NCBI GenBank assembly: GCA_024278215.1
Contig: JAJRTR010000026.1
Location: 1-54,223 of the forward strand
Direction of reading: 5' to 3'
Source of the DNA: a bacterium
GTDB taxonomy: Bacteria > UBP15 > UBA6099 > JAJRTR01
Length of the DNA: 54,223 nucleotides
In this document: one piece after another, positions 1-54,223 of the stretch
Layout of the letters: each line of letters starts with the position of its first letter
How positions within the stretch are numbered: the stretch's first letter is position 1
Translations under genes and position numbers: made by a program
The notes under the pieces: model-generated
What the model saw: the letters and a program-made list of their open reading frames with translations, nothing else
Database searches by the model: none
Told to the model about the DNA's origin: nothing

Positions 1-3
1 TAA

Positions 4-26
4 CCCGCATTTGTGAAATATGCGGG
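4..26. repeat. Dispersed CCCGCAT...ATGCGGG hairpin, copy 1
   Basis: A 7-bp perfect inverted repeat, CCCGCAT and ATGCGGG, encloses a 9-base loop. Near-identical hairpins occur at 4726-4746, just after valS, and at 50244-50266, just after the barrel-protein gene. All share the loop core TGAAAT. Their placement near gene ends suggests a REP-like 3' element. No clear T-tract follows this copy, so a classical terminator role is not supported. Confidence 0.7.
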
Positions 27-78
27 ATAAGAGATGATTCTGCAATCGGCTTTGCTGTAAAACATTATCCATAATCTG

Positions 79-84
79 TATAAT
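79..84 (+). promoter_or_regulatory. Possible -10 box for the symporter operon
   Basis: A perfect TATAAT lies 52 bases before the start codon at 137. No convincing -35 box sits at normal spacing; TTGCTG at 52-57 is 21 bases away. This is a weak promoter guess based on the -10 hexamer alone. Confidence 0.3.
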
Positions 85-136
85 GTTGCCCTGGCGCGGA
101 GGCGTGCGCCATCACGGTTCCACTTGGGGGCGATAA

Positions 137-1519
137 ATGCCGAAAACAGAGCCTGTCACGGGCGGCAAACTTTCATTCCTTCAAAAGTTCACTTATGGAA
201 TGGGCAATATGGGCGGTAATTTCGTCAATCTTGCCTTCTCTCTTTTCATACTCAAGCGGTTCGACGCTTATGGCCCGTATATATGGTTTTCGATAATCAT
301 GCTGGCGGGGCGAATTGTGGACTCGATAGCCGACCCTCTGATCGGCTACTGGAGTGATCGCACACAGACACGCTGGGGCAGGCGAATACCTTTCATGATG
401 TTTGGCGGGATACCGCTCTGCATCGTGTTTTTCCTGATCTGGGTTGTACCGCTGAATGTTTTTCCGAGCGGTTCGACGGCACTTTTTGTCTATCTCTGTT
501 TCCTTATGGGTGCGTTCTGGTTTCTTTTCACAGCCGTGTGTTGTCCCTACCTCGCGCTGTTACCCGAGATCGCCAACAGCGAGCACGAGCGACTCGAACT
601 CGCGGAATACATGGCTGTGTTCATGCTTGTGAGTTCCGGTGTTGTGATGATCCTGCTGCCCGTGCTGAAAGATAGCTTCGGGTATGTCGGAATGGCGTTG
701 ATTGTCGCGGGCATGACTGCGGTCAGTATATATTCGCCTGTGATAACGATAAAGGAGAGATACGCGCGGAAGCCGGAAGATTACGGCATTCTGACGGCAC
801 TGAAATGGACGTTCTCGAACAAGGCTTTTGTCATTTATGTGGTCAGCAGCGTTTTTCTCCAGATTTCGTTTCAGACGATTATCATGAGTATGGAAATGAT
901 TGTCACGGTGATACTGGGCAAGCCGGGTTCATATATGGGGATAATCATGGGCGGCGCGGGTCTTGTCGCGGTCATATCGTTTTTCCTCATAAACGGCCTT
1001 GCCGAGAAATATGACAAGCGGAAAATCTATATGATCGGAATGGGTATTTTTGTGTTGCTGCTGCCGTTCATATTCTTTTTCGGGCAGTATGATCTTTCGA
1101 TAAATCTCGCCTTTATTGGAATTCATTATGTGATTTCCGAGCTTGCCGTAGCGTTCGTGGTTTTTGGCCTGACGGGATTCCCGATTGCCGTGCTGATGGT
1201 GCTTCCGCCTACGATCCTTGCGGACATTATCGACCTGGACGAACTGAACACGGGCGAGCGGCGCGAGGCGATGTATTTCGGCGCGCAAGGGTTCCTGCAG
1301 AAGGGCGGGCTGGGGCTTTGCGGTTTCATCATCGGTGTTCTTTTTCAGTTGTACGGGGCGAGTGTCGACAGGCATCTCGGACTCGATCTGCTCGGTCCTG
1401 TAACATCGTTTTTCATGATCATCGGGTTCATTATCTTCCTGTGGTATCCGCTGGATAATAAGCGTGTCGCCGAGATTAAGAAGCAACTGAAGAAAAGAAA
1501 AGAGGCGGCACCGGCCTGA
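137..1519 (+). CDS. MFS transporter of the GPH (glycoside-pentoside-hexuronide):cation symporter family
   Basis: This 460-residue, strongly hydrophobic protein has about twelve predicted membrane segments and should import a sugar or glycoside with Na+ or H+ across the inner membrane. The GPH signature is clear near residues 65-83 (ADPLIGYWSDRTQTRWGRR), in the first cytoplasmic loop. Length matches the MelB/GPH family. A G-rich ribosome site (TTGGGGGCG) precedes the ATG. The C-terminus is lysine-rich and cytoplasmic. The next gene, a D-aminoacylase-like amidohydrolase, follows after 86 bases in the same direction, so the substrate could be an amidated or amino-sugar compound rather than a simple sugar. 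That link is inference from neighbourhood only. Confidence 0.85.
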   Translation: MPKTEPVTGGKLSFLQKFTYGMGNMGGNFVNLAFSLFILKRFDAYGPYIWFSIIMLAGRIVDSIADPLIGYWSDRTQTRWGRRIPFMMFGGIPLCIVFFLIWVVPLNVFPSGSTALFVYLCFLMGAFWFLFTAVCCPYLALLPEIANSEHERLELAEYMAVFMLVSSGVVMILLPVLKDSFGYVGMALIVAGMTAVSIYSPVITIKERYARKPEDYGILTALKWTFSNKAFVIYVVSSVFLQISFQTIIMSMEMIVTVILGKPGSYMGIIMGGAGLVAVISFFLINGLAEKYDKRKIYMIGMGIFVLLLPFIFFFGQYDLSINLAFIGIHYVISELAVAFVVFGLTGFPIAVLMVLPPTILADIIDLDELNTGERREAMYFGAQGFLQKGGLGLCGFIIGVLFQLYGASVDRHLGLDLLGPVTSFFMIIGFIIFLWYPLDNKRVAEIKKQLKKRKEAAPA

Positions 1520-1605
1520 TGCCGCGAACTTGAAAAAAACGCAAACTGTTTTACATTTACAATGATGAGGCAGTTGGAAAATAATAAAACGGAGATGCAC
1601 AATAC

Positions 1606-3342
1606 ATGCCGGACTTTGTAATAAAGAACGGAACCGTGGTAGACGGTTCGGGACGAAAAAGATTCAAGGCTGATGTAGCGATAAAAGGCGACAGGATAGA
1701 AGCCGTCGAGAAAAGAATAGATGTCGCGCCCGGAAACGGTTGCGTCGAGATAGACGCTGCCGGAAAGATCGTTTGTCCCGGCATAATAGACCCTCATTCA
1801 CACGCCGACCTCACGATACATCGCGAGAATCACGCCGATATGCTCGCACCGCTCGTGAGACAGGGTATCACCACATTTATTGGCGGCAATTGCGGCATGT
1901 CGCTCGCTCCGCTGACAAACAACCATCCCCTGTGCATGAAGATGTATCTCGAAGGCTTCACCGCAATGGAACTCGCGAAGGACCTGCACTGGAAAGACAC
2001 TGCCGGATTCATTGATTATATCGAGGCGCAGGGTGTGTGCATGAATGTCGCGCTGCTCGCGCCCCACAGCCTTCTGCGCATCGACGCGATGGGCATGGAC
2101 ACACGTGTCGCGCGCAACGACGAAATAGACGTGATGGCGCGTCGGCTCGACGATTGCCTCGAAGCCGGCTGCGTCGGCATGTCCACCGGTCTCCAGTATA
2201 TGCCCGGTCTACAGAGCGACACGCGCGAACTTGTCAAGCTCGGCAAAGTAGTCAAAAAACACGACGGCATCTACGCCAGCCACCTGCGCAGCTACATGAG
2301 CACTCTGCCTGAAGCGATCGACGAACTTGTGACAATCGTGCGTAAAAACAACATCCGCGGCCAGGTCTCGCACATCTTCTGGGTGCCGGACATGGGGCCG
2401 CTGGGACCGCTGCTGCGCGAGTTCGCAAAACTTTTCATTAACCTGTCGAAACACTGGACGCTGCCCGCGAAACTCGACAGCGAGATCGAGAAACAGATCG
2501 GGAAACTTATGCGATTGCGCCGTAAGGGGCTTGAAATAGGTATGGACGTTATGCCCACTACCACTACATTTACGCATCTGATGGCCTACTTTCCACCCTG
2601 GGCCATAAAAGGCACAAAGGAAGACATCGGGCTCAGGCTGATGCACGCGGGGCGCCGCAGGAAGATGCGTGAAGACATCGAGCACGGCAAGCTGATCTGG
2701 CCGCACACCGGCTCGAACCAGTGGTCTCTCAACATCTTCAAACTGCTCGGCTGGGAATGCACAAGGATCATGGCAGTCGTCACAGAAAAAAATAAACCGC
2801 TCGAAGGCCGCCGGATTACCGACATCGCAGCCGAGCGCGGCAAGCATCCGTTCGATTTTCTTTGCGATCTGCTGATACAGGAAGAGGGCAGGGTGCTCGT
2901 GTTCTCATCAGTGGGCGAGCCGGAAGACAACTTCACCGAACAATCGCTCTACGCGCCTCTGAAACACCCTGAAGTGTCCGTCAGCACAGATACGCTCCTC
3001 ATGGGGTTCGGGCGCCCTTCGCATCTGTTCTACGGTGCCTATCCGAAGTTCCTCAGCCGCTATGTGCGCGAGATGAAAATGCTCGACCTCGAAACCGCCG
3101 TAAGGAAAATCACCAGTCTGCCCGCCGACCATTTCAGACTCAAACTTCGCGGCACTCTCAAGAAAAAATGGTTTGCGGATGTGCTAGTCTTCGACCCGGA
3201 AACGATAGACCCCAGGTGTAGTTTCCAGAAGCCGAGCGGCAAGCCGCGTGGTATAGAACATGTTTTTATCAACGGAAAACATGTCGTCGACGGCGATAAG
3301 ACCGATCTGTCCGCAATGGCGGGAAAAGTGCTGAAAAATTGA
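1606..3342 (+). CDS. N-acyl-D-amino-acid deacylase (D-aminoacylase) family amidohydrolase
   Basis: This 578-residue cytosolic metal-dependent amidohydrolase is predicted to release free D-amino acids from N-acyl derivatives or to cleave a related amide. The N-terminal beta-sandwich is followed by the metal motif HSHAD (residues 64-68). C96 in GGNCG matches the Zn-ligand Cys of D-aminoacylases. Further likely ligands are the His in SHLRSYMST and the His in GQVSHIFW. The C-terminal part ('LRGTLKKKWFADVLVFDPET') is typical of the family's return to the beta-sandwich. An SD-like CGGAG lies upstream of the ATG. It is probably co-transcribed with the upstream symporter. Substrate range in this family is broad, so 'D-aminoacylase' is a family call. 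Confidence 0.85.
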   Translation: MPDFVIKNGTVVDGSGRKRFKADVAIKGDRIEAVEKRIDVAPGNGCVEIDAAGKIVCPGIIDPHSHADLTIHRENHADMLAPLVRQGITTFIGGNCGMSLAPLTNNHPLCMKMYLEGFTAMELAKDLHWKDTAGFIDYIEAQGVCMNVALLAPHSLLRIDAMGMDTRVARNDEIDVMARRLDDCLEAGCVGMSTGLQYMPGLQSDTRELVKLGKVVKKHDGIYASHLRSYMSTLPEAIDELVTIVRKNNIRGQVSHIFWVPDMGPLGPLLREFAKLFINLSKHWTLPAKLDSEIEKQIGKLMRLRRKGLEIGMDVMPTTTTFTHLMAYFPPWAIKGTKEDIGLRLMHAGRRRKMREDIEHGKLIWPHTGSNQWSLNIFKLLGWECTRIMAVVTEKNKPLEGRRITDIAAERGKHPFDFLCDLLIQEEGRVLVFSSVGEPEDNFTEQSLYAPLKHPEVSVSTDTLLMGFGRPSHLFYGAYPKFLSRYVREMKMLDLETAVRKITSLPADHFRLKLRGTLKKKWFADVLVFDPETIDPRCSFQKPSGKPRGIEHVFINGKHVVDGDKTDLSAMAGKVLKN

Positions 3343-3376
3343 CCAGACACATATTGACATTACAGGGCGTCATATT

Positions 3377-3411
3377 CGTGCCCAAACAAAAGCGGTTTGA
3401 GCACGGCACAC
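3377..3411 (+). repeat. REP-like unit, copy A
   Basis: This 35-nt unit carries an imperfect palindrome: GTGCCCAAAC and GTTTGAGCAC around a short AAAAGCG loop, with one C/A mismatch. It is identical to 4589-4623 and, as reverse complement, differs by one base from 3886-3920. The element is typical in size and form for REP sequences mobilised by RAYT transposases, and a RAYT gene lies in the same island. Confidence 0.8.
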
Positions 3412-3430
3412 AAAATAGGGGAATAGATTC

Positions 3431-3538
3431 CCCCTGCTAAAGCCGGGATCCTTACTGCTACAGCTTCATCTGAAGCTGACCTGAATCCTTTCATAACAGG
3501 ATTCAGCAGGGCTCATTCATCCACGGGTAAATCCGTGG
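3431..3538 (+). repeat. Cluster of three hairpins, possibly branched
   Basis: Three perfect hairpins follow one another: CAGCTTCA/TGAAGCTG (3461-3478), CTGAATCCT/AGGATTCAG (3481-3506) and CCACGG/CCGTGG (3521-3538). A further pairing, CCCTG at 3432-3436 with CAGGG at 3507-3511, could close the first two into a branched fold. No reading frame covers the block. It lies between the deacylase gene and the RAYT repeat island, so it may be a composite of older repeat units or a folded RNA. I cannot tell which. From 3541 to about 3725 the sequence is AT-rich and shows nothing further. Confidence 0.6.
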
Positions 3539-3725
3539 TATTCTGTCTACGACCGCATAAATATTTATAATACATATACGAGATGATTAATATTTAAAAG
3601 TTCAGCTAAATATATTTCTTCACTTGTATTTCCTTCATATAAAGTGTCTCATTCTTAAATATTCCAGAGAATTCAATCTGTTTGAATTCATCACATGGAT
3701 GCGTGTTATTTTTGAAACTATGCTT

Positions 3726-3920
3726 GTGCGGCGTGCTCCAACGCAATTCATCCAATGTGTGCCGTGCTCAAATCTATCTCTGCCCCCGTGTGTGCGGCGT
3801 GCTGAACGCAGTTCATCCAATGTGTGCCGTGCTCAAATCTATCTACCCCCCGTGTGTGCGGCGTGCTGAACGCAATTCATCCAATGTGTGCCGTGCTCAA
3901 ACCGTTTTTGTTTGGGCACG
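3726..3920 (+). repeat. Three-copy ~65-bp tandem array of REP-derived sequence
   Basis: The block starting GTGCGGCGTGCT begins at 3726, 3792 and 3856, giving periods of 66 and 64 bases. Each unit includes TTCATCCAATGTGTGCCGTG and a half-REP (GCCGTGCTCAAA). The last unit runs into a complete inverted REP at 3886-3920. Small differences between copies and the absence of unique spacers argue against CRISPR. Confidence 0.8.
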
Positions 3921-4623
3921 AACGAAAGCACCAGTAAAATAATCATCCCGGAAATGTTTTCCGATCTATCTTCACTGCTCCTTCTTCACCACAGTACCAG
4001 TAACTCGCGCTGGACCACTTCCAATCTACCGCTTGCCTCACGAGTTCCTTTCTCACTGGATTACTATGTGTGTAATCCACAACTTGTCTCAGTGTAGACA
4101 ACTTCACAATATTTTGATCGTATCCTCTACCTTTCATCCAGAATCTGTATGGTCGGTGTTTCTGACCTGTAGAAAGCACAACGAGTCTTTCCGCTTCATT
4201 CCTTCGGAGATAACCTGTTGCCTTTCTTGAGACAGGTTGTTTTATTGAAGCAAGAATGTCAGAAATTTTATAATGCTCTTCCTGTGGCCATACCAAAAGG
4301 TGGACATGATTGGGCATGAAGACATAAGCCCAGACAGAAAAGTTATATTTTGTACTTGAACGGTTTATTGATTCAGAAAGAAATTGACAGAATAAAGCAT
4401 CATTGAGAAAGTCCTGCTTTTTGAAACATGAAAATGTCAACAGGTGCGCGTGTCGAGATAGATTGTATGTTCTTCTCCTTGTTTGAGTTTTGTATTGTTG
4501 CGACATATGAAGATTATACTTATTTTGAGGGATATGAGGTTTTTTTTGTTTATTGGAAGTTGTAAGACGTCCGGCAGGATTTACTGTTCGTGCCCAAACA
4601 AAAGCGGTTTGAGCACGGCACAC
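3886..4623 (-). mobile_element. RAYT gene bracketed by inverted REP units
   Basis: The RAYT transposase gene (3943-4506, minus) is flanked by a REP at 4589-4623 in forward orientation and at 3886-3920 in inverted orientation. Both are 35 nt and differ at one base. A half-REP continues at 4638-4659. Such inverted REP pairs around a RAYT are the expected substrate arrangement for this enzyme family. The outer limits of any mobile unit are inferred, and I see no target-site duplication. Confidence 0.7.
3943..4506 (-). CDS. REP-associated tyrosine transposase (RAYT, Y1/HUH single-strand transposase)
   Basis: This 187-residue protein is predicted to nick and rejoin single-stranded REP DNA. The HUH motif is H67-V-H69 in MPNHVHLLVWP. 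The catalytic Tyr is most likely Y145 in VVDYTHSNPVR, which aligns with Y115 (DYIYINPV) of the E. coli enzyme. The basic N-terminus and the WSSASYW segment near the end are also usual for the family. I start at the ATG at 4506. A longer frame to 4653 would merely translate the upstream REP. It looks intact. The stop codon is 22 bases from the downstream REP. Its repeats are confined to this island within the window. Confidence 0.9.
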   Translation of the reverse strand: MSQQYKTQTRRRTYNLSRHAHLLTFSCFKKQDFLNDALFCQFLSESINRSSTKYNFSVWAYVFMPNHVHLLVWPQEEHYKISDILASIKQPVSRKATGYLRRNEAERLVVLSTGQKHRPYRFWMKGRGYDQNIVKLSTLRQVVDYTHSNPVRKELVRQAVDWKWSSASYWYCGEEGAVKIDRKTFPG

Positions 4624-4659
4624 GCAGATGGGCGATGGGTTTGAGCACGGCACACGCAG
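4589..4659 (+). repeat. REP-like unit plus half unit upstream of the RAYT gene
   Basis: A full 35-nt unit at 4589-4623 is identical to 3377-3411. A half unit with the GGTTTGAGCACGGCACACGC core follows at 4638-4659. Between here and the valS stop at 4758 I see only a short GGGCCTTAAGGGCC symmetry (about 4708-4721) and the hairpin at 4726-4746. Confidence 0.8.
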
Positions 4660-4725
4660 TTTTTATTTACTTCAGCGACTACACGTTGTCGCTTACGCTT
4701 CGATAAGGGCCTTAAGGGCCTATAT

Positions 4726-4746
4726 CCGCATTGGTGAAATATGCGG
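4726..4746. repeat. Dispersed CCGCAT...ATGCGG hairpin, copy 2
   Basis: This is the same hairpin family as 4-26 and 50244-50266, with loop TGGTGAAAT. It begins 11 bases beyond the valS stop codon and could mark or protect the 3' end of the lon-valS transcript. No T-tract is seen on the minus strand. Confidence 0.65.
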
Positions 4747-4757
4747 GCTAATTACAG

Positions 4758-7458
4758 CTACTCGGAGAAAACGGCAAGAATGCGACGAACCTTTTTGAGT
4801 TCTTCTCCATTTTCCTGAATCATGATTTTTTCTCTTTCCACAATATCCGCGGGTGCGCGTGTCAGAAACTTTTCATTCCGGAGTTTATTCTCCGATTTCT
4901 TTATGTCGCCTTCAAGACCTTTCTCTTTCTTCTTAAGGCGCGCGATCTCTTTTGCAAGTTCATCGCCGCCCCTGCCGATGATGATCTCTTTCCGGCGTCT
5001 GATCTCGTCGTCGATCCTGCTCTCGCCGTAAGGGACGACAATATCGAAATCGGCGAGTTGCAGCGAAGTCGTTTCCGCTCCATCAGCAATTGATTCGACG
5101 ACCTGCGCACCTGCCATCTGATCGATAAAATCTTTCAGTTCGAACAGTGCGTCAACTATCTCTCTGTCGCCAGTGAATGTGACGAGGATCTTTTCCGAAG
5201 GTGGGATGCCGAGTTTCGCGCAGAGGTCGCGAATGCCGCGTGTTGCCTCCTGCGCGCGGGCGACGTACTCGATGATCTTTTCGTCTTCGTTCCATTCGAA
5301 ATCGGGATAGCCGTTGTCAAGAATCGAGCCGGAGGTGAGCGGCAGGTGCTGCCATATTTCCTCAGTGATGAAGGGCATGAACGGATGCAACAGAACGAGT
5401 GTGTATTCGAGAACTTTGTTGAGGATGACTTTCACGGCGTCGGATTGTTCGGAGTCTTCTCCGTAGAGTTTCGACTTCGACAGTTCGATGTACCAGTCGC
5501 AGAAGTCGTGCCATGCAAACGAATATATGTTCTGGAGCGCTTCGTTGAGATCGAAACTTTCCGTCAGCTCAGATGTTTTCCCTACAAGCGCGTGCACGCG
5601 CGAAAGAATCCACTGATCCTGCTTGTCGAGGCTTGTCGGGTCGAGGTCTTCGATCTTCACACCCGCGGGTGCGTCGCCTGCCGTCATAAGGATGTATCTC
5701 GCGGCGTTCCATAATTTTGTGATGAAGTTGCGGCCCGACCGGTACTTGTCTTCGGACACATTAACATCCTGCCCCATCGAGCCCATGAAGAGGAAAGTAA
5801 AGCGGAGCGCGTCCGCGCCGTACTTGTCGATTATCTCGAGCGGATCGACGACATTGCCGAAGCTTTTACTCATCTTCATTCCGTTCGAGTCGCGCACGAT
5901 GCCGTGTATGAAAACGTGTTTGAACGGCACGTCGCCGCCGAACTTCAGACCGAAGAACATCATGCGGGCGACCCAGAAAAAGATGATGTCGAAGCCGGTG
6001 ACGAGCACGGAAGTCGGGTAGAAGTTTTTCAGGTCGACAGTGTCGCCGGGCCATCCGAGAGTGGACAGCGGCCAGAGGCCGGAGCTGAACCATGTGTCCA
6101 GCACATCATCCTGCTGCGCGATGTTCGCCGAACCGCATTCGGTGCATTTGTCCGGGTCTTCGATCTCGCATATTCGCGCGCCGCAGTCCGCGCAGTCCCA
6201 CACGGGGATACGGTGTCCCCACCAGAGTTGGCGTGAGATGCACCAGTCGCGTATATTATCGAGCCAGTCCATGTAGACTTTTGTCCAGCGTTGCGGCACG
6301 AAAACCGTGCGACCGTCGCGGACGGCGTCCTTTGCGGGTTCCGCGAGGCTTTTCATGGCGATGAACCATTGTTTGCTGACGTAAGGTTCGACGACACTGG
6401 CGCAGCGCTGGCAGTGGCCGACAGAGTGGCGGTATTCCTCTATCTTAATAAGCAGGCCGGCGGCTTTGAGGTCTTCGACGATCTTCTCGCGCGCGTCGAA
6501 ACGGTCGAGCCCGGCGTATTCGGGATAATCTTCAGTGATGCGCCCGTCCTTGTCGAGCATGAGGAACGAGTCGAGTTTGTGTTTGATGCCGAGCTCGTTA
6601 TCGTTGGGGTCGTGCGCCGGTGTAACTTTTAGCGCGCCGGTGCCGAGTTCCATGTCGACATACTCGTCGAGGATAATCGGCATGATCCTGCCCACAAGCG
6701 GCAGGACGCAGTTTTTGCCGTGATATTTCTTATAGCGTTCGTCATCGGGGTGGATCGCGACCGCCGAGTCGCCGAGCATCGTCTCCGGTCTTGTTGTGGC
6801 TATTTCGAGATAAGCGTCTTCGCCCTCGACGGGGTATTTGATATGGTAGAACGCGCCGTCGATGTCTTTATATTCCACCTCGATGTCGCTTAGCGCGGTA
6901 GTGCAGCGCGGGCACCAGTTGATCATGCGCTCGCCCTGGTAGATGAGTCCTTCGTCGAACAGTTGCTTGAAGGCGGTGCGCACGGCGAGAGAACACTGTT
7001 CGTCGAGTGTGAAGCGCTCGCGCGTCCAGTCGACAGCCGTGCCGAGCCGCACGAGCTGGCTCTTTATATTGTCGTGGTAGATGTCCTTCCACTCCCAGAC
7101 GCGCTCGACGAATTTCTCGCGGCCGAGTTCATGGCGGTTGGTGCCTTCCTTGCGGAGTTGCTTTTCGACAACATTCTGCGTGGCGATCCCGGCGTGGTCC
7201 ATACCCGGCACCCACAGCGCGTCCCTGTTCTTCAGGTGGTTGTATCTTATCAGCACATCCTGGAGCGTATTGTTCAGGGCGTGTCCCATGTGGAGCGAGC
7301 CGGTAACGTTCGGCGGGGGGATTACTATACTGAATTTTTCCGGTACATCTTTCGGATGGTCGGAGAAGACGCCTTCCTTTTCCCAGAATTCTATCCATTT
7401 GGATTCGTACTCGGACGGTTCGCAATGTTTCGGCAGTTCGGTGCTGTTTCTTTCCGGT

Positions 7459-7475
<17 letters not shown>
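4758..7475 (-). CDS. valS: Valine--tRNA ligase
   Basis: This 905-residue class I aminoacyl-tRNA synthetase charges tRNA-Val in the cytoplasm. The HIGH motif is HMGH at residues 62-65 (PPPNVTGSLHMGHALNNT). KMSKS is complete at about residue 535 (GMKMSKSFGN). CP1 editing-domain residues around TTRPETMLGD are present, and so are insert Cys pairs (CQRC, CADC, CTEC). The last ~65 residues form the lysine/glutamate-rich coiled-coil arm characteristic of ValRS. Length and motifs are normal, with no sign of damage. Its ATG lies inside the 3' end of lon (17-base overlap), so the two are translationally coupled. It is an ordinary housekeeping gene in an uncommon pairing with lon. Confidence 0.97.
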
Positions 7476-9996
<2,521 letters not shown>

Positions 9997-10030
9997 GGTA
10001 CACCATCCTAATTGATATAAGTACCTCAAT

Positions 10031-10058
10031 ATATTAATAATACACGCCGCCGTTGCAA
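10031..10058 (-). promoter_or_regulatory. Candidate promoter for lon-valS
   Basis: On the minus strand TTGCAA (10058-10053) is followed after 16 bases by TAATAT (10036-10031). Transcription would begin near 10024, giving a leader of about 28 bases before the TTG start of lon. I see no CIRCE palindrome or sigma-32 boxes. This is consensus matching by eye only. Confidence 0.4.
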
Positions 10059-10255
10059 CCCCGCGGGCCACATTTCATAAAACATACTCTTTCAGCGAAC
10101 GTGAAAAACGCCGCTTTTCGACTGAAAATACAGAGTCCTTCTACTGTGCGCCCCGCGTGCAACTCGTTCCTCCGCACATGTCATATCAAATGCACCGCGG
10201 CTTTTCAAAGCAGCGCGATTGTGTTAAACTTCTGCCCGAAAAGAATAACGTAATA

Positions 10256-10432
10256 GAGCCAATCGCAAATTATGTTCGTAGCGAGGTCGAGCGAAATTGT
10301 TCAGAGTAAGGCGGAGGTGTAAAATCATCGCAGATGTACTTAGAGAGTACGTCGAGGACGATTTTGAGCCGACAACGCAACTATGGACAATAGCAGCCGA
10401 TCGCAGCAGAATCAGAATTTTGCAATTGGTTC
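10256..10432. mobile_element. MITE-like element with terminal inverted repeats, complete copy
   Basis: A 177-bp non-coding element begins GAGCCAATCGCAAATTATG and ends CAGAATTTTGCAATTGGTTC. These ends are near-perfect inverted repeats. Its first 140 bases recur at 54083-54223 with only about a dozen differences. The centre holds an imperfect hairpin around TACTTAGAGAGTACGTCGAGG. AATA flanks both sides (10252-10255 and 10433-10436), a possible but weak 4-bp target duplication. No transposase is encoded. It ends 31 bases before the start codon of the binding-protein gene and so forms part of its leader or promoter. Confidence 0.75.
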
Positions 10433-10463
10433 AATACATAAGGGACAAAGGGGGATCAGGTAC

Positions 10464-11426
10464 ATGAAGAAATGGGTATTGATGCTTTTAGGGTTGATGG
10501 TTGCCGTTCTCGTGGTGTCGTGCTCGAACGCGCCGAAGAAGGAGAGCGAAAGTACGGATAAGGTGAATGAGCCTGCCGCTAAAAAAATTATCGGTGTATC
10601 GTTGCTCAAGGAAAACGACGACTTCTATATCACACTGAAAAAAGGACTGCAGGCGGCTGCCGATGAGTTCGGCTACGACATCGCGATTCTTTCAGCCGAC
10701 AACGACGAGATGAAACAGGACCGAAACATGGACGCGCTGCTCCTGAAAAACATTGCCGCTATTGTTATCTGCCCGGTGAACTCGAAGGGCGTCGGACCGA
10801 TTATAAAGAAGGCGACCGACAGAGGGATACCGGTATTTACGGCGGACATCGCAGCGGAAAAGGGCGATGTCGTCGCGCACATCGCTTCCGACAACTACCA
10901 GGGCGGACAACTCGCCGCGAAAAATATGGCGCAACTTGTGGGCAAAGGCGCGAAAATCGCCATCGTCCAGCAGCCCGGCACTGAGTCGGTCAAGGCTCGC
11001 GTTAAAGGGTTCTCCGACGAAGCTTTCAAACAGGGCCTTGTTATTATTAAACCGTATCTCAACGGCAAAGACGATACGCAGGAAAGCGAGCGCGTCGCAA
11101 ATTCCGTTATTATCCAGAACAAAGACCTCAAGGGGTTCTTCGCGGCCAACGACAACATGGCGGCCGGTGTCGAGGCGGCAATAAACTCCAGCGGCAAAGA
11201 CATCGTCCTCATCGGTTACGACGCCTCCCCCGCCGCTCAGGGCAAGATCAAGCAGGGCGGCGCGTGGAAAGCGGATGTCATCCAGTATCCATTCGAAATC
11301 GGGCGGATTACAATTCTGTCCATCGACAGATATTTCAAAGGCGACCTGAAACCGAAGGCCGGTGAAAAGACGATTATTGTGCCCGTTAAAGTCGGCATCG
11401 TCAATCAGGAATCACTGTCGAAATAA
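10464..11426 (+). CDS. Sugar ABC transporter substrate-binding lipoprotein, ribose/galactose type
   Basis: This 320-residue periplasmic binding protein (Peripla_BP_4 / RbsB-like) would capture a pentose, hexose or related ligand and deliver it to the inner-membrane permease. The N-terminus MKKWVLMLLGLMVAVLVVSC is a lipoprotein signal with the lipobox Cys at residue 20, so the protein should be membrane-anchored. Family landmarks are IIGVSLLKENDDFYITLKKG, AIVICPVNSKGVGPIIKKA and ASDNYQGGQLAAKNMA. I start at ATG 10464, after an AGG-containing site. The longer frame from 10383 would translate the end of the MITE-like element. The permease follows after 118 bases. Ligand identity cannot be told from sequence. 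Confidence 0.88.
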   Translation: MKKWVLMLLGLMVAVLVVSCSNAPKKESESTDKVNEPAAKKIIGVSLLKENDDFYITLKKGLQAAADEFGYDIAILSADNDEMKQDRNMDALLLKNIAAIVICPVNSKGVGPIIKKATDRGIPVFTADIAAEKGDVVAHIASDNYQGGQLAAKNMAQLVGKGAKIAIVQQPGTESVKARVKGFSDEAFKQGLVIIKPYLNGKDDTQESERVANSVIIQNKDLKGFFAANDNMAAGVEAAINSSGKDIVLIGYDASPAAQGKIKQGGAWKADVIQYPFEIGRITILSIDRYFKGDLKPKAGEKTIIVPVKVGIVNQESLSK

Positions 11427-11460
11427 GGGCTGATTTGCAGAAGTGTTGTCTGAATAGTTC

Positions 11461-11509
11461 AGCACCGGATTCCCGTGATAGTGCGGGCGGCGAATAAAAT
11501 GCGGGTGCT
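11461..11509 (+). other. Nested hairpin between binding-protein and permease genes
   Basis: AGCACC (11461-11466) can pair with GGTGCT (11504-11509), enclosing CCCG (11472-11475) with CGGG (11484-11487). An intercistronic hairpin at this position often stabilises the abundant binding-protein message over that of the permease. That role is inferred from position alone. Confidence 0.45.
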
Positions 11510-11544
11510 ACGAAGTTCATCACTATGGAGACTTTGTAATATAA

Positions 11545-12498
11545 ATGAAAAAGCGCAATCCATTTGTAAATTTTCTCATCAATAACGGTATATACATTGT
11601 TCTTGTCGTGATGTTTGTCTACTTCGCCGTGACCGCGGAAGGATTCTTTACATTTCAGAACCTTGCGAACATCCCACAGCAGATCGCATTTGTCACGCTC
11701 ATCGCAATAGGGATGACATATATCATCATCACGGGCGGCATCGACCTTTCCGTCGGTTCGATCGTCGCGCTCGCGGCTGTTGTTTTTGCGATATGTGTGC
11801 AAAACGACAATATCGCCATTCCGCTCGCCGTCCTGATCTCTCTGTTCGCCGGATCATTAAGCGGGGTTACAAGCGGGTTCTTTGTCGTGAAATTCGATGT
11901 GCCGCCTTTTATCGCCACATTTGTAATGATGACTATCGCAAGAGGTGCCGCCCGCAGCATTTCAGGCAATACAAAAATATTCATCGAGACAGCGGACCTC
12001 ACGCCATACACAAACTTCATCACCAGCGCTAAAGTCGGCGGCGTACCCGCACTGGTTATACTTACCCTTATCGTCCTCGTGATTTTCGGACTGATGCTCA
12101 TTCGCACGCGCTTCGGACGCTACGTGATCGCAATCGGCGGCAACGAGGAGGCCACGCGCCTTTCCGGCATAAACGTCGCACAGGTGAAAATGCTCGTCTA
12201 CATAATCACAGCCGCGCTCGCGTCCGCAGTCGGCATAATGATGGCCTGCAAGTTCCAGAACGGCAACCCCGAGTTCGGCAACATGTGGGAACTCGACGCG
12301 ATTGCCGCCTGCGTCGTCGGCGGCACAAGTCTCATGGGCGGCAAAGGCAACATCTTCAAAACCTTCCTCGGCGCCTTGCTTATCGGCATCCTCGACAACG
12401 GGCTACTCGCCAAAGGTCTCAGTTCCGAAATGATATATATCATAAAAGGCGTGCTCATCCTCGGCGCGGTTCTCATCGACCGGATAAAATCGGATTGA
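11545..12498 (+). CDS. Sugar ABC transporter permease, RbsC family
   Basis: This 317-residue inner-membrane permease of the BPD_transp_2 (ribose/autoinducer) family has eight to ten hydrophobic segments. The diagnostic block ITGGIDLSVGSIVALAA is present, as are GGNEEATRLSGINV and the C-terminal GGTSLMGGKGN. It forms the translocation channel for the ligand bound by the upstream lipoprotein. The usual third component, a double-domain RbsA-type ATPase, is not in this operon or elsewhere in the window, so the transporter must borrow an ATPase encoded elsewhere or be incomplete. The protein itself looks full length. The start ATG follows TGGAGACTTTGTAATATAA, with a weak ribosome site. Confidence 0.9.
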   Translation: MKKRNPFVNFLINNGIYIVLVVMFVYFAVTAEGFFTFQNLANIPQQIAFVTLIAIGMTYIIITGGIDLSVGSIVALAAVVFAICVQNDNIAIPLAVLISLFAGSLSGVTSGFFVVKFDVPPFIATFVMMTIARGAARSISGNTKIFIETADLTPYTNFITSAKVGGVPALVILTLIVLVIFGLMLIRTRFGRYVIAIGGNEEATRLSGINVAQVKMLVYIITAALASAVGIMMACKFQNGNPEFGNMWELDAIAACVVGGTSLMGGKGNIFKTFLGALLIGILDNGLLAKGLSSEMIYIIKGVLILGAVLIDRIKSD

Positions 12499-13102
12499 TT
12501 ACTGTGACTTATTACACGCCAAAGTATTAATATTAACTGAACTGCGGTTTTTATAAGCAATGCCATGTCAACAAAGAAAAGATGTATGATGAGGTAGCGT
12601 AAAAGCTATAAAAGTGTAGTGCTGGGTCACCGCCCTTCCAGCGCCATTACAGGCCTGACGTGACAGTAGTAGAATTTATGGAGATACGATCCGGAATTTA
12701 AGGTCAAATTTCAGGCATGTCCCCAAAAGTTTCACAATATATAGAAAAACGCACAAGTTTGGGTATTAGTAGTATTAGATGCAGTTTGGGATTCAGTAAA
12801 ATATATAAATTATGTGTTAAATGACGAAAAAACGGGTATCATAAGAATGTAAGAAGAGAAATGATGTAAAATTTATAAAAAAGGGGTGAATGGGACGATA
12901 ATCAACAGAATTTTTTTTTAAAACTACACTTGCATTTCAGGAATAGGCTGATATATAATTAAATTAAGTATAAACCTACCTGGATAAAGTCTGTAGGATG
13001 CAATAATCATTTATCATAATTTATAGAATAATATTAGAAGTAGTAAAGACTGATTATCCAGGTAAGTACAGGTTCATAGATATGAAAGATAGGAGGTGAT
13101 AT
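12499..13102. other. Long AT-rich intergenic region ahead of the pilus cluster
   Basis: This 604-base region has no credible gene. Near its start, at 12621-12654, a hairpin forms from GTAGTGCTGG and CCAGC...ATTAC around GTCACCGCCCTT. It may end the permease transcript but has no T-tract. From about 12720 the sequence is strikingly AT-rich, unlike the surrounding genes. The last 130 bases contain the interrupted inverted repeat described at 12973-13074. I found no sigma-54 box (GG-N10-GC) in good position for a pilin promoter. Confidence 0.6.
12973..13074 (+). promoter_or_regulatory. Interrupted long inverted repeat in the pilin leader region
   Basis: Three paired blocks line up. AACC 12973-12976 pairs with GGTT 13071-13074. 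TACCTGGATAA 12977-12987 pairs with TTATCCAGGTA 13054-13064. AGTCT 12988-12992 pairs with AGACT 13047-13051. Together about 20 base pairs close a 54-base AT-rich loop, interrupted by a 6-base and a 2-base bulge. The stem ends 16 bases before the SD of the pilin gene. It may be a folded 5' leader or a DNA site. It matches no riboswitch consensus I know. Confidence 0.55.
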
Positions 13103-13663
13103 TTGAAAAGCGAAAAATCCATGAATGAAAGAACGGACAGGCAAAGTGGTTTTACACTGATTGAACTCATGATCGTAATAGCCATTATCGGCATATTGGC
13201 CGCTGTTGCTATTCCCAACTTTCTGAAAGCACGAGACAAAGCACAGTACTCAAGATGTGTTGAAACACTTGGCGGTGTCAAGGTGGCTCTGGAGATGTAC
13301 ATGACCGACTATGGGTTCTACCCGCCGGTCGGTGGTGCATGTTCGGGTGCAGGAACATGGGGAGACGATCTTTGTCCCTACATGATCGCAAACTGCGACG
13401 ATCCCACAGGCGCTGATGCTGGTAAGGTATGTACGAGGCTCGCAGGCAACCCTATCAATACGGGTAACTGCAATACGCCGACATACAGCCCGACCGGTGC
13501 CGCGCCGGTTTACGACTACTCGCTGACGGCAACATCTAATGATAAGTGTAAGATACATATCAGGATGTGTCCAGCCGGATACGAATGGACCAACTACCAG
13601 GTTGCGGTTAATGCTGGTTGTAATCCAGGAGTTGACCCACCTGCGAATCAACCTTGCCCGTAA
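13103..13663 (+). CDS. Type IV pilin-like / GspG-like prepilin
   Basis: This 186-residue prepilin has a 16-residue basic-polar leader ending in Gly (RQSG), followed by mature FTLIELMIVIAIIGILAAVA with Glu at mature position 5. It is exported, cleaved and N-methylated by the peptidase encoded at 14361. After the N-terminal helix, residues such as VALEMYMTDYGFYPP resemble pseudopilin G and major pilins. The C-terminal part is cysteine-rich (at least nine Cys), which suggests disulfides. The start is TTG at 13103, directed by a perfect AGGAGGTGAT 2 bases earlier. The in-frame ATG at 13121 lacks a site. A hairpin terminator follows at 13719, consistent with this being the abundant subunit. Confidence 0.9.
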   Translation: MKSEKSMNERTDRQSGFTLIELMIVIAIIGILAAVAIPNFLKARDKAQYSRCVETLGGVKVALEMYMTDYGFYPPVGGACSGAGTWGDDLCPYMIANCDDPTGADAGKVCTRLAGNPINTGNCNTPTYSPTGAAPVYDYSLTATSNDKCKIHIRMCPAGYEWTNYQVAVNAGCNPGVDPPANQPCP

Positions 13664-13718
13664 GTGGTGTTCGGTTCATGAGTTGAGTGTTTGAAAACTT
13701 ATATAAGCGGAAAATAAA

Positions 13719-13746
13719 GGCAGGGGGATGTTTCCCCTGCCGTCTT
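13719..13746 (+). terminator. Hairpin terminator or attenuator after the first pilin
   Basis: An 8-bp GC-rich stem, GGCAGGGG (13719-13726) and CCCCTGCC (13734-13741), is followed by GTCTTT. The T-tract is short, so termination is probably partial. Its position after the first pilin gene would let that transcript outnumber the downstream minor pilins. Confidence 0.65.
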
Positions 13747-13785
13747 TCGCCTGTATATTTCGAGGCTTTGAGCTGAAGGAGCTTC

Positions 13786-14304
13786 GTGTTCATGGACGTG
13801 CGAAGATTATCATATCGAATTTCACCCGGCTTCCGGTGTGCGTTGTGGCATGCTGGAGTTTTTACGTTCTCCTCAAAGATCATAACATCTGAAAACAACA
13901 ATAAAAAAGGTTTTACTCTTATCGAGTTGATGATAGTTGTCGCGATAATCGCCATTTTGTCAACTATCGGTTCGATGGCTTATATTATCAGCCGCGATAA
14001 AGCGAGAGCTTCCGCCTGCATGATGACAATGGATACGATAAAAGCGGGACTTGAGCAGTATGTAGGCGATTATACATTCTACCCCGACTCGTCTGCGATC
14101 ACATCATTTGCAGATGCGAAGGCTGTGCTCAAGGGCAGTGTGGAATTCAGCACCAACACAACATGCGAGGACCCTCTTATTTATGTCTCCGGCAAGACGA
14201 ATTATAAAATGGAGACGCGGGTTCATTTCACAGGAGCGCCCGGGCTAGGGGTAAAAATTATACTTGAAAATGGCGAAATGCACCAGGAAGATTTGAAGAT
14301 TTGA
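13786..14304 (+). CDS. Second type IV prepilin-like protein
   Basis: The prepilin motif KKG|FTLIELMIVVAIIAILSTI is unmistakable, with Glu at mature position 5. The mature part is about 130 residues and resembles pseudopilin G (RASACMMTMDTIKAGLEQYVGDYTFYP). The start is uncertain. GTG at 13786 lies 5 bases after AAGGA and ATG at 13792 lies 11 bases after it. Either gives a leader of about 40 residues, far longer than the usual 6 to 25, and I see no good later start. The protein is small and has only two or three Cys, unlike the first pilin. It lies after the attenuator-like hairpin and before the peptidase gene. Confidence 0.8.
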   Translation: MFMDVRRLSYRISPGFRCALWHAGVFTFSSKIITSENNNKKGFTLIELMIVVAIIAILSTIGSMAYIISRDKARASACMMTMDTIKAGLEQYVGDYTFYPDSSAITSFADAKAVLKGSVEFSTNTTCEDPLIYVSGKTNYKMETRVHFTGAPGLGVKIILENGEMHQEDLKI

Positions 14305-14360
14305 TGTAAAAAAATGCTGCCGAAGCAGGAAACGACAATAAGTGTAATTATAAAGGAGCA

Positions 14361-15200
14361 GTGAAAGATGAACACAGATGTATTGTCGAAAACAAGGAGG
14401 AATTAACAATACAATTGGATATTTTACCAGACGGTTTCTTTGGAATAATCGGATTGTTCATCGGCAGTTTTTTAAATGTCTGCATTTACCGAATTCCGAG
14501 AAAGGAATCGCTGGTGTGGCCCGGTTCACACTGCCCCGGATGCGGGCGGCCACTAAAAGTCATTGATCTGGTGCCGGTTCTGAGTTACCTGTTCCTGCGG
14601 GGGAAATGCCGCACATGCGGAGCAAGGATTTCCCCGAGGTATCCGATAGTCGAACTGATCACCGGAGCGGCTTTTTTCTGGTCGGCTCAAAGTGCCGGTG
14701 GTGATGTAGCAGTGTTTGCCGGTAATATCCTGCTGCTGTCGGGATTGATTGTGATAACTTTTATTGATCTCGACCACTGGATAATCCCCGACAAGGTGGT
14801 TTTTCCACTTGCCGCGGCGGGTTTTATAATCTCCTGGATAAGGGGGATGCCGGCAGAGGCGGCAATGGGGGCGGCACTGGGATTCTTCGGATTCTATGCC
14901 ATAGCGATAATCGGCACGGTGCTGATGAAGAAAGAAGCGATGGGTGGCGGAGACATTAAACTGGCCGGGATGCTGGGATGTTTCATGGGCTGGAAGTTGC
15001 TGCTGACGGCATTGTTTCTTTCCTTTCTGATCGGTTCGATAGTATCGTTGCCGATGCTGCTGAGGAGGAAACGGGGAGCGAGAGACCCGATTCCGTTCGG
15101 GCCGATGATGGCAGCCGGGGCCGCGCTGGCGTTGATAAAGGGGGGGGAGATTCTCTCCTGGTACGGAGATTTCATCGCGGGAGCAATTCTTCCAAAATGA
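14361..15200 (+). CDS. pilD: Prepilin peptidase / N-methyltransferase (type IV leader peptidase, A24)
   Basis: This is an inner-membrane aspartyl protease that cleaves prepilin leaders and methylates the new N-terminus. It has the family signature GSFLNVCIYRIP after the first membrane helix. A zinc-binding pair of CxxC motifs follows (CPGCGRPL and CRTCG). The two catalytic Asp motifs are FIDLDHWIIPD and GGGDIKL. Seven to eight membrane segments are expected. The start is uncertain. GTG 14361 gives 279 residues but has AAGGAG only 2 bases away. TTG 14415 gives a standard-looking N-terminus (MDILPDGFFG) with AAGGAGG 14 bases upstream. It lies inside the pilin cluster that it should process. Confidence 0.93.
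   Translation: MKDEHRCIVENKEELTIQLDILPDGFFGIIGLFIGSFLNVCIYRIPRKESLVWPGSHCPGCGRPLKVIDLVPVLSYLFLRGKCRTCGARISPRYPIVELITGAAFFWSAQSAGGDVAVFAGNILLLSGLIVITFIDLDHWIIPDKVVFPLAAAGFIISWIRGMPAEAAMGAALGFFGFYAIAIIGTVLMKKEAMGGGDIKLAGMLGCFMGWKLLLTALFLSFLIGSIVSLPMLLRRKRGARDPIPFGPMMAAGAALALIKGGEILSWYGDFIAGAILPK
14368..14406 (+). CDS. Possible 12-codon leader peptide overlapping the pilD start
   Basis: An ATG at 14368 has AAGGAG at ideal spacing (9 bases) and opens a short frame, MNTDVLSKTRRN, ending TAA at 14404-14406. The stop is 8 bases before the alternative TTG start of pilD and overlaps a second SD (AAGGAGG, 14394-14400). It could couple or dampen pilD translation, or be chance. Confidence 0.3.
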   Translation: MNTDVLSKTRRN

Positions 15201-15228
15201 GACAGAAAGTCTCGAATGGAGTAATAAG

Positions 15229-15867
15229 ATGAGAGACATCATGAAAATGACAAAGAGGATTTATGAAAAGAATGAATCGGGAATGACTCTTATAGAAATT
15301 CTGATAGCTATGACTATCCTGATAGTGACCTTGCTGGTTGTTGTCATAGCATTGTCGTCCGGAATGGAACAGTTGAACGAGCAGAGGATCAAGAGGACGG
15401 CTGCGGAATGTGTGCGGGTGGTCATGGAATATATGTCTACGATGCCGCCGGATACAGTATACGGATATGCGGGCGGCAGTCCGAACCCATCAGTAATAAC
15501 AGGCAACTTCGCAGCGGGTGGATTCCTGCAACTCAACGCTTTCGTTAATTCGATAAATCCCGCATGCAGAGACCTCTCGGATATATCAAAGCCGCTGGGT
15601 TCGAAAGTACAGCTCAGATACTCGATATGCCCCGGTTGCATTTCCTATACCGATATTGATCCTGAAAGTTTGATACCGTGGACGACGTGTATGTACAACA
15701 TGGAAGTAATGGTGTCGTGGAACGCGGTAAATTTCGGTGGCAGCAAATTAATCAAGTATAAAAAGAAATTTTTCGGACGATCGAGGGGAAGTTGTGATCC
15801 GGCTGTAAATCCCGACGGCTGCGGATTGGGTTCTATTCCCTATACAGAATACGCATGTACCTATTAA
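15229..15867 (+). CDS. Minor prepilin, PilV-like
   Basis: This 212-residue protein has the prepilin motif ESG|MTLIEILIAMTILIVTLLVVV, with Glu at mature position 5 and a 19-residue leader. The following helix with MEQLNEQRIKRTAAECVRVVMEYMSTMP fits the PilV/type IV pilus modification family. The C-terminal part has many Cys (CPGC, CMYN, CDPAVNPDGCG). It probably primes pilus assembly with the next two products. The TGGAG before the ATG is acceptable. Its last 13 bases lie in a longer frame of the next gene, but the likely start of that gene falls 11 bases beyond this stop. Confidence 0.82.
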   Translation: MRDIMKMTKRIYEKNESGMTLIEILIAMTILIVTLLVVVIALSSGMEQLNEQRIKRTAAECVRVVMEYMSTMPPDTVYGYAGGSPNPSVITGNFAAGGFLQLNAFVNSINPACRDLSDISKPLGSKVQLRYSICPGCISYTDIDPESLIPWTTCMYNMEVMVSWNAVNFGGSKLIKYKKKFFGRSRGSCDPAVNPDGCGLGSIPYTEYACTY

Positions 15868-15878
15868 TGGGAGACACA

Positions 15879-16739
15879 ATGTATAAAATGAGACGAAAAA
15901 TTACAGATCAGAATGGCTTTACGCTCACGGAGTTGATGGTAGTACTTGCCATTATGACGGTTATCACACTGGTGGTGGCAAAAATCATTGTTGCATCAAT
16001 AAATGTGATGATGATGGGGACACGCCAGAATATCGCGCAGAGCAGTGTCGAGTACGTCATCAACAAAATAGCGGAAGATATCAGGCAGGCCGGTAGCGAC
16101 GACTTAAGGCATATTCTTACCGGCTCGAACGGTAGCAGTATAATTTTTGTCAGGTACCAGCAGAACCTCGATGCATACTCGGACAGCGGCGACCGCAATT
16201 TCGATCACGCCTGTTACTCCTCGGTGCTGCCTTCTGGTACCGATGCTTATGACACGAATTACAGGCCCGGCTACATCAGGGGAGGGACCGGTTCCGGTGA
16301 TCCCAGTAACCCTGGCTGCAAAGTTTATCCGCTGACCGATACTTTTTCGGATGTCAGGAGCTTCAGGATAGAATTCTGCCGGCCCGGCGAGGACAGCCCT
16401 GGTGATTACGATTGCACGACCAACAAAATCGACAATGCCGGTCTCGGAGTGCAGCCACCCAATCTGCCCGACCTGACCGACACGGCAGCCTGTGTGTGGA
16501 TGGTGAAAATTTCAGCTACCTACTCCCGCAGATATGTCGCGAAAAGCGAAGACATAGACCCATCATATTACAACAACACAGTATACAGGTATCAGACGGC
16601 CGTTGTGCTTCGGAATCCATATACGATGTCTCTTTTTCAGGATCAGGATAAGGATGGATATGTTGATTGCTGTGATAAAGACTTCAGGACGGATATAGGG
16701 AACGATATCGATTGGTGTCCACCCCCGAACAGTATGTAA
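15879..16739 (+). CDS. Minor prepilin, PilW-like
   Basis: This 286-residue protein has the prepilin motif QNG|FTLTELMVVLAIMTVITLVVA, again with Glu at mature position 5. After the transmembrane helix, QSSVEYVINKIAEDIRQAGSD resembles the PilW/GspJ pattern. I choose ATG 15879 because GGGAG sits 5 bases upstream; an in-frame ATG at 15855 overlaps the previous gene. The C-terminus contains a short DQDKDGYVDCCDKD segment, an Asp-rich possible Ca2+-binding loop. It would be part of a minor-pilin initiation complex with the PilV-like and PilX-like proteins on either side. Confidence 0.82.
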   Translation: MYKMRRKITDQNGFTLTELMVVLAIMTVITLVVAKIIVASINVMMMGTRQNIAQSSVEYVINKIAEDIRQAGSDDLRHILTGSNGSSIIFVRYQQNLDAYSDSGDRNFDHACYSSVLPSGTDAYDTNYRPGYIRGGTGSGDPSNPGCKVYPLTDTFSDVRSFRIEFCRPGEDSPGDYDCTTNKIDNAGLGVQPPNLPDLTDTAACVWMVKISATYSRRYVAKSEDIDPSYYNNTVYRYQTAVVLRNPYTMSLFQDQDKDGYVDCCDKDFRTDIGNDIDWCPPPNSM

Positions 16740-16785
16740 GGCAGGCGGGGCCAGGATAAAACGATTATTATAAAGGGGATCAGTC

Positions 16786-19700
16786 ATGTTTAATAAAGGA
16801 ACGGAAAGTTCTATAAAACTCAGGGAAAGGGGATCGGCGCTTCTGCTTACTATGGTGGCCGTGTGTATTCTGGCTGTCATCGGCGGCTCATTCGCTCTGA
16901 TGCTCCAGAGCGAAGCTCGCAGTGTCAAATCGAATATACTTGCCCAGCAGGCCCTGTATGTTGCAGAATCCGGAATTCAGGATGTCCTCTTCCAGAGGTC
17001 GAAAAGACCTGCGGACATGTGTTTCCCGTTCTTTTTCTACGATGAGAACCTGACAGAAACAGAGAGGCTCGATGAAATAAAAAATATCACACAGGCGCGA
17101 AGCGGCGGCATCGACAGTGCGCCTACAGGAACATGCGACCCCACAGTGGACTCGATTCCCGAGGATGTCTCCACGCAGGAACTGCCATGCTGGCCCTATA
17201 ACGAAGAACTTTACGCGAATTACATTCATTTTGCCGAAGACGGAATGCCTAACGATGGTTTTACCTGCCATGACGGCTCCAATCAGGATGTCTGCCCCAA
17301 CTATGATCCGCTGTTGTGGTGGCCGGCCAAGGAATCCGACGGCACGATCGGCTGGAAGGACATGGACGATTCCCTGCCTGTTCCGCTTCCTGACATGGCG
17401 ACAAGTTCGGGACAACGCTACACTACCGGTTTCTTCACTCTTTGCAACGACAGTTTCGAAGGTATCGCGCCAACAGACCCGGGCTGGGATATGGCGTGTC
17501 TCGCCGCCAAAGGAGGCGGAAGATGCAACCAGAATGTCATAAGGCTCAGTATCGTTTCCGTGGGTGAAGTGCAGATGGGCAAAAAAGTTGTGCGGCGGGC
17601 CGTCAAAGTCGACCTCGCACCGCCGTCCCTCTACTCCGGTGTTATTGACAAGTATGTCGATATGACACTGATGTACCAGACAAATATAAACGGTCCACTG
17701 CACATAAACGGCTGGTGGAATGCAAATAAAAATAAATATTCCGCGTTCCTGCTTTCTCTGAGTCTATCCGTGGCACCTATCGCAATGTGGCTCGATCCGC
17801 CGGAAATGGTGAGCGTCAGCTATCCTGAAGACCCGGACAACCCGGACTGGCAGCCCAGCAGTCTCATAGGTGGGTTCACTTTCTCCCATGATATCGTCTA
17901 CGTGCACCTTCCCGTCAGAATCGAGATACCACAGGTAAACTGGGCCAAGTGGGAAGACCGGATGAAGGCCCTCTACGACAAGGCAAGGGCGGAATACAGT
18001 GATACCACGGTCTACGCCCTGCACAGATGCAAATATAAAGCCGCCGTTAGAGATACATCCGGCGACTGCGGCGACTCCGGCGCACAATACTTCTACGATT
18101 CGGGCGGCAACAAGTCCGACGACAAGATGGATGCGAACATGCCCAAATTCATGTCGTCTATGAGCCCCAGTCCATCACCTTACAACACGGGCGAAGGCAG
18201 GATTCACAACCTCGAACGCTACAAGAGCGATGCACAGGTGTGGAGTGCATCCGGCAAGTATATTTTCGACCTGTTTGATCACTGGAACCCGGGCTCGCCG
18301 TCTTATGTGGAAGGCACGGAGAGTTCGCACGTGAACAACAATCAGGACCCGGGGCCGATGGATAAGTCGCTGCTTTACAAGCGCAAATTCATCCTCGATC
18401 CGAACTTCAATCTCGGCTGCCTTACATGTGTAATATCCAACGGCATCAGCCTCGACGCATTCATGTTCTGCTGTGTGGGTAAAAAACTCAACCGCAACGA
18501 GTTCTGGTTCATGGGCAAACACGAATTCCGCGACTTCGTATTCGTAGATGGTGTGATAGGAATCGGCTACAGGACACCGTACCATACATGCGGCGGCGGC
18601 GACGGCAAGCTGGGTGTATATTGTATTGTAATACCGGAAATAACCCTGTTCTGGCCACTGGACTTTATTTCCATACCATCATGGAAATTCGGGCTGCCGC
18701 ACTGGCACATGGGCGCGGCGACCGTAAAGGGCGAAATGCTGATAAACGGGCGCCTGTATATGGCCGACTGGATACACATCGACGGCGGCACAATATACAC
18801 AGACGGCCATATTATCAAAGATGAAACCAGCGGCTACGACGTAACAATACATCTCGACGTGCTGTTATGCTGGATCATGACAGGCTTTATGGGAGACAAG
18901 ATCACAATAGACCTCGGCATATTTGGAACATTCAATATTTGTGACATAATTATGGGAATACTGAACCCGATCATATCGGCGCTTGTGCCATGGTGGCCGA
19001 CCATGGACCTTACAAATAATTCCCTTATAGACTTCGAGTCATATCTCGATATTGACGGCATCGGGCCCGACAACAGCGTGGTGAATCCAGGAACTCTATA
19101 TACCCGTGGCGACTTCAGATTGCAGGAACCGGGGTGGGATGCGATAGCTTTCCTTGGAAACGCGCTGCTCGGGTACTTCCTGCCATTCCTGGAGCTGACC
19201 CCGTCTATGGACCCGATACGAATATATAACGGGGGCGCTATCGTCGCCGGGGGCTGGAAAAACGGCAGCGGAAATCCTGCATACAAAGATGGTAATATCT
19301 GGCTTGCAAATCACAAAAGGGCGGATATTCTGACTTATGACCCCGAGAATAAAAAGCGAAGCGTGGGCTATGTGCTCGCAAGAGGCGGTTTGAAGGTATA
19401 CGGCGACATCGTCAGCCAGTACGGCTGGGCCGGCCTGCTCGACAGTTGTTCCACATGGGCCGGTAACGGCCTTGATGAAGACTGCGCGGCAGCAGGCATC
19501 TTCTACTCGGGCGGTATCGCCGCAGGGACAAACTCCCGGAACATGTACTCCCGCAGGGGCATGGACCTTGGAGTGCCGTTCGGCCAGTACGACTATGAAA
19601 TGAGCCAGACATGTCTGCCCGAGGACGACGGATTCTGGGAAGACCCGCTTGGTCAGGGACAGTGCTGGCTTGTAGATGGCTTGTTAGGAGACATACTTGG

Positions 19701-19905
19701 CGGCAACGCTGCCGAACATAATATCAGGGGTCATGTCTTCGCCGGTTCCGTAGGCGCTATGCCGGGACTGCACTTCAGGCTCGACCAGGATTCCACGGTC
19801 AGGAACGACGCCGTAAGAAGGCAATACTTCAAACAACTCGGTGGCGTTCCCATCAACTGGCAGGAACTCGAGGCGCCAAATAATCTGCCATCTCTCGTTA
19901 ACTGA
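16786..19905 (+). CDS. Very large PilX-like pilus protein (1039 residues)
   Basis: The N-terminus (RERGSALLLTMVAVCILAVIGG) followed by QQALYVAESGIQDVLFQ matches the PilX N-terminal domain. The protein should therefore insert via a pilin-like helix, with a Gly at the cleavage position. Known PilX proteins are about 150 to 200 residues, while this one carries some 950 extra. The extra part has recurrent strand-rich stretches such as MLINGRLYMADWIHIDGGTI, LYTRGDFRLQEP and VLARGGLKVYGDIV, plus many Cys. This could be a beta-helical or adhesive tip domain, an inference from composition. There is no PilY1 homologue nearby, so it may play the tip-adhesin part. The gene ends the cluster at a strong terminator. 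Confidence 0.75.
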   Translation: MFNKGTESSIKLRERGSALLLTMVAVCILAVIGGSFALMLQSEARSVKSNILAQQALYVAESGIQDVLFQRSKRPADMCFPFFFYDENLTETERLDEIKNITQARSGGIDSAPTGTCDPTVDSIPEDVSTQELPCWPYNEELYANYIHFAEDGMPNDGFTCHDGSNQDVCPNYDPLLWWPAKESDGTIGWKDMDDSLPVPLPDMATSSGQRYTTGFFTLCNDSFEGIAPTDPGWDMACLAAKGGGRCNQNVIRLSIVSVGEVQMGKKVVRRAVKVDLAPPSLYSGVIDKYVDMTLMYQTNINGPLHINGWWNANKNKYSAFLLSLSLSVAPIAMWLDPPEMVSVSYPEDPDNPDWQPSSLIGGFTFSHDIVYVHLPVRIEIPQVNWAKWEDRMKALYDKARAEYSDTTVYALHRCKYKAAVRDTSGDCGDSGAQYFYDSGGNKSDDKMDANMPKFMSSMSPSPSPYNTGEGRIHNLERYKSDAQVWSASGKYIFDLFDHWNPGSPSYVEGTESSHVNNNQDPGPMDKSLLYKRKFILDPNFNLGCLTCVISNGISLDAFMFCCVGKKLNRNEFWFMGKHEFRDFVFVDGVIGIGYRTPYHTCGGGDGKLGVYCIVIPEITLFWPLDFISIPSWKFGLPHWHMGAATVKGEMLINGRLYMADWIHIDGGTIYTDGHIIKDETSGYDVTIHLDVLLCWIMTGFMGDKITIDLGIFGTFNICDIIMGILNPIISALVPWWPTMDLTNNSLIDFESYLDIDGIGPDNSVVNPGTLYTRGDFRLQEPGWDAIAFLGNALLGYFLPFLELTPSMDPIRIYNGGAIVAGGWKNGSGNPAYKDGNIWLANHKRADILTYDPENKKRSVGYVLARGGLKVYGDIVSQYGWAGLLDSCSTWAGNGLDEDCAAAGIFYSGGIAAGTNSRNMYSRRGMDLGVPFGQYDYEMSQTCLPEDDGFWEDPLGQGQCWLVDGLLGDILGGNAAEHNIRGHVFAGSVGAMPGLHFRLDQDSTVRNDAVRRQYFKQLGGVPINWQELEAPNNLPSLVN

Positions 19906-19928
19906 CTTGGTCTTATATGATCTTCCGG

Positions 19929-19957
19929 AGCGCCCGTGTTGTCTGCGGGCGCTTTTT
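19929..19957 (+). terminator. Rho-independent terminator of the pilus cluster
   Basis: A perfect 8-bp stem, AGCGCCCG (19929-19936) and CGGGCGCT (19946-19953), is followed by TTTT. It begins 24 bases after the stop codon of the PilX-like gene. Confidence 0.92.
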
Positions 19958-20068
19958 GGTCAGGTTGCATTCCCCGCGCCGGGACCCGGACAAGGACCAC
20001 GGGATTCGGGAGTTCGGCGAAGATCAAAGACTTTCCTTACTCGTTTATCGTATCTTATTCCTGTTCTC

Positions 20069-20137
20069 CGGGTCCACCCTGGAACGTCGAAACTGAAAGC
20101 GCCGGCTTTCACCATAAAGTTTAGCGACAACATTGTG
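20069..20137 (+). repeat. Dispersed REP-like sequence, copy 1 (GAAAGC hairpin type)
   Basis: The stretch from GGGTCCACCCTGGAAC to ACAACATTGTG contains the hairpin GAAAGC-GCCG-GCTTTC (20095-20110) followed by ACCATAAAGTTT. It matches, as reverse complement, 38930-38998 (hairpin GGAAGC-AGGA-GCTTCC), so this is another dispersed family. No protein is encoded. The rest of the 19906-20305 gap holds the terminator and a possible promoter. Confidence 0.65.
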
Positions 20138-20233
20138 TTGCTCCGGTCTCGCTGCGAACATACTTTTGAAGGAGGCTCATTCTGTGAACGGCTACAGAAA
20201 TTATTTTTTCCGGATAGTTGCGAGGGACTGAAG

Positions 20234-20274
20234 CCACTTGACTACATTTCGCATAAGTGGAATTATTATATAAT
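20234..20274 (+). promoter_or_regulatory. Possible promoter and inverted repeat for the sulfatase operon
   Basis: TTGACT (20238-20243) is followed after 17 bases by AATTAT (20261-20266), and a perfect TATAAT lies slightly further at 20269-20274. CCACTT (20234-20239) and AAGTGG (20255-20260) form a 6-bp inverted repeat across the -35 and spacer, which could be a regulator site. Confidence 0.4.
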
Positions 20275-20305
20275 CAGAGTTATAGCAAAAGGCGGGTGAC
20301 AGGCG

Positions 20306-21877
20306 ATGGGTAGGAATATTCTATTTATAACGACCGACCAGCAGCGCTTCGATTCGCTGGGGTGCAACGGAGGAAAGATCGCACGCACTCCTGTGGCCGA
20401 CAAACTGGCTGCGACAGGCATCAACTTTACGAGGGCAAACTGCAATAATCCTGTCTGCATGCCCGCGCGCACTACAATGTTTTGCGGGCAGCATCCGCTA
20501 ACACACGGTGTTACCTGTAATGGGATAAATTACTCGAGCGGTGAAAAGGGCATTGCCAGTTGGCTGAAACGTAAGGCGGGTTATAAATCTGCTCTTATTG
20601 GGAAATCGCATTTCGAACCCATGTATGATATTTTCATGAAATACAGGCAGAACCGGCTTGCTTTCGAGGGCTCGAACGGTCCATGGCTTGGTTTCGATTA
20701 TGTCGAACTCGCTCTCCACGGCCTGTACGGCGGCTCCCACTACACGAAATGGCTTATGGAGAATCATCCTGAGTATGCGAAGGGTTTCGCAATGGCTATC
20801 GGCGGCAAGGGCGGCGGCGACACAGGCGCGCCGGAAGTTATGCACAACCCGATCCCGCGCGAACTCTACCACACAGACTGGGTCGCAGACAGAACAATCG
20901 AACATCTGGACACGCTCGACGATGAAGACAACTGGTTTATATGGATGAGTTTCCCGGACCCGCACCATCCGTTCGACCCGCCGGCTCAGGAGCAGCGCAG
21001 AATCGACTGGCGCGAACTCGATCTGCCACCCGGCAATCCCGGCAGCGACGAAAAGATTCAGGAGATTCTGTCCGGGAAACCGCAACACTGGCTGGACTAC
21101 TACATGGGCCGCTTCTGCAATCCCGAAGGCACCCCTTCCGGGGTTGTGCCTCGCAATCTTACCGACGACCAGATAAGAGAAATAAATGCTGTGATACATG
21201 TCGAAAACGAATTGATAGACGAGGCGTGCGGTCGGGTGCTCAAGCATCTTGAAGGTAAAGGCTGGATGGAGAATACGGATGTGTTTTTCACCACCGATCA
21301 CGGCGACATGCAGGGCGATTTCGGCATGGTTTTCAAAGGGCCGTTCCATGTGGACTCGCTTTTGCACGTGCCGCTGATATATAAACCGGCGGTAACGGCG
21401 AATGTGAAACCTGTGCAGATCACTGATCCGGTTTCACAGGTGGATTTTGTGCCGACATTCTGCGACATCGCCGGTGTGCCCGCTCCTCCGTGGGTGCAGG
21501 GCCGGTCGCTGCCCCTGACGACCGACGACCGGCGAGAACGCGCGATCACTACCTGGGACAGCCAGTACAGGAGAGTGGGCATGCACCTGCGCACAATACA
21601 CCGCGACGGCTACACTCTCACATCTTATCTGCCGAGCACAAGGCGGGAAGGCGGCAGATTTCCGTTTATAGAAGCGATATGGGGAAGTTTCGGGAAAATC
21701 CCGCTGTATAAAGGGACGGAAGGCGAACTCTACGATCACCGGAACGACCCGCACCAGTGGCATAATCTTTGGGACGACCCGGGCTTCAAGTCAATAAAAT
21801 CAGACCTGCTGGCGGACCTCTATGATAACATGCCGCCTGCAAGAACACCGCCGAGGAAAGTCGTGACGCCTGTGTAG
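20306..21877 (+). CDS. Cys-type sulfatase
   Basis: This 523-residue sulfatase family enzyme hydrolyses a sulfate ester, probably on a glycan or small sulfated molecule. The active-site signature is C51-M-P-A-R55. Cys51 would be oxidised to formylglycine. Metal-binding residues at the N-terminus are in FITTDQQR (D11), and a second set is in FFTTDHGDMQGDFG. The C-terminus (LYDHRNDPHQWHNLWDDP) is typical of bacterial sulfatases. No clear signal peptide is present (MGRNILFITTDQQR starts directly at the catalytic fold), so it is probably cytosolic. The gene 22 bases downstream encodes the maturase needed for a Cys-type enzyme under anaerobic conditions. Confidence 0.92.
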   Translation: MGRNILFITTDQQRFDSLGCNGGKIARTPVADKLAATGINFTRANCNNPVCMPARTTMFCGQHPLTHGVTCNGINYSSGEKGIASWLKRKAGYKSALIGKSHFEPMYDIFMKYRQNRLAFEGSNGPWLGFDYVELALHGLYGGSHYTKWLMENHPEYAKGFAMAIGGKGGGDTGAPEVMHNPIPRELYHTDWVADRTIEHLDTLDDEDNWFIWMSFPDPHHPFDPPAQEQRRIDWRELDLPPGNPGSDEKIQEILSGKPQHWLDYYMGRFCNPEGTPSGVVPRNLTDDQIREINAVIHVENELIDEACGRVLKHLEGKGWMENTDVFFTTDHGDMQGDFGMVFKGPFHVDSLLHVPLIYKPAVTANVKPVQITDPVSQVDFVPTFCDIAGVPAPPWVQGRSLPLTTDDRRERAITTWDSQYRRVGMHLRTIHRDGYTLTSYLPSTRREGGRFPFIEAIWGSFGKIPLYKGTEGELYDHRNDPHQWHNLWDDPGFKSIKSDLLADLYDNMPPARTPPRKVVTPV

Positions 21878-21899
21878 GGCATGGCGCTCAACAGGTTCA

Positions 21900-23135
21900 A
21901 TGAACACGCGAAATGTTCCATTCTCATTATTGATAAAGCCTGCTTCGGCGGACTGCAATCTCCGTTGCGAATACTGCTTCTATCTTGATCGTTGCCGTAT
22001 ATACCCGGACTCGAATATCCATCGTATCAGTGATGACACTCTGGAGCGGCTTATCAGTTCCTATATGGCTACGCAACAGCCGCAGTACATTTTCGGCTGG
22101 CAGGGCGGCGAGCCAACACTGATGGGTGTGGACTTCTTTTGCAGGGTTGTCGAGTTGCAGCAGAAATACGGCAGGCCCGGCGCGGAGGTTGCCAACGGGC
22201 TACAGACAAACGCCACGCTGATAACCGATGAGATGGCCGAGCTGTTTGTCGAATACAACTTTCTTCTCGGTGTGAGTCTGGACGGCCCGGAGGAGATACA
22301 CAATAAATATCGTCGTATAAAAGGCGGCGGCGGCACACACGCGGATGTGATGAATTCTATCGAATGTTTGAAAAAACATAATGTCGAGTTCAATATACTT
22401 ACATTGGTTTCAGCGGCGAATGTGGGGCGGGTGGGTGACGTATATTCATATCTTGTCGACAATGGATTATACTTTCAACAGTACATCCCGTGCGTCGAGT
22501 TGGGTAAAAACGGCGACCTGCTGCCGTTCTCGATCACGGGCGCGCAGTGGGGCCAATTCCTGTGCGGCATTTTCGATCTCTGGAAAAGAAATGACCGGCG
22601 GCGCGTGTCCGTCAGATTTTTCGACGATGTGCTACGCGTGGTCCTGGACGATAAGCGCGATATATGCCGGCTGGGCAATGACTGCCGCCGCTATTTTGTT
22701 GTCGAGCATAACGGTGACGTATATCCATGCGATTTTTTTGTATATCCTGAATTGAAGCTCGGGAATATTGCGGATGATGCGTGGGAGAGTCTCTGGGATT
22801 CGACGTTGTTCATTGATTTTGGAAAGCGGAAAAACGAGTGGAATAGTGATTGCAACGACTGCGAATGGTGCGCGATATGCAACGGTGACTGCCTTAAGCA
22901 CAGGATGCCGGGCGGATGCGGCGATCCGCGCCGACTGAGCTGCTTATGTGAGGGATGGAAGATGTTTTTCGATCATGCGATGCCGACATTTAAGGAAATA
23001 GCGGATAAAATCCGGCGCGAACGGCGCAGAATCACGTCGGAACAGGAGAAAACACACGCTGCGGTCCCCGGCAGAAACGATTTGTGCCCGTGCGGCAGTG
23101 GAAAAAAATACAAGAAATGCTGCATCAGAAAGTGA
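21900..23135 (+). CDS. Anaerobic sulfatase-maturating enzyme (radical SAM/SPASM) with C-terminal SEC-C motif
   Basis: This 411-residue radical SAM enzyme converts the sulfatase active-site Cys to formylglycine without oxygen. C19-xxx-C23-xx-C26 (CNLRCEYC) binds the SAM [4Fe-4S] cluster. The motif WQGGEPTLMG is family-typical. The Cys-rich SPASM region holds two further clusters (CRLGNDCRRY, CDFF, CNDCEWCAICNGDC, CLCEGW). The last ~20 residues form a SEC-C zinc motif (DLCPCGSGKKYKKCC), normally found at the end of SecA and a few other proteins, where it can bind SecB or ribosomes. Here it might guide the maturase to nascent sulfatase, which is inference. The gene follows its substrate in one operon. 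Confidence 0.92.
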   Translation: MNTRNVPFSLLIKPASADCNLRCEYCFYLDRCRIYPDSNIHRISDDTLERLISSYMATQQPQYIFGWQGGEPTLMGVDFFCRVVELQQKYGRPGAEVANGLQTNATLITDEMAELFVEYNFLLGVSLDGPEEIHNKYRRIKGGGGTHADVMNSIECLKKHNVEFNILTLVSAANVGRVGDVYSYLVDNGLYFQQYIPCVELGKNGDLLPFSITGAQWGQFLCGIFDLWKRNDRRRVSVRFFDDVLRVVLDDKRDICRLGNDCRRYFVVEHNGDVYPCDFFVYPELKLGNIADDAWESLWDSTLFIDFGKRKNEWNSDCNDCEWCAICNGDCLKHRMPGGCGDPRRLSCLCEGWKMFFDHAMPTFKEIADKIRRERRRITSEQEKTHAAVPGRNDLCPCGSGKKYKKCCIRK

Positions 23136-23484
23136 AGTTCGCTGATAATATATGAAGACGACAACAGGTGCCGATTGTGTCGAGATTATCCGTAATATGA
23201 AGTTTGGCCAAAGCGGCGTTGCAGATTTCAGAGGGCTGGACCTCCGCAGGGGATCATTAACTATTGAGGCATTCAGTAATAAATCTATGATGTTTTGATA
23301 TTTGTACAGTACCATTGTTTTTCGCCTTTAGATACATGGAATAACTGATGGATTGGATTTAATGAAAATACATAAAAAACATGATAGAATGAAGGCACCA
23401 TATTTGTGAAGCCGGGCACTGAATACATATTGTGTTTGCATCAAATGCGGGAAAGAAAACGAAGTGAAATATCGGAGTCTCCTG
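23136..23484. other. Intergenic region before the AAA ATPase gene
   Basis: This 349-base gap holds no credible gene and no terminator hairpin that I can see. The later half is AT-rich. The ribosome site for the next gene is GGAG at 23474-23477, 7 bases before the ATG at 23485. Confidence 0.5.
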
Positions 23485-24771
23485 ATGTCGGTATTTATCA
23501 AAAGAGTATCAATAGAAAACTACAAAAGCATTGCGAAATGCGTAGTTGATTTGCATCCGTTTACGATATTGGTTGGATTGAACGGTGCCGGAAAAAGCAA
23601 CTTTTTAGATGCGCTCGCTCTTGTGTCCGAATCTCTTCAAACATCACTCGAACATGCACTGAGAGAAAGAAGCGGAATAAAGGAAGTCCGCAGAAGATCA
23701 AGAGGACATCCACGTTATTTCGGTATACGTATTGAATTCGTTCTGCCGGATGAAAGAGAAGGTTTTTACGCTTTCAAAATCGGAACTTCGCATACTCATG
23801 GCTTCAGTGTTCAAAAGGAAGAATGTTTAATAAAACCTCTTTACAACAACAAACCGGACAATACCGGAGAACTGTTTGAAGACGACACTTCATGTTCGCT
23901 GCCGAAGCACCTCCTTGAGACGACACACTTTCTTATTGAAAACGGGAAGCGCAAAAAAGGCGAAAAGTACTATCCGCAGGAAATCGAACCCGATCGTTTG
24001 TATTTACCGCTGGTTTCTGCTTTCCCACAGTTTCGCAGCATTTATAAAATGTTGGCTGGAATGGGTTTTTATAATTTGAGTCCCGATGCTATAAGAAAAC
24101 CGCAAAAGCCCGACGAGGGAAAAATTCTTGCGCGTGACGGAAGCAACATCACAAGCGTGATAAACAAACTCAAACGACCGGAACTGGTGGAACTGAAAAA
24201 ACGTATGTTTCATTACCTGGAATCGATTGTCCCCGGAATATCGTCTGTCGAAACAAAAAATCTTGGCTCTCTGGAAACACTTGTTTTTAGACAGAAAGTT
24301 GCAGGTGATAATAACGATTGGAGATTCTATGCGGGGAATATTTCAGATGGAACATTGAGGACACTCGGGATTCTAGTCGCAGCATTTCAGGCACATTTCC
24401 GATACGAAGATAGATCAGTCTCGCTGATCGGAATAGAGGAACCGGAAATCGCAATCCATCCGGGTGCTGCTGTCAAAATAGCGGATGCCCTTTTTGAAGC
24501 TTCGGAACGTGTCCAGGTAATAATAACAACCCACAGCCCCGACCTTCTCGACCACGAAAATATACGCAAACAACCCGAACACATACTCTGTGTCTCAATG
24601 GAGGAGGGGAATACGACAATTTCCGCTGTTGATGAGGTGAGTCTGGGGGTAATTAAGGATAACTTGTACTCGCCGGGCGAACTCCTCCGTATGGATCAAA
24701 TCGAATCGAATAGAGAATCATTCGAGACTTCCATTGAGCAACTCAATTTATTCGATAAAGACTTATCATGA
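23485..24771 (+). CDS. AAA family ATPase (AAA_21 / OLD-like), probable defence component
   Basis: This 428-residue ABC-type ATPase is related to the ATPase part of OLD nucleases, AbiLi and AriA. Walker A is GLNGAGKS (31-38) after the short strand FIKRVSIENYKSI. The signature region is GNISDGTLRTLGIL. Walker B is IGIEEPEIAIHP, and a switch His lies in TTHSPDLLDH. I start at ATG 23485 (GGAG at good spacing) instead of GTG 23464. The stop overlaps the start of the next gene by 4 bases (ATGA), so the two are translated together. The fusion of such ATPases to a Toprim nuclease defines OLD; here the Toprim-like part is a separate protein. A DNA-repair or other role is not excluded. Confidence 0.82.
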   Translation: MSVFIKRVSIENYKSIAKCVVDLHPFTILVGLNGAGKSNFLDALALVSESLQTSLEHALRERSGIKEVRRRSRGHPRYFGIRIEFVLPDEREGFYAFKIGTSHTHGFSVQKEECLIKPLYNNKPDNTGELFEDDTSCSLPKHLLETTHFLIENGKRKKGEKYYPQEIEPDRLYLPLVSAFPQFRSIYKMLAGMGFYNLSPDAIRKPQKPDEGKILARDGSNITSVINKLKRPELVELKKRMFHYLESIVPGISSVETKNLGSLETLVFRQKVAGDNNDWRFYAGNISDGTLRTLGILVAAFQAHFRYEDRSVSLIGIEEPEIAIHPGAAVKIADALFEASERVQVIITTHSPDLLDHENIRKQPEHILCVSMEEGNTTISAVDEVSLGVIKDNLYSPGELLRMDQIESNRESFETSIEQLNLFDKDLS

Positions 24772-25385
24772 ATAATCCAGTAATTATCAGTATTGTCGAA
24801 GGACAGGGCGATGCGACCGCTGTTCCTCTGTTGTTGAGGAGGATCCTTGGGGAGGAGTTTGGTCGATATGATGTTAAAATCAAAAAACCTATCATCGAGC
24901 ACCGCGGTAATCTGGTTAAAAAAGATAAACTATCAAGAGCTGTAGAAATGGCTGCAAGAAAGATCGTTGCCTGCGGTACCGGGTGTATCCTGATACTGTT
25001 CGATGCGGATAAGGATTGTCCGGGCAAACTGGCACCGCGAATATTACGCATGGCGAAGGACGCAAGAAGTGACATGAACATAAGTGTTGTAATTGTAAAA
25101 AAGGAATATGAAGCCTGGCTTGTTGCGTCAATGGAAACATTGTCTGAAAATGTGGTGAACGGAATTATCGAACACTCTAAAAAAGCTGAAGAGATCAGTG
25201 ACCCGAAGTATTTCTTGAAAGATTCGCTGGGACAATATACCCCGACAGTGGACCAGGCAAGGTTGACTGCAAAGATCGATATTCGGATAGTGCGGGAGAG
25301 ATGCCCGTCGTTTGACAAATTATGGAGAGAATTGGAGTCGTTTTGTGACAGACATTATGTAAATGATACAGGACGGCAAGAATAA
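24768..25385 (+). CDS. DUF4276-type Toprim-like protein, partner of the AAA ATPase
   Basis: This 205-residue protein shows the Toprim pattern: Glu11 in ISIVEGQGDATAVP, the DxD motif D79-A-D81 in LILFDADKDCP, then VIVKKEYEAWLVAS, which is characteristic of the DUF4276 family. It probably acts as a metal-dependent nuclease or effector controlled by the ATPase whose stop codon it overlaps. Comparable two-gene modules include AbiLi/AbiLii and PARIS (AriA/AriB), all anti-phage systems that sense infection and cause abortive growth arrest. I cannot assign it to one of these by eye. No other defence gene flanks it, and base composition looks somewhat more AT-rich than the neighbours. Confidence 0.75.
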   Translation: MNNPVIISIVEGQGDATAVPLLLRRILGEEFGRYDVKIKKPIIEHRGNLVKKDKLSRAVEMAARKIVACGTGCILILFDADKDCPGKLAPRILRMAKDARSDMNISVVIVKKEYEAWLVASMETLSENVVNGIIEHSKKAEEISDPKYFLKDSLGQYTPTVDQARLTAKIDIRIVRERCPSFDKLWRELESFCDRHYVNDTGRQE

Positions 25386-25498
25386 GTTAATGATCCTGTG
25401 CGAATTCGGTTGTCTCTTATATTTATGAACAAGTTTCGCAGGTTTAGCGCTTGGCACCGTAGCTGTCCCGTGCGACTTTGAAAGAGGAGTCGAGTAAG

Positions 25499-26533
25499 AT
25501 GAAAAGAATCGGAATGATATATTCGGACCGCTATCTCGAACATGATACCGGCAGCCATGTGGAAAATATAGAACGTCTGAGGTCCATCAGGAGTCACCTG
25601 CTCGAGCAGGACTGGGCGGACGACATCGAGTGGGTCGAGCCGCGCGAGGCGACTGTCGACGAGGTCGCGCTCGTTCACTCGAAAGAATACATGAATTATG
25701 TAAAAAACGCCTGTGCCGGTGTGCGCGGAATCAGCTATCTGAATCCCGACACGGCGGTGAGCCGCGAGAGCTACGACGTGGCTCTGCTGGCAGCCGGGGG
25801 TGCGCTGGAAGGAATCGACCGCGTGATGGACGGGCGCCTCGACGGCTTTTTCGGTCTTGTGCGTCCACCGGGCCACCATGCCGAACATGGCGAATCGCTT
25901 GGCTTTTGTCTTTTTAACAATGTTGCTGTCGGTGCGCTTTATGCACGGCAGAAGTTCGGCGTCGAACGTGTATTCATCCTCGACTGGGACGTACATCACG
26001 GTAATGGCACACAGCATTCTTTTGAGAATGACGCAAGTGTTTTCTATTGCTCTCTGCACCAGTACCCACATTACCCGGGCACAGGTGCCAGGGACGAAAT
26101 GGGCGTTGGGAGCGGCACCGGCTTCACGCTGAACTTACCGATGCGCACCGGAAGCGAGGATGCCGACTATATGTATCTCTACAAAGAAGTGATCACAAAA
26201 GCCATCAGGAAATATGAGCCGCAACTACTGCTGATTTCTGCCGGCTACGATGCGCACCGGAGCGACCCACTGAGCGGAGTTATGCTGAGCGACGAGTGTT
26301 TCGGCGCCATGATGGATTCACTCGCACGCGCCGCCGGACCCGGCTGCCGGGTCGGTCTGCTGCTCGAGGGCGGCTACAACCTCGCGGCGCTGGCTCGTTC
26401 AGTGACAGAGACGGTGGGTGTTTTCGGAGAATACATTGCGCCTGCCGATATCCGTGGTTCGGCCTCACCGGCGGCGCTCGGACTCGGTCAGTTCATTAAG
26501 AATGAGCATCCCTTTTTCAAGGATATGGATTAA
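25499..26533 (+). CDS. Histone deacetylase family protein (AcuC/HDAC-like amidohydrolase)
   Basis: This 344-residue zinc amidohydrolase probably removes acetyl groups from protein lysines or from acetylated polyamines. The catalytic region is complete: RPPGHHAEHG (the His-His pair), FILDWDVHHGNGTQHSF (Asp/His zinc ligands), and SAGYDAHRSDPLSG (third ligand Asp). Length and order match bacterial class II-like HDACs. I start at ATG 25499, 9 bases after AGAGGAG, not at the TTG at 25478. It heads a compact run of four genes (HDAC, rnz, thiL, SGNH hydrolase) with gaps of 22, 55 and 34 bases. There is no obvious functional link between them. Confidence 0.92.
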   Translation: MKRIGMIYSDRYLEHDTGSHVENIERLRSIRSHLLEQDWADDIEWVEPREATVDEVALVHSKEYMNYVKNACAGVRGISYLNPDTAVSRESYDVALLAAGGALEGIDRVMDGRLDGFFGLVRPPGHHAEHGESLGFCLFNNVAVGALYARQKFGVERVFILDWDVHHGNGTQHSFENDASVFYCSLHQYPHYPGTGARDEMGVGSGTGFTLNLPMRTGSEDADYMYLYKEVITKAIRKYEPQLLLISAGYDAHRSDPLSGVMLSDECFGAMMDSLARAAGPGCRVGLLLEGGYNLAALARSVTETVGVFGEYIAPADIRGSASPAALGLGQFIKNEHPFFKDMD

Positions 26534-26555
26534 GGCGGCACGGAGGCCACGATAA

Positions 26556-27467
26556 ATGAGAGTTGTTATGCTTGGGACAAGCGGCGGACAGCCGACTCCG
26601 CGCAGGTCTCTGCCCGCGGTGGCGATTATTCGTGAGGGTGAGATGATCCTGCTCGACTGCGGTGAGGGCACCCAGACACAAATAATGAAAAAGGGGATCG
26701 GCTTCGGCAGACTGTCGAAAATTGTTATTACACATATTCACGGAGATCATCTTTCGGGACTCATGGGCCTTTTTATGACACTTTCGCTGCTAGGCCATGA
26801 GAAACCTATCCGGCTTTACGGACCGCCGGCGCTGCTCGGTTTTTTCACGTCGCTTAAAAGGGACATAAATCTGCATGTAAAGTTTCCTCTGGATATAGAA
26901 GTGCTGAAGCAGGGCGTGTTCGCGCGTGAAAACGATTATCATCTCGAAGCCGTGTCCGTGCCGCATTCAGCGCCTTGCATGGCTGTCGCGCTGCAGGAAA
27001 AGATGCGCCCCGGACGTTTCAATATCGAGCGTGCCCGTGAACTCGGCATCCCCGAAGGTCCGCTCTACAGCCGTCTCCAGCACGGCGAGACGATAACGCT
27101 GGACGACGGTCGGCGTATTTCACCTGCGGAAGTGCTCGGCGAACCACGAAAAGCGCGCAGGGTGGCCTATGTGACCGATACTCTTTATAATCCCGCGATT
27201 GTGCCGTTCTGCCGCGATGCCGATCTGCTGATACACGAGTCTATGTTCGCAACCGATATGGAGCACGAAGCGAGAGCGCGAAAACATTGCACGGCCGCAC
27301 AGGCTGCGACAATAGCAAAAGCGGCGGGCGTGCGCAAACTTGTCCTGACTCACGTAAGTGCAAGATACCTCGACACTGATCCGCTGAGAAAAGAGGCGCG
27401 GGCGATCTTTCCCGAAACATACATAGCACGCGACCTGATGGAATTCGAAGTGCCGTACAGGGACTGA
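26556..27467 (+). CDS. rnz: Ribonuclease Z (tRNA 3'-processing endonuclease)
   Basis: This 303-residue metallo-beta-lactamase fold enzyme trims the 3' trailer from tRNA precursors. The HxHxDH zinc motif is H60-I-H62-G-D64-H65 (THIHGDHLSGL). Further ligands are expected in VPHSAPCMAV, YVTDTLYN and LVLTHVSARY. The substrate-binding flexible arm is visible between MRPGRFNIERARELGIPEGP and LYSRLQHGETI. The length is normal. CGGAGG lies upstream of the ATG. It is the second gene of a four-gene run. Confidence 0.95.
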   Translation: MRVVMLGTSGGQPTPRRSLPAVAIIREGEMILLDCGEGTQTQIMKKGIGFGRLSKIVITHIHGDHLSGLMGLFMTLSLLGHEKPIRLYGPPALLGFFTSLKRDINLHVKFPLDIEVLKQGVFARENDYHLEAVSVPHSAPCMAVALQEKMRPGRFNIERARELGIPEGPLYSRLQHGETITLDDGRRISPAEVLGEPRKARRVAYVTDTLYNPAIVPFCRDADLLIHESMFATDMEHEARARKHCTAAQAATIAKAAGVRKLVLTHVSARYLDTDPLRKEARAIFPETYIARDLMEFEVPYRD

Positions 27468-27522
27468 CGGACAATTGCAACTCATTGTTACGATGCACTG
27501 TGGATAGAATAAGGATAAAGAA

Positions 27523-28536
27523 ATGTCGTCGAAAAGCAACAAGAATAAAGACGAGGACGCCCTGATCGAGATGATGCGAGCGCAGCTTGGCTCGCCGTCG
27601 CGGCACGCGGTGCTGGGCATGGGAGACGACGCGGCGATTCTCGCGCCGCCTTCCGCGGGCCACGAGATTCTTATCACAACGGACCTGCTCGTCGAGGGCA
27701 CACATTTCAAACTCGAATGGTCTTCGCCGTACCAGGCCGGTTGGAAAGCAATGGCGGCAAGTGTGAGCGATATTGCCGCTATGGGGGGGCGGCCCACTTA
27801 TGCCGTTGTCTCCATCGGAGTGCGTGCGCGAAATCGGGCAAACTTTATACGGGGCATGTACGATGGAATAAAAGCGGCTGCAGAGCGCTACCGCGTGGCA
27901 GTTGTGGGCGGCGACACGGTGCGGTCGGACCGCACTGTAATAAATGTTACAATGCTTGGCGAGGCGGCGACGGGCGCGGCTGTCAGGCGATGTTTCGCAA
28001 AGCCCGGAGATTATATTTATGTGACCGGCGTGTGTGGAGACAGCGCGGCCGGCTTTGAAATATTGTCGCGCAAAGAAAAAAAAACGGATATCAGAAATGA
28101 GATCGAACTTATCAGACGACATCTCGCACCCGAGCCCGTGCCGGAGGCGGGAATAGCGGCAGCGGCATCGGGCGCGGCGGCGGCAATGATGGACCTCAGC
28201 GACGGCCTCGCGATCGACCTGCCACGCATGATGAAATCGAGTTCGTGCGGCGCAATTGTGCGGACCGGCGATATCCCCGTGTCGAAAGAGCTGGTTCGAT
28301 ATTGCCGCAAAAACGAAAAAGACCCGCTGGACTTTGCCCTCAGGGGCGGCGAGGATTTTAACCTGCTTATTGCCGCCCGGCCCGCCCTTGCGGAGATACT
28401 CGAAGCCGCTGTCGAAGGTGCTGGTGTGTCTGCGCATCGCATCGGCGAAGTGACCGATACCGCCGTCGGAATAATGTTGCAGAACGGCGACGGCAAGCTG
28501 TTTCCCTATAAAGCGGACTCTTTCAAGCATTTCTAG
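27523..28536 (+). CDS. thiL: Thiamine-monophosphate kinase
   Basis: This 337-residue cytosolic kinase makes thiamine diphosphate from thiamine monophosphate. It shows the PurM-like ATP-binding motifs: GMGDDAAIL, TTDLLVEGTHF, VSDIAAMGG, VGGDTVRSD, MMDLSDGLAIDLPRM and GGEDFNLL. Length and motif order are standard. No other thiamine genes are in the window. The ATG is preceded by AAGGATAAAGAA. It sits between rnz and the SGNH hydrolase gene in the same direction. Confidence 0.95.
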   Translation: MSSKSNKNKDEDALIEMMRAQLGSPSRHAVLGMGDDAAILAPPSAGHEILITTDLLVEGTHFKLEWSSPYQAGWKAMAASVSDIAAMGGRPTYAVVSIGVRARNRANFIRGMYDGIKAAAERYRVAVVGGDTVRSDRTVINVTMLGEAATGAAVRRCFAKPGDYIYVTGVCGDSAAGFEILSRKEKKTDIRNEIELIRRHLAPEPVPEAGIAAAASGAAAAMMDLSDGLAIDLPRMMKSSSCGAIVRTGDIPVSKELVRYCRKNEKDPLDFALRGGEDFNLLIAARPALAEILEAAVEGAGVSAHRIGEVTDTAVGIMLQNGDGKLFPYKADSFKHF

Positions 28537-28570
28537 TCGAAAAGGTATTCGTTTTTATCAATAACTATAA

Positions 28571-29620
28571 ATGGGCAACAATAAAACAAAAGGCATTCCG
28601 GTCCTGATCCTGTTCAGCCTGATACCCGTGATAGTTCTGTTGGCTATACTCGAGGTCGGCGCACGGCTGCTGCCGCCTGTCGCGTACAATCCGGCGGCGA
28701 CCGGTTTCATGGGTGGCGGCGGCGCGTTGTTTCGGGAAGACCCTTTGCTGATGTGGCGCGCGCGGCCCAACATGAAAGGTCGCCAGTCGACAAATTCAGG
28801 CGGTTTCAGGGACGACGAATTCTCTAAAAAAAGGAAAAAGAATGAAGTCAGGGTGTTGCTGCTAGGCGATTCTACAACATGGGGATGGGGAGTCGCTGAA
28901 AAAGATATGTACGCAGCGGTTATGGAAAGCGTGCTTGACAATTCGGGTGCGGGAAAAGATTTCAATATTATAGACGGCGGGATGCCGGGTTACTCCGCTT
29001 TTCAGGGACGCTTGCTGCTCGATACGGAACTTGGTGAGTTGCAGCCCGATTTTGTGATTACCTATTTCGGAGTGAACGACAGTCACGCGCGGCCCGGACT
29101 TACTCCCGATAAAGATATTAAACGTGCTCCCGTGAAACTGCTCGGTGCGGTGCGACTGTTGCGCAAAAGCAGGTTCTACAATGACATGAGAAAACTGGCC
29201 GACCGCGCTCGCGAATCGGCAAAGGCGGGAGAAAGCGGAAGCGGCGTTATAAAAAGAAGGCTTTCGCCGGAAGATTTCAGGACGGCAATGGACGGTATAT
29301 CTGCGGATTGCGATAAAATCGGCGCGACTCTTATCAGCATGAATCCCGTCTGGTTCTTCAATGGCCGTGTCAGGGACGACGTCTCGAGGATTCTTTTTAC
29401 CGATAAAGGAACAATTGTAGAATACTCGGGCGGCAACCCTGTTTACAGCTACGAGCCTGCGGCATGGGATACGCAAAAGGTGTTAACGCAAAACCCCGGC
29501 ATTCCGCCTGAAGCGCTGTTCCTCGATTACTGCCATTTCTCTCCTTATGCGCATCGGATGGTGGGGTTAAGTCTTGCGGAAACTGTTCTTGCAAAAATTG
29601 CAGTATCAAAAATAAAATGA
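28571..29620 (+). CDS. Membrane-anchored SGNH/GDSL hydrolase family protein
   Basis: This 349-residue protein has one N-terminal membrane helix (VLILFSLIPVIVLLAILEVG, residues 11-30), so the catalytic domain is probably periplasmic. Block I is LLLGDSTTWGWG (nucleophile Ser101). Block III is YFGVNDSHARPG. Block V is LDYCHFSPYAHRMVG, giving the Asp-x-x-His dyad. Such proteins are esterases or O-acetyl hydrolases/transferases acting on polysaccharide or lipid. The exact substrate cannot be told. I see no strong ribosome site. It ends 3 bases before the stop of the convergent Rrf2 gene. Confidence 0.82.
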   Translation: MGNNKTKGIPVLILFSLIPVIVLLAILEVGARLLPPVAYNPAATGFMGGGGALFREDPLLMWRARPNMKGRQSTNSGGFRDDEFSKKRKKNEVRVLLLGDSTTWGWGVAEKDMYAAVMESVLDNSGAGKDFNIIDGGMPGYSAFQGRLLLDTELGELQPDFVITYFGVNDSHARPGLTPDKDIKRAPVKLLGAVRLLRKSRFYNDMRKLADRARESAKAGESGSGVIKRRLSPEDFRTAMDGISADCDKIGATLISMNPVWFFNGRVRDDVSRILFTDKGTIVEYSGGNPVYSYEPAAWDTQKVLTQNPGIPPEALFLDYCHFSPYAHRMVGLSLAETVLAKIAVSKIK

Positions 29621-29623
29621 CTA

Positions 29624-30043
29624 TCACCCAGTTTTATTGATCGTACCGTTTGCAAGATCATCGATAGTGCGGCTACCGAGTTTTTCCCTGATTCCATCAT
29701 TTACATCCATCCACAGTTCATGGCAATTACAGAATTCAGTTCTGTCGCATTGATGATCATCGATAATGCAGTCGATTATGCTTATCGGCCCTTCGATAGC
29801 CTCGACGACCTCGAGTATTGTTATTTCCCTGCCCGGCCTGGCAAGTTTGTAGCCGCCGTGCATTCCCCATACACTCTTTAGAAGCTGTGCGTTTTTGAGC
29901 AGTGTGGCAAGTTGAGAAAGGTATCTTTGAGAAAGATTTTGCCGTTCAGCGACATCTTTGATCGGGACAGTTTCACCGTTTCCGTGTTTATGTATGTCTG
30001 CCATCAATCGTACCGCATATCTTGCTTTTGTGTTTAACTTCAT
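29624..30043 (-). CDS. Rrf2 family transcriptional regulator, Fe-S type
   Basis: This 139-residue winged-helix regulator has the helix-turn-helix in VPIKDVAERQNLSQRYLSQLATLLKNA, followed by the wing SVWGMHGGYKLARPGREITI. Cysteines C92, C99, C105 and C107 (DCIIDDHQCDRTEFCNC) sit where IscR and NsrR ligate an Fe-S cluster. It probably senses Fe-S status, NO or redox state. No isc/suf genes are adjacent. The divergent promoter region (30044-30266) contains a 20-bp imperfect palindrome that is a good candidate operator for this protein. Length is standard. Confidence 0.9.
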   Translation of the reverse strand: MKLNTKARYAVRLMADIHKHGNGETVPIKDVAERQNLSQRYLSQLATLLKNAQLLKSVWGMHGGYKLARPGREITILEVVEAIEGPISIIDCIIDDHQCDRTEFCNCHELWMDVNDGIREKLGSRTIDDLANGTINKTG

Positions 30044-30196
30044 GCCCTTACACCGACAACCCTTTCAGGATACGTTTTTATGCCGTCCGTGCCAACATTG
30101 CTATTATAGCGAGTGCAATCGAAATATGAAGCATTCATGCAATTTGAATGTTGTGTATAAACTGCTTGGCACAAGTGCATACGGGAAAAAGTTATT

Positions 30197-30226
30197 TTGA
30201 ACCTAAATACCATATAGATATAGTAT
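30197..30226 (+). promoter_or_regulatory. Promoter with overlapping palindrome, possible Rrf2 operator
   Basis: TTGAAC (30197-30202) and TATAGT (30219-30224) are separated by 16 bases. The 20-bp imperfect palindrome ATACCATATAGATATAGTAT (30207-30226) spans the spacer and -10 box; only the 5th and 16th positions and the central pair fail to pair. This is the classical layout for a repressor site, and the divergent gene encodes an Rrf2 regulator. Confidence 0.5.
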
Positions 30227-30266
30227 GATATAGAGAAAGTGCGACAAACAAAAAGGGATACTACCA

Positions 30267-30683
30267 ATGAATATGATGACGAAGGAACAGGCACGTGAAT
30301 TCGCCGCAGAATGGCTTCCGGCATGGACGGGAAACGATCCGGAGAAGCTGGCGGACTTTTATTCGGACGATGTTTTTTTCCTCGACCCGGTGATACCGGA
30401 CGGAGTTAAGGGTAAAGAAGCGCTGCTTGGCTACTTTCGAAAGCTGCTGGCGAATAATCCGGACTGGGTGTGGACTCAGATAGAAGGCATACCGATGGAA
30501 GATGGTTTCCTGAACAAGTGGCATGCTTCGATCCCGATAGGTACGAAAACATTTGATTGTGTCGGCGTCTGCTTCGTTAAGTTTGACGATGCCGGGAAGA
30601 TAAAGCGAAACGAAGTGTATTTCGACCAGAGTGAATTGGTTGCTGAAATCATAAGGCTGAAAAAGAATGCGAAACAGCAATAA
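30267..30683 (+). CDS. Small NTF2/SnoaL-like fold protein of unknown function
   Basis: This 138-residue soluble protein has the pattern of the SnoaL-like/NTF2 alpha-plus-beta fold: a helical start (AREFAAEWLPAWTGNDPEKLADFY), SDDVFFLDPVIPDGVKGKEALLGYF, then strands ending RNEVYFDQSELVAEI. Family members are isomerases, hydrolases or ligand-binding proteins, and a specific reaction cannot be assigned. Its promoter overlaps the palindrome attributed to the divergent Rrf2 regulator, so redox or Fe-S dependent control is plausible. It is a single-gene unit; 164 bases separate it from the next gene. Confidence 0.75.
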   Translation: MNMMTKEQAREFAAEWLPAWTGNDPEKLADFYSDDVFFLDPVIPDGVKGKEALLGYFRKLLANNPDWVWTQIEGIPMEDGFLNKWHASIPIGTKTFDCVGVCFVKFDDAGKIKRNEVYFDQSELVAEIIRLKKNAKQQ

Positions 30684-30713
30684 TATGATCACCTTTCTTT
30701 CTTCACAACCAAA

Positions 30714-30742
30714 TTGAGACAGTGGAATCAGGCTGGTATAAT
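30714..30742 (+). promoter_or_regulatory. Sigma-70-type promoter for the oxidoreductase gene
   Basis: TTGAGA (30714-30719), a 17-base spacer and a perfect TATAAT (30737-30742) form one of the best promoter matches in the window. Transcription should begin near 30749, inside the left arm of the inverted repeat at 30746-30827. Confidence 0.65.
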
Positions 30743-30745
30743 CCA

Positions 30746-30827
30746 GTGTCGTGTCAACGCTGAAAAGATGTAAGGGAATAAAGAGCAGAATGAACAGGAA
30801 TTTGTCTTTGAGAAGTTGACACGACAC
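30746..30827 (+). promoter_or_regulatory. 13-bp perfect inverted repeat flanking the leader of the oxidoreductase gene
   Basis: GTGTCGTGTCAAC (30746-30758) and GTTGACACGACAC (30815-30827) are exact reverse complements 56 bases apart. The left arm overlaps the predicted transcription start. The right arm lies 20 bases before the ATG. It could be a pair of operator half-sites (looping) or an mRNA stem hiding the start region. Confidence 0.6.
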
Positions 30828-30847
30828 CATGCAGAAAGGTGCCCCGG

Positions 30848-31858
30848 ATGAAAAACAACCTTCGATTCGGAATAATCTCTTGCGCAAGTATTCTCGAATA
30901 TGGTTTCATGCCCGCTGTCGAATTGACCGAAGGGGTCGAAGCGGTCGCAATTTCGTCGCGCGACATTAAAAAGGCGAAACGCGCCGCCTCGAAATATGGA
31001 ATCCGAAAAGCTTATGGCGATTATGAAAGTATTCTTCATGATCACAACATAGACTGCGTATACATTCCGCTTCCCAACTCGATGCACATCAAGTGGGCCC
31101 GCAGATCGCTTGAAGCCGGGAAACACGTGCTTTGCGAAAAACCTCTCGCATGGAACGCTGCGGAAGCGGAATCGCTAATCGAGCTGATATCGGGTTCGGG
31201 CCTGACATTCGCCGAGGCTTTTCAGTACAGGTATCACCCTTTGATGCACAGGGTCGAAGAGATCGTGCGCTCCGGACGCATAGGCAAGTTGCAGCGGGTG
31301 GAAGCTTCATACTGTGAGATTATCCCCGACAGGCGCGCTGTGCAGTTTCGACCGGAGATGGCCGGTGGTGCGCTTATGGACGTGGGAAGCTACTGTGTGA
31401 ATTTTTGCAGATTTATCGCCGGGTGCGATGATGCCGAAGTTGCGGCGGCGGAATCGGAAATCTCAGAAGGGGTGGACGGCTCCACATGCGCGGAACTGAG
31501 ATTCAGCAATGGTGTGCGGGCAGTTGTACACTGCTCGATACTTGCAACCACACCATGCTATGCCGTCATCGCCGGTTCTGAAGGCACAGTATTCATTCAC
31601 AACCCGTTCCCGGCCGCGCTGTATGAAAAAGGGCGGGTAGCCGACAAGTACCTCTGCATCGTCAGGACAGGTGATGTGATCGAAAATATTCGAGTGCCCT
31701 CAAAACTGACTTACGCATGCCAGATGGAAGCTTTCAGGGATGCAGTGCTTGCGGGTGAGCAACCATTGATAGATATAAACGAAGCAGTTGCGAATATGAG
31801 AATAATAGATGCGATACGAAAAAAAGCGGGTATCGAAGTTTCTCTGCCGGGATTGTGA
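30848..31858 (+). CDS. Gfo/Idh/MocA family NAD(P)-dependent oxidoreductase
   Basis: This 336-residue enzyme has an N-terminal Rossmann domain (RFGIISCASILEYGF) and the family EKP motif (E97-K98-P99 in VLCEKPLAWN). The substrate domain contains FQYRYHPLM and GGALMDVGSYCVNF. The usual GxGxxG loop is replaced by SCAS, a variant seen in the dihydrodiol/xylose dehydrogenase branch. It probably oxidises a sugar or cyclitol with NAD(P). I start at ATG 30848, 8 bases after AAGG; the GTG at 30839 is less likely. It is a single-gene unit with a strong predicted promoter and converges with the CBS-PP2C gene. Confidence 0.88.
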   Translation: MKNNLRFGIISCASILEYGFMPAVELTEGVEAVAISSRDIKKAKRAASKYGIRKAYGDYESILHDHNIDCVYIPLPNSMHIKWARRSLEAGKHVLCEKPLAWNAAEAESLIELISGSGLTFAEAFQYRYHPLMHRVEEIVRSGRIGKLQRVEASYCEIIPDRRAVQFRPEMAGGALMDVGSYCVNFCRFIAGCDDAEVAAAESEISEGVDGSTCAELRFSNGVRAVVHCSILATTPCYAVIAGSEGTVFIHNPFPAALYEKGRVADKYLCIVRTGDVIENIRVPSKLTYACQMEAFRDAVLAGEQPLIDINEAVANMRIIDAIRKKAGIEVSLPGL

Positions 31859-31916
31859 CATTCCGGGTCGGCGGAAGAAACTCAAAGCAATAGTATATTC
31901 TCGCTCAGTTCACCCG

Positions 31917-33104
31917 CTATTTCACAAATTCGCAGAGCAGTATGGCTATATCGTCGCTTATCGGCAAGTCGCCGGCATAGGACAGAACAGTGTTATAGAG
32001 GCTGTTCGGGACATTATCATTTTTATTCTTCATAAGATTTTTAAACTCTTCGATGAAACGATCTTCGCCGAACATCGTTCCTTCCGGCCCTTTTTGCTCG
32101 ACACATCCGTCGGTGAACAGAAGCAGCGCGTCGCCTGGAGCTATGGAAATCTTCTTTGACGTGTAGTTGTTTTTATCGCGGATACCGATAGGTACGTGGC
32201 CGTGGGGCAGATTCTGTATTTCGTGGCTTTCGCTTTTAAGCAATATGGGTTTGGGAAGTCCGAATTGCGTGTAATCCATTTCAAGAGTGTCGAGATTTAT
32301 GATGCCGTAGAAACCGGCGACGAAATAACCGGCAGGCATGAGAGGAATAAGCTGCTTGTTCATTTGTGTGATCACGGGTCCGGGTGTTGTGTGATGCGGA
32401 GTAACCTGATCGAGATTCATTTTTACTTCGATAGCGATCATGGCGGAAGTTATGCCGTGTCCCATGACATCTGCCATGAAGACACCCATATAATTGTCAC
32501 GCAGACGGATAACTTCGTAATAATCTCCCCCGATCGAATCCGCCTGCTCGTAAAAATGCGAGAAGCGGATGTGCGGCGTTTCAGGAAGACTGTTGACAAT
32601 GAGATTTTTCTGAAACTTGCTTGCCGACGCCATTTCCTGGCGAATGATCCTCATCGATTCCGTCAGTTGCTGCTGCACCAGCCGTATCTCCTGCGTCTTC
32701 TCCTTAACGCGCTGTTCCAGTATTCGGTCGCGAATTCGCACGAGGTCTTTGATCGAGACAATCCCCTGCAGCTTATCGCCATCCATGACCAGCAGATGCC
32801 GGAAGTTGCCTTCCATCATTTTTGCGTATGCCTCCTCGACGGAACTGTCCCTGCCGACATAGACGATATTTTTTGTCATCGCATCGCATATACACACCTT
32901 TTCCGCGCATTGTTTCTTTTTGACGACAAGCTTCAGCAAATCCCTCTCGGTGAAAATCCCGATCGGTTCGTCGTTTTCAACGACAACAAGAGACCCCGCT
33001 CCTCGTCCCTCCATGAGGTTTGCCGCTTCGACAGCAGTGGTTTCAGGAGGCGCGGTCAATATGTTTACCGCCATAACATTTTCAATGCTCAAATTGTGTG
33101 GCAT
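31917..33104 (-). CDS. CBS-domain PP2C-type (SpoIIE-like) serine phosphatase
   Basis: This 395-residue cytosolic protein has a tandem CBS pair at residues ~8-130 (SLVVVENDEPIGIFTERDLL; HLLVMDGDKLQGIVSIKDLV). A coiled linker follows (EQRVKEKTQEIRLVQQQLTES), then a SpoIIE/RsbU-type phosphatase with IGGDYYEVI, FMADVMGHGITSAMIA, LLLFTDGCVEQ and SDDIAILL. These Asp residues bind the two metals. It should dephosphorylate an anti-anti-sigma factor in response to an adenine nucleotide sensed by the CBS pair. No STAS or anti-sigma gene is near, so its pathway lies elsewhere. AAAGGGA precedes the ATG. It is divergent from the coiled-coil gene at 33235. Confidence 0.9.
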   Translation of the reverse strand: MPHNLSIENVMAVNILTAPPETTAVEAANLMEGRGAGSLVVVENDEPIGIFTERDLLKLVVKKKQCAEKVCICDAMTKNIVYVGRDSSVEEAYAKMMEGNFRHLLVMDGDKLQGIVSIKDLVRIRDRILEQRVKEKTQEIRLVQQQLTESMRIIRQEMASASKFQKNLIVNSLPETPHIRFSHFYEQADSIGGDYYEVIRLRDNYMGVFMADVMGHGITSAMIAIEVKMNLDQVTPHHTTPGPVITQMNKQLIPLMPAGYFVAGFYGIINLDTLEMDYTQFGLPKPILLKSESHEIQNLPHGHVPIGIRDKNNYTSKKISIAPGDALLLFTDGCVEQKGPEGTMFGEDRFIEEFKNLMKNKNDNVPNSLYNTVLSYAGDLPISDDIAILLCEFVK

Positions 33105-33234
33105 TACTGTTTCCCTTTAAGCCAATTACTGTAATTGATGAAGGTTGCTATTGGCCCGCTTGAAATTTATTCGCGATACGAATACCCTATCATATACAAA
33201 ACCCAACTATTTTGTCTAATGGAAACGACTGCAA

Positions 33235-34002
33235 ATGCATAGAAATTTCGGCAGCAAAGGAAGCAAACAGACGAGAGAGCAGATCCGCGCGCAAATAGAG
33301 CTCGAATTTCCGGACGTACCGGCTGAGACAAAGGAGCGGATCGAGATATTGAGATACCTGATGCAGGATGAGGACGACCTGCAGAAGAAGGCGGCGATTG
33401 CCCTCGAACTGAGCGACCTCGAAAGCGGGCTCCGCTCGACAAAAACAAGGCTCGACATACATTTCGAAGGTCTCGTGTCACAAGCGCGCTCCGCATGGAA
33501 CGAAGCGCTCCAGAAAAGCAGCGAAAAAGTGCTGCACGAGATGGAACAGTCGCTCGCGAAACGCCTGCCCGGAGCGACGCGGGAAGAACTCAAGCAACTT
33601 GCAGTCTGCATGTTGAAAGTAAAGTCCGGCAAAGCGAAAAAGGAAGAGTTTTCAAAACTCGGCGACGAGATAAAAAACGCAATATCGGCAAGACTTAAGA
33701 AGCTCAGGGAGAAAAAAGAACGTGAAGAAAAACTTGCCGCCGTCGCTGCCGCCGCTGTTGACGACGAGGTGTCAAAAGAGAAAGTCGAAGAAATGATCTG
33801 TTTTCTCGAAGAATCCGGTACTACGAATATGCAGATAATCGAAAGAGTCGCCTCGGTTTTTAAAATCGACGAAAAAAACTTTGGTCACGAGAACTTGAAA
33901 AATGTTATAGATGTGCTTTCCGACCGGCTCGGCCGGGACGACGACTACAGGGAAATGGACAAAGCTGGTCTGATAGATTGCCTCAGGCTTCTGATCACGT
34001 GA
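33235..34002 (+). CDS. Hypothetical coiled-coil protein
   Basis: I do not recognise this 255-residue soluble protein. It is mostly charged helix, with a Lys/Glu-rich coiled coil in the middle (about residues 120-170) and short Ala/Lys stretches (KKLREKKEREEKLAAVAAAAV). The last ~75 residues (EKVEEMICFLEESGTTNMQIIERVASVFKI and after) look like a compact helical domain. There is no signal peptide, membrane segment or catalytic motif. It is transcribed alone, away from the CBS-PP2C gene and towards the M23 peptidase gene. The coding bias looks normal, so it is likely real. Confidence 0.7.
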   Translation: MHRNFGSKGSKQTREQIRAQIELEFPDVPAETKERIEILRYLMQDEDDLQKKAAIALELSDLESGLRSTKTRLDIHFEGLVSQARSAWNEALQKSSEKVLHEMEQSLAKRLPGATREELKQLAVCMLKVKSGKAKKEEFSKLGDEIKNAISARLKKLREKKEREEKLAAVAAAAVDDEVSKEKVEEMICFLEESGTTNMQIIERVASVFKIDEKNFGHENLKNVIDVLSDRLGRDDDYREMDKAGLIDCLRLLIT

Positions 34003-34042
34003 GTGTTTACACGACAATACGCCAACTGGTGAAACACACGGG

Positions 34043-34996
34043 TTAAGGCCAGCGGACACCGTTGTAATCTTTTGCGCGGAAGGGGAGGTCGAGAACGGAC
34101 CTTCTGTCGTATTCCTTATCATAGATTGGCGGGAATGAGTCGAACAGAGTGCTGTAGAACATCCTGTAGTTTATGGTTTCGACGGCGCGAAGTTCGAGGT
34201 CTTCGATTGATTCGAGATACGCACGTTCTTTGTCGAAGGTGCAGGCGGCAATGGCTTCGTCGATAAGCGTTGCGTTCCACTCTGTTGGGGTAAAACTGTT
34301 GTCGGGAGCGCTGGTGTGCGGTATCGGATCGTTGCCGCCTTTCCAGAGTGAAGGCTCCGTCTGCAGATTGATAGAGAATGGATCGACAGGGCAGCCGTTG
34401 AGTATTACATTCATGTGGACATGCGGTGCTACCCAGGGGAAAAACAGAAGTATCTCGATGCCTGCGGCACCTGAGAGGGCAATTGTATCGCCGCGGTCGA
34501 CGATGTCGCCGACCGCCACCAGCGAACGTGCGAGATGGCCGTATGTGGTAATGAGTCCGTCGCCGTGATCGACAAATATTTTCAGGCCGCCGTGGTCGAG
34601 CTGGCTCAGGACATGTACAACTTTACCCGGTGCAGCGGTGACAACTCGCGTTCCCACGGGAACAGCGAAATCCGTGCCGATATGGCTGTCGTAAGTGAAT
34701 TGACCGCCTTTGAAGTCCCTGGCATACGTAACTTTCACCGAGTAGGGCTGGTTTGCCGGTGCGCAACGGCGGTTGTAAAGATTGTAAACAGGGACCTTAT
34801 GGTCTTTACGGTCGATGCCGAGCCATGTGGGGATGGAAATTCGCGGTTTAAAAATCTTAAATGAAGTGAGGTCGAAAATCGTGGGCGGCACACCGCCGTT
34901 GCCGAGTGTCGCCTTCAGCGCGTCTCTGAGCGCCGTGCCCGGTTCCGTTATTCCGAACATTTCGAAAAAAGAGATTCTATCTTTATCATTTGACAT
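34043..34996 (-). CDS. M23 (LytM-type) peptidase domain protein
   Basis: This 317-residue protein contains a lysostaphin-type metallopeptidase domain: SHIGTDFAVPVGTRVVTA (His and Asp zinc ligands), HGDGLITTYGHL, and HVHMNVILNG (HxH). About 115 residues of unknown character precede it and about 110 follow. I see no signal peptide or membrane helix at either possible start, unusual for a peptidoglycan hydrolase. I start at ATG 34996 because GAGGA lies 7 bases upstream and a longer frame to 35083 overlaps the upstream gene. The B12-radical SAM gene ends 31 bases before, so the two are probably one operon. A non-peptidoglycan role, or non-classical export, is possible. Confidence 0.8.
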   Translation of the reverse strand: MSNDKDRISFFEMFGITEPGTALRDALKATLGNGGVPPTIFDLTSFKIFKPRISIPTWLGIDRKDHKVPVYNLYNRRCAPANQPYSVKVTYARDFKGGQFTYDSHIGTDFAVPVGTRVVTAAPGKVVHVLSQLDHGGLKIFVDHGDGLITTYGHLARSLVAVGDIVDRGDTIALSGAAGIEILLFFPWVAPHVHMNVILNGCPVDPFSINLQTEPSLWKGGNDPIPHTSAPDNSFTPTEWNATLIDEAIAACTFDKERAYLESIEDLELRAVETINYRMFYSTLFDSFPPIYDKEYDRRSVLDLPFRAKDYNGVRWP

Positions 34997-35027
34997 TACA
35001 GCATCCTCGATTCGTTCTGCGAAGTTC

Positions 35028-36365
35028 TCAATAATACGGTGGCAAACGTTTTTTGATAAACTTGCGTGAAACGAATGTCGCATTATAGAAGTATATCCGT
35101 ATATTCAGGAACCAGTCCATCGGCGAGAAGAAACTTTTCAGAGTACGTTTGAACATGCGCCTGAAATTCAGCCAGGGAGAATAGAGCCTGAGATATGTAT
35201 CCCAGAACAGGTCTTCCATCTCTCCCGCGGGTATCGTGGGATGCCGCGCCACCTGCTGATAGGCGGTGTAGCGACGCCAGTCCTTGTGGAGCAGACGACC
35301 GCTCTTGTCGAGGTCGTCATAATGTTTTGTGCCGGGGTAGGGGGTCAGGATATAAGGATTCGCATAGATATTAGCGTCTGCAATGAATTTGTATGTGTCT
35401 TCGAAAGTCTGCCTGTCGTCGTCCTCGAAGCCGAATATCATATTAGCGGAAACAGCGATGCCCGCCTGCCTGAACGCGGTGAGTTTGTCTTTGTAGTCTT
35501 CAACTTTGTTGAATCCTTTATTCACTTTCCGCAGGGAAGTCGAGTTCAGGGTTTCGATGCCGATGAAGGCGCCGCGCATACCGGCACGGGCGGCGTGTTT
35601 GAGCAACTCGGGGTCGTCGGCCATTGTCAGCGCGCACTGGCTGACCCACCTGATATTAAGTGGGATGAGAGCTTCATAAAGTTCATAAGAATAACTCTTT
35701 TTCGCGGCGATATTATCGTCGATAAACATCACGAGCCGCGAACGGAGGTTCCGCACTGCGCGCCCAACTTCCTCGACGACTTCGCAGACCGGCCTGAAAC
35801 GGTATTTCCTGCCGTAGAACGCAGTGACCGTGCAATACCGGCAATTGTTCGGACACCCGCGTGACGTCTGGCACGGGATCGACCGGTAGTAATACTTTTT
35901 GTATGGAATCAGGTCATAGCGCGGACCGGGCAGGTTGGCAAGCGGGTGCGGAGTGTCCGCGCGGTATCGTTCTTTAAGGCAGCCGTTGCGGTAGTCTTCA
36001 ATAATCGTTTCCATCAGGTATTCCGCTTCGCCGATCACCACCGAGTCGCAGTGTCGGGCTGCCTCATCGGGCATGAATGTAGCATGAAAACCACCCATGA
36101 AAACAGTTTTTCCGTGTCGCCTGAACTCGTCTGCAAGTTCATAGCCGCGCACAGCATGCAGAGTGGAGATCGAGATGCCGACAAGGTCGCAATCCGCTGT
36201 CGGATCAACCGTCTGGATATATTCATTTTTTATTTCCACATCGATTCCAGCAGGCACAAGACCTGCAATATATGGAAGTGTGAGCGTCGGAAAAAAGGCT
36301 TTTTTCTGTTTGAAAGGTCTGCCGTCGTGGGTGTATTGCGTCGGCATTACAAGTAAAAGTTTCAT
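35028..36365 (-). CDS. B12-binding domain radical SAM protein
   Basis: This 445-residue enzyme combines an N-terminal cobalamin-binding-like domain (DLVGISISTLHAVRGYELAD, VFMGGFHATFMPDE) with a radical SAM barrel whose cluster motif is CPNNCRYC in TSRGCPNNCRYCTVTAFYG. The region MRGAFIGIETLNSTSLRKVNKGF is typical of the BchE/HpnP-like class. The C-terminus is basic and aromatic (YFYNATFVSRKFIKKRLPPYY). Such enzymes methylate unactivated carbons or do ring closure in lipid, hopanoid or natural-product pathways. The substrate is unknown. GGGAG precedes the ATG. It is followed by the M23 gene. The 204-base gap upstream separates it from divergent folC. Confidence 0.88.
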   Translation of the reverse strand: MKLLLVMPTQYTHDGRPFKQKKAFFPTLTLPYIAGLVPAGIDVEIKNEYIQTVDPTADCDLVGISISTLHAVRGYELADEFRRHGKTVFMGGFHATFMPDEAARHCDSVVIGEAEYLMETIIEDYRNGCLKERYRADTPHPLANLPGPRYDLIPYKKYYYRSIPCQTSRGCPNNCRYCTVTAFYGRKYRFRPVCEVVEEVGRAVRNLRSRLVMFIDDNIAAKKSYSYELYEALIPLNIRWVSQCALTMADDPELLKHAARAGMRGAFIGIETLNSTSLRKVNKGFNKVEDYKDKLTAFRQAGIAVSANMIFGFEDDDRQTFEDTYKFIADANIYANPYILTPYPGTKHYDDLDKSGRLLHKDWRRYTAYQQVARHPTIPAGEMEDLFWDTYLRLYSPWLNFRRMFKRTLKSFFSPMDWFLNIRIYFYNATFVSRKFIKKRLPPYY

Positions 36366-36569
36366 TTATTGACTCCCGGTGGAACTAACCCAAACTCAAT
36401 GAATTATATGGAGTGGCGACTGAAATTCAATGTATCAAGAAATTGAACTTGTGCGTTATTTCATAATTCTGGCGCGTTTTTATCCGGGTAACCGCTGAAA
36501 TTCGGTTTCGGCTGAAAACGCACAGGCCAGTAATGTATAATACCCCAACATGAACATGGGAGACCGGAA

Positions 36570-37889
36570 ATGAAATACAGGCAGGCGAATGAGTATCTGG
36601 ACAATTTCTCGAACTACGAGAAGAAGGCGCATCTGCTGAAGCCGCGGTTCAGTCTCGATGCGATAGGGAAACTGCTCGAAAAGCTGGGCAGTCCGGAAAA
36701 AAAGTATCCTTCGGTGCATGTGGCCGGTACCGTGGGCAAGGGTTCCGTGTGCCATATAGTAGAAAGCGTGCTGCGGGCGACCGGTTGCAAAACTGCGCTC
36801 TATTCGTCGCCGCACCTTGTGGATATCAGGGAAAGAATAGCGATATGCGGCAGAATAATAACGAAAAAGGATTTCACTGAATCTGTCGAAAAAATCAGGG
36901 TGATCGTTGGCAATGTTTTCGATGAGCTGACATATTTTGAAGTGCTTACGGCAATTGCGTTCGATTATTTTGCCGACCGCGATGTCGACATAGCAGTCGT
37001 GGAGGTGGGGCTTGGGGGCAGGCTCGACGCCACGAATATGGTGCCGCCGTTTGTGGGCGCGATAACGACGCTGGGATGGGACCACGTGGCTGTGCTGGGG
37101 CCGACACTTGCGGATATCGCGGGCGAAAAAGCGGGTATCGTCAAGCGTGGGGCGACTATTGTCTCGTCGCCGCAACACTGGCGCGCGCGAAAAGTTATCG
37201 AAGAAACCTGCCGCGACAAGCAGGCACGCTTTATTGCAGCCGTCCCCGGGAATACAGTGAAACACATTGGAACGGAGCAGGGAAGGGTGGTCTACGAGAT
37301 TCTTTCAGGCGCTGCGGAGGGACGATGTGTACTACTGCCGCTCGCCGGTGATTTTCAGTCGATAAATCTCGCTACGGCATTGGAAATCATAGGCGCGGTT
37401 TCCGACGATGACAGGTTCGATATATCGGCAGACGATATAGTTGCCGGAGTTGAAAATGTAGTCTTTCCCGGTCGTATGGAGTATGTGAAATTACCGTGCG
37501 CTCCGGTCGAGGCGATTATCGACGGCGCGCACAACGCTCCCGCGGCGGACGCGCTTGCCGGTTCGCTTGTCGCGAGATACGGAAAAGGCGCAAAAGTTGT
37601 TTTTGTCATAGGTATGCTGCTCGACAAAGATGCGGACACAGTGATGAAAAGACTTTGCAGGGCCGGAAGCGACGTGGTGATTACCGAACTCGACTTCGAC
37701 AGGGCGACGCCGGCGAGGGAACTTGCGAAAACAGCTAAAAAATATTTCGACAGGGTCCTGGTCGCTGAAGATATGGCGGGGGCGATCAAGAAAGCGGTTG
37801 GGCTATCCGGTGGTCATGACGCGATTTGCATTACCGGCTCGCTGTATGCAGTCGCCGAAGCAAAAAACGCGCTGGCAAACCGGAAATAA
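36570..37889 (+). CDS. folC: Bifunctional dihydrofolate synthase / folylpolyglutamate synthase
   Basis: This 439-residue Mur-ligase family enzyme adds glutamate to folates. The P-loop is GTVGKGS (residues 53-59), followed by SSPHLVDIRERI, the second motif FEVLTAIAFDYFA, VVEVGLGGRLDATN and GWDHVAVLGPTLADIAGEKAGI. The C-terminal domain begins near PGRMEYVKL and contains IDGAHNAPAADALA. All are canonical. It is an ordinary housekeeping gene transcribed alone. The intergenic region downstream holds a possible small RNA and its terminator. Nothing is unusual in the protein. Confidence 0.95.
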   Translation: MKYRQANEYLDNFSNYEKKAHLLKPRFSLDAIGKLLEKLGSPEKKYPSVHVAGTVGKGSVCHIVESVLRATGCKTALYSSPHLVDIRERIAICGRIITKKDFTESVEKIRVIVGNVFDELTYFEVLTAIAFDYFADRDVDIAVVEVGLGGRLDATNMVPPFVGAITTLGWDHVAVLGPTLADIAGEKAGIVKRGATIVSSPQHWRARKVIEETCRDKQARFIAAVPGNTVKHIGTEQGRVVYEILSGAAEGRCVLLPLAGDFQSINLATALEIIGAVSDDDRFDISADDIVAGVENVVFPGRMEYVKLPCAPVEAIIDGAHNAPAADALAGSLVARYGKGAKVVFVIGMLLDKDADTVMKRLCRAGSDVVITELDFDRATPARELAKTAKKYFDRVLVAEDMAGAIKKAVGLSGGHDAICITGSLYAVAEAKNALANRK

Positions 37890-37941
37890 AACACTTGCGT
37901 TTCCTGTTCTTAATAGATGTATTATTGATTCACAGATTTTC

Positions 37942-37955
37942 GTGATGAATATCAC
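37942..37955 (+). promoter_or_regulatory. CRP/FNR-like palindrome
   Basis: GTGATGAATATCAC matches the TGTGA-N6-TCACA pattern of CRP-family regulators in its core (GTGA-N6-TCAC), with a final A as well. It is centred near -65 of the promoter at 37979, a workable activation distance. A single match of this size can arise by chance in AT-rich DNA. Confidence 0.35.
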
Positions 37956-37978
37956 AATAATAAATAATTAATAAACTA

Positions 37979-38012
37979 TTGACACTTATCACTATAAAGT
38001 GTAATATTACAC
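37979..38012 (+). promoter_or_regulatory. Strong promoter with palindromic -10 region
   Basis: A perfect TTGACA (37979-37984) is followed after 17 bases by TAATAT (38002-38007). The -10 box is embedded in the exact 14-bp palindrome GTGTAATATTACAC (37999-38012). The spacer also carries CACTTAT and ATAAAGTG, an imperfect inverted repeat. The layout suggests a tightly regulated promoter. Confidence 0.6.
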
Positions 38013-38090
38013 CTGACAGGTTTATTTTCTCTCTCTATGGTGTTGTAATGAGCCCTCGACTTCAACTCAAAAAGCAAGGGCTCTTTTTTT
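38013..38090 (+). ncRNA. Candidate small regulatory RNA between folC and the lipoate gene
   Basis: Between the promoter at 37979 and the terminator at 38050-38090 lie about 75 transcribed bases. No frame with a ribosome site was found. The interval contains a small ACCTG/CAGGT hairpin and a pyrimidine-rich single-stranded stretch (TTTATTTTCTCTCTCTATGG), then the terminator stem. This is the usual form of a trans-acting sRNA, but no sequence family is recognised. The terminator could also belong to folC. Confidence 0.45.
38050..38090 (+). terminator. Rho-independent terminator
   Basis: GAGCCCT (38050-38056) pairs with AGGGCTC (38077-38083), followed by seven T (38084-38090). It may end the candidate sRNA and also folC, whose stop is 160 bases upstream. 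Confidence 0.85.
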
Positions 38091-38133
38091 CTGCACTGAA
38101 TTCCTTAAATATACAAATAACATAGTAAAATCA

Positions 38134-38901
38134 TCATATATTCATTGTTTTTCTACGATAATTCCAGTCGGGATTCGAGTATCTGTACGAGATGAATGTC
38201 GATGTGAGAGCAATAATATTTTCGTTCAAATTATAATCCGGTAATTCTTCGCCGGACCATCTGTGGAATCCTTTTTCAAGCGCGGCTTCAGCCTCATCAA
38301 ATCCTACATCTCTGTCGAGCAATTCATCTGCGGCAGTAATACGGTCCGCCGCGTGCGCGAGTTTTTTCCGCTCAAGTTTCGTTTCCGGTATTTTCAGGAG
38401 CGAGAACATTTTCTTTTTATCGGCACTCAGCAATATGGTGCCGTGCTGGAGCACGCTTCCCCTGCGTCGCACCTGTGCGTTGCCGCTGATTTTTTTGCCC
38501 TGCACGATGATGTCGTTTATGGGGGCGAACTCCGCTTCGAGTCCCAGGAGTTCAAGTGCAAATATAATAGCGCGGGTTGTGAAACGGAAAGAATCTGCGA
38601 TTCCGGCACCGATGAATTTTTCAGGGGCGATCAGGCTGTAGGTTATTTCGTTGTCGTGTATGACAGCGCCGCCGCCGGTCAATCTACGGATAATGTCGAT
38701 GCCGGACGCGCGGCATCGTGCGATGTCGATAACATCTTCTATTTTTTCGGAATAGCCGATAGTCACGGCGGGCGGGTTCCAGCCATAGAGGCGGACGATG
38801 GGCGGGCAGCCGCCCGCGATGTGAGTTTCGAGCAGCGCTTCGTCCAGTGCCATATTGTATGGGCCGGGATTGAGGCCTGTTTTTAATATGTGAAATTGCA
38901 T
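38134..38901 (-). CDS. Lipoate--protein ligase A-like protein (BPL/LplA catalytic domain only)
   Basis: This 255-residue member of the biotin/lipoyl ligase fold has the motif RRLTGGGAVIHDNEITYSL and the lysine motif GKKISGNAQVRRRGSVLQHG, which carries the acyl-adenylate-binding Lys. Length fits the catalytic domain alone; the C-terminal accessory domain of E. coli LplA is absent. It also lacks the Cys expected just before GKK in LipM-type octanoyltransferases (here APINDIIVQGKK), so it may act as a ligase with a separate accessory protein or use another mechanism. It lies downstream of lipA on the same strand and presumably supplies octanoyl or lipoyl groups for LipA. Confidence 0.8.
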   Translation of the reverse strand: MQFHILKTGLNPGPYNMALDEALLETHIAGGCPPIVRLYGWNPPAVTIGYSEKIEDVIDIARCRASGIDIIRRLTGGGAVIHDNEITYSLIAPEKFIGAGIADSFRFTTRAIIFALELLGLEAEFAPINDIIVQGKKISGNAQVRRRGSVLQHGTILLSADKKKMFSLLKIPETKLERKKLAHAADRITAADELLDRDVGFDEAEAALEKGFHRWSGEELPDYNLNENIIALTSTFISYRYSNPDWNYRRKTMNI

Positions 38902-38929
38902 GTGCCCCTATTTCGACAAAGGTGATAAT

Positions 38930-38998
38930 GTATTGCCGGTAAAAACTTTATGGTGGAAGCAGGAGCTTCCAGTTGTGGAGTTCCCGGGGGTGGACCCT
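38930..38998 (-). repeat. Dispersed REP-like sequence, copy 2
   Basis: Read on the minus strand this matches the stretch at 20069-20137: a GGGTCCACCC-like start, the hairpin GGAAGC...GCTTCC (38955-38970) and then ACCATAAAGTTTT. It occupies the gap between lipA and the lipoate ligase-like gene. Confidence 0.65.
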
Positions 38999-39015
38999 GT
39001 GAACGCCATTTAAGG

Positions 39016-39906
39016 TCAGATTTCCGAGCCGACTGCACAATCAGGTGATTTAAGCAAAGCGGCATCGGCACATTCTTCAGCCCTGTATGAACTTCGCACG
39101 AGGGGACCGCTCATTACGGTTGCGAAACCCATCTCGAGCGCTTCGGATTTGATCTGCTCGAATTCGTCGGGATGATAGTATTTCACGACAGGCGCCGCGT
39201 CGCGACGTGGTTGAAGATATTGGCCTACTGTAAGTATGTTGACACCGGCGTCGACGAGGTCGCGCATGGCGGTGGTTATTTCACTGCGTTTTTCGCCTAG
39301 TCCGACCATGATACCGGATTTCAGAAGTGTTGCCGGGTATTGTTTTCTGACAAACTTGAGCAGATTTAAAGACCTTTCGTAATTTCCCTGTGGTCTTAGT
39401 GCGGGAAAAAGGCGACGAACGGTTTCGATATTATGGCCGAGCACATCAGGTTGCGTCGCGGCGGCTGTATAGACGGCATTTTCGTCGCCGCCGAAGTCTG
39501 GAATGAGAAGTTCGATACGGACTCCTGCGATGCCGTCGCGCAGAGTGCGGACGCAGTCGGCGAACACGGACGCGCCGCCGTCGGGAAGGTCGTCGCGCGT
39601 TACGGAAGTGATTACAACATAGCGACAGCGCAGTTTTCGGACGGCATCAAGCAGATGGGTGGGTTCAAGTGGGTCCGGAATGGCGGGCGGGCCGTGTTTT
39701 ACACTGCAGTAGCGGCAGTTTCGTGTGCAGGTGTCGCCTATGATCAGGAAAGTGGCGGTTCCGGCGTCCCAGCATTCGCCGCGGTTGGGGCAACATGCTT
39801 CACGGCATATAGTGTGCAGGCCGCAACTGTCGAGAGCAGTGCGAACAATGCCCGCGGTTTTCGTGCCGGGAAGTTTCGACCTGATCCAGTCGGGATGTCT
39901 TCGCAT
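39016..39906 (-). CDS. lipA: Lipoyl synthase
   Basis: This 296-residue radical SAM enzyme inserts two sulfur atoms into octanoyl groups on lipoyl domains. The auxiliary cluster motif is C34-x4-C39-x5-C45 (CREACCPNRGEC). The SAM cluster motif is C60-xxx-C64-xx-C67 (CTRNCRYC). The essential RSSY near the C-terminus is present (GPLVRSSYRAEE). Motif spacing is canonical. It starts 24 bases after the giant propeller-protein gene on the same strand, and the lipoate ligase-like gene follows. The C-terminal extension is short, as usual. Confidence 0.96.
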   Translation of the reverse strand: MRRHPDWIRSKLPGTKTAGIVRTALDSCGLHTICREACCPNRGECWDAGTATFLIIGDTCTRNCRYCSVKHGPPAIPDPLEPTHLLDAVRKLRCRYVVITSVTRDDLPDGGASVFADCVRTLRDGIAGVRIELLIPDFGGDENAVYTAAATQPDVLGHNIETVRRLFPALRPQGNYERSLNLLKFVRKQYPATLLKSGIMVGLGEKRSEITTAMRDLVDAGVNILTVGQYLQPRRDAAPVVKYYHPDEFEQIKSEALEMGFATVMSGPLVRSSYRAEECADAALLKSPDCAVGSEI

Positions 39907-39930
39907 AATAATGAGTTCCGGTTTCTATGG

Positions 39931-42900
39931 TCATTCGGAGAGAATGAGAGTGCAGGCGCTGTGGGCGCGCAGGTAATAGCCTTTCCATGACAGCAACTCG
40001 CCGCCGATGGGAACGGGTGAGTATTTACGTCCGTCATACATGTAGATAGCGGGATCGAGTATGCGGCTGTCGGCTGCCTGACCAAGGGTGAGTGTCGCGC
40101 CATCGCATTCGAGTTGGATGTTATCGCTCCATGCTATCGACTTGGCGTATGGATTCCCGATGAGGTTCCAGCCGGCGGCGAGTGGGACGTTTATTGCGAT
40201 GCCGTCCTGCGCGGGAATACCCTCGATATCTATTTCGGTGTTGTCGGACACGTAGACCCAGTAGCCAAAACCGGTTTCTATGTCTGCGTCGGCTGCTGCG
40301 TAGTAGTTCCCGTCGTAGAACTGGTAGACGTTCATAAGGGGAAGATCGTCGCCGAGCTGTTCGAGAGCCGAGGTTACGAGCGGATCGACCGGTACGGAGA
40401 TGAGGTTCCAGCCGGGCTGGAGAGTGTGTGTGACGACGAGCGGGTCGGAGAAAAGGGCGAGCACCTCAATTCTGAAATTATCGGCGGAAACATCGCCGCC
40501 GGCTGGCCGGTAGGTATAGCTGCACTGCGCGGCCATGTTTATGCTGGTGGCGGTGTTGATGTGAACGAGAGTGAAAGAATAGCGCTCGACAGGTATCGAG
40601 CCACAATCCCAGCGCAGAGTGACAGTGCCGGAATCGGCGTTAGTGACGACATTGAAAAGCCATTTTTCGACATTGTATGAATCAGCCGGTGGCCGGATGT
40701 CGTTGGCGTATCTGCCCGCGAGGCGGTGCCAGTCGTCGTGATCGAAATAGAGAGAGATATAGCCTCTGGCGGGTGATTTGTGGGGTTCGGGAAAGTCGAG
40801 GGGATCGAAGTCACGAGCCGCCTCGCTCGACGCGCCGAAGTAGTTGTCCATATCGGCGAAGCCCCCTGCGTAAGCTGAAATCCTTATGTTGTACTCGAAA
40901 GACCTGCGCAGCAGCCGCGACGATATTCGCATCAGTGATGCTGCCGATGGATCGAAAACGAGATCGACATCCTTATATGCCCTGATGCTGTAGCCCGTTT
41001 CAATCTCCATGCTGTCCGAGGCATCGTGCTGTGTCCATGATTTCGCGGTGGTGTCGTACGACGTTATCTTGTCGGCGATGAGGCCAAGGTCCACGGCATC
41101 GGCGAGATTGTATGTGGTGCCGTTGTAGCGAACCTGCACCTGGCCCCACGGGAAATTCTTCATAAAGGGGGTTCCGACCTGATTCCAGCCTTCATATATC
41201 CGCATCGTATATTCTGAAGTCGTATCGGCAACCGATCCGCTGTAGGAATACTTGAGGTCTTCGTTATAAGTCTTTATCCAGAACGCTTCGCCTGCCTTGA
41301 GACTCGAAGGATATTCGTATCTGCCGAGGTACTGGTCATAGTCCGACTTGTTGGGATTCCACCTGTAGACTTTATAAATGTTTTTGGTGCCGAACATGGA
41401 AAGGGGGTCGGAAGGCGACGGATTTATGGGTGTCGACAGCAGGTGCCAGTAGTGGTAATCGAGAGTGCCGCTGACGGTCGGCGTGTTGTCTATGTTGATG
41501 GTGACAGTGGTTTCGGACGAGTTTGAATTTGTGTCGACGGCGCTGAGTTTGAGAGTGTAGAGACCGGAGAGTGCGGAGGAATCCCAGGAATAAATGGTTG
41601 TGTTGTTGATATTGAAAGTGCCCGAGGCGAAGGCGAGCCAGATTGAAGGGTTCGTGCCCGCGCCGTAGGAGAGAGTCCACGAGTCGAGAGAGAAATCGTC
41701 GATGGTGCCGGAGATATTGAAAGAGCCGGCGACAGTTTCGCCGCTAGCCGGGTATGTAATCGAGACGACCGGAACGCCGGTGTCGGTCAGGACGAATTCA
41801 TCCTCTGAAGTTGACCAATCGCCGCGCATGAAAGTCGAGTCGACCGCACGGACATTCCAGTAATAATGGCCGCCGGGAGGATTGATAGTCAGAGAAGTGC
41901 CGGTAACAAGGTTACCGATGCCCGCTGCGAGGTAGGGTGACGCGCCCGTGGCGGGGAAGGTGCCGCAGTAGAGTTCACAACCGCCCTGTGTGGTGCCGAT
42001 GCGTACGTCGTAAGTTATAAGATCGGTGTCGGTAGTTTCGTCGTCGGAGGCGGCTGACCAATCGAGAGTAACGGCAACCTTTCCGGAAGTGACGATATCC
42101 GGTTCGTCTGACAGGACGATAGTGGAAGGCGGATTATTAGTGAAGTTGAGATTATTTATCCATATTGTATTTGGTTCGCCCTCGCCGGTGTTGAGAGGAT
42201 CGCCGCTGTTGGCTTCGATCAAATCCTGATCGCCGTCGTTGTCGACATCGGCAGCGTGAATAGAGAGCGTGAAAGTGTCGCCGAGCAGCTGGCTTGTGTC
42301 GACAAAGGTGCCTGCGCCGTCGTTGAGCCAGACTTTATCCGGCTGCCCCTCGGTGTTGCCTGCGATGAAATCGTAATCGCCGTCGCCTTCGACATCAATC
42401 CGGCACAGTGCGATGGTTTTTCGCGAGCCGAGTTGCTGACCGGTGTCGGAGAAGGAGCCTGCGCCGTCGTTGAGCCAGACAGTATTGGGTTCGTCGTCGT
42501 AATTGCCCGCGATATAGTCGAGGTCTCTGTCGCCGTCGATGTCCATGAGAAGCCCGGAGAGAGTCGGTTCGTTGCCGAGCGACTGTCCCGAATCGGAGAA
42601 AACGCCGTTGCCGTCGTTGAGCCATACGACATCCGGCTGGTCCCTGTTGGACTCGACGAAATCGGCGTCGCCGTCGCCGTCGAGGTCGCCCGCGGAGATG
42701 TGCCATGTAGTACTGTTGCCGAGTTCCTGTGTAACAGTCGCGAATATGCCGTTTCCGTCGTTTATCCAGAGGCGGTCGGGCTCGTTCCTGTTGCCGCAGA
42801 TGAAGTCCATGTCGCCGTCGCCGTCGATGTCTGCGATGTCCATGCCGAAAGTGTAAAAGCTGCCGAGCGACTGCATACTGTCGGTGAAGACGGCGTTGCC

Positions 42901-45099
42901 GTCGTTGAGCCAGATATTATGGTCCTGGACATTGCCCGCGACGAAATCGAGGTCGCCGTCGCCGTCGACATCGAGAGCGAAAGCTATGCGGGTCCATGTT
43001 TTTTCAAAACGTGCGGTGAGCAACTGTCCCGAATCGGAAAAAGAGCCGGAACCGTTGTTGAGCCATATCCTGCTGGGCTCGCCGAAGTACACGCCTTCGA
43101 TAAAGTCGAGGTCGCCGTCGCTGTCGAGGTCGGCCGCCGGAGTTGAATAAGTACCGTAGCTGCCGAGCGACTGACCAGAATCGGTGAATACCGGCATGAC
43201 AACGAAAGAATCCTCTGCGCTCCACGCGCTGCGTTTATAAGTAGGATCGACGGTTCTGGCAGACCAGAAATAAGTGCCTGCCGTCAGGTCGGATTTCCAG
43301 CTATTGGAGAAACCTACTGTGCCGGGTCCGGCGATGAGGCCGGGGCTGTCGCCCTCGGAAGGGAAAAAACCGCAATAGACTTCGCAGCCACCGCTGGACG
43401 TGCCGATGCGAATGTCGTAGGTCATAAGGTCTGTATCCAGTGTTTCCGGGTCTGAGCCGGGGGCCCAGTTTAGAATGGTGCCGGGGCGCTCGAATGTCCA
43501 TACATCCGGTGCGGCAACTGGCGTTGGCGCGGACGGTGCGCTGTTGGCGCTGTCGATATCATTGAAATATATGCGGTTGCCGTCGATACTATTGCCTTCG
43601 ATGAAATCTAGGTCGCCGTCGCCGTCGAGGTCGGCAGCGGATACGGAAACCGTATCTTCCGCGCCGATGAACTCGGCGGTGCCTTCGAAAAAGCCATTTC
43701 CGTCGTTGAGATAAATCCTGTCCGGCGCGCCGCCGCCGTTTCCGACGATGAAATCGTAATCGCCGTCGGCGTCGAGGTCGGCGGCGAAAAGGCTCGTGCT
43801 GTTTGCCGAGCCGAGCCGCTGGCCTGTGTCGGTGAAGTTGCCGTCGCCGTCGTTTACCCATACGTAATTCGGCTCGCTGTCGTAATCGGCTTCCATGAAA
43901 TCCGAGTCACCGTCGGCGTCGATGTCGGCAGCGAATACAAAAAGAGTGGAATTCGTACCGAGGCTCTGTCCCGAATCGGAGAAAGTCCCGCGACCGTTGT
44001 TGAGCCATACGCGGTTACCCTGAAGCCTGTTGCCCGCGATAAAATCGGGGTCGCCGTCGAGATCGACATCGACGGAGTGAATGGAATAAGTCGTGTATGA
44101 GCCGAGTTCCTGGCCGCTGTCGGAGAAATTGCCGTCGCCGTCGTTGATCCAGACTTTGTTCGCGCCGCCATTGTTCGCTGTATCTTTGTTCGCGTCGATG
44201 AAGTCGATATCGCCGTCGACATCCACATCGACGGCGTCGATGCTGAAGGTTGTCAGGTCGCCGAGGCGCTGTCCCGAATCGGTGAAGCCGAGAGTTCCGC
44301 TGTTGAGGCTCCTGCGTTCGGCGGACGGTGCAGATATAAAGTTGTTGATCCATACATAGTTCGAAGAAATGTTTCCGGCGATGATGTCCATGTCGCCGTC
44401 TCCGTCGACATCGGCGGCGTAAGAAGACCGTGTGCTTTCGCTTCCGAGCGATTGCGACAGGGCAAAAGAGCCGGTGCCGTCATTGGTCCATATAGTGTTT
44501 GCCTGGCTATTGTAATTGCTTGCGATAAAATCGTAGTCGCCGTCAGCGTCGAGGTCCGCCACGTGGATGTCGATAGTCTCCATATCGCTCAATGACAAAC
44601 CGGCGTCGGAATAGTTATAGACGGGTTTAACATCGAAGCTGTCCTCAGCGCTCCACGCGCTGCGTCTGAAAGTCGCGTCCACTGTGCGCACCGACCAGTA
44701 ATAAGAGCCTTCAGGCAAGTCGATAATATGAGAAATCCCGCTTCCGGAATTGCCGGGTCCTGTTCCGGACCAGTAGACAGCGCCGGTCGCGGTGAAGCTG
44801 CCGCAGAATATTTCGCAACCCTCGCTTGTCGTGCCTATGCGTATGTCATAAGTCAGCAGGTCGGAATCGGTGGTTTCCGCGTCGCTACCGGCAGACCATG
44901 TGAGCACGGCGTTGGGCCTGTCGAGAGTCCACAGTTCGTGAACGGCGGTGAGCAGTGGCGCCGCCGGTACCGTGTTCGTGTTCGACAGGTTGTAAATCCA
45001 GACACTGTCGGCAGCGCCGTAGTTGCCCTGTATAAAATCGACATCGTTGTCGTTATCCAGATCGGCGGCCGCAATAGTCGTAGTATCGGAATCGCCCAT
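39931..45099 (-). CDS. C-terminal part of the giant FG-GAP propeller protein (after the in-frame stop)
   Basis: This frame (1722 residues from the ATG at 45099) is in the same phase as the ORF ending at 46021. Codons 46020-45100 stay open and encode blades 1 to 6 of module 4, so the ATG is only the first Met after the stop and has no ribosome site. It encodes the last blade of module 4 and the following Fn3-like domain, all of modules 5 and 6, then about 620 C-terminal residues: an Ig-like region (PVVSITYPASGETVAGSFNI), two WNQVGTP/WHLLSTP-type repeats, a strand-rich middle, and two more repeats (GWNLISVPVDP, GWNLIGNPYAK). No anchor or sorting signal is recognised. Confidence 0.7.
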   Translation of the reverse strand: MGDSDTTTIAAADLDNDNDVDFIQGNYGAADSVWIYNLSNTNTVPAAPLLTAVHELWTLDRPNAVLTWSAGSDAETTDSDLLTYDIRIGTTSEGCEIFCGSFTATGAVYWSGTGPGNSGSGISHIIDLPEGSYYWSVRTVDATFRRSAWSAEDSFDVKPVYNYSDAGLSLSDMETIDIHVADLDADGDYDFIASNYNSQANTIWTNDGTGSFALSQSLGSESTRSSYAADVDGDGDMDIIAGNISSNYVWINNFISAPSAERRSLNSGTLGFTDSGQRLGDLTTFSIDAVDVDVDGDIDFIDANKDTANNGGANKVWINDGDGNFSDSGQELGSYTTYSIHSVDVDLDGDPDFIAGNRLQGNRVWLNNGRGTFSDSGQSLGTNSTLFVFAADIDADGDSDFMEADYDSEPNYVWVNDGDGNFTDTGQRLGSANSTSLFAADLDADGDYDFIVGNGGGAPDRIYLNDGNGFFEGTAEFIGAEDTVSVSAADLDGDGDLDFIEGNSIDGNRIYFNDIDSANSAPSAPTPVAAPDVWTFERPGTILNWAPGSDPETLDTDLMTYDIRIGTSSGGCEVYCGFFPSEGDSPGLIAGPGTVGFSNSWKSDLTAGTYFWSARTVDPTYKRSAWSAEDSFVVMPVFTDSGQSLGSYGTYSTPAADLDSDGDLDFIEGVYFGEPSRIWLNNGSGSFSDSGQLLTARFEKTWTRIAFALDVDGDGDLDFVAGNVQDHNIWLNDGNAVFTDSMQSLGSFYTFGMDIADIDGDGDMDFICGNRNEPDRLWINDGNGIFATVTQELGNSTTWHISAGDLDGDGDADFVESNRDQPDVVWLNDGNGVFSDSGQSLGNEPTLSGLLMDIDGDRDLDYIAGNYDDEPNTVWLNDGAGSFSDTGQQLGSRKTIALCRIDVEGDGDYDFIAGNTEGQPDKVWLNDGAGTFVDTSQLLGDTFTLSIHAADVDNDGDQDLIEANSGDPLNTGEGEPNTIWINNLNFTNNPPSTIVLSDEPDIVTSGKVAVTLDWSAASDDETTDTDLITYDVRIGTTQGGCELYCGTFPATGASPYLAAGIGNLVTGTSLTINPPGGHYYWNVRAVDSTFMRGDWSTSEDEFVLTDTGVPVVSITYPASGETVAGSFNISGTIDDFSLDSWTLSYGAGTNPSIWLAFASGTFNINNTTIYSWDSSALSGLYTLKLSAVDTNSNSSETTVTINIDNTPTVSGTLDYHYWHLLSTPINPSPSDPLSMFGTKNIYKVYRWNPNKSDYDQYLGRYEYPSSLKAGEAFWIKTYNEDLKYSYSGSVADTTSEYTMRIYEGWNQVGTPFMKNFPWGQVQVRYNGTTYNLADAVDLGLIADKITSYDTTAKSWTQHDASDSMEIETGYSIRAYKDVDLVFDPSAASLMRISSRLLRRSFEYNIRISAYAGGFADMDNYFGASSEAARDFDPLDFPEPHKSPARGYISLYFDHDDWHRLAGRYANDIRPPADSYNVEKWLFNVVTNADSGTVTLRWDCGSIPVERYSFTLVHINTATSINMAAQCSYTYRPAGGDVSADNFRIEVLALFSDPLVVTHTLQPGWNLISVPVDPLVTSALEQLGDDLPLMNVYQFYDGNYYAAADADIETGFGYWVYVSDNTEIDIEGIPAQDGIAINVPLAAGWNLIGNPYAKSIAWSDNIQLECDGATLTLGQAADSRILDPAIYMYDGRKYSPVPIGGELLSWKGYYLRAHSACTLILSE

Positions 45100-48000
45100 C
45101 GTCAGTCCTGAATCAGTGAATACGCCCGCGCCGTCATTTTTCCAGTACTTATCCGCGCCGCCGCCGTTGTTGCCTTCGATAAAGTCATAGTCGCCATCGC
45201 CGTCCGCGTCGAACGCAAAGACGGAATAGGTCTTATCCGACCCGAGCGACTGCCCTGAATCCGAAAAAGAGCCCGCGCCGTCGTTTGTCCATATCGCGGT
45301 CGCCTGGTTGTAGTTGCCTTCGATGAAATCAGCATCGCCGTCGCCGTCAACATCGACGGCATAGATATCGAAAGTCGTATTCGAGCCGAGGCTCTCGCCG
45401 CTGTCTGTGAAAACACCGTCGCTGTCGTTGAGCAGGATTGCGACAGGTTCGTCCCTGTTGCCCTCGATCAGGTCGGTGTCGCCGTCGCCGTCAACATCCG
45501 TGAGGTCGATCGAGTATGTCGTGCCGCTTCCGACATCCCGGCCCGAATCGGTGAATGTTGCGCTTCCGTCATTAAGCCACAGGGTGCCGGCGCCGTCCCT
45601 GTTGCTGTCGAGAAGGTCGATGTCGCCGTCGGCGTCGAGGTCCGCGGCCTTTATCGAGTATGTCGTATTGTTGCCGAGGGATTGTCCTGAATCAGTGAAT
45701 GAACCGGAATTGTCGTTCAGCCATATAATGTTGCCGCCGACAGCGCCGGAAACGAGGTCGATGTCGCCGTCGCTGTCAAGGTCGGCAGCGACGACGGAGC
45801 GCGTCTGCGACGAACCGAGAGACTGCGAGAGGGCGAAAGCGCCGCTGCCGTCGTTTATCCAGACGTCGTCTGCCCCGGATGAGTAGTTTCCTTCGAAGAA
45901 ATCAATGTCGCCGTCGCTGTCAAGATCGGCAGTGACGATGGAAAGCGTATCGCCGGAACCGAGCAGCGCGCCGGAGTCTGAAAAATCGGTTTTAATCGTG
46001 AAATCGTCTACAGCGCTCCACTAGCTTCGTGTATAAGTTGCATCTACAGTGCGGACAGACCAGTAATAGGTGTCTGCGCCGAGCGTAACTGTGTAGGAGG
46101 TCGTCGCGCCGGTGACGCCTGGTGCTGAAGCAGCGAAGGGCGATTCACCGTATGAAGGGAAATATCCGCAGAATACTTCGCAGCCGCCGCTTGTCGTGCC
46201 AAGCCGGATGTCATAAGCCAGAAGGTCGGTGTCTGTAGTTTCCGCATCCGAACCGACCGACCATTCGAGCGTGACACCTGTGTAGGACGAGCCGGAGACT
46301 ACTATGTCGGGTTCGTCAATGGCGGCAGGCGCGACGGGTGCCGTGAGCGCCGGGTTTATGTTGTTGATCCATATCCTGTTGCCTTCTCCGTTGTTGTTCC
46401 CTTCGATGATGTCGAGGTCGTAGTCGCCGTCGATGTCCGCGGCAAATACGGAATAAGTCTGGTATGAACCGATGACGAGCCCGTAATCGGTGAAAGTTCC
46501 GGTGCCGTTATTCAGCCAGATCGAGTCGGATTGGCCTTCGCCGTTGCCGGAAATGAAATCGATGTCGCCGTCGCCGTCGATGTCGCCGCCGTAAACGGAG
46601 AAAGTTTTATTCGAGGCGAGCGTCTGTCCCGAGTCGGAGAAGTTGCCCATGCCGTCGTTGAGCCATATTCGGTTTGCCTGGTTGTAGTTGCCCTCGACGA
46701 AGTCCGGTGCCCCGTCGCCGTTGGCATCGAAAGCGAAAATCGAGAAGGTCGAATTCGAGGCGAGCGACTGCCCCGAATCGGAGAAGCTGCCCGCGCCGTC
46801 GTTGAGCCACACGATATCGGCGGCGTCGCGCACACCCTCGATCATGTCCGGGTCGCCGTCGCCGTCGATGTCTGCGAGTGATACGGAATAAGTTTTCGCG
46901 GTGCCGAGGCTCTGTCCGCTGTCGAAAAATGAGCCGTCGCCGTCATTTAGCCAAGCTGTTATCGCATCATCCTTGTTTCCGTTAATGATGTCGATGTCGC
47001 CGTCGCTGTCTATATCGACCGCCTTGATCGAGAATGTTACGTGTGAGTTGGAGCCGATCTGTTCACCTGTATCCGTGAATGATGCGCTGCCGTCATTTGC
47101 CCAGATGTTATTGTAGCCGACGATGCCGACGATTATGTCGAGATCGCCGTCCATGTCCGTGTCGGCAACGGTGACGGAGCGCGAATCGCTGCTTCCGAAA
47201 TTCTGCGTCGAAGCGAAAGTGCCCGTTCCGTCGTTGAGCCATACTGTATCCTGCTGCCCGGAACTGTTCGCATCAACAAGATCGAAATCGCCGTCACCGT
47301 CGAAGTCCGCGGAATACGCTTCCGCCGTGTTTTCCGAACCGAACGACTGTCCCGAATCGGTGAAATCCGCGGAGACAGTGAATGAATCTTCGGCGCTCCA
47401 CGCGCTTCTCATAAAACCCGGGTCGACAGTTCTGACCGACCAGTAATATGTGCCTGACCACAGTTCGATATCATGGGAAGTCGTCGAGCCCGTGTTGCCC
47501 GGTCCCGACGCACCCCACGGCACAGTTCCCGAGTATGGGAAGGTTCCGCAATAAACCTCGCAGCCTTCGCTTGTCGTACCGATGCGTATGTCATAAGAAA
47601 GGAGATCGGCGTCAGTAGTTTCAATGTCGGAACCGGCAGACCATTCGAGGTCGATGATGTAGAAAGAAGCGCCGGGGATATCGAAGTCGGGCTCGGCTGT
47701 GAGCAGAGGAGCGGTGGGTGCCGTATTCGTGTAATTGAGATTGTTTTGCCATATTCTGTTCGCCTCTCCCGAGTTGGCTTCGACGAGGTCGAGGTCGTCG
47801 TCGGAGTCAAGGGAGACAGCGATGAGCATGTTGGTCGAATAAGAGCCGAGCGCGTAGCCGGGGTCGGAAAAAACGCCCGCGCCGTCGTTCTCCCATATAA
47901 CATCTGACTGGCCTTCGCCATTGCCGGCGAAGAAATCGTAATCGCCGTCGCCGTCGTAGTCGGCCGGAAAAACAGAAAAAGTTTTTTGCGAGCCTAACGA

Positions 48001-50121
48001 CTGCCCGGAATCGGTAAAAACGCCAGCACCGTCGTTGAGCCACACGGCGTTTCCTTCGTTGTAGTTGCCCTCGATGAAGTCGTCGTTGCCGTCGCCGTCG
48101 ACATCCACTGCGAAAACGGTAAAAGTTGTGTTCGATCCGAGCGACTGACCCGAGTCGGAGAAGTTGCCGTCACCATCGTTGCTCCAGACAATATTCGCCG
48201 CTCCGCGCACGCCCTCGATCATGTCCGGGTCGCCGTCGTCGTCTACGTCCGCAAGGCTGATGGAATATGTTTTTGCTGTTCCGAGACTCTGACCGCTGTC
48301 CGAAAATGAACCCGCGCCGTCATTGAGCCAGACCACCATCGCGTCGTCTTTATTGCCGTTGACGATGTCGAAGTCACCATCGCTGTCCACATCCACCGCT
48401 CTGATAGCAAACGTAACATGTCCGTTGGAGCCGATCTGCGCCCCCGTATCCGTGAATGACGCGCCGCCGTCGTTCGACCAGATTTTATTGTAGCCTACGA
48501 TCCCTACGACTATGTCCAGGTCGCCGTCCATATCGGTGTCGGCCACGTCGACTGAACGCGAGTCCTCACTTCCGAAATCCTGCGCCGAAGTGAAAGTACC
48601 AGCGCCGTCGTTCAGCCATACAGTATCCTGTTGTCCCGAACTGTTCACTTCGACAATATCGAAGTCGCCATCCGCGTCGAGATCTGCGGAATATACCGCC
48701 GCCGTATTCCCGGAACCCAGTGTTTGTCCCGTATCCGAGAACCCTTTCACAACATTGAATGAATCCTCGGTACTCCAGGCACTTCGTTTATAAGTCGGGT
48801 CGGTCGTGCGCACAGACCAGTAATAAGTACCTTCCGAAAGTGAAATTACTTGAGAGACGCGGCTCCCGGAATTGCCGGGTCCGTTGCCGGAAGGAGACGT
48901 GCCGGAGGAAGGAAAACTACCGCAGAAGACATCGCAGGCACCGCTGGATGTGCCGATGCGGATGTCATAAGTCAGAAGGTCGGCATTTGATGTTTCAGCA
49001 TCCGAGGCGGTGGTCCACTCGAGTGTGACGGCTATTGTCGAACCAGGCAGGATAACGTCCGGTTCCGCGGTTAGAGAAGGCGCGGTCGGATTAGTATTCG
49101 GGTGATTCGTGTCGTTCATCCAGATAATATTCGACTGGCCTTCGGTATTTGCGGCTATTATGTCCAGGTCACCGCTGTTGTCGACGTCGGCAACTGCGAT
49201 TCCGAGTGTCTTTTTATTGCCGAGTGTCAATGTCGAATCCGTGAATGAGCCCGTACCGTCGTTCAGCCAGATAATGTTTGCAGCGTTGTAAACGCCCTCG
49301 ATAAAATCGCAGTCACCGTCGCCGTCCATGTCCGCAGCGGAAGATGAATATGTTTTCGCGGTGCCGAGCGATTGGCCTGTGTCTGTGAAAGTGCCTGTGC
49401 CGTCGTTTGTCCATATTCTATTGCCTTCGTTGTAGTTCCCCTCGATGAAATCAACGCTGCCGTCACCGTCCACATCGCAGGTGGCCATCGTGAAAAGTGT
49501 ACTCGTGCCGAGCGACTGTCCGCTGTCGGTGAAAGTCGCGGCACCGTCATTTATCCATATAATATTTCCCGCGCCTCTGATGCCTTCGATGATGTCTATA
49601 TCGCCGTCGCCGTCCACGTCCGCGTTTTTTACACTGTAGGTATTCGCCGCTGGCATCGTGTTCCCCGAGTCGGACATCGCGCCGGTTCCGTCGTTGAGCC
49701 ACACTTTGTTCGTGTCGTTTCTGTTGCCCTCGACAAGGTCTATATCACCGTCTCCGTCAAAGTCGGAAAGCGACAAGGAATATGAAAGATATGAGGCCGA
49801 ACCGATGCTCTGGCCCGAGTCGGTGAAAGACGCCGTGCCGTCATTTGTCCATATCCGGTTGTAGCCCTCGTCGCCGAAAACAAGATCGATGTCGCCGTCG
49901 TTGTCCAGGTCGGCTGCCGCGATTGATCTCGTTTTTTCCGCGCCCATGGACTGCGTGATGCTGAAACTACCTGCGCCGTCATTCAGCCACGCATTGTTCG
50001 CCTGTCCGCCGCCGAGATTTCCGTCGATAAAGTCAATATCGCCGTCGCCGTCGAGATCGACCGCGAACGCCGCGACACTGTCGTCCGTTCCGAGCGCCTG
50101 CCCGGAATCGCTGAATGAGAA
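41790..50121 (-). repeat. Six-fold coding super-repeat of ~1.36-1.43 kb
   Basis: Approximate module limits (high to low coordinates) are 50121-48745, 48745-47370, 47370-45985, 45985-44625, 44625-43195 and 43195-41790. Each encodes seven FG-GAP/VCBS blades of about 46 to 50 residues with DxDGDGDxDFIEGN-type calcium loops, then one Fn3-like domain with a conserved Cys pair (GGCEVFCG) ending YYWSVRTVD...RSAWS.EDSF. Forty-two blades could be counted. Modules 2 and 3 are the most alike. Confidence 0.85.
46021..46023 (-). other. In-frame TAG interrupting the propeller gene
   Basis: The codons read CGA AGC TAG TGG AGC GCT, where sister modules read AGC GCG TGG AGC (Arg-Ser-Ala-Trp-Ser) or AGT GCC TGG. 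The stop thus replaces one conserved Ala codon by an adjacent two-base change (GC to TA), with no frameshift. The next base after TAG is T, not a known strong readthrough context. Confidence 0.9.
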
Positions 50122-50187
50122 TGCCGCCGCAGCCGGTTTCGACGCCGCTATCATAAATAGGATTACTATTACCGATAACCTTTTCAT
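46021..50187 (-). CDS. N-terminal part of giant secreted FG-GAP/VCBS beta-propeller protein
   Basis: These 1388 residues start with a signal peptide (MKRLSVIVILFMIAASKPAAAA), cleaved before FSFSDSGQ. I start at ATG 50187, because ATG 50217 would place polar residues before the signal. Three complete seven-blade modules follow, the first two each closed by its Fn3-like domain. Blades have the pattern FTDSGQSLGs.kTySv.AaDvDGDGDiDfIEGN.n..N.iWlNDGtG. Each Asp-rich loop resembles integrin-alpha/VCBS calcium sites, so the protein should be extracellular and Ca2+-dependent. The third Fn3-like domain is cut by TAG after RTVDATYTRS. It is the third gene of an operon with the FecR-domain and barrel genes. 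An adhesin or glycan-binding role is inference. Confidence 0.85.
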   Translation of the reverse strand: MKRLSVIVILFMIAASKPAAAAFSFSDSGQALGTDDSVAAFAVDLDGDGDIDFIDGNLGGGQANNAWLNDGAGSFSITQSMGAEKTRSIAAADLDNDGDIDLVFGDEGYNRIWTNDGTASFTDSGQSIGSASYLSYSLSLSDFDGDGDIDLVEGNRNDTNKVWLNDGTGAMSDSGNTMPAANTYSVKNADVDGDGDIDIIEGIRGAGNIIWINDGAATFTDSGQSLGTSTLFTMATCDVDGDGSVDFIEGNYNEGNRIWTNDGTGTFTDTGQSLGTAKTYSSSAADMDGDGDCDFIEGVYNAANIIWLNDGTGSFTDSTLTLGNKKTLGIAVADVDNSGDLDIIAANTEGQSNIIWMNDTNHPNTNPTAPSLTAEPDVILPGSTIAVTLEWTTASDAETSNADLLTYDIRIGTSSGACDVFCGSFPSSGTSPSGNGPGNSGSRVSQVISLSEGTYYWSVRTTDPTYKRSAWSTEDSFNVVKGFSDTGQTLGSGNTAAVYSADLDADGDFDIVEVNSSGQQDTVWLNDGAGTFTSAQDFGSEDSRSVDVADTDMDGDLDIVVGIVGYNKIWSNDGGASFTDTGAQIGSNGHVTFAIRAVDVDSDGDFDIVNGNKDDAMVVWLNDGAGSFSDSGQSLGTAKTYSISLADVDDDGDPDMIEGVRGAANIVWSNDGDGNFSDSGQSLGSNTTFTVFAVDVDGDGNDDFIEGNYNEGNAVWLNDGAGVFTDSGQSLGSQKTFSVFPADYDGDGDYDFFAGNGEGQSDVIWENDGAGVFSDPGYALGSYSTNMLIAVSLDSDDDLDLVEANSGEANRIWQNNLNYTNTAPTAPLLTAEPDFDIPGASFYIIDLEWSAGSDIETTDADLLSYDIRIGTTSEGCEVYCGTFPYSGTVPWGASGPGNTGSTTSHDIELWSGTYYWSVRTVDPGFMRSAWSAEDSFTVSADFTDSGQSFGSENTAEAYSADFDGDGDFDLVDANSSGQQDTVWLNDGTGTFASTQNFGSSDSRSVTVADTDMDGDLDIIVGIVGYNNIWANDGSASFTDTGEQIGSNSHVTFSIKAVDIDSDGDIDIINGNKDDAITAWLNDGDGSFFDSGQSLGTAKTYSVSLADIDGDGDPDMIEGVRDAADIVWLNDGAGSFSDSGQSLASNSTFSIFAFDANGDGAPDFVEGNYNQANRIWLNDGMGNFSDSGQTLASNKTFSVYGGDIDGDGDIDFISGNGEGQSDSIWLNNGTGTFTDYGLVIGSYQTYSVFAADIDGDYDLDIIEGNNNGEGNRIWINNINPALTAPVAPAAIDEPDIVVSGSSYTGVTLEWSVGSDAETTDTDLLAYDIRLGTTSGGCEVFCGYFPSYGESPFAASAPGVTGATTSYTVTLGADTYYWSVRTVDATYTRS

Positions 50188-50243
50188 TAACTCACCATCG
50201 TTTCCGTTCTGCCGCATTTCCGCTCAGTCGAAAGATATTCTGG

Positions 50244-50266
50244 CCCGCATTGATGAAATGTGCGGG
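50244..50266. repeat. Dispersed CCCGCA...TGCGGG hairpin, copy 3
   Basis: The same family as 4-26 and 4726-4746, with loop core TGATGAAAT. It abuts the stop codon of the barrel-protein gene (50267-50269), between that gene and the giant propeller gene. Confidence 0.65.
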
Positions 50267-52138
50267 TCAAAATCTCATTTTCATTCCTGTCCTCAGGATG
50301 TCGAGTTTATAATTGTAATACTGGCTTATCGCATCCGAGAACTTTATTCTGTCCCAGCCCAGCGAACAGGAATATACACTGTCGAAGATGTATTCCATCC
50401 CCAGTCCGTATTCCATTTTTTGCGTATCCAGCGACTGCCCGCTTGCGTCGGAATCGTAATAGGAACCGGAAACAGTGAACCTGCCCGGCCTTAAGCTCCA
50501 GCGCAACTCTCCGCCGATTCGCTTGTATTCCGTCGATGTCAGGCGAATAGTATCGTCGTTCCTATTCTTGCTGTATGAGAACGAAACGCCGACCGAATCG
50601 CGGAAAGACATATAGACCGAAAACATGAGAACATCTGTTTCGAGCAATGTCCCCGGTGCGGTGTACTCGATGTCGGACCAACCGGCTGTCACCCTTGTCT
50701 TCGAGAAATACGTCGCGATGGGCGGCAACAGAATAGTCGCATGAATATTGTCCGACTCCGAAACTATTCCGCTTGTTCTCACTAGTTTTGTTTTCCTGTA
50801 TGTAAGTGCGGGCAGGTAATCTTTAACCGAAAAAGTGACGAAAGCGTTTCCCCGCTTTGTTTTATCTTCTGCGATGTACGCCGCGGTTGTCGTGTCGCTG
50901 TAGTACTCCTCGTAGAGGCCGCCGACCCTCGCCCAGTTGACCGGTTCGTAGACCCCTTCGCCGCGAATCCCTTCCCTGTTGCTGTTGAGATACTTCGATG
51001 TGCCGTCGGAAACGGGAAGGAAAAATTCGCCGACATCATAAGCTTTCAATGAGCCGCGCACTTTATTGACGCGGCCGTTTAATGTTAATGAATAAGCAGT
51101 GTCGTGGTGGGCGTCCGTCTCGCCGTCTACCCGCCTGTTGTTCATGGCCGTCTCGACTTCTGCCGAGAAATCTTCATTGTAATCGTACCTGTGCACGAAG
51201 CTCAGTATGGCGTCTTCGGAAGGTGCGGATATTGTGCTGTAATGCGCGTCGTCGTATTCGCGGGCTTTCAGCAATGTAAGAGACGAATGGTTTTTCGAAT
51301 TCCACGAGTAGCCGCCCCTGACGCCATATGTCATCTGTCTGAAATCGCCGTCGATGCCGGGGTCCTGCGTACGACCGGAAAATGCTTCGAGCGACCACGA
51401 GCGGTAATTTCTATTGATCTTGATCCCCTCGATGTCCGCGCCCGCAATTGTGAAATCCGAAAGATCGATGCGGAAACTTCCAAGTTTCGCGTCGAAATTA
51501 TCGTCACGATAAGTCAAGGCTGCGCGGTCGATGGAAACGTCCGTGTACGGCTGGGTGTACCGCCTGTAGGATGCCCCGATTACGCGCCCCTCCGACACAT
51601 TCGTGAAACTGAAATCCGTGTTGCTCTTTGTCCCTTCGCGCTCGCTGAAAAACCTTGCCACATCAAAACCCGCTTGCGGGACATAGTCGGCTGAAACATA
51701 ATCGGTAGCTACACTGAGGCTGCCTGTGGTGCTGTCTCTTCGCGGCTTCCACGCCGGCTCCGCTCCGATGATTGTGAATGACCATGTGACAGGCCCGAAA
51801 CGCCTGCCGTCCGTGCGGTCGGCCGCAACTGAGATTACGTGTTTGCCTGTCGAAAGAGTGCCGTCGGGACGATAAATAATATAGTTTTTCGTGACATCCG
51901 ATTCAGTAGTAACATCCGCGCCGTCTATCTTGATGAAAACTGTATCTGGAATAACGGATACGCCTATGTTTTCGAGGTCCAGCGCGATCACAGGCCTGCT
52001 CTCCTTAACCGTCATGTTCGGAAATGGATAAAGAGAATCGGCGAAGGTCCCGGAGGCATTTTCTCCCACAGCCGACGCTGCGGAGCACAACATAAAAGAA
52101 ATAAATATCATGAAAAACAAAAGCGATGTTTTTTTCAA
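50267..52138 (-). CDS. Outer-membrane beta-barrel protein with N-terminal Ig-like domain
   Basis: This is a 623-residue exported protein of no family I can name. The start is TTG at 52138, with GAGGAG 6 bases upstream, giving the signal peptide MKKTSLLFFMIFISFMLCSAASA. Residues ~30-130 look like an Ig-like fold (SRPVIALDLENIGVSVIPDTVFIKIDG). From about 150 the sequence alternates polar and aromatic residues in many short strands (SWSLEAFSGRT, MTYGVRGGYSW, FSVYMSFRDSVGVSFSYSKN) and ends GMKMRF. The final Phe is the outer-membrane barrel signature. The upstream FecR-domain gene ends 10 bases away and the giant propeller gene follows. It may anchor or export a partner. Confidence 0.75.
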   Translation of the reverse strand: MKKTSLLFFMIFISFMLCSAASAVGENASGTFADSLYPFPNMTVKESRPVIALDLENIGVSVIPDTVFIKIDGADVTTESDVTKNYIIYRPDGTLSTGKHVISVAADRTDGRRFGPVTWSFTIIGAEPAWKPRRDSTTGSLSVATDYVSADYVPQAGFDVARFFSEREGTKSNTDFSFTNVSEGRVIGASYRRYTQPYTDVSIDRAALTYRDDNFDAKLGSFRIDLSDFTIAGADIEGIKINRNYRSWSLEAFSGRTQDPGIDGDFRQMTYGVRGGYSWNSKNHSSLTLLKAREYDDAHYSTISAPSEDAILSFVHRYDYNEDFSAEVETAMNNRRVDGETDAHHDTAYSLTLNGRVNKVRGSLKAYDVGEFFLPVSDGTSKYLNSNREGIRGEGVYEPVNWARVGGLYEEYYSDTTTAAYIAEDKTKRGNAFVTFSVKDYLPALTYRKTKLVRTSGIVSESDNIHATILLPPIATYFSKTRVTAGWSDIEYTAPGTLLETDVLMFSVYMSFRDSVGVSFSYSKNRNDDTIRLTSTEYKRIGGELRWSLRPGRFTVSGSYYDSDASGQSLDTQKMEYGLGMEYIFDSVYSCSLGWDRIKFSDAISQYYNYKLDILRTGMKMRF

Positions 52139-52148
52139 AACATTCTCC

Positions 52149-53918
52149 TCAATAATCGAACAGGGGCGGTGCGTCAGGCAGCAGAGTGAGTATTGCACTG
52201 CCTGAAATACCCATGCTCGTCGCAGTTATCGTAACAGGATTCACAACACTTCCGATACCTGCATGAAATGTCGTAGACACGGTTCCGCCGCTTGCCGTAA
52301 GTGTCGTGCCTGTGAGGTAGCCGCCCGATGTCGACACAAGCGTGACACCGACACCGTCCACAGGCTCGCTCAACAGATTAAGTGCCGTGACCGTCACGGA
52401 AGCGGTGCTGACATTATCCGCCACAATCGACGCGGGGCTCACTGTCACAATTACGAACGCCACACGCTCGGGATCAATAACCCTGTCGAGTATCTCGAAA
52501 GATTCCGCGCCGTCGGCATCACGCGCTGTCACAATGATTCGCGTCTCGGTATGGTCCAACGAAATAGTGTGGCTGAAACTGCCGTCGTCCATGACATCAA
52601 CCCGCTCGTTGTTTATAGTCAACACAGCGCCTGGATCGGTTTTCCCGGTTACAGTGCAATAGAATGTCGTGCCGCTTATGCTGCATACGCCCGAACTGTC
52701 ATCGAAGCGCTTGCTCGGACTCGTCACGATCAGCTTGGGGCTGCCCGGCTCGCGGTATATTTTTATTGTTGCGGATTCCTTTTTCCCGTGGTATTCCGCC
52801 GCGACGTGTATCCTGTTTTCACCGGGTGATAGCGCGACAGTTTTTGTGAAGTAACGGTCACCCGGCTTTAATGCGACACCGACACCATTCACCGATACGT
52901 GCGCACCGGGAATCGTATAACCAGCCACATCGACGAATGATTTCTGTGTGGCGGTGCCATAGGGGGGCGTCACCAGCGACAGCAGTCCTGCTCCCGCCGG
53001 TGTGCCCGGCGCGGAGTCGTCGATGTATCGCTCATAAACAACATTTCTTATCTTCGTCGTCCGCGTTCCGCCCGCGCCCGCCGCGTCGATTACTATTTTA
53101 TTTGTGCCCTGCGAAAGCTCGACTGGCGAATCGAACGCGCCGTCCTGCCCCATATCCACCGGACTGCCGTTTACCGTGACCGTCGAACCCGGCGAAGCCG
53201 ACCCCTGTATATTCATGTACGGTACATCTACTGTTACATCGCCAATCGGCTCGAATAATTTCAGTTCCGGAGCACCTATGCCGACCGGCAGATTCTTTTC
53301 AGCAGTTAGATAATCTATCGTTGTTTTCGCGTCGGGATAACGCCCCATTTTCACACGTGTTGTTTCCCTGCGGTTAAGCGTGACCCTGCCGCCGATGCGA
53401 CCGGAAACTTCGACAGCACCTTCGAAAACAGTAATGACCGCGGTGTCGTCTGTCGTGGCTTCAACAGAGAAGACCGCTTCGTCCGCTTCGGTAAGTGCCG
53501 ACGAAGTGCGAATATTGAATCTCGAAAAGATTTTATCCGACTGCCCGCCTCCGGCGAACACTTTCCCCTTGAGAAGATACAGTGAAGATATTTCGGCTCC
53601 TGATTCCGGTCTTACCTCAAGCTGCGATATTGTCAATTCCGAGTCCGGCCCGAGTTCGACCACGTTGCCGAATCCCCACCCGATAACACACTTCGAGCCC
53701 GCGCCTGTTTTGATTGTCGATTCCGCTGCCATCTTATCGCCGGTTTTCAGTTCTTGCCATTCGCCACCAGCGCCCCGCTCGATCTGAACAGTGCCTTCGA
53801 CATTTTTCGCACTCGCTTTGAGACCGATGGTCATCTCCGCGTGTGCTGTTGCGGCGTACAGCAGCAGAACAACTGCAAACGCCGCTATGATTATCACATT
53901 TATATGGCGATGCGCCAT
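52149..53918 (-). CDS. FecR-domain envelope protein with bacterial Ig-like domains
   Basis: This 589-residue exported protein starts with a signal peptide (INVIIIAAFAVVLLLYAATAHA). A FecR domain follows at about 35-180 (VEGTVQIERGAGGEWQELKTGDKMAAESTIKTG, FNIRTSSALTEADEAVFSVE). Several Ig-like units come next, marked by NGSPVDMGQDGAF, VNGVGVALKPG and NNERVDVMDDGSF, each a 'glucodextranase-B/Big_9-like' strand pattern. The final domain (VSPASIVADNVSTASVTVTALN) is of the invasin/intimin Big_1 type. There is no iron-signalling sigma factor or anti-sigma helix, so classical FecR regulation is unlikely. It heads the operon with the barrel and giant propeller genes. GGGAGG precedes the ATG. Confidence 0.85.
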   Translation of the reverse strand: MAHRHINVIIIAAFAVVLLLYAATAHAEMTIGLKASAKNVEGTVQIERGAGGEWQELKTGDKMAAESTIKTGAGSKCVIGWGFGNVVELGPDSELTISQLEVRPESGAEISSLYLLKGKVFAGGGQSDKIFSRFNIRTSSALTEADEAVFSVEATTDDTAVITVFEGAVEVSGRIGGRVTLNRRETTRVKMGRYPDAKTTIDYLTAEKNLPVGIGAPELKLFEPIGDVTVDVPYMNIQGSASPGSTVTVNGSPVDMGQDGAFDSPVELSQGTNKIVIDAAGAGGTRTTKIRNVVYERYIDDSAPGTPAGAGLLSLVTPPYGTATQKSFVDVAGYTIPGAHVSVNGVGVALKPGDRYFTKTVALSPGENRIHVAAEYHGKKESATIKIYREPGSPKLIVTSPSKRFDDSSGVCSISGTTFYCTVTGKTDPGAVLTINNERVDVMDDGSFSHTISLDHTETRIIVTARDADGAESFEILDRVIDPERVAFVIVTVSPASIVADNVSTASVTVTALNLLSEPVDGVGVTLVSTSGGYLTGTTLTASGGTVSTTFHAGIGSVVNPVTITATSMGISGSAILTLLPDAPPLFDY

Positions 53919-54082
53919 GATATTCCTCCCGATTTTTAATCAATATTCATGGAGCGTATGTAAATAATTTCGATCTCACTTTGAACAGAATTCTGCAATT
54001 GACTCGATCCATATAAGACATACTAAATATACCATTATCAAACAGACAATGACAATAAAGAAAGGGAAATGTGAAGCATAAC

Positions 54083-54223
54083 GAGCCAATTGCAAAATTA
54101 TGTTCGTAGCGAGGTCGAGCGAAATTGTTCAGAGCAAGGCGGAGGTGTAAAATCCTCGCAGGCGTACTTGTAGAGTACGTCGAGGACGATTTCGCGCCGA
54201 CAACGCAGCTATGGACAATAGCA
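54083..54223. mobile_element. MITE-like element, second copy, cut by window end
   Basis: It starts GAGCCAATTGCAAAATTATG and stays collinear with 10256-10395 to the end of the window, with about a dozen differences and one 1-base indel. The internal hairpin is better preserved here (CGTACT/AGTACG with CTCG/CGAG and AAATC/GATTT). It lies 164 bases upstream of the FecR-domain gene. The region 53919-54082 is AT-rich and shows no other feature. Confidence 0.75.

Follow-up and report, generated by a model that had tools for sequence, protein, structure and literature searches.

The window (the whole 54,223-nucleotide stretch of DNA analyzed here) very likely contains, at positions 38014–38090, an independent and conserved small-RNA gene, as judged by sequence comparison. 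The RNA appears to be new and restricted to its order, as far as our searches reach, and ordinary in kind. Comparison with four relatives shows that it has its own predicted sigma-70 promoter, a start near 38014, a terminator hairpin presenting a conserved word of 9–11 nucleotides in its loop, and a U tail (Table 1), with the independent promoter and the intrinsic terminator with its U tail kept in all five copies.

Table 1. Predicted small RNA gene and associated elements, in window coordinates.
Feature	Position	Strand	Remarks
Small RNA gene, 77 nt	38014–38090	+	Predicted start 38014–38015; model match 83.9 bits
−35 hexamer TTGACA	37979–37984	+	Same in all five RNA-carrying genomes
−10 hexamer TAATAT	38002–38007	+	Relatives: TAAAAT, TACACT, TACACT, TACACT
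5′ single-stranded segment GGTTTAT...TGGTGTTG	38019–38045	+	First putative pairing segment
Terminator hairpin, stem GAGCCCT/AGGGCTC, 20-nt loop	38050–38083	+	Six pairs common to all five sequences never vary
GACTTCAACTC in terminator loop	38058–38068	+	Second putative pairing segment; aligned GACTTCAAC is the same in all five
3′ T tract, 7 T	38084–38090	+	8–9 T in relatives

The initial annotation had picked out this locus as a compact transcription unit without a gene, bounded by a near-consensus promoter (TTGACA-N17-TAATAT) and a terminator some 75 bases after the start. Both elements are present. The spacer between the hexamers is 17 bases in the window and 17–18 bases across the five carriers, whose −10 boxes read TAATAT once, TAAAAT once, and TACACT three times; the terminator has seven T after the stem GAGCCCT/AGGGCTC, the last of them at 38090. 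The hairpin at 38050–38083 was missed by an automatic terminator scan because its 20-base loop exceeds the maximum of 8 bases that the scan accepts. Promoter-like sites are frequent here (10 in 3 kb versus 3.9 ± 2.5 in shuffles) and the 77-mer folds no more stably than its shuffled versions (z −0.15), so the features of a single sequence prove nothing by themselves. The anatomy is nonetheless real and not a product of chance, because the promoter hexamers, the RNA, and the terminator recur in four relatives, and the proposed unit, which has a promoter and a terminator to itself and lacks a conserved ORF, thus holds up as a predicted small RNA.

The same annotation had placed the −10 box within a perfect palindrome and a CRP/FNR-like site upstream. 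Both are there, but their proposed regulatory roles did not survive comparison. The 14-bp palindrome GTGTAATATTACAC (37999–38012) does cover the −10 box; we rejected regulation through it because such palindromes occur at chance frequency (4 in the window versus ~3.3 expected) and because it is absent from the upstream DNA of the relatives. The CRP/FNR-like site GTGATGAATATCAC lies at 37942–37955, its centre ~66 bases before the start, and no similar site was found in the upstream DNA of the four relatives. In addition, the window's genome (G000, rated 95% complete) encodes no protein matching PF13545, the CRP-type helix-turn-helix, above the cut-off; two proteins matched below it, and by sequence we take these to be of the Rrf2 and DtxR/MntR types. 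CRP/FNR control was rejected on these two grounds. The pattern GTGATNNNNATCAC showed a weak excess in G000 (8 sites versus 1 for a control pattern), with 5 of the 8 outside ORFs of at least 90 amino acids, and some dimeric regulator other than a CRP-type protein may use the GTGAT-N4-ATCAC motif. The five inverted repeats of this form outside ORFs are in loci L105, L106, L107, and L109 (near position 1501) and at 37942–37955 of the window.

Our sample of the order comprised seven genomes (G000 and six others), the remaining relatives being no closer than the same domain. A search of 193 genomes with the DNA of the whole region returned four matches with E < 1e-4 outside the window's own genome, all from the same order: G005 (6.9e-11), G002 (3.8e-5), G003, and G001. 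All four start at window position 38014 or 38015 and finish inside or at the terminator, such that the limits of homology coincide with the predicted transcript start and terminator. The other matches were short, and 116 of the 193 genomes had a listed match at E up to 1. We also built a model of the RNA from three sequences (window, G005, and G002, leaving out G001 and G003) and searched 290 genomes with it, which recovered the RNA once each in G000, G001, G002, G003, and G005 at 75–112 bits; among the scores listed for the other 285 genomes, the best was 29 bits. The RNA was found, in sum, in five of the seven genomes of the order, with a significant score in none of the 283 other genomes searched. 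Six weak model matches in unrelated genomes (23–29 bits; E 0.11–0.88 per genome, 0.006–0.06 in a smaller search) were taken as chance. In a laxer model search of the seven order genomes, G004 (67% complete) had no match and G006 (88% complete) reached only 23 bits; because both assemblies are incomplete and also had no match to the TIM-barrel protein that neighbours the RNA elsewhere, we do not count them as lacking the RNA. Weak matches in G002, G003, G005, and G006 from this search (19–23 bits, E 1.6–9.4) were likewise attributed to chance.

A pattern scan of the genome collection, which demands exact words and could therefore let diverged relatives escape, gave seven stretches, of which four were true (JAKQPS010000098.1, JAGUYV010000461.1, MWCD01000014.1, and JAKLIR010000236.1); the other three (two from Methanosarcina and one from Bacilli) had no match to the model and were discarded. 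Two pattern matches in viral contigs (13.6 bits) and two Pantoea matches among plasmids (E = 1) were dismissed as chance, a second pattern had no match in the viral contigs, and the RNA was found in none of the phages searched. Among the carriers is bacterium ADurb.Bin236 (locus L077), for which PMC5424206 reports a SepCysS operon and an unusual homologue of SepRS that carries an editing domain. None of the 4227 Rfam families matched the window at or above its gathering threshold (sub-threshold matches on the stretch were all <21 bits), and the four homologous loci had no Rfam match at E up to 1. Titles and opening lines of abstracts among the papers listed for the loop word, on either strand, held nothing on this RNA, and those retrieved for Hfq small RNAs in uncultivated genomes held nothing on this order.

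Aligned pairwise by section, the RNA is 86–88% identical between the window and its relatives (z 15.7–20.6); of the two 80-base flanks, the one upstream of the −35 box gives z −0.8 to 0.5 and the one downstream of the terminator z −1.4 to 1.4, both at the level of shuffles. The promoter section scored z 2.1–4.3 against the window and only 0.1 for the relative pair G005/G002. Two of the carriers, G001 and G003, are sisters with almost the same sequence (99% identity in the RNA) and should count as one. The flanking proteins are far diverged between the window's genome and the relatives (41% identity for the lipoate ligase and 54% for the TIM-barrel protein). Comparison shows strong purifying selection on the predicted RNA across three families of the order.

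Within the alignment of the five RNAs, 54 columns are identical throughout, and these include GAC-GGTTTAT, TGGTGTTG, GAGCCC, GACTTCAAC, TCA, and AAGGGCTC. At the RNA level the conserved segments are GGUUUAU...UGGUGUUG in the 5′ half and GACUUCAAC in the terminator loop. The pyrimidine tract between GGTTTAT and TGGTGTTG, which varies in length and composition and has four extra bases in the window, is less conserved than UGGUGUUG and GACUUCAAC. A covariance search had been suggested as a check for conserved secondary structure in related genomes; the hairpin is indeed kept, but the terminator stem shows no covariation among the five sequences, because the six shared pairs are invariant. By the same comparison the predicted 5′ half is without conserved structure. 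Inspection by eye also revealed that GUUG in the 5′ half could pair with CAAC in the loop as a pseudoknot, both words being invariant.

Regarding its mode of action, we think it probable, at a confidence well below that for the gene itself, that the RNA acts by base pairing with the help of Hfq. It would be transcribed from its own promoter and released with a U tail, Hfq would hold it through this tail and the U-rich 5′ half, and the RNA would then pair in trans with mRNAs through UGGUGUUG/GGUUUAU and/or the loop GACUUCAAC, thereby changing their translation or stability. A U tail of 7–9 residues and a U-rich 5′ half fit Hfq binding, and we favour an Hfq-assisted antisense RNA because of this fit and because the window's genome codes for Hfq (PF17209, 93.7 bits). 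Hfq was above the cut-off in G000, G001, G005, and G006, and was not found in G002 (78% complete), G003 (92% complete), or G004; it was therefore detected in three of the five RNA carriers, the assemblies of the other two (G002 and G003) being incomplete.

We searched for targets by running RNAduplex between the RNA and 268 starts predicted within 357,789 bases, or ~8% of the genome, the starts having been called by a simple script such that some are surely wrong. The initial annotation had suggested that the pyrimidine-rich middle could pair with G-rich ribosome sites, a suggestion that gained no support from these results: the 5′ half had a mean of −14.53 at the 268 starts, versus −14.60 ± 0.40 for 100 shuffles. 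Nor did the loop show excess affinity (−7.43, versus −7.80 ± 0.39 for shuffles), and the one place in G000 with an exact complement of the full 11-nucleotide loop word is the RNA locus itself. The best start (L128, 8304–8606) scored −29.1 kcal/mol and looked bipartite, the only match of this kind at a G000 start; among 30 loci of the 40 places listed, no homologue with such a site came to light. Sites of the form CAACACCA-n-AAACC fell in no gene shared between genomes (30 of 40 places examined). Target prediction with the 5′ half therefore came up empty, with neither an excess at the 268 starts nor a shared site.

These null results, together with conservation that lies in sequence rather than in pairing and the failure to find Hfq in two carriers, would suit an RNA whose partner is a protein (a regulator or polymerase that it sequesters), with the loop GACUUCAAC and the 5′ words serving as protein contacts instead of antisense seeds. 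We regard such an RNA as unlikely, since neither the sequence nor its folds have a repeated motif of the CsrB kind or a long helix of the 6S kind and there is no Rfam match at the gathering threshold. Within the antisense reading, a more elaborate picture can be offered tentatively: the RNA may represent an undescribed small-RNA family of one uncultured order with a pair of conserved antisense segments, one lying exposed in its own terminator loop, where a single hairpin would serve both target pairing and transcript release, and with the possible GUUG/CAAC pseudoknot toggling the RNA between closed and open forms.

The genomic surroundings bear on whether the transcript is independent. In the window the RNA is preceded by a FolC-type gene with Mur ligase domains (36570–37889, + strand) and followed by a convergent lipoate-ligase-type gene (38134–38901, − strand; LplA-B_cat). 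The preceding gene is a xylose-isomerase-like TIM-barrel gene in G005, G003, and G001 (assigned by Pfam in G005 and by homology in the other two) and an NHL-repeat gene in G002; the TIM-barrel homologue of the window's genome is on another contig (C8). The next gene is convergent in four of the five genomes (window, G005, G003, and G002); G001 alone has it on the same strand. The RNA is therefore not tied to one neighbour, as its neighbours differ among the three families, and the differing upstream genes and the convergent next gene in four of five genomes argue for a stand-alone gene and not a leader. Elsewhere in the window are two very large proteins of repeated blocks (39931–45099 and 46021–50217) with recurring phrases such as DGDGDIDFI, presumably VCBS/FG-GAP-like by eye, and a series of type IV pilin-like proteins bearing FTLIELM-like signals at their N termini, together with a prepilin-peptidase-like protein (13103–16739, by eye).

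The RNA begins 124 bases beyond the stop codon of folC and runs in the same direction, so it could in principle be just the 3′-terminal part of the folC mRNA, or a bare terminator without a transcript of its own; we consider this improbable, since the promoter is conserved along with the RNA and in the relatives the RNA does not follow folC. A cis-acting leader or attenuator of a neighbouring gene is highly improbable: a tocopherol-cyclase-like gene does lie downstream on the same strand in G001, a few hundred bases off, but in the remaining four genomes the gene that follows is convergent, and no neighbour is common across families. That the locus is a tiny protein-coding gene is barely credible, despite a 48-amino-acid ORF with a TTG start that crosses the RNA in the window (37979–38125) and a distance from GACTTCAAC to GGGCTC of 20, 23, 26, or 29, always in multiples-of-three steps (four distinct values, perhaps by chance), because the ORF begins at the −35 box and extends beyond the terminator, the two preceding word distances are 16 or 20 and then 17, 19, or 20, and the frames near the loop begin and end differently between genomes (by eye, from GAC, the G002 loop soon reaches a TAA stop, and the window has TGA two codons before). 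From one genome to another, the distances separating the first conserved words change by 1, 2, 3, and 4 bases, so no frame is kept through the RNA.

An independent small-RNA gene at this locus resembles the Hfq-dependent trans-encoded sRNAs of enterobacteria, as a general class, in being intergenic and 50–100 nucleotides long with its own sigma-70 promoter, single-stranded conserved segments, an intrinsic terminator with at least U7, and Hfq in the genome. It differs from them in that it has no sequence relation to any Rfam family and was found in an uncultured order only, that a conserved word lies in a terminator loop of at least 20 nucleotides whereas their seed is usually 5′, and that Hfq binding is here putative, with Hfq undetected in two carriers. 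Using a word in a loop as a putative antisense seed recalls the C-rich-loop sRNAs of Gram-positive bacteria, of the RsaE type, although GACUUCAAC does not belong to the C-rich UCCC type and the likeness is not one of demonstrated homology.

Small RNAs of uncultured lineages have been little mapped. This RNA was picked by its anatomy alone and then confirmed by the conservation of promoter and predicted transcript in differing neighbourhoods, and it offers a concrete handle for studying post-transcriptional control in an order from which the carriers named here are metagenome-assembled genomes.

Follow-up and report, generated by a model that had tools for sequence, protein, structure and literature searches.

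A lone in-frame TAG in a giant FG-GAP propeller gene of an uncultured bacterium, probably a recent nonsense mutation

Giant propeller gene and its internal stop

The window, that is the whole stretch of DNA analysed (54,223 nucleotides), is contig C201 of a draft MAG (G000; 4.55 Mb, 207 contigs, 95% complete). Re-translation of the minus-strand frame running from 50187 to 39931 gave exactly one internal stop, a TAG at 46023-46021, before the natural TGA, about two-fifths along the gene. This bears out the original prediction of a single stop with more than 2000 codons of translation beyond it: 2029 codons stay open, and no cluster of stops was found, the TAG standing alone within 3419 codons. 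The features of the locus are as follows.

39931..50187, minus strand: giant FG-GAP propeller gene of 3419 codons, counting its one internal stop (TAG) and the final TGA (translation)
46024..50187, minus strand: part before the stop, 1388 codons, with a signal-peptide-like N terminus and three propeller modules
46021..46023, minus strand: lone in-frame TAG in module 3, where the RSAWS junction has its Ala
39931..46020, minus strand: part after the stop, 2029 codons, open and coding-like
39934..41784, minus strand: C-terminal module, 617 aa, absent from the truncated product

The gene is built of six repeated modules, each consisting of FG-GAP repeats and, after them, an Fn3-like domain that ends in a motif like YWSVRTVD...RSAWSAED. 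In profile searches, FG-GAP_3 (PF13517) scored 316 bits upstream of the TAG; over the last 889 aa its score was 46 bits. The repeats exceed the curated cut-off for this family. The N terminus, judged by eye, is signal-peptide-like (MKRLSVIVILFMIAASKPAAAA). Read from its sequence, the gene product is a predicted secreted FG-GAP propeller protein of an uncultured bacterium. It shares tandem FG-GAP repeats, a signal peptide and giant size with known secreted proteins of FG-GAP_3 repeats, and differs from them in that the present copy is stop-interrupted and has at its C terminus a module typical of the order. Other giant frames, of 5232 (incomplete), 3842 and 3583 codons, lie on contigs C198, C151 and C34 of the same MAG (L125, L078 and L128, respectively); these are uninterrupted and have a similar C-terminal region at their end.

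Codon at the TAG site

The junction codons of modules 1 to 6 are GCC, GCG, [TAG], GCG, GCG and GAT, with TGG next in every module. The flanks of the TAG agree with the sister modules (AGC xxx TGG AGC), as originally described, and the homologous gene of a relative in the same order (G002:C386, L121) reads CGT TCC GCG TGG TCC at this point. A sense codon thus stands at the site in both the sister modules and the order relative, as in nonsense-mutated pseudogenes. The conserved Ala of the original prediction applies to four of the five sister modules (GCC or GCG), the last having Asp (GAT). Its two-base substitution is correct in so far as two changes are needed from GCG; the TAG may also have arisen in one step, for example from TCG or GAG as an intermediate codon. 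According to the module alignment, the TAG cuts the third Fn3-like domain just ahead of its last strand. The base after the TAG (+4) is T; in E. coli reporters, termination is more efficient when T follows the stop (PMC11126739).

If the TAG were an error of sequencing or of the consensus, or if the MAG mixed several strain variants, the true gene would have a sense codon here. Such an origin would suit the draft state of the assembly with its 207 contigs, the undamaged remainder of the frame and the two adjacent substitutions that GCG to TAG requires. Speaking against it, no exact repeat inside the giant gene is longer than ~26 bp, and the 105-bp surroundings of the TAG have no 15-mer in common with the rest of the window or with the other stretches of the MAG compared, so that repeat collapse is unlikely; repeat-driven misassembly was set aside because no repeat is long enough. 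What is left of the proposed error is a point error or a minority variant. In addition, the clear lone stops of this MAG (see below) all lie in accessory genes and none in core housekeeping genes, as judged by eye; this favours, although weakly, mutation under weak selection over random error. Overall, an error or mixture is considered unlikely.

Region downstream of the TAG

Seven genomes of the order were searched for the C-terminal module (~617 aa), and each has it in giant proteins; six were aligned. More distant matches lie in Armatimonadota and other phyla. Among the nearest matches to the module is a UBP15 record (UBA6099), and the window may belong in or near UBP15. In its sequence the module resembles a sorting or anchoring region, and choice_anch_K gave matches to it below its cut-off only. 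It has two 'GWNLI..P' halves and ends many unrelated giant proteins of the order. Since this conserved, order-wide module lies past the TAG, it is absent from the truncated product, as would be the case in a pseudogene.

That the truncated protein is itself adaptive, a shorter secreted propeller with the tail as a relic, would be in keeping with an upstream part that retains its signal peptide and nearly complete modules. This is extremely improbable, given that giant proteins across the order retain the C-terminal module and that the TAG interrupts the third Fn3-like domain ahead of its last strand. Internal restart was rejected as well: there is no ATG or GTG in the first 308 codons after the TAG, the restarted product would be without signal peptide, and the AGGA ahead of the first downstream start codon sits inside a conserved FG-GAP coding motif. 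The likely outcome is a truncated propeller protein, or none.

For the age of the stop, an indel-to-substitution ratio of 0.1 was assumed, under which the downstream 6.1 kb would acquire ~1.6 new stops and 4.9 frameshifts (~6.5 disabling changes) per 1% neutral divergence. No further stop or frameshift was seen in the 2029 downstream codons, so the stop would be younger than ~0.5% divergence, if the tail is untranslated. This estimate agrees with the view of in-frame stops in bacterial genes as common and short-lived (PMC7918605). Judged from the sequence, a tail still translated at some level would also fit its intact state.

Decoding of UAG

Functional readthrough or suppression, in which an amino acid is inserted at the UAG usefully often, would give one gene two sizes of surface protein, a short and a long form. 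The undamaged downstream frame, with its resemblance to sister modules, and the presence of TAG at 7 of 13 lone stops in the MAG (see below) would be expected of it. The TAG-suppressing tRNA that the original prediction suggested seeking elsewhere in the genome was not found: none of the 46 typed tRNAs of the MAG (95% complete) has a CUA anticodon, in a set that is not fully complete, tRNA-Asn being missing among the 46 matches. PylS and PylD models gave only weak matches in the MAG, far below the family cut-offs, and similarly weak matches in most control genomes. RF1 is present above its cut-off. Of 804 long frames whose end is known, 142 terminate naturally at TAG. Pyrrolysine decoding was accordingly rejected for want of a CUA tRNA and of PylS or PylD above cut-off, and UAG codon reassignment because RF1 is present and TAG is an ordinary terminator. 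The locus has an in-frame UAG in common with pyrrolysine recoding and differs from it in all of these respects.

Programmed UAG readthrough goes with a conserved stop in a permissive context, whereas the order relative has GCG, not TAG, and the T at +4 is a termination-favouring context. Lone TAA and TGA stops were found too, and the share of TAG among lone stops matches random mutation (41-49% expected). With this, functional readthrough or suppression is very unlikely. A variant in which the lineage tolerates leaky UAG/UAA termination in accessory or surface genes, such that a mostly short and sometimes long propeller would be made with no dedicated suppressor tRNA, is highly improbable.

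Lone stops elsewhere in the MAG

Stops with same-frame coding potential on both sides were collected by a scan of 1.94 Mb of the MAG (43% of the genome), and lone-stop candidates were checked by reading and with Pfam. Stops soon followed by a start codon escape the scan, and the resulting rate is a minimum. The scan gave ~12 further single in-frame stops, genuine or probable (6 TAG, 5 TAA and 1 TGA), in the following genes, which are of ordinary kinds.

C206: lone TAG, V4R/MsvR-like protein
C206: lone TAG, sensor histidine kinase
C91: lone TAG, acyltransferase-hydrolase
C200: lone TAG, type II secretion F protein
C176: lone TAG, lipase
C56: lone TAG, CNNM/CorC protein
C43: lone TAA, amidohydrolase
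C31: lone TAA, AMP-ligase
C67: lone TAA, short-chain dehydrogenase
C187: lone TAA (probable), metallophosphatase-like protein
C112: lone TAA (probable), PRC/coiled-coil giant
C29: lone TGA, phage capsid protein
Lone-stop sites 1-6: L098:2625; L099:10081; L150:8238; L157:3298; L148:19026; L161:1327
Lone-stop sites 7-12: L080:16413; L151:3363; L194:13541; L152:19438; L061:7970; L165:11145

Several of the stops split a single Pfam domain, the domain model picking up directly past the stop (CNNM 74/82, adh_short_C2 179/187, Phage_capsid 185/187 and Amidohydro_2 149/163). Where the V4R/MsvR-like gene has its TAG, the codon in two relatives is TCG (Ser). SelA was not found in the MAG, which makes selenocysteine unlikely at the phage capsid TGA.

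Including the TAG of the window, the lone stops number 7 TAG, 5 TAA and 1 TGA (n=13). Random nonsense substitutions on the codon usage of the MAG would be expected to give 41-49% TAG, 26-39% TAA and 20-25% TGA; the mix observed is near these shares and so fits random nonsense mutation, and an excess of TAG was discarded, the count being within expectation. Among natural gene ends in the MAG only ~18% are TAG, which argues that the lone stops are not merely missed gene ends. At a rate of at least ~6 per Mb, ~0.3 lone stops would be expected by chance in a 54-kb window, so that one in this window is unremarkable. As a control, 400 kb of a relative (G001) were read by eye and had no clear nonsense-type lone stop, with ~2 expected at the rate of the present MAG, a difference that is not significant. 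The other lone stops may mean that the MAG of the window is heavily loaded with recent nonsense mutations or with errors in the consensus. In the relative, TGA stands in a peroxiredoxin frame (L214:13498) in place of the usual Cys of TFVCPTE, and G001 probably has a selenocysteine peroxiredoxin, set against the MAG of the window with no SelA found.

Interpretation

The case is mainly a caution: seen from one window alone, a long intact frame with a single stop is striking, but the same genome has many such stops, and they follow mutational expectation. That ~12 genes of this MAG are cut likewise, by all three stops, points to recent ordinary mutation and not to special decoding. The TAG is therefore probably a recent nonsense mutation, fixed or segregating, that breaks a secreted FG-GAP propeller gene. 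Of the options originally listed, recent pseudogenisation (or strain polymorphism) is supported, and dedicated suppression was looked for without success.

Under a recent nonsense mutation, the TAG would have entered the giant propeller gene and be either fixed or segregating in the sampled population. RF1 would terminate at it, giving a protein of ~1388 aa at most that would keep the signal peptide and three propeller modules and lose the remaining modules together with the shared C-terminal module. The 6 kb beyond the TAG would be intact because the mutation is young or is a strain variant. We infer both the loss of function of the propeller gene and the age of the TAG.

A gene-breaking mutation of this sort is already known in kind. 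The single nonsense-mutation pseudogenes and short-lived stops of Belinky et al. 2021 (PMC7918605) show the same single stop with an intact flanking frame and likewise no close relative with the same stop; except for gene size, nothing notable sets the present case apart from them.

G:C to T:A changes are enough to produce both the TAG of the window and that at L098:2625 (from GCG or TCG; n=2). Changes of G:C to T:A are a pattern met with oxidative damage.
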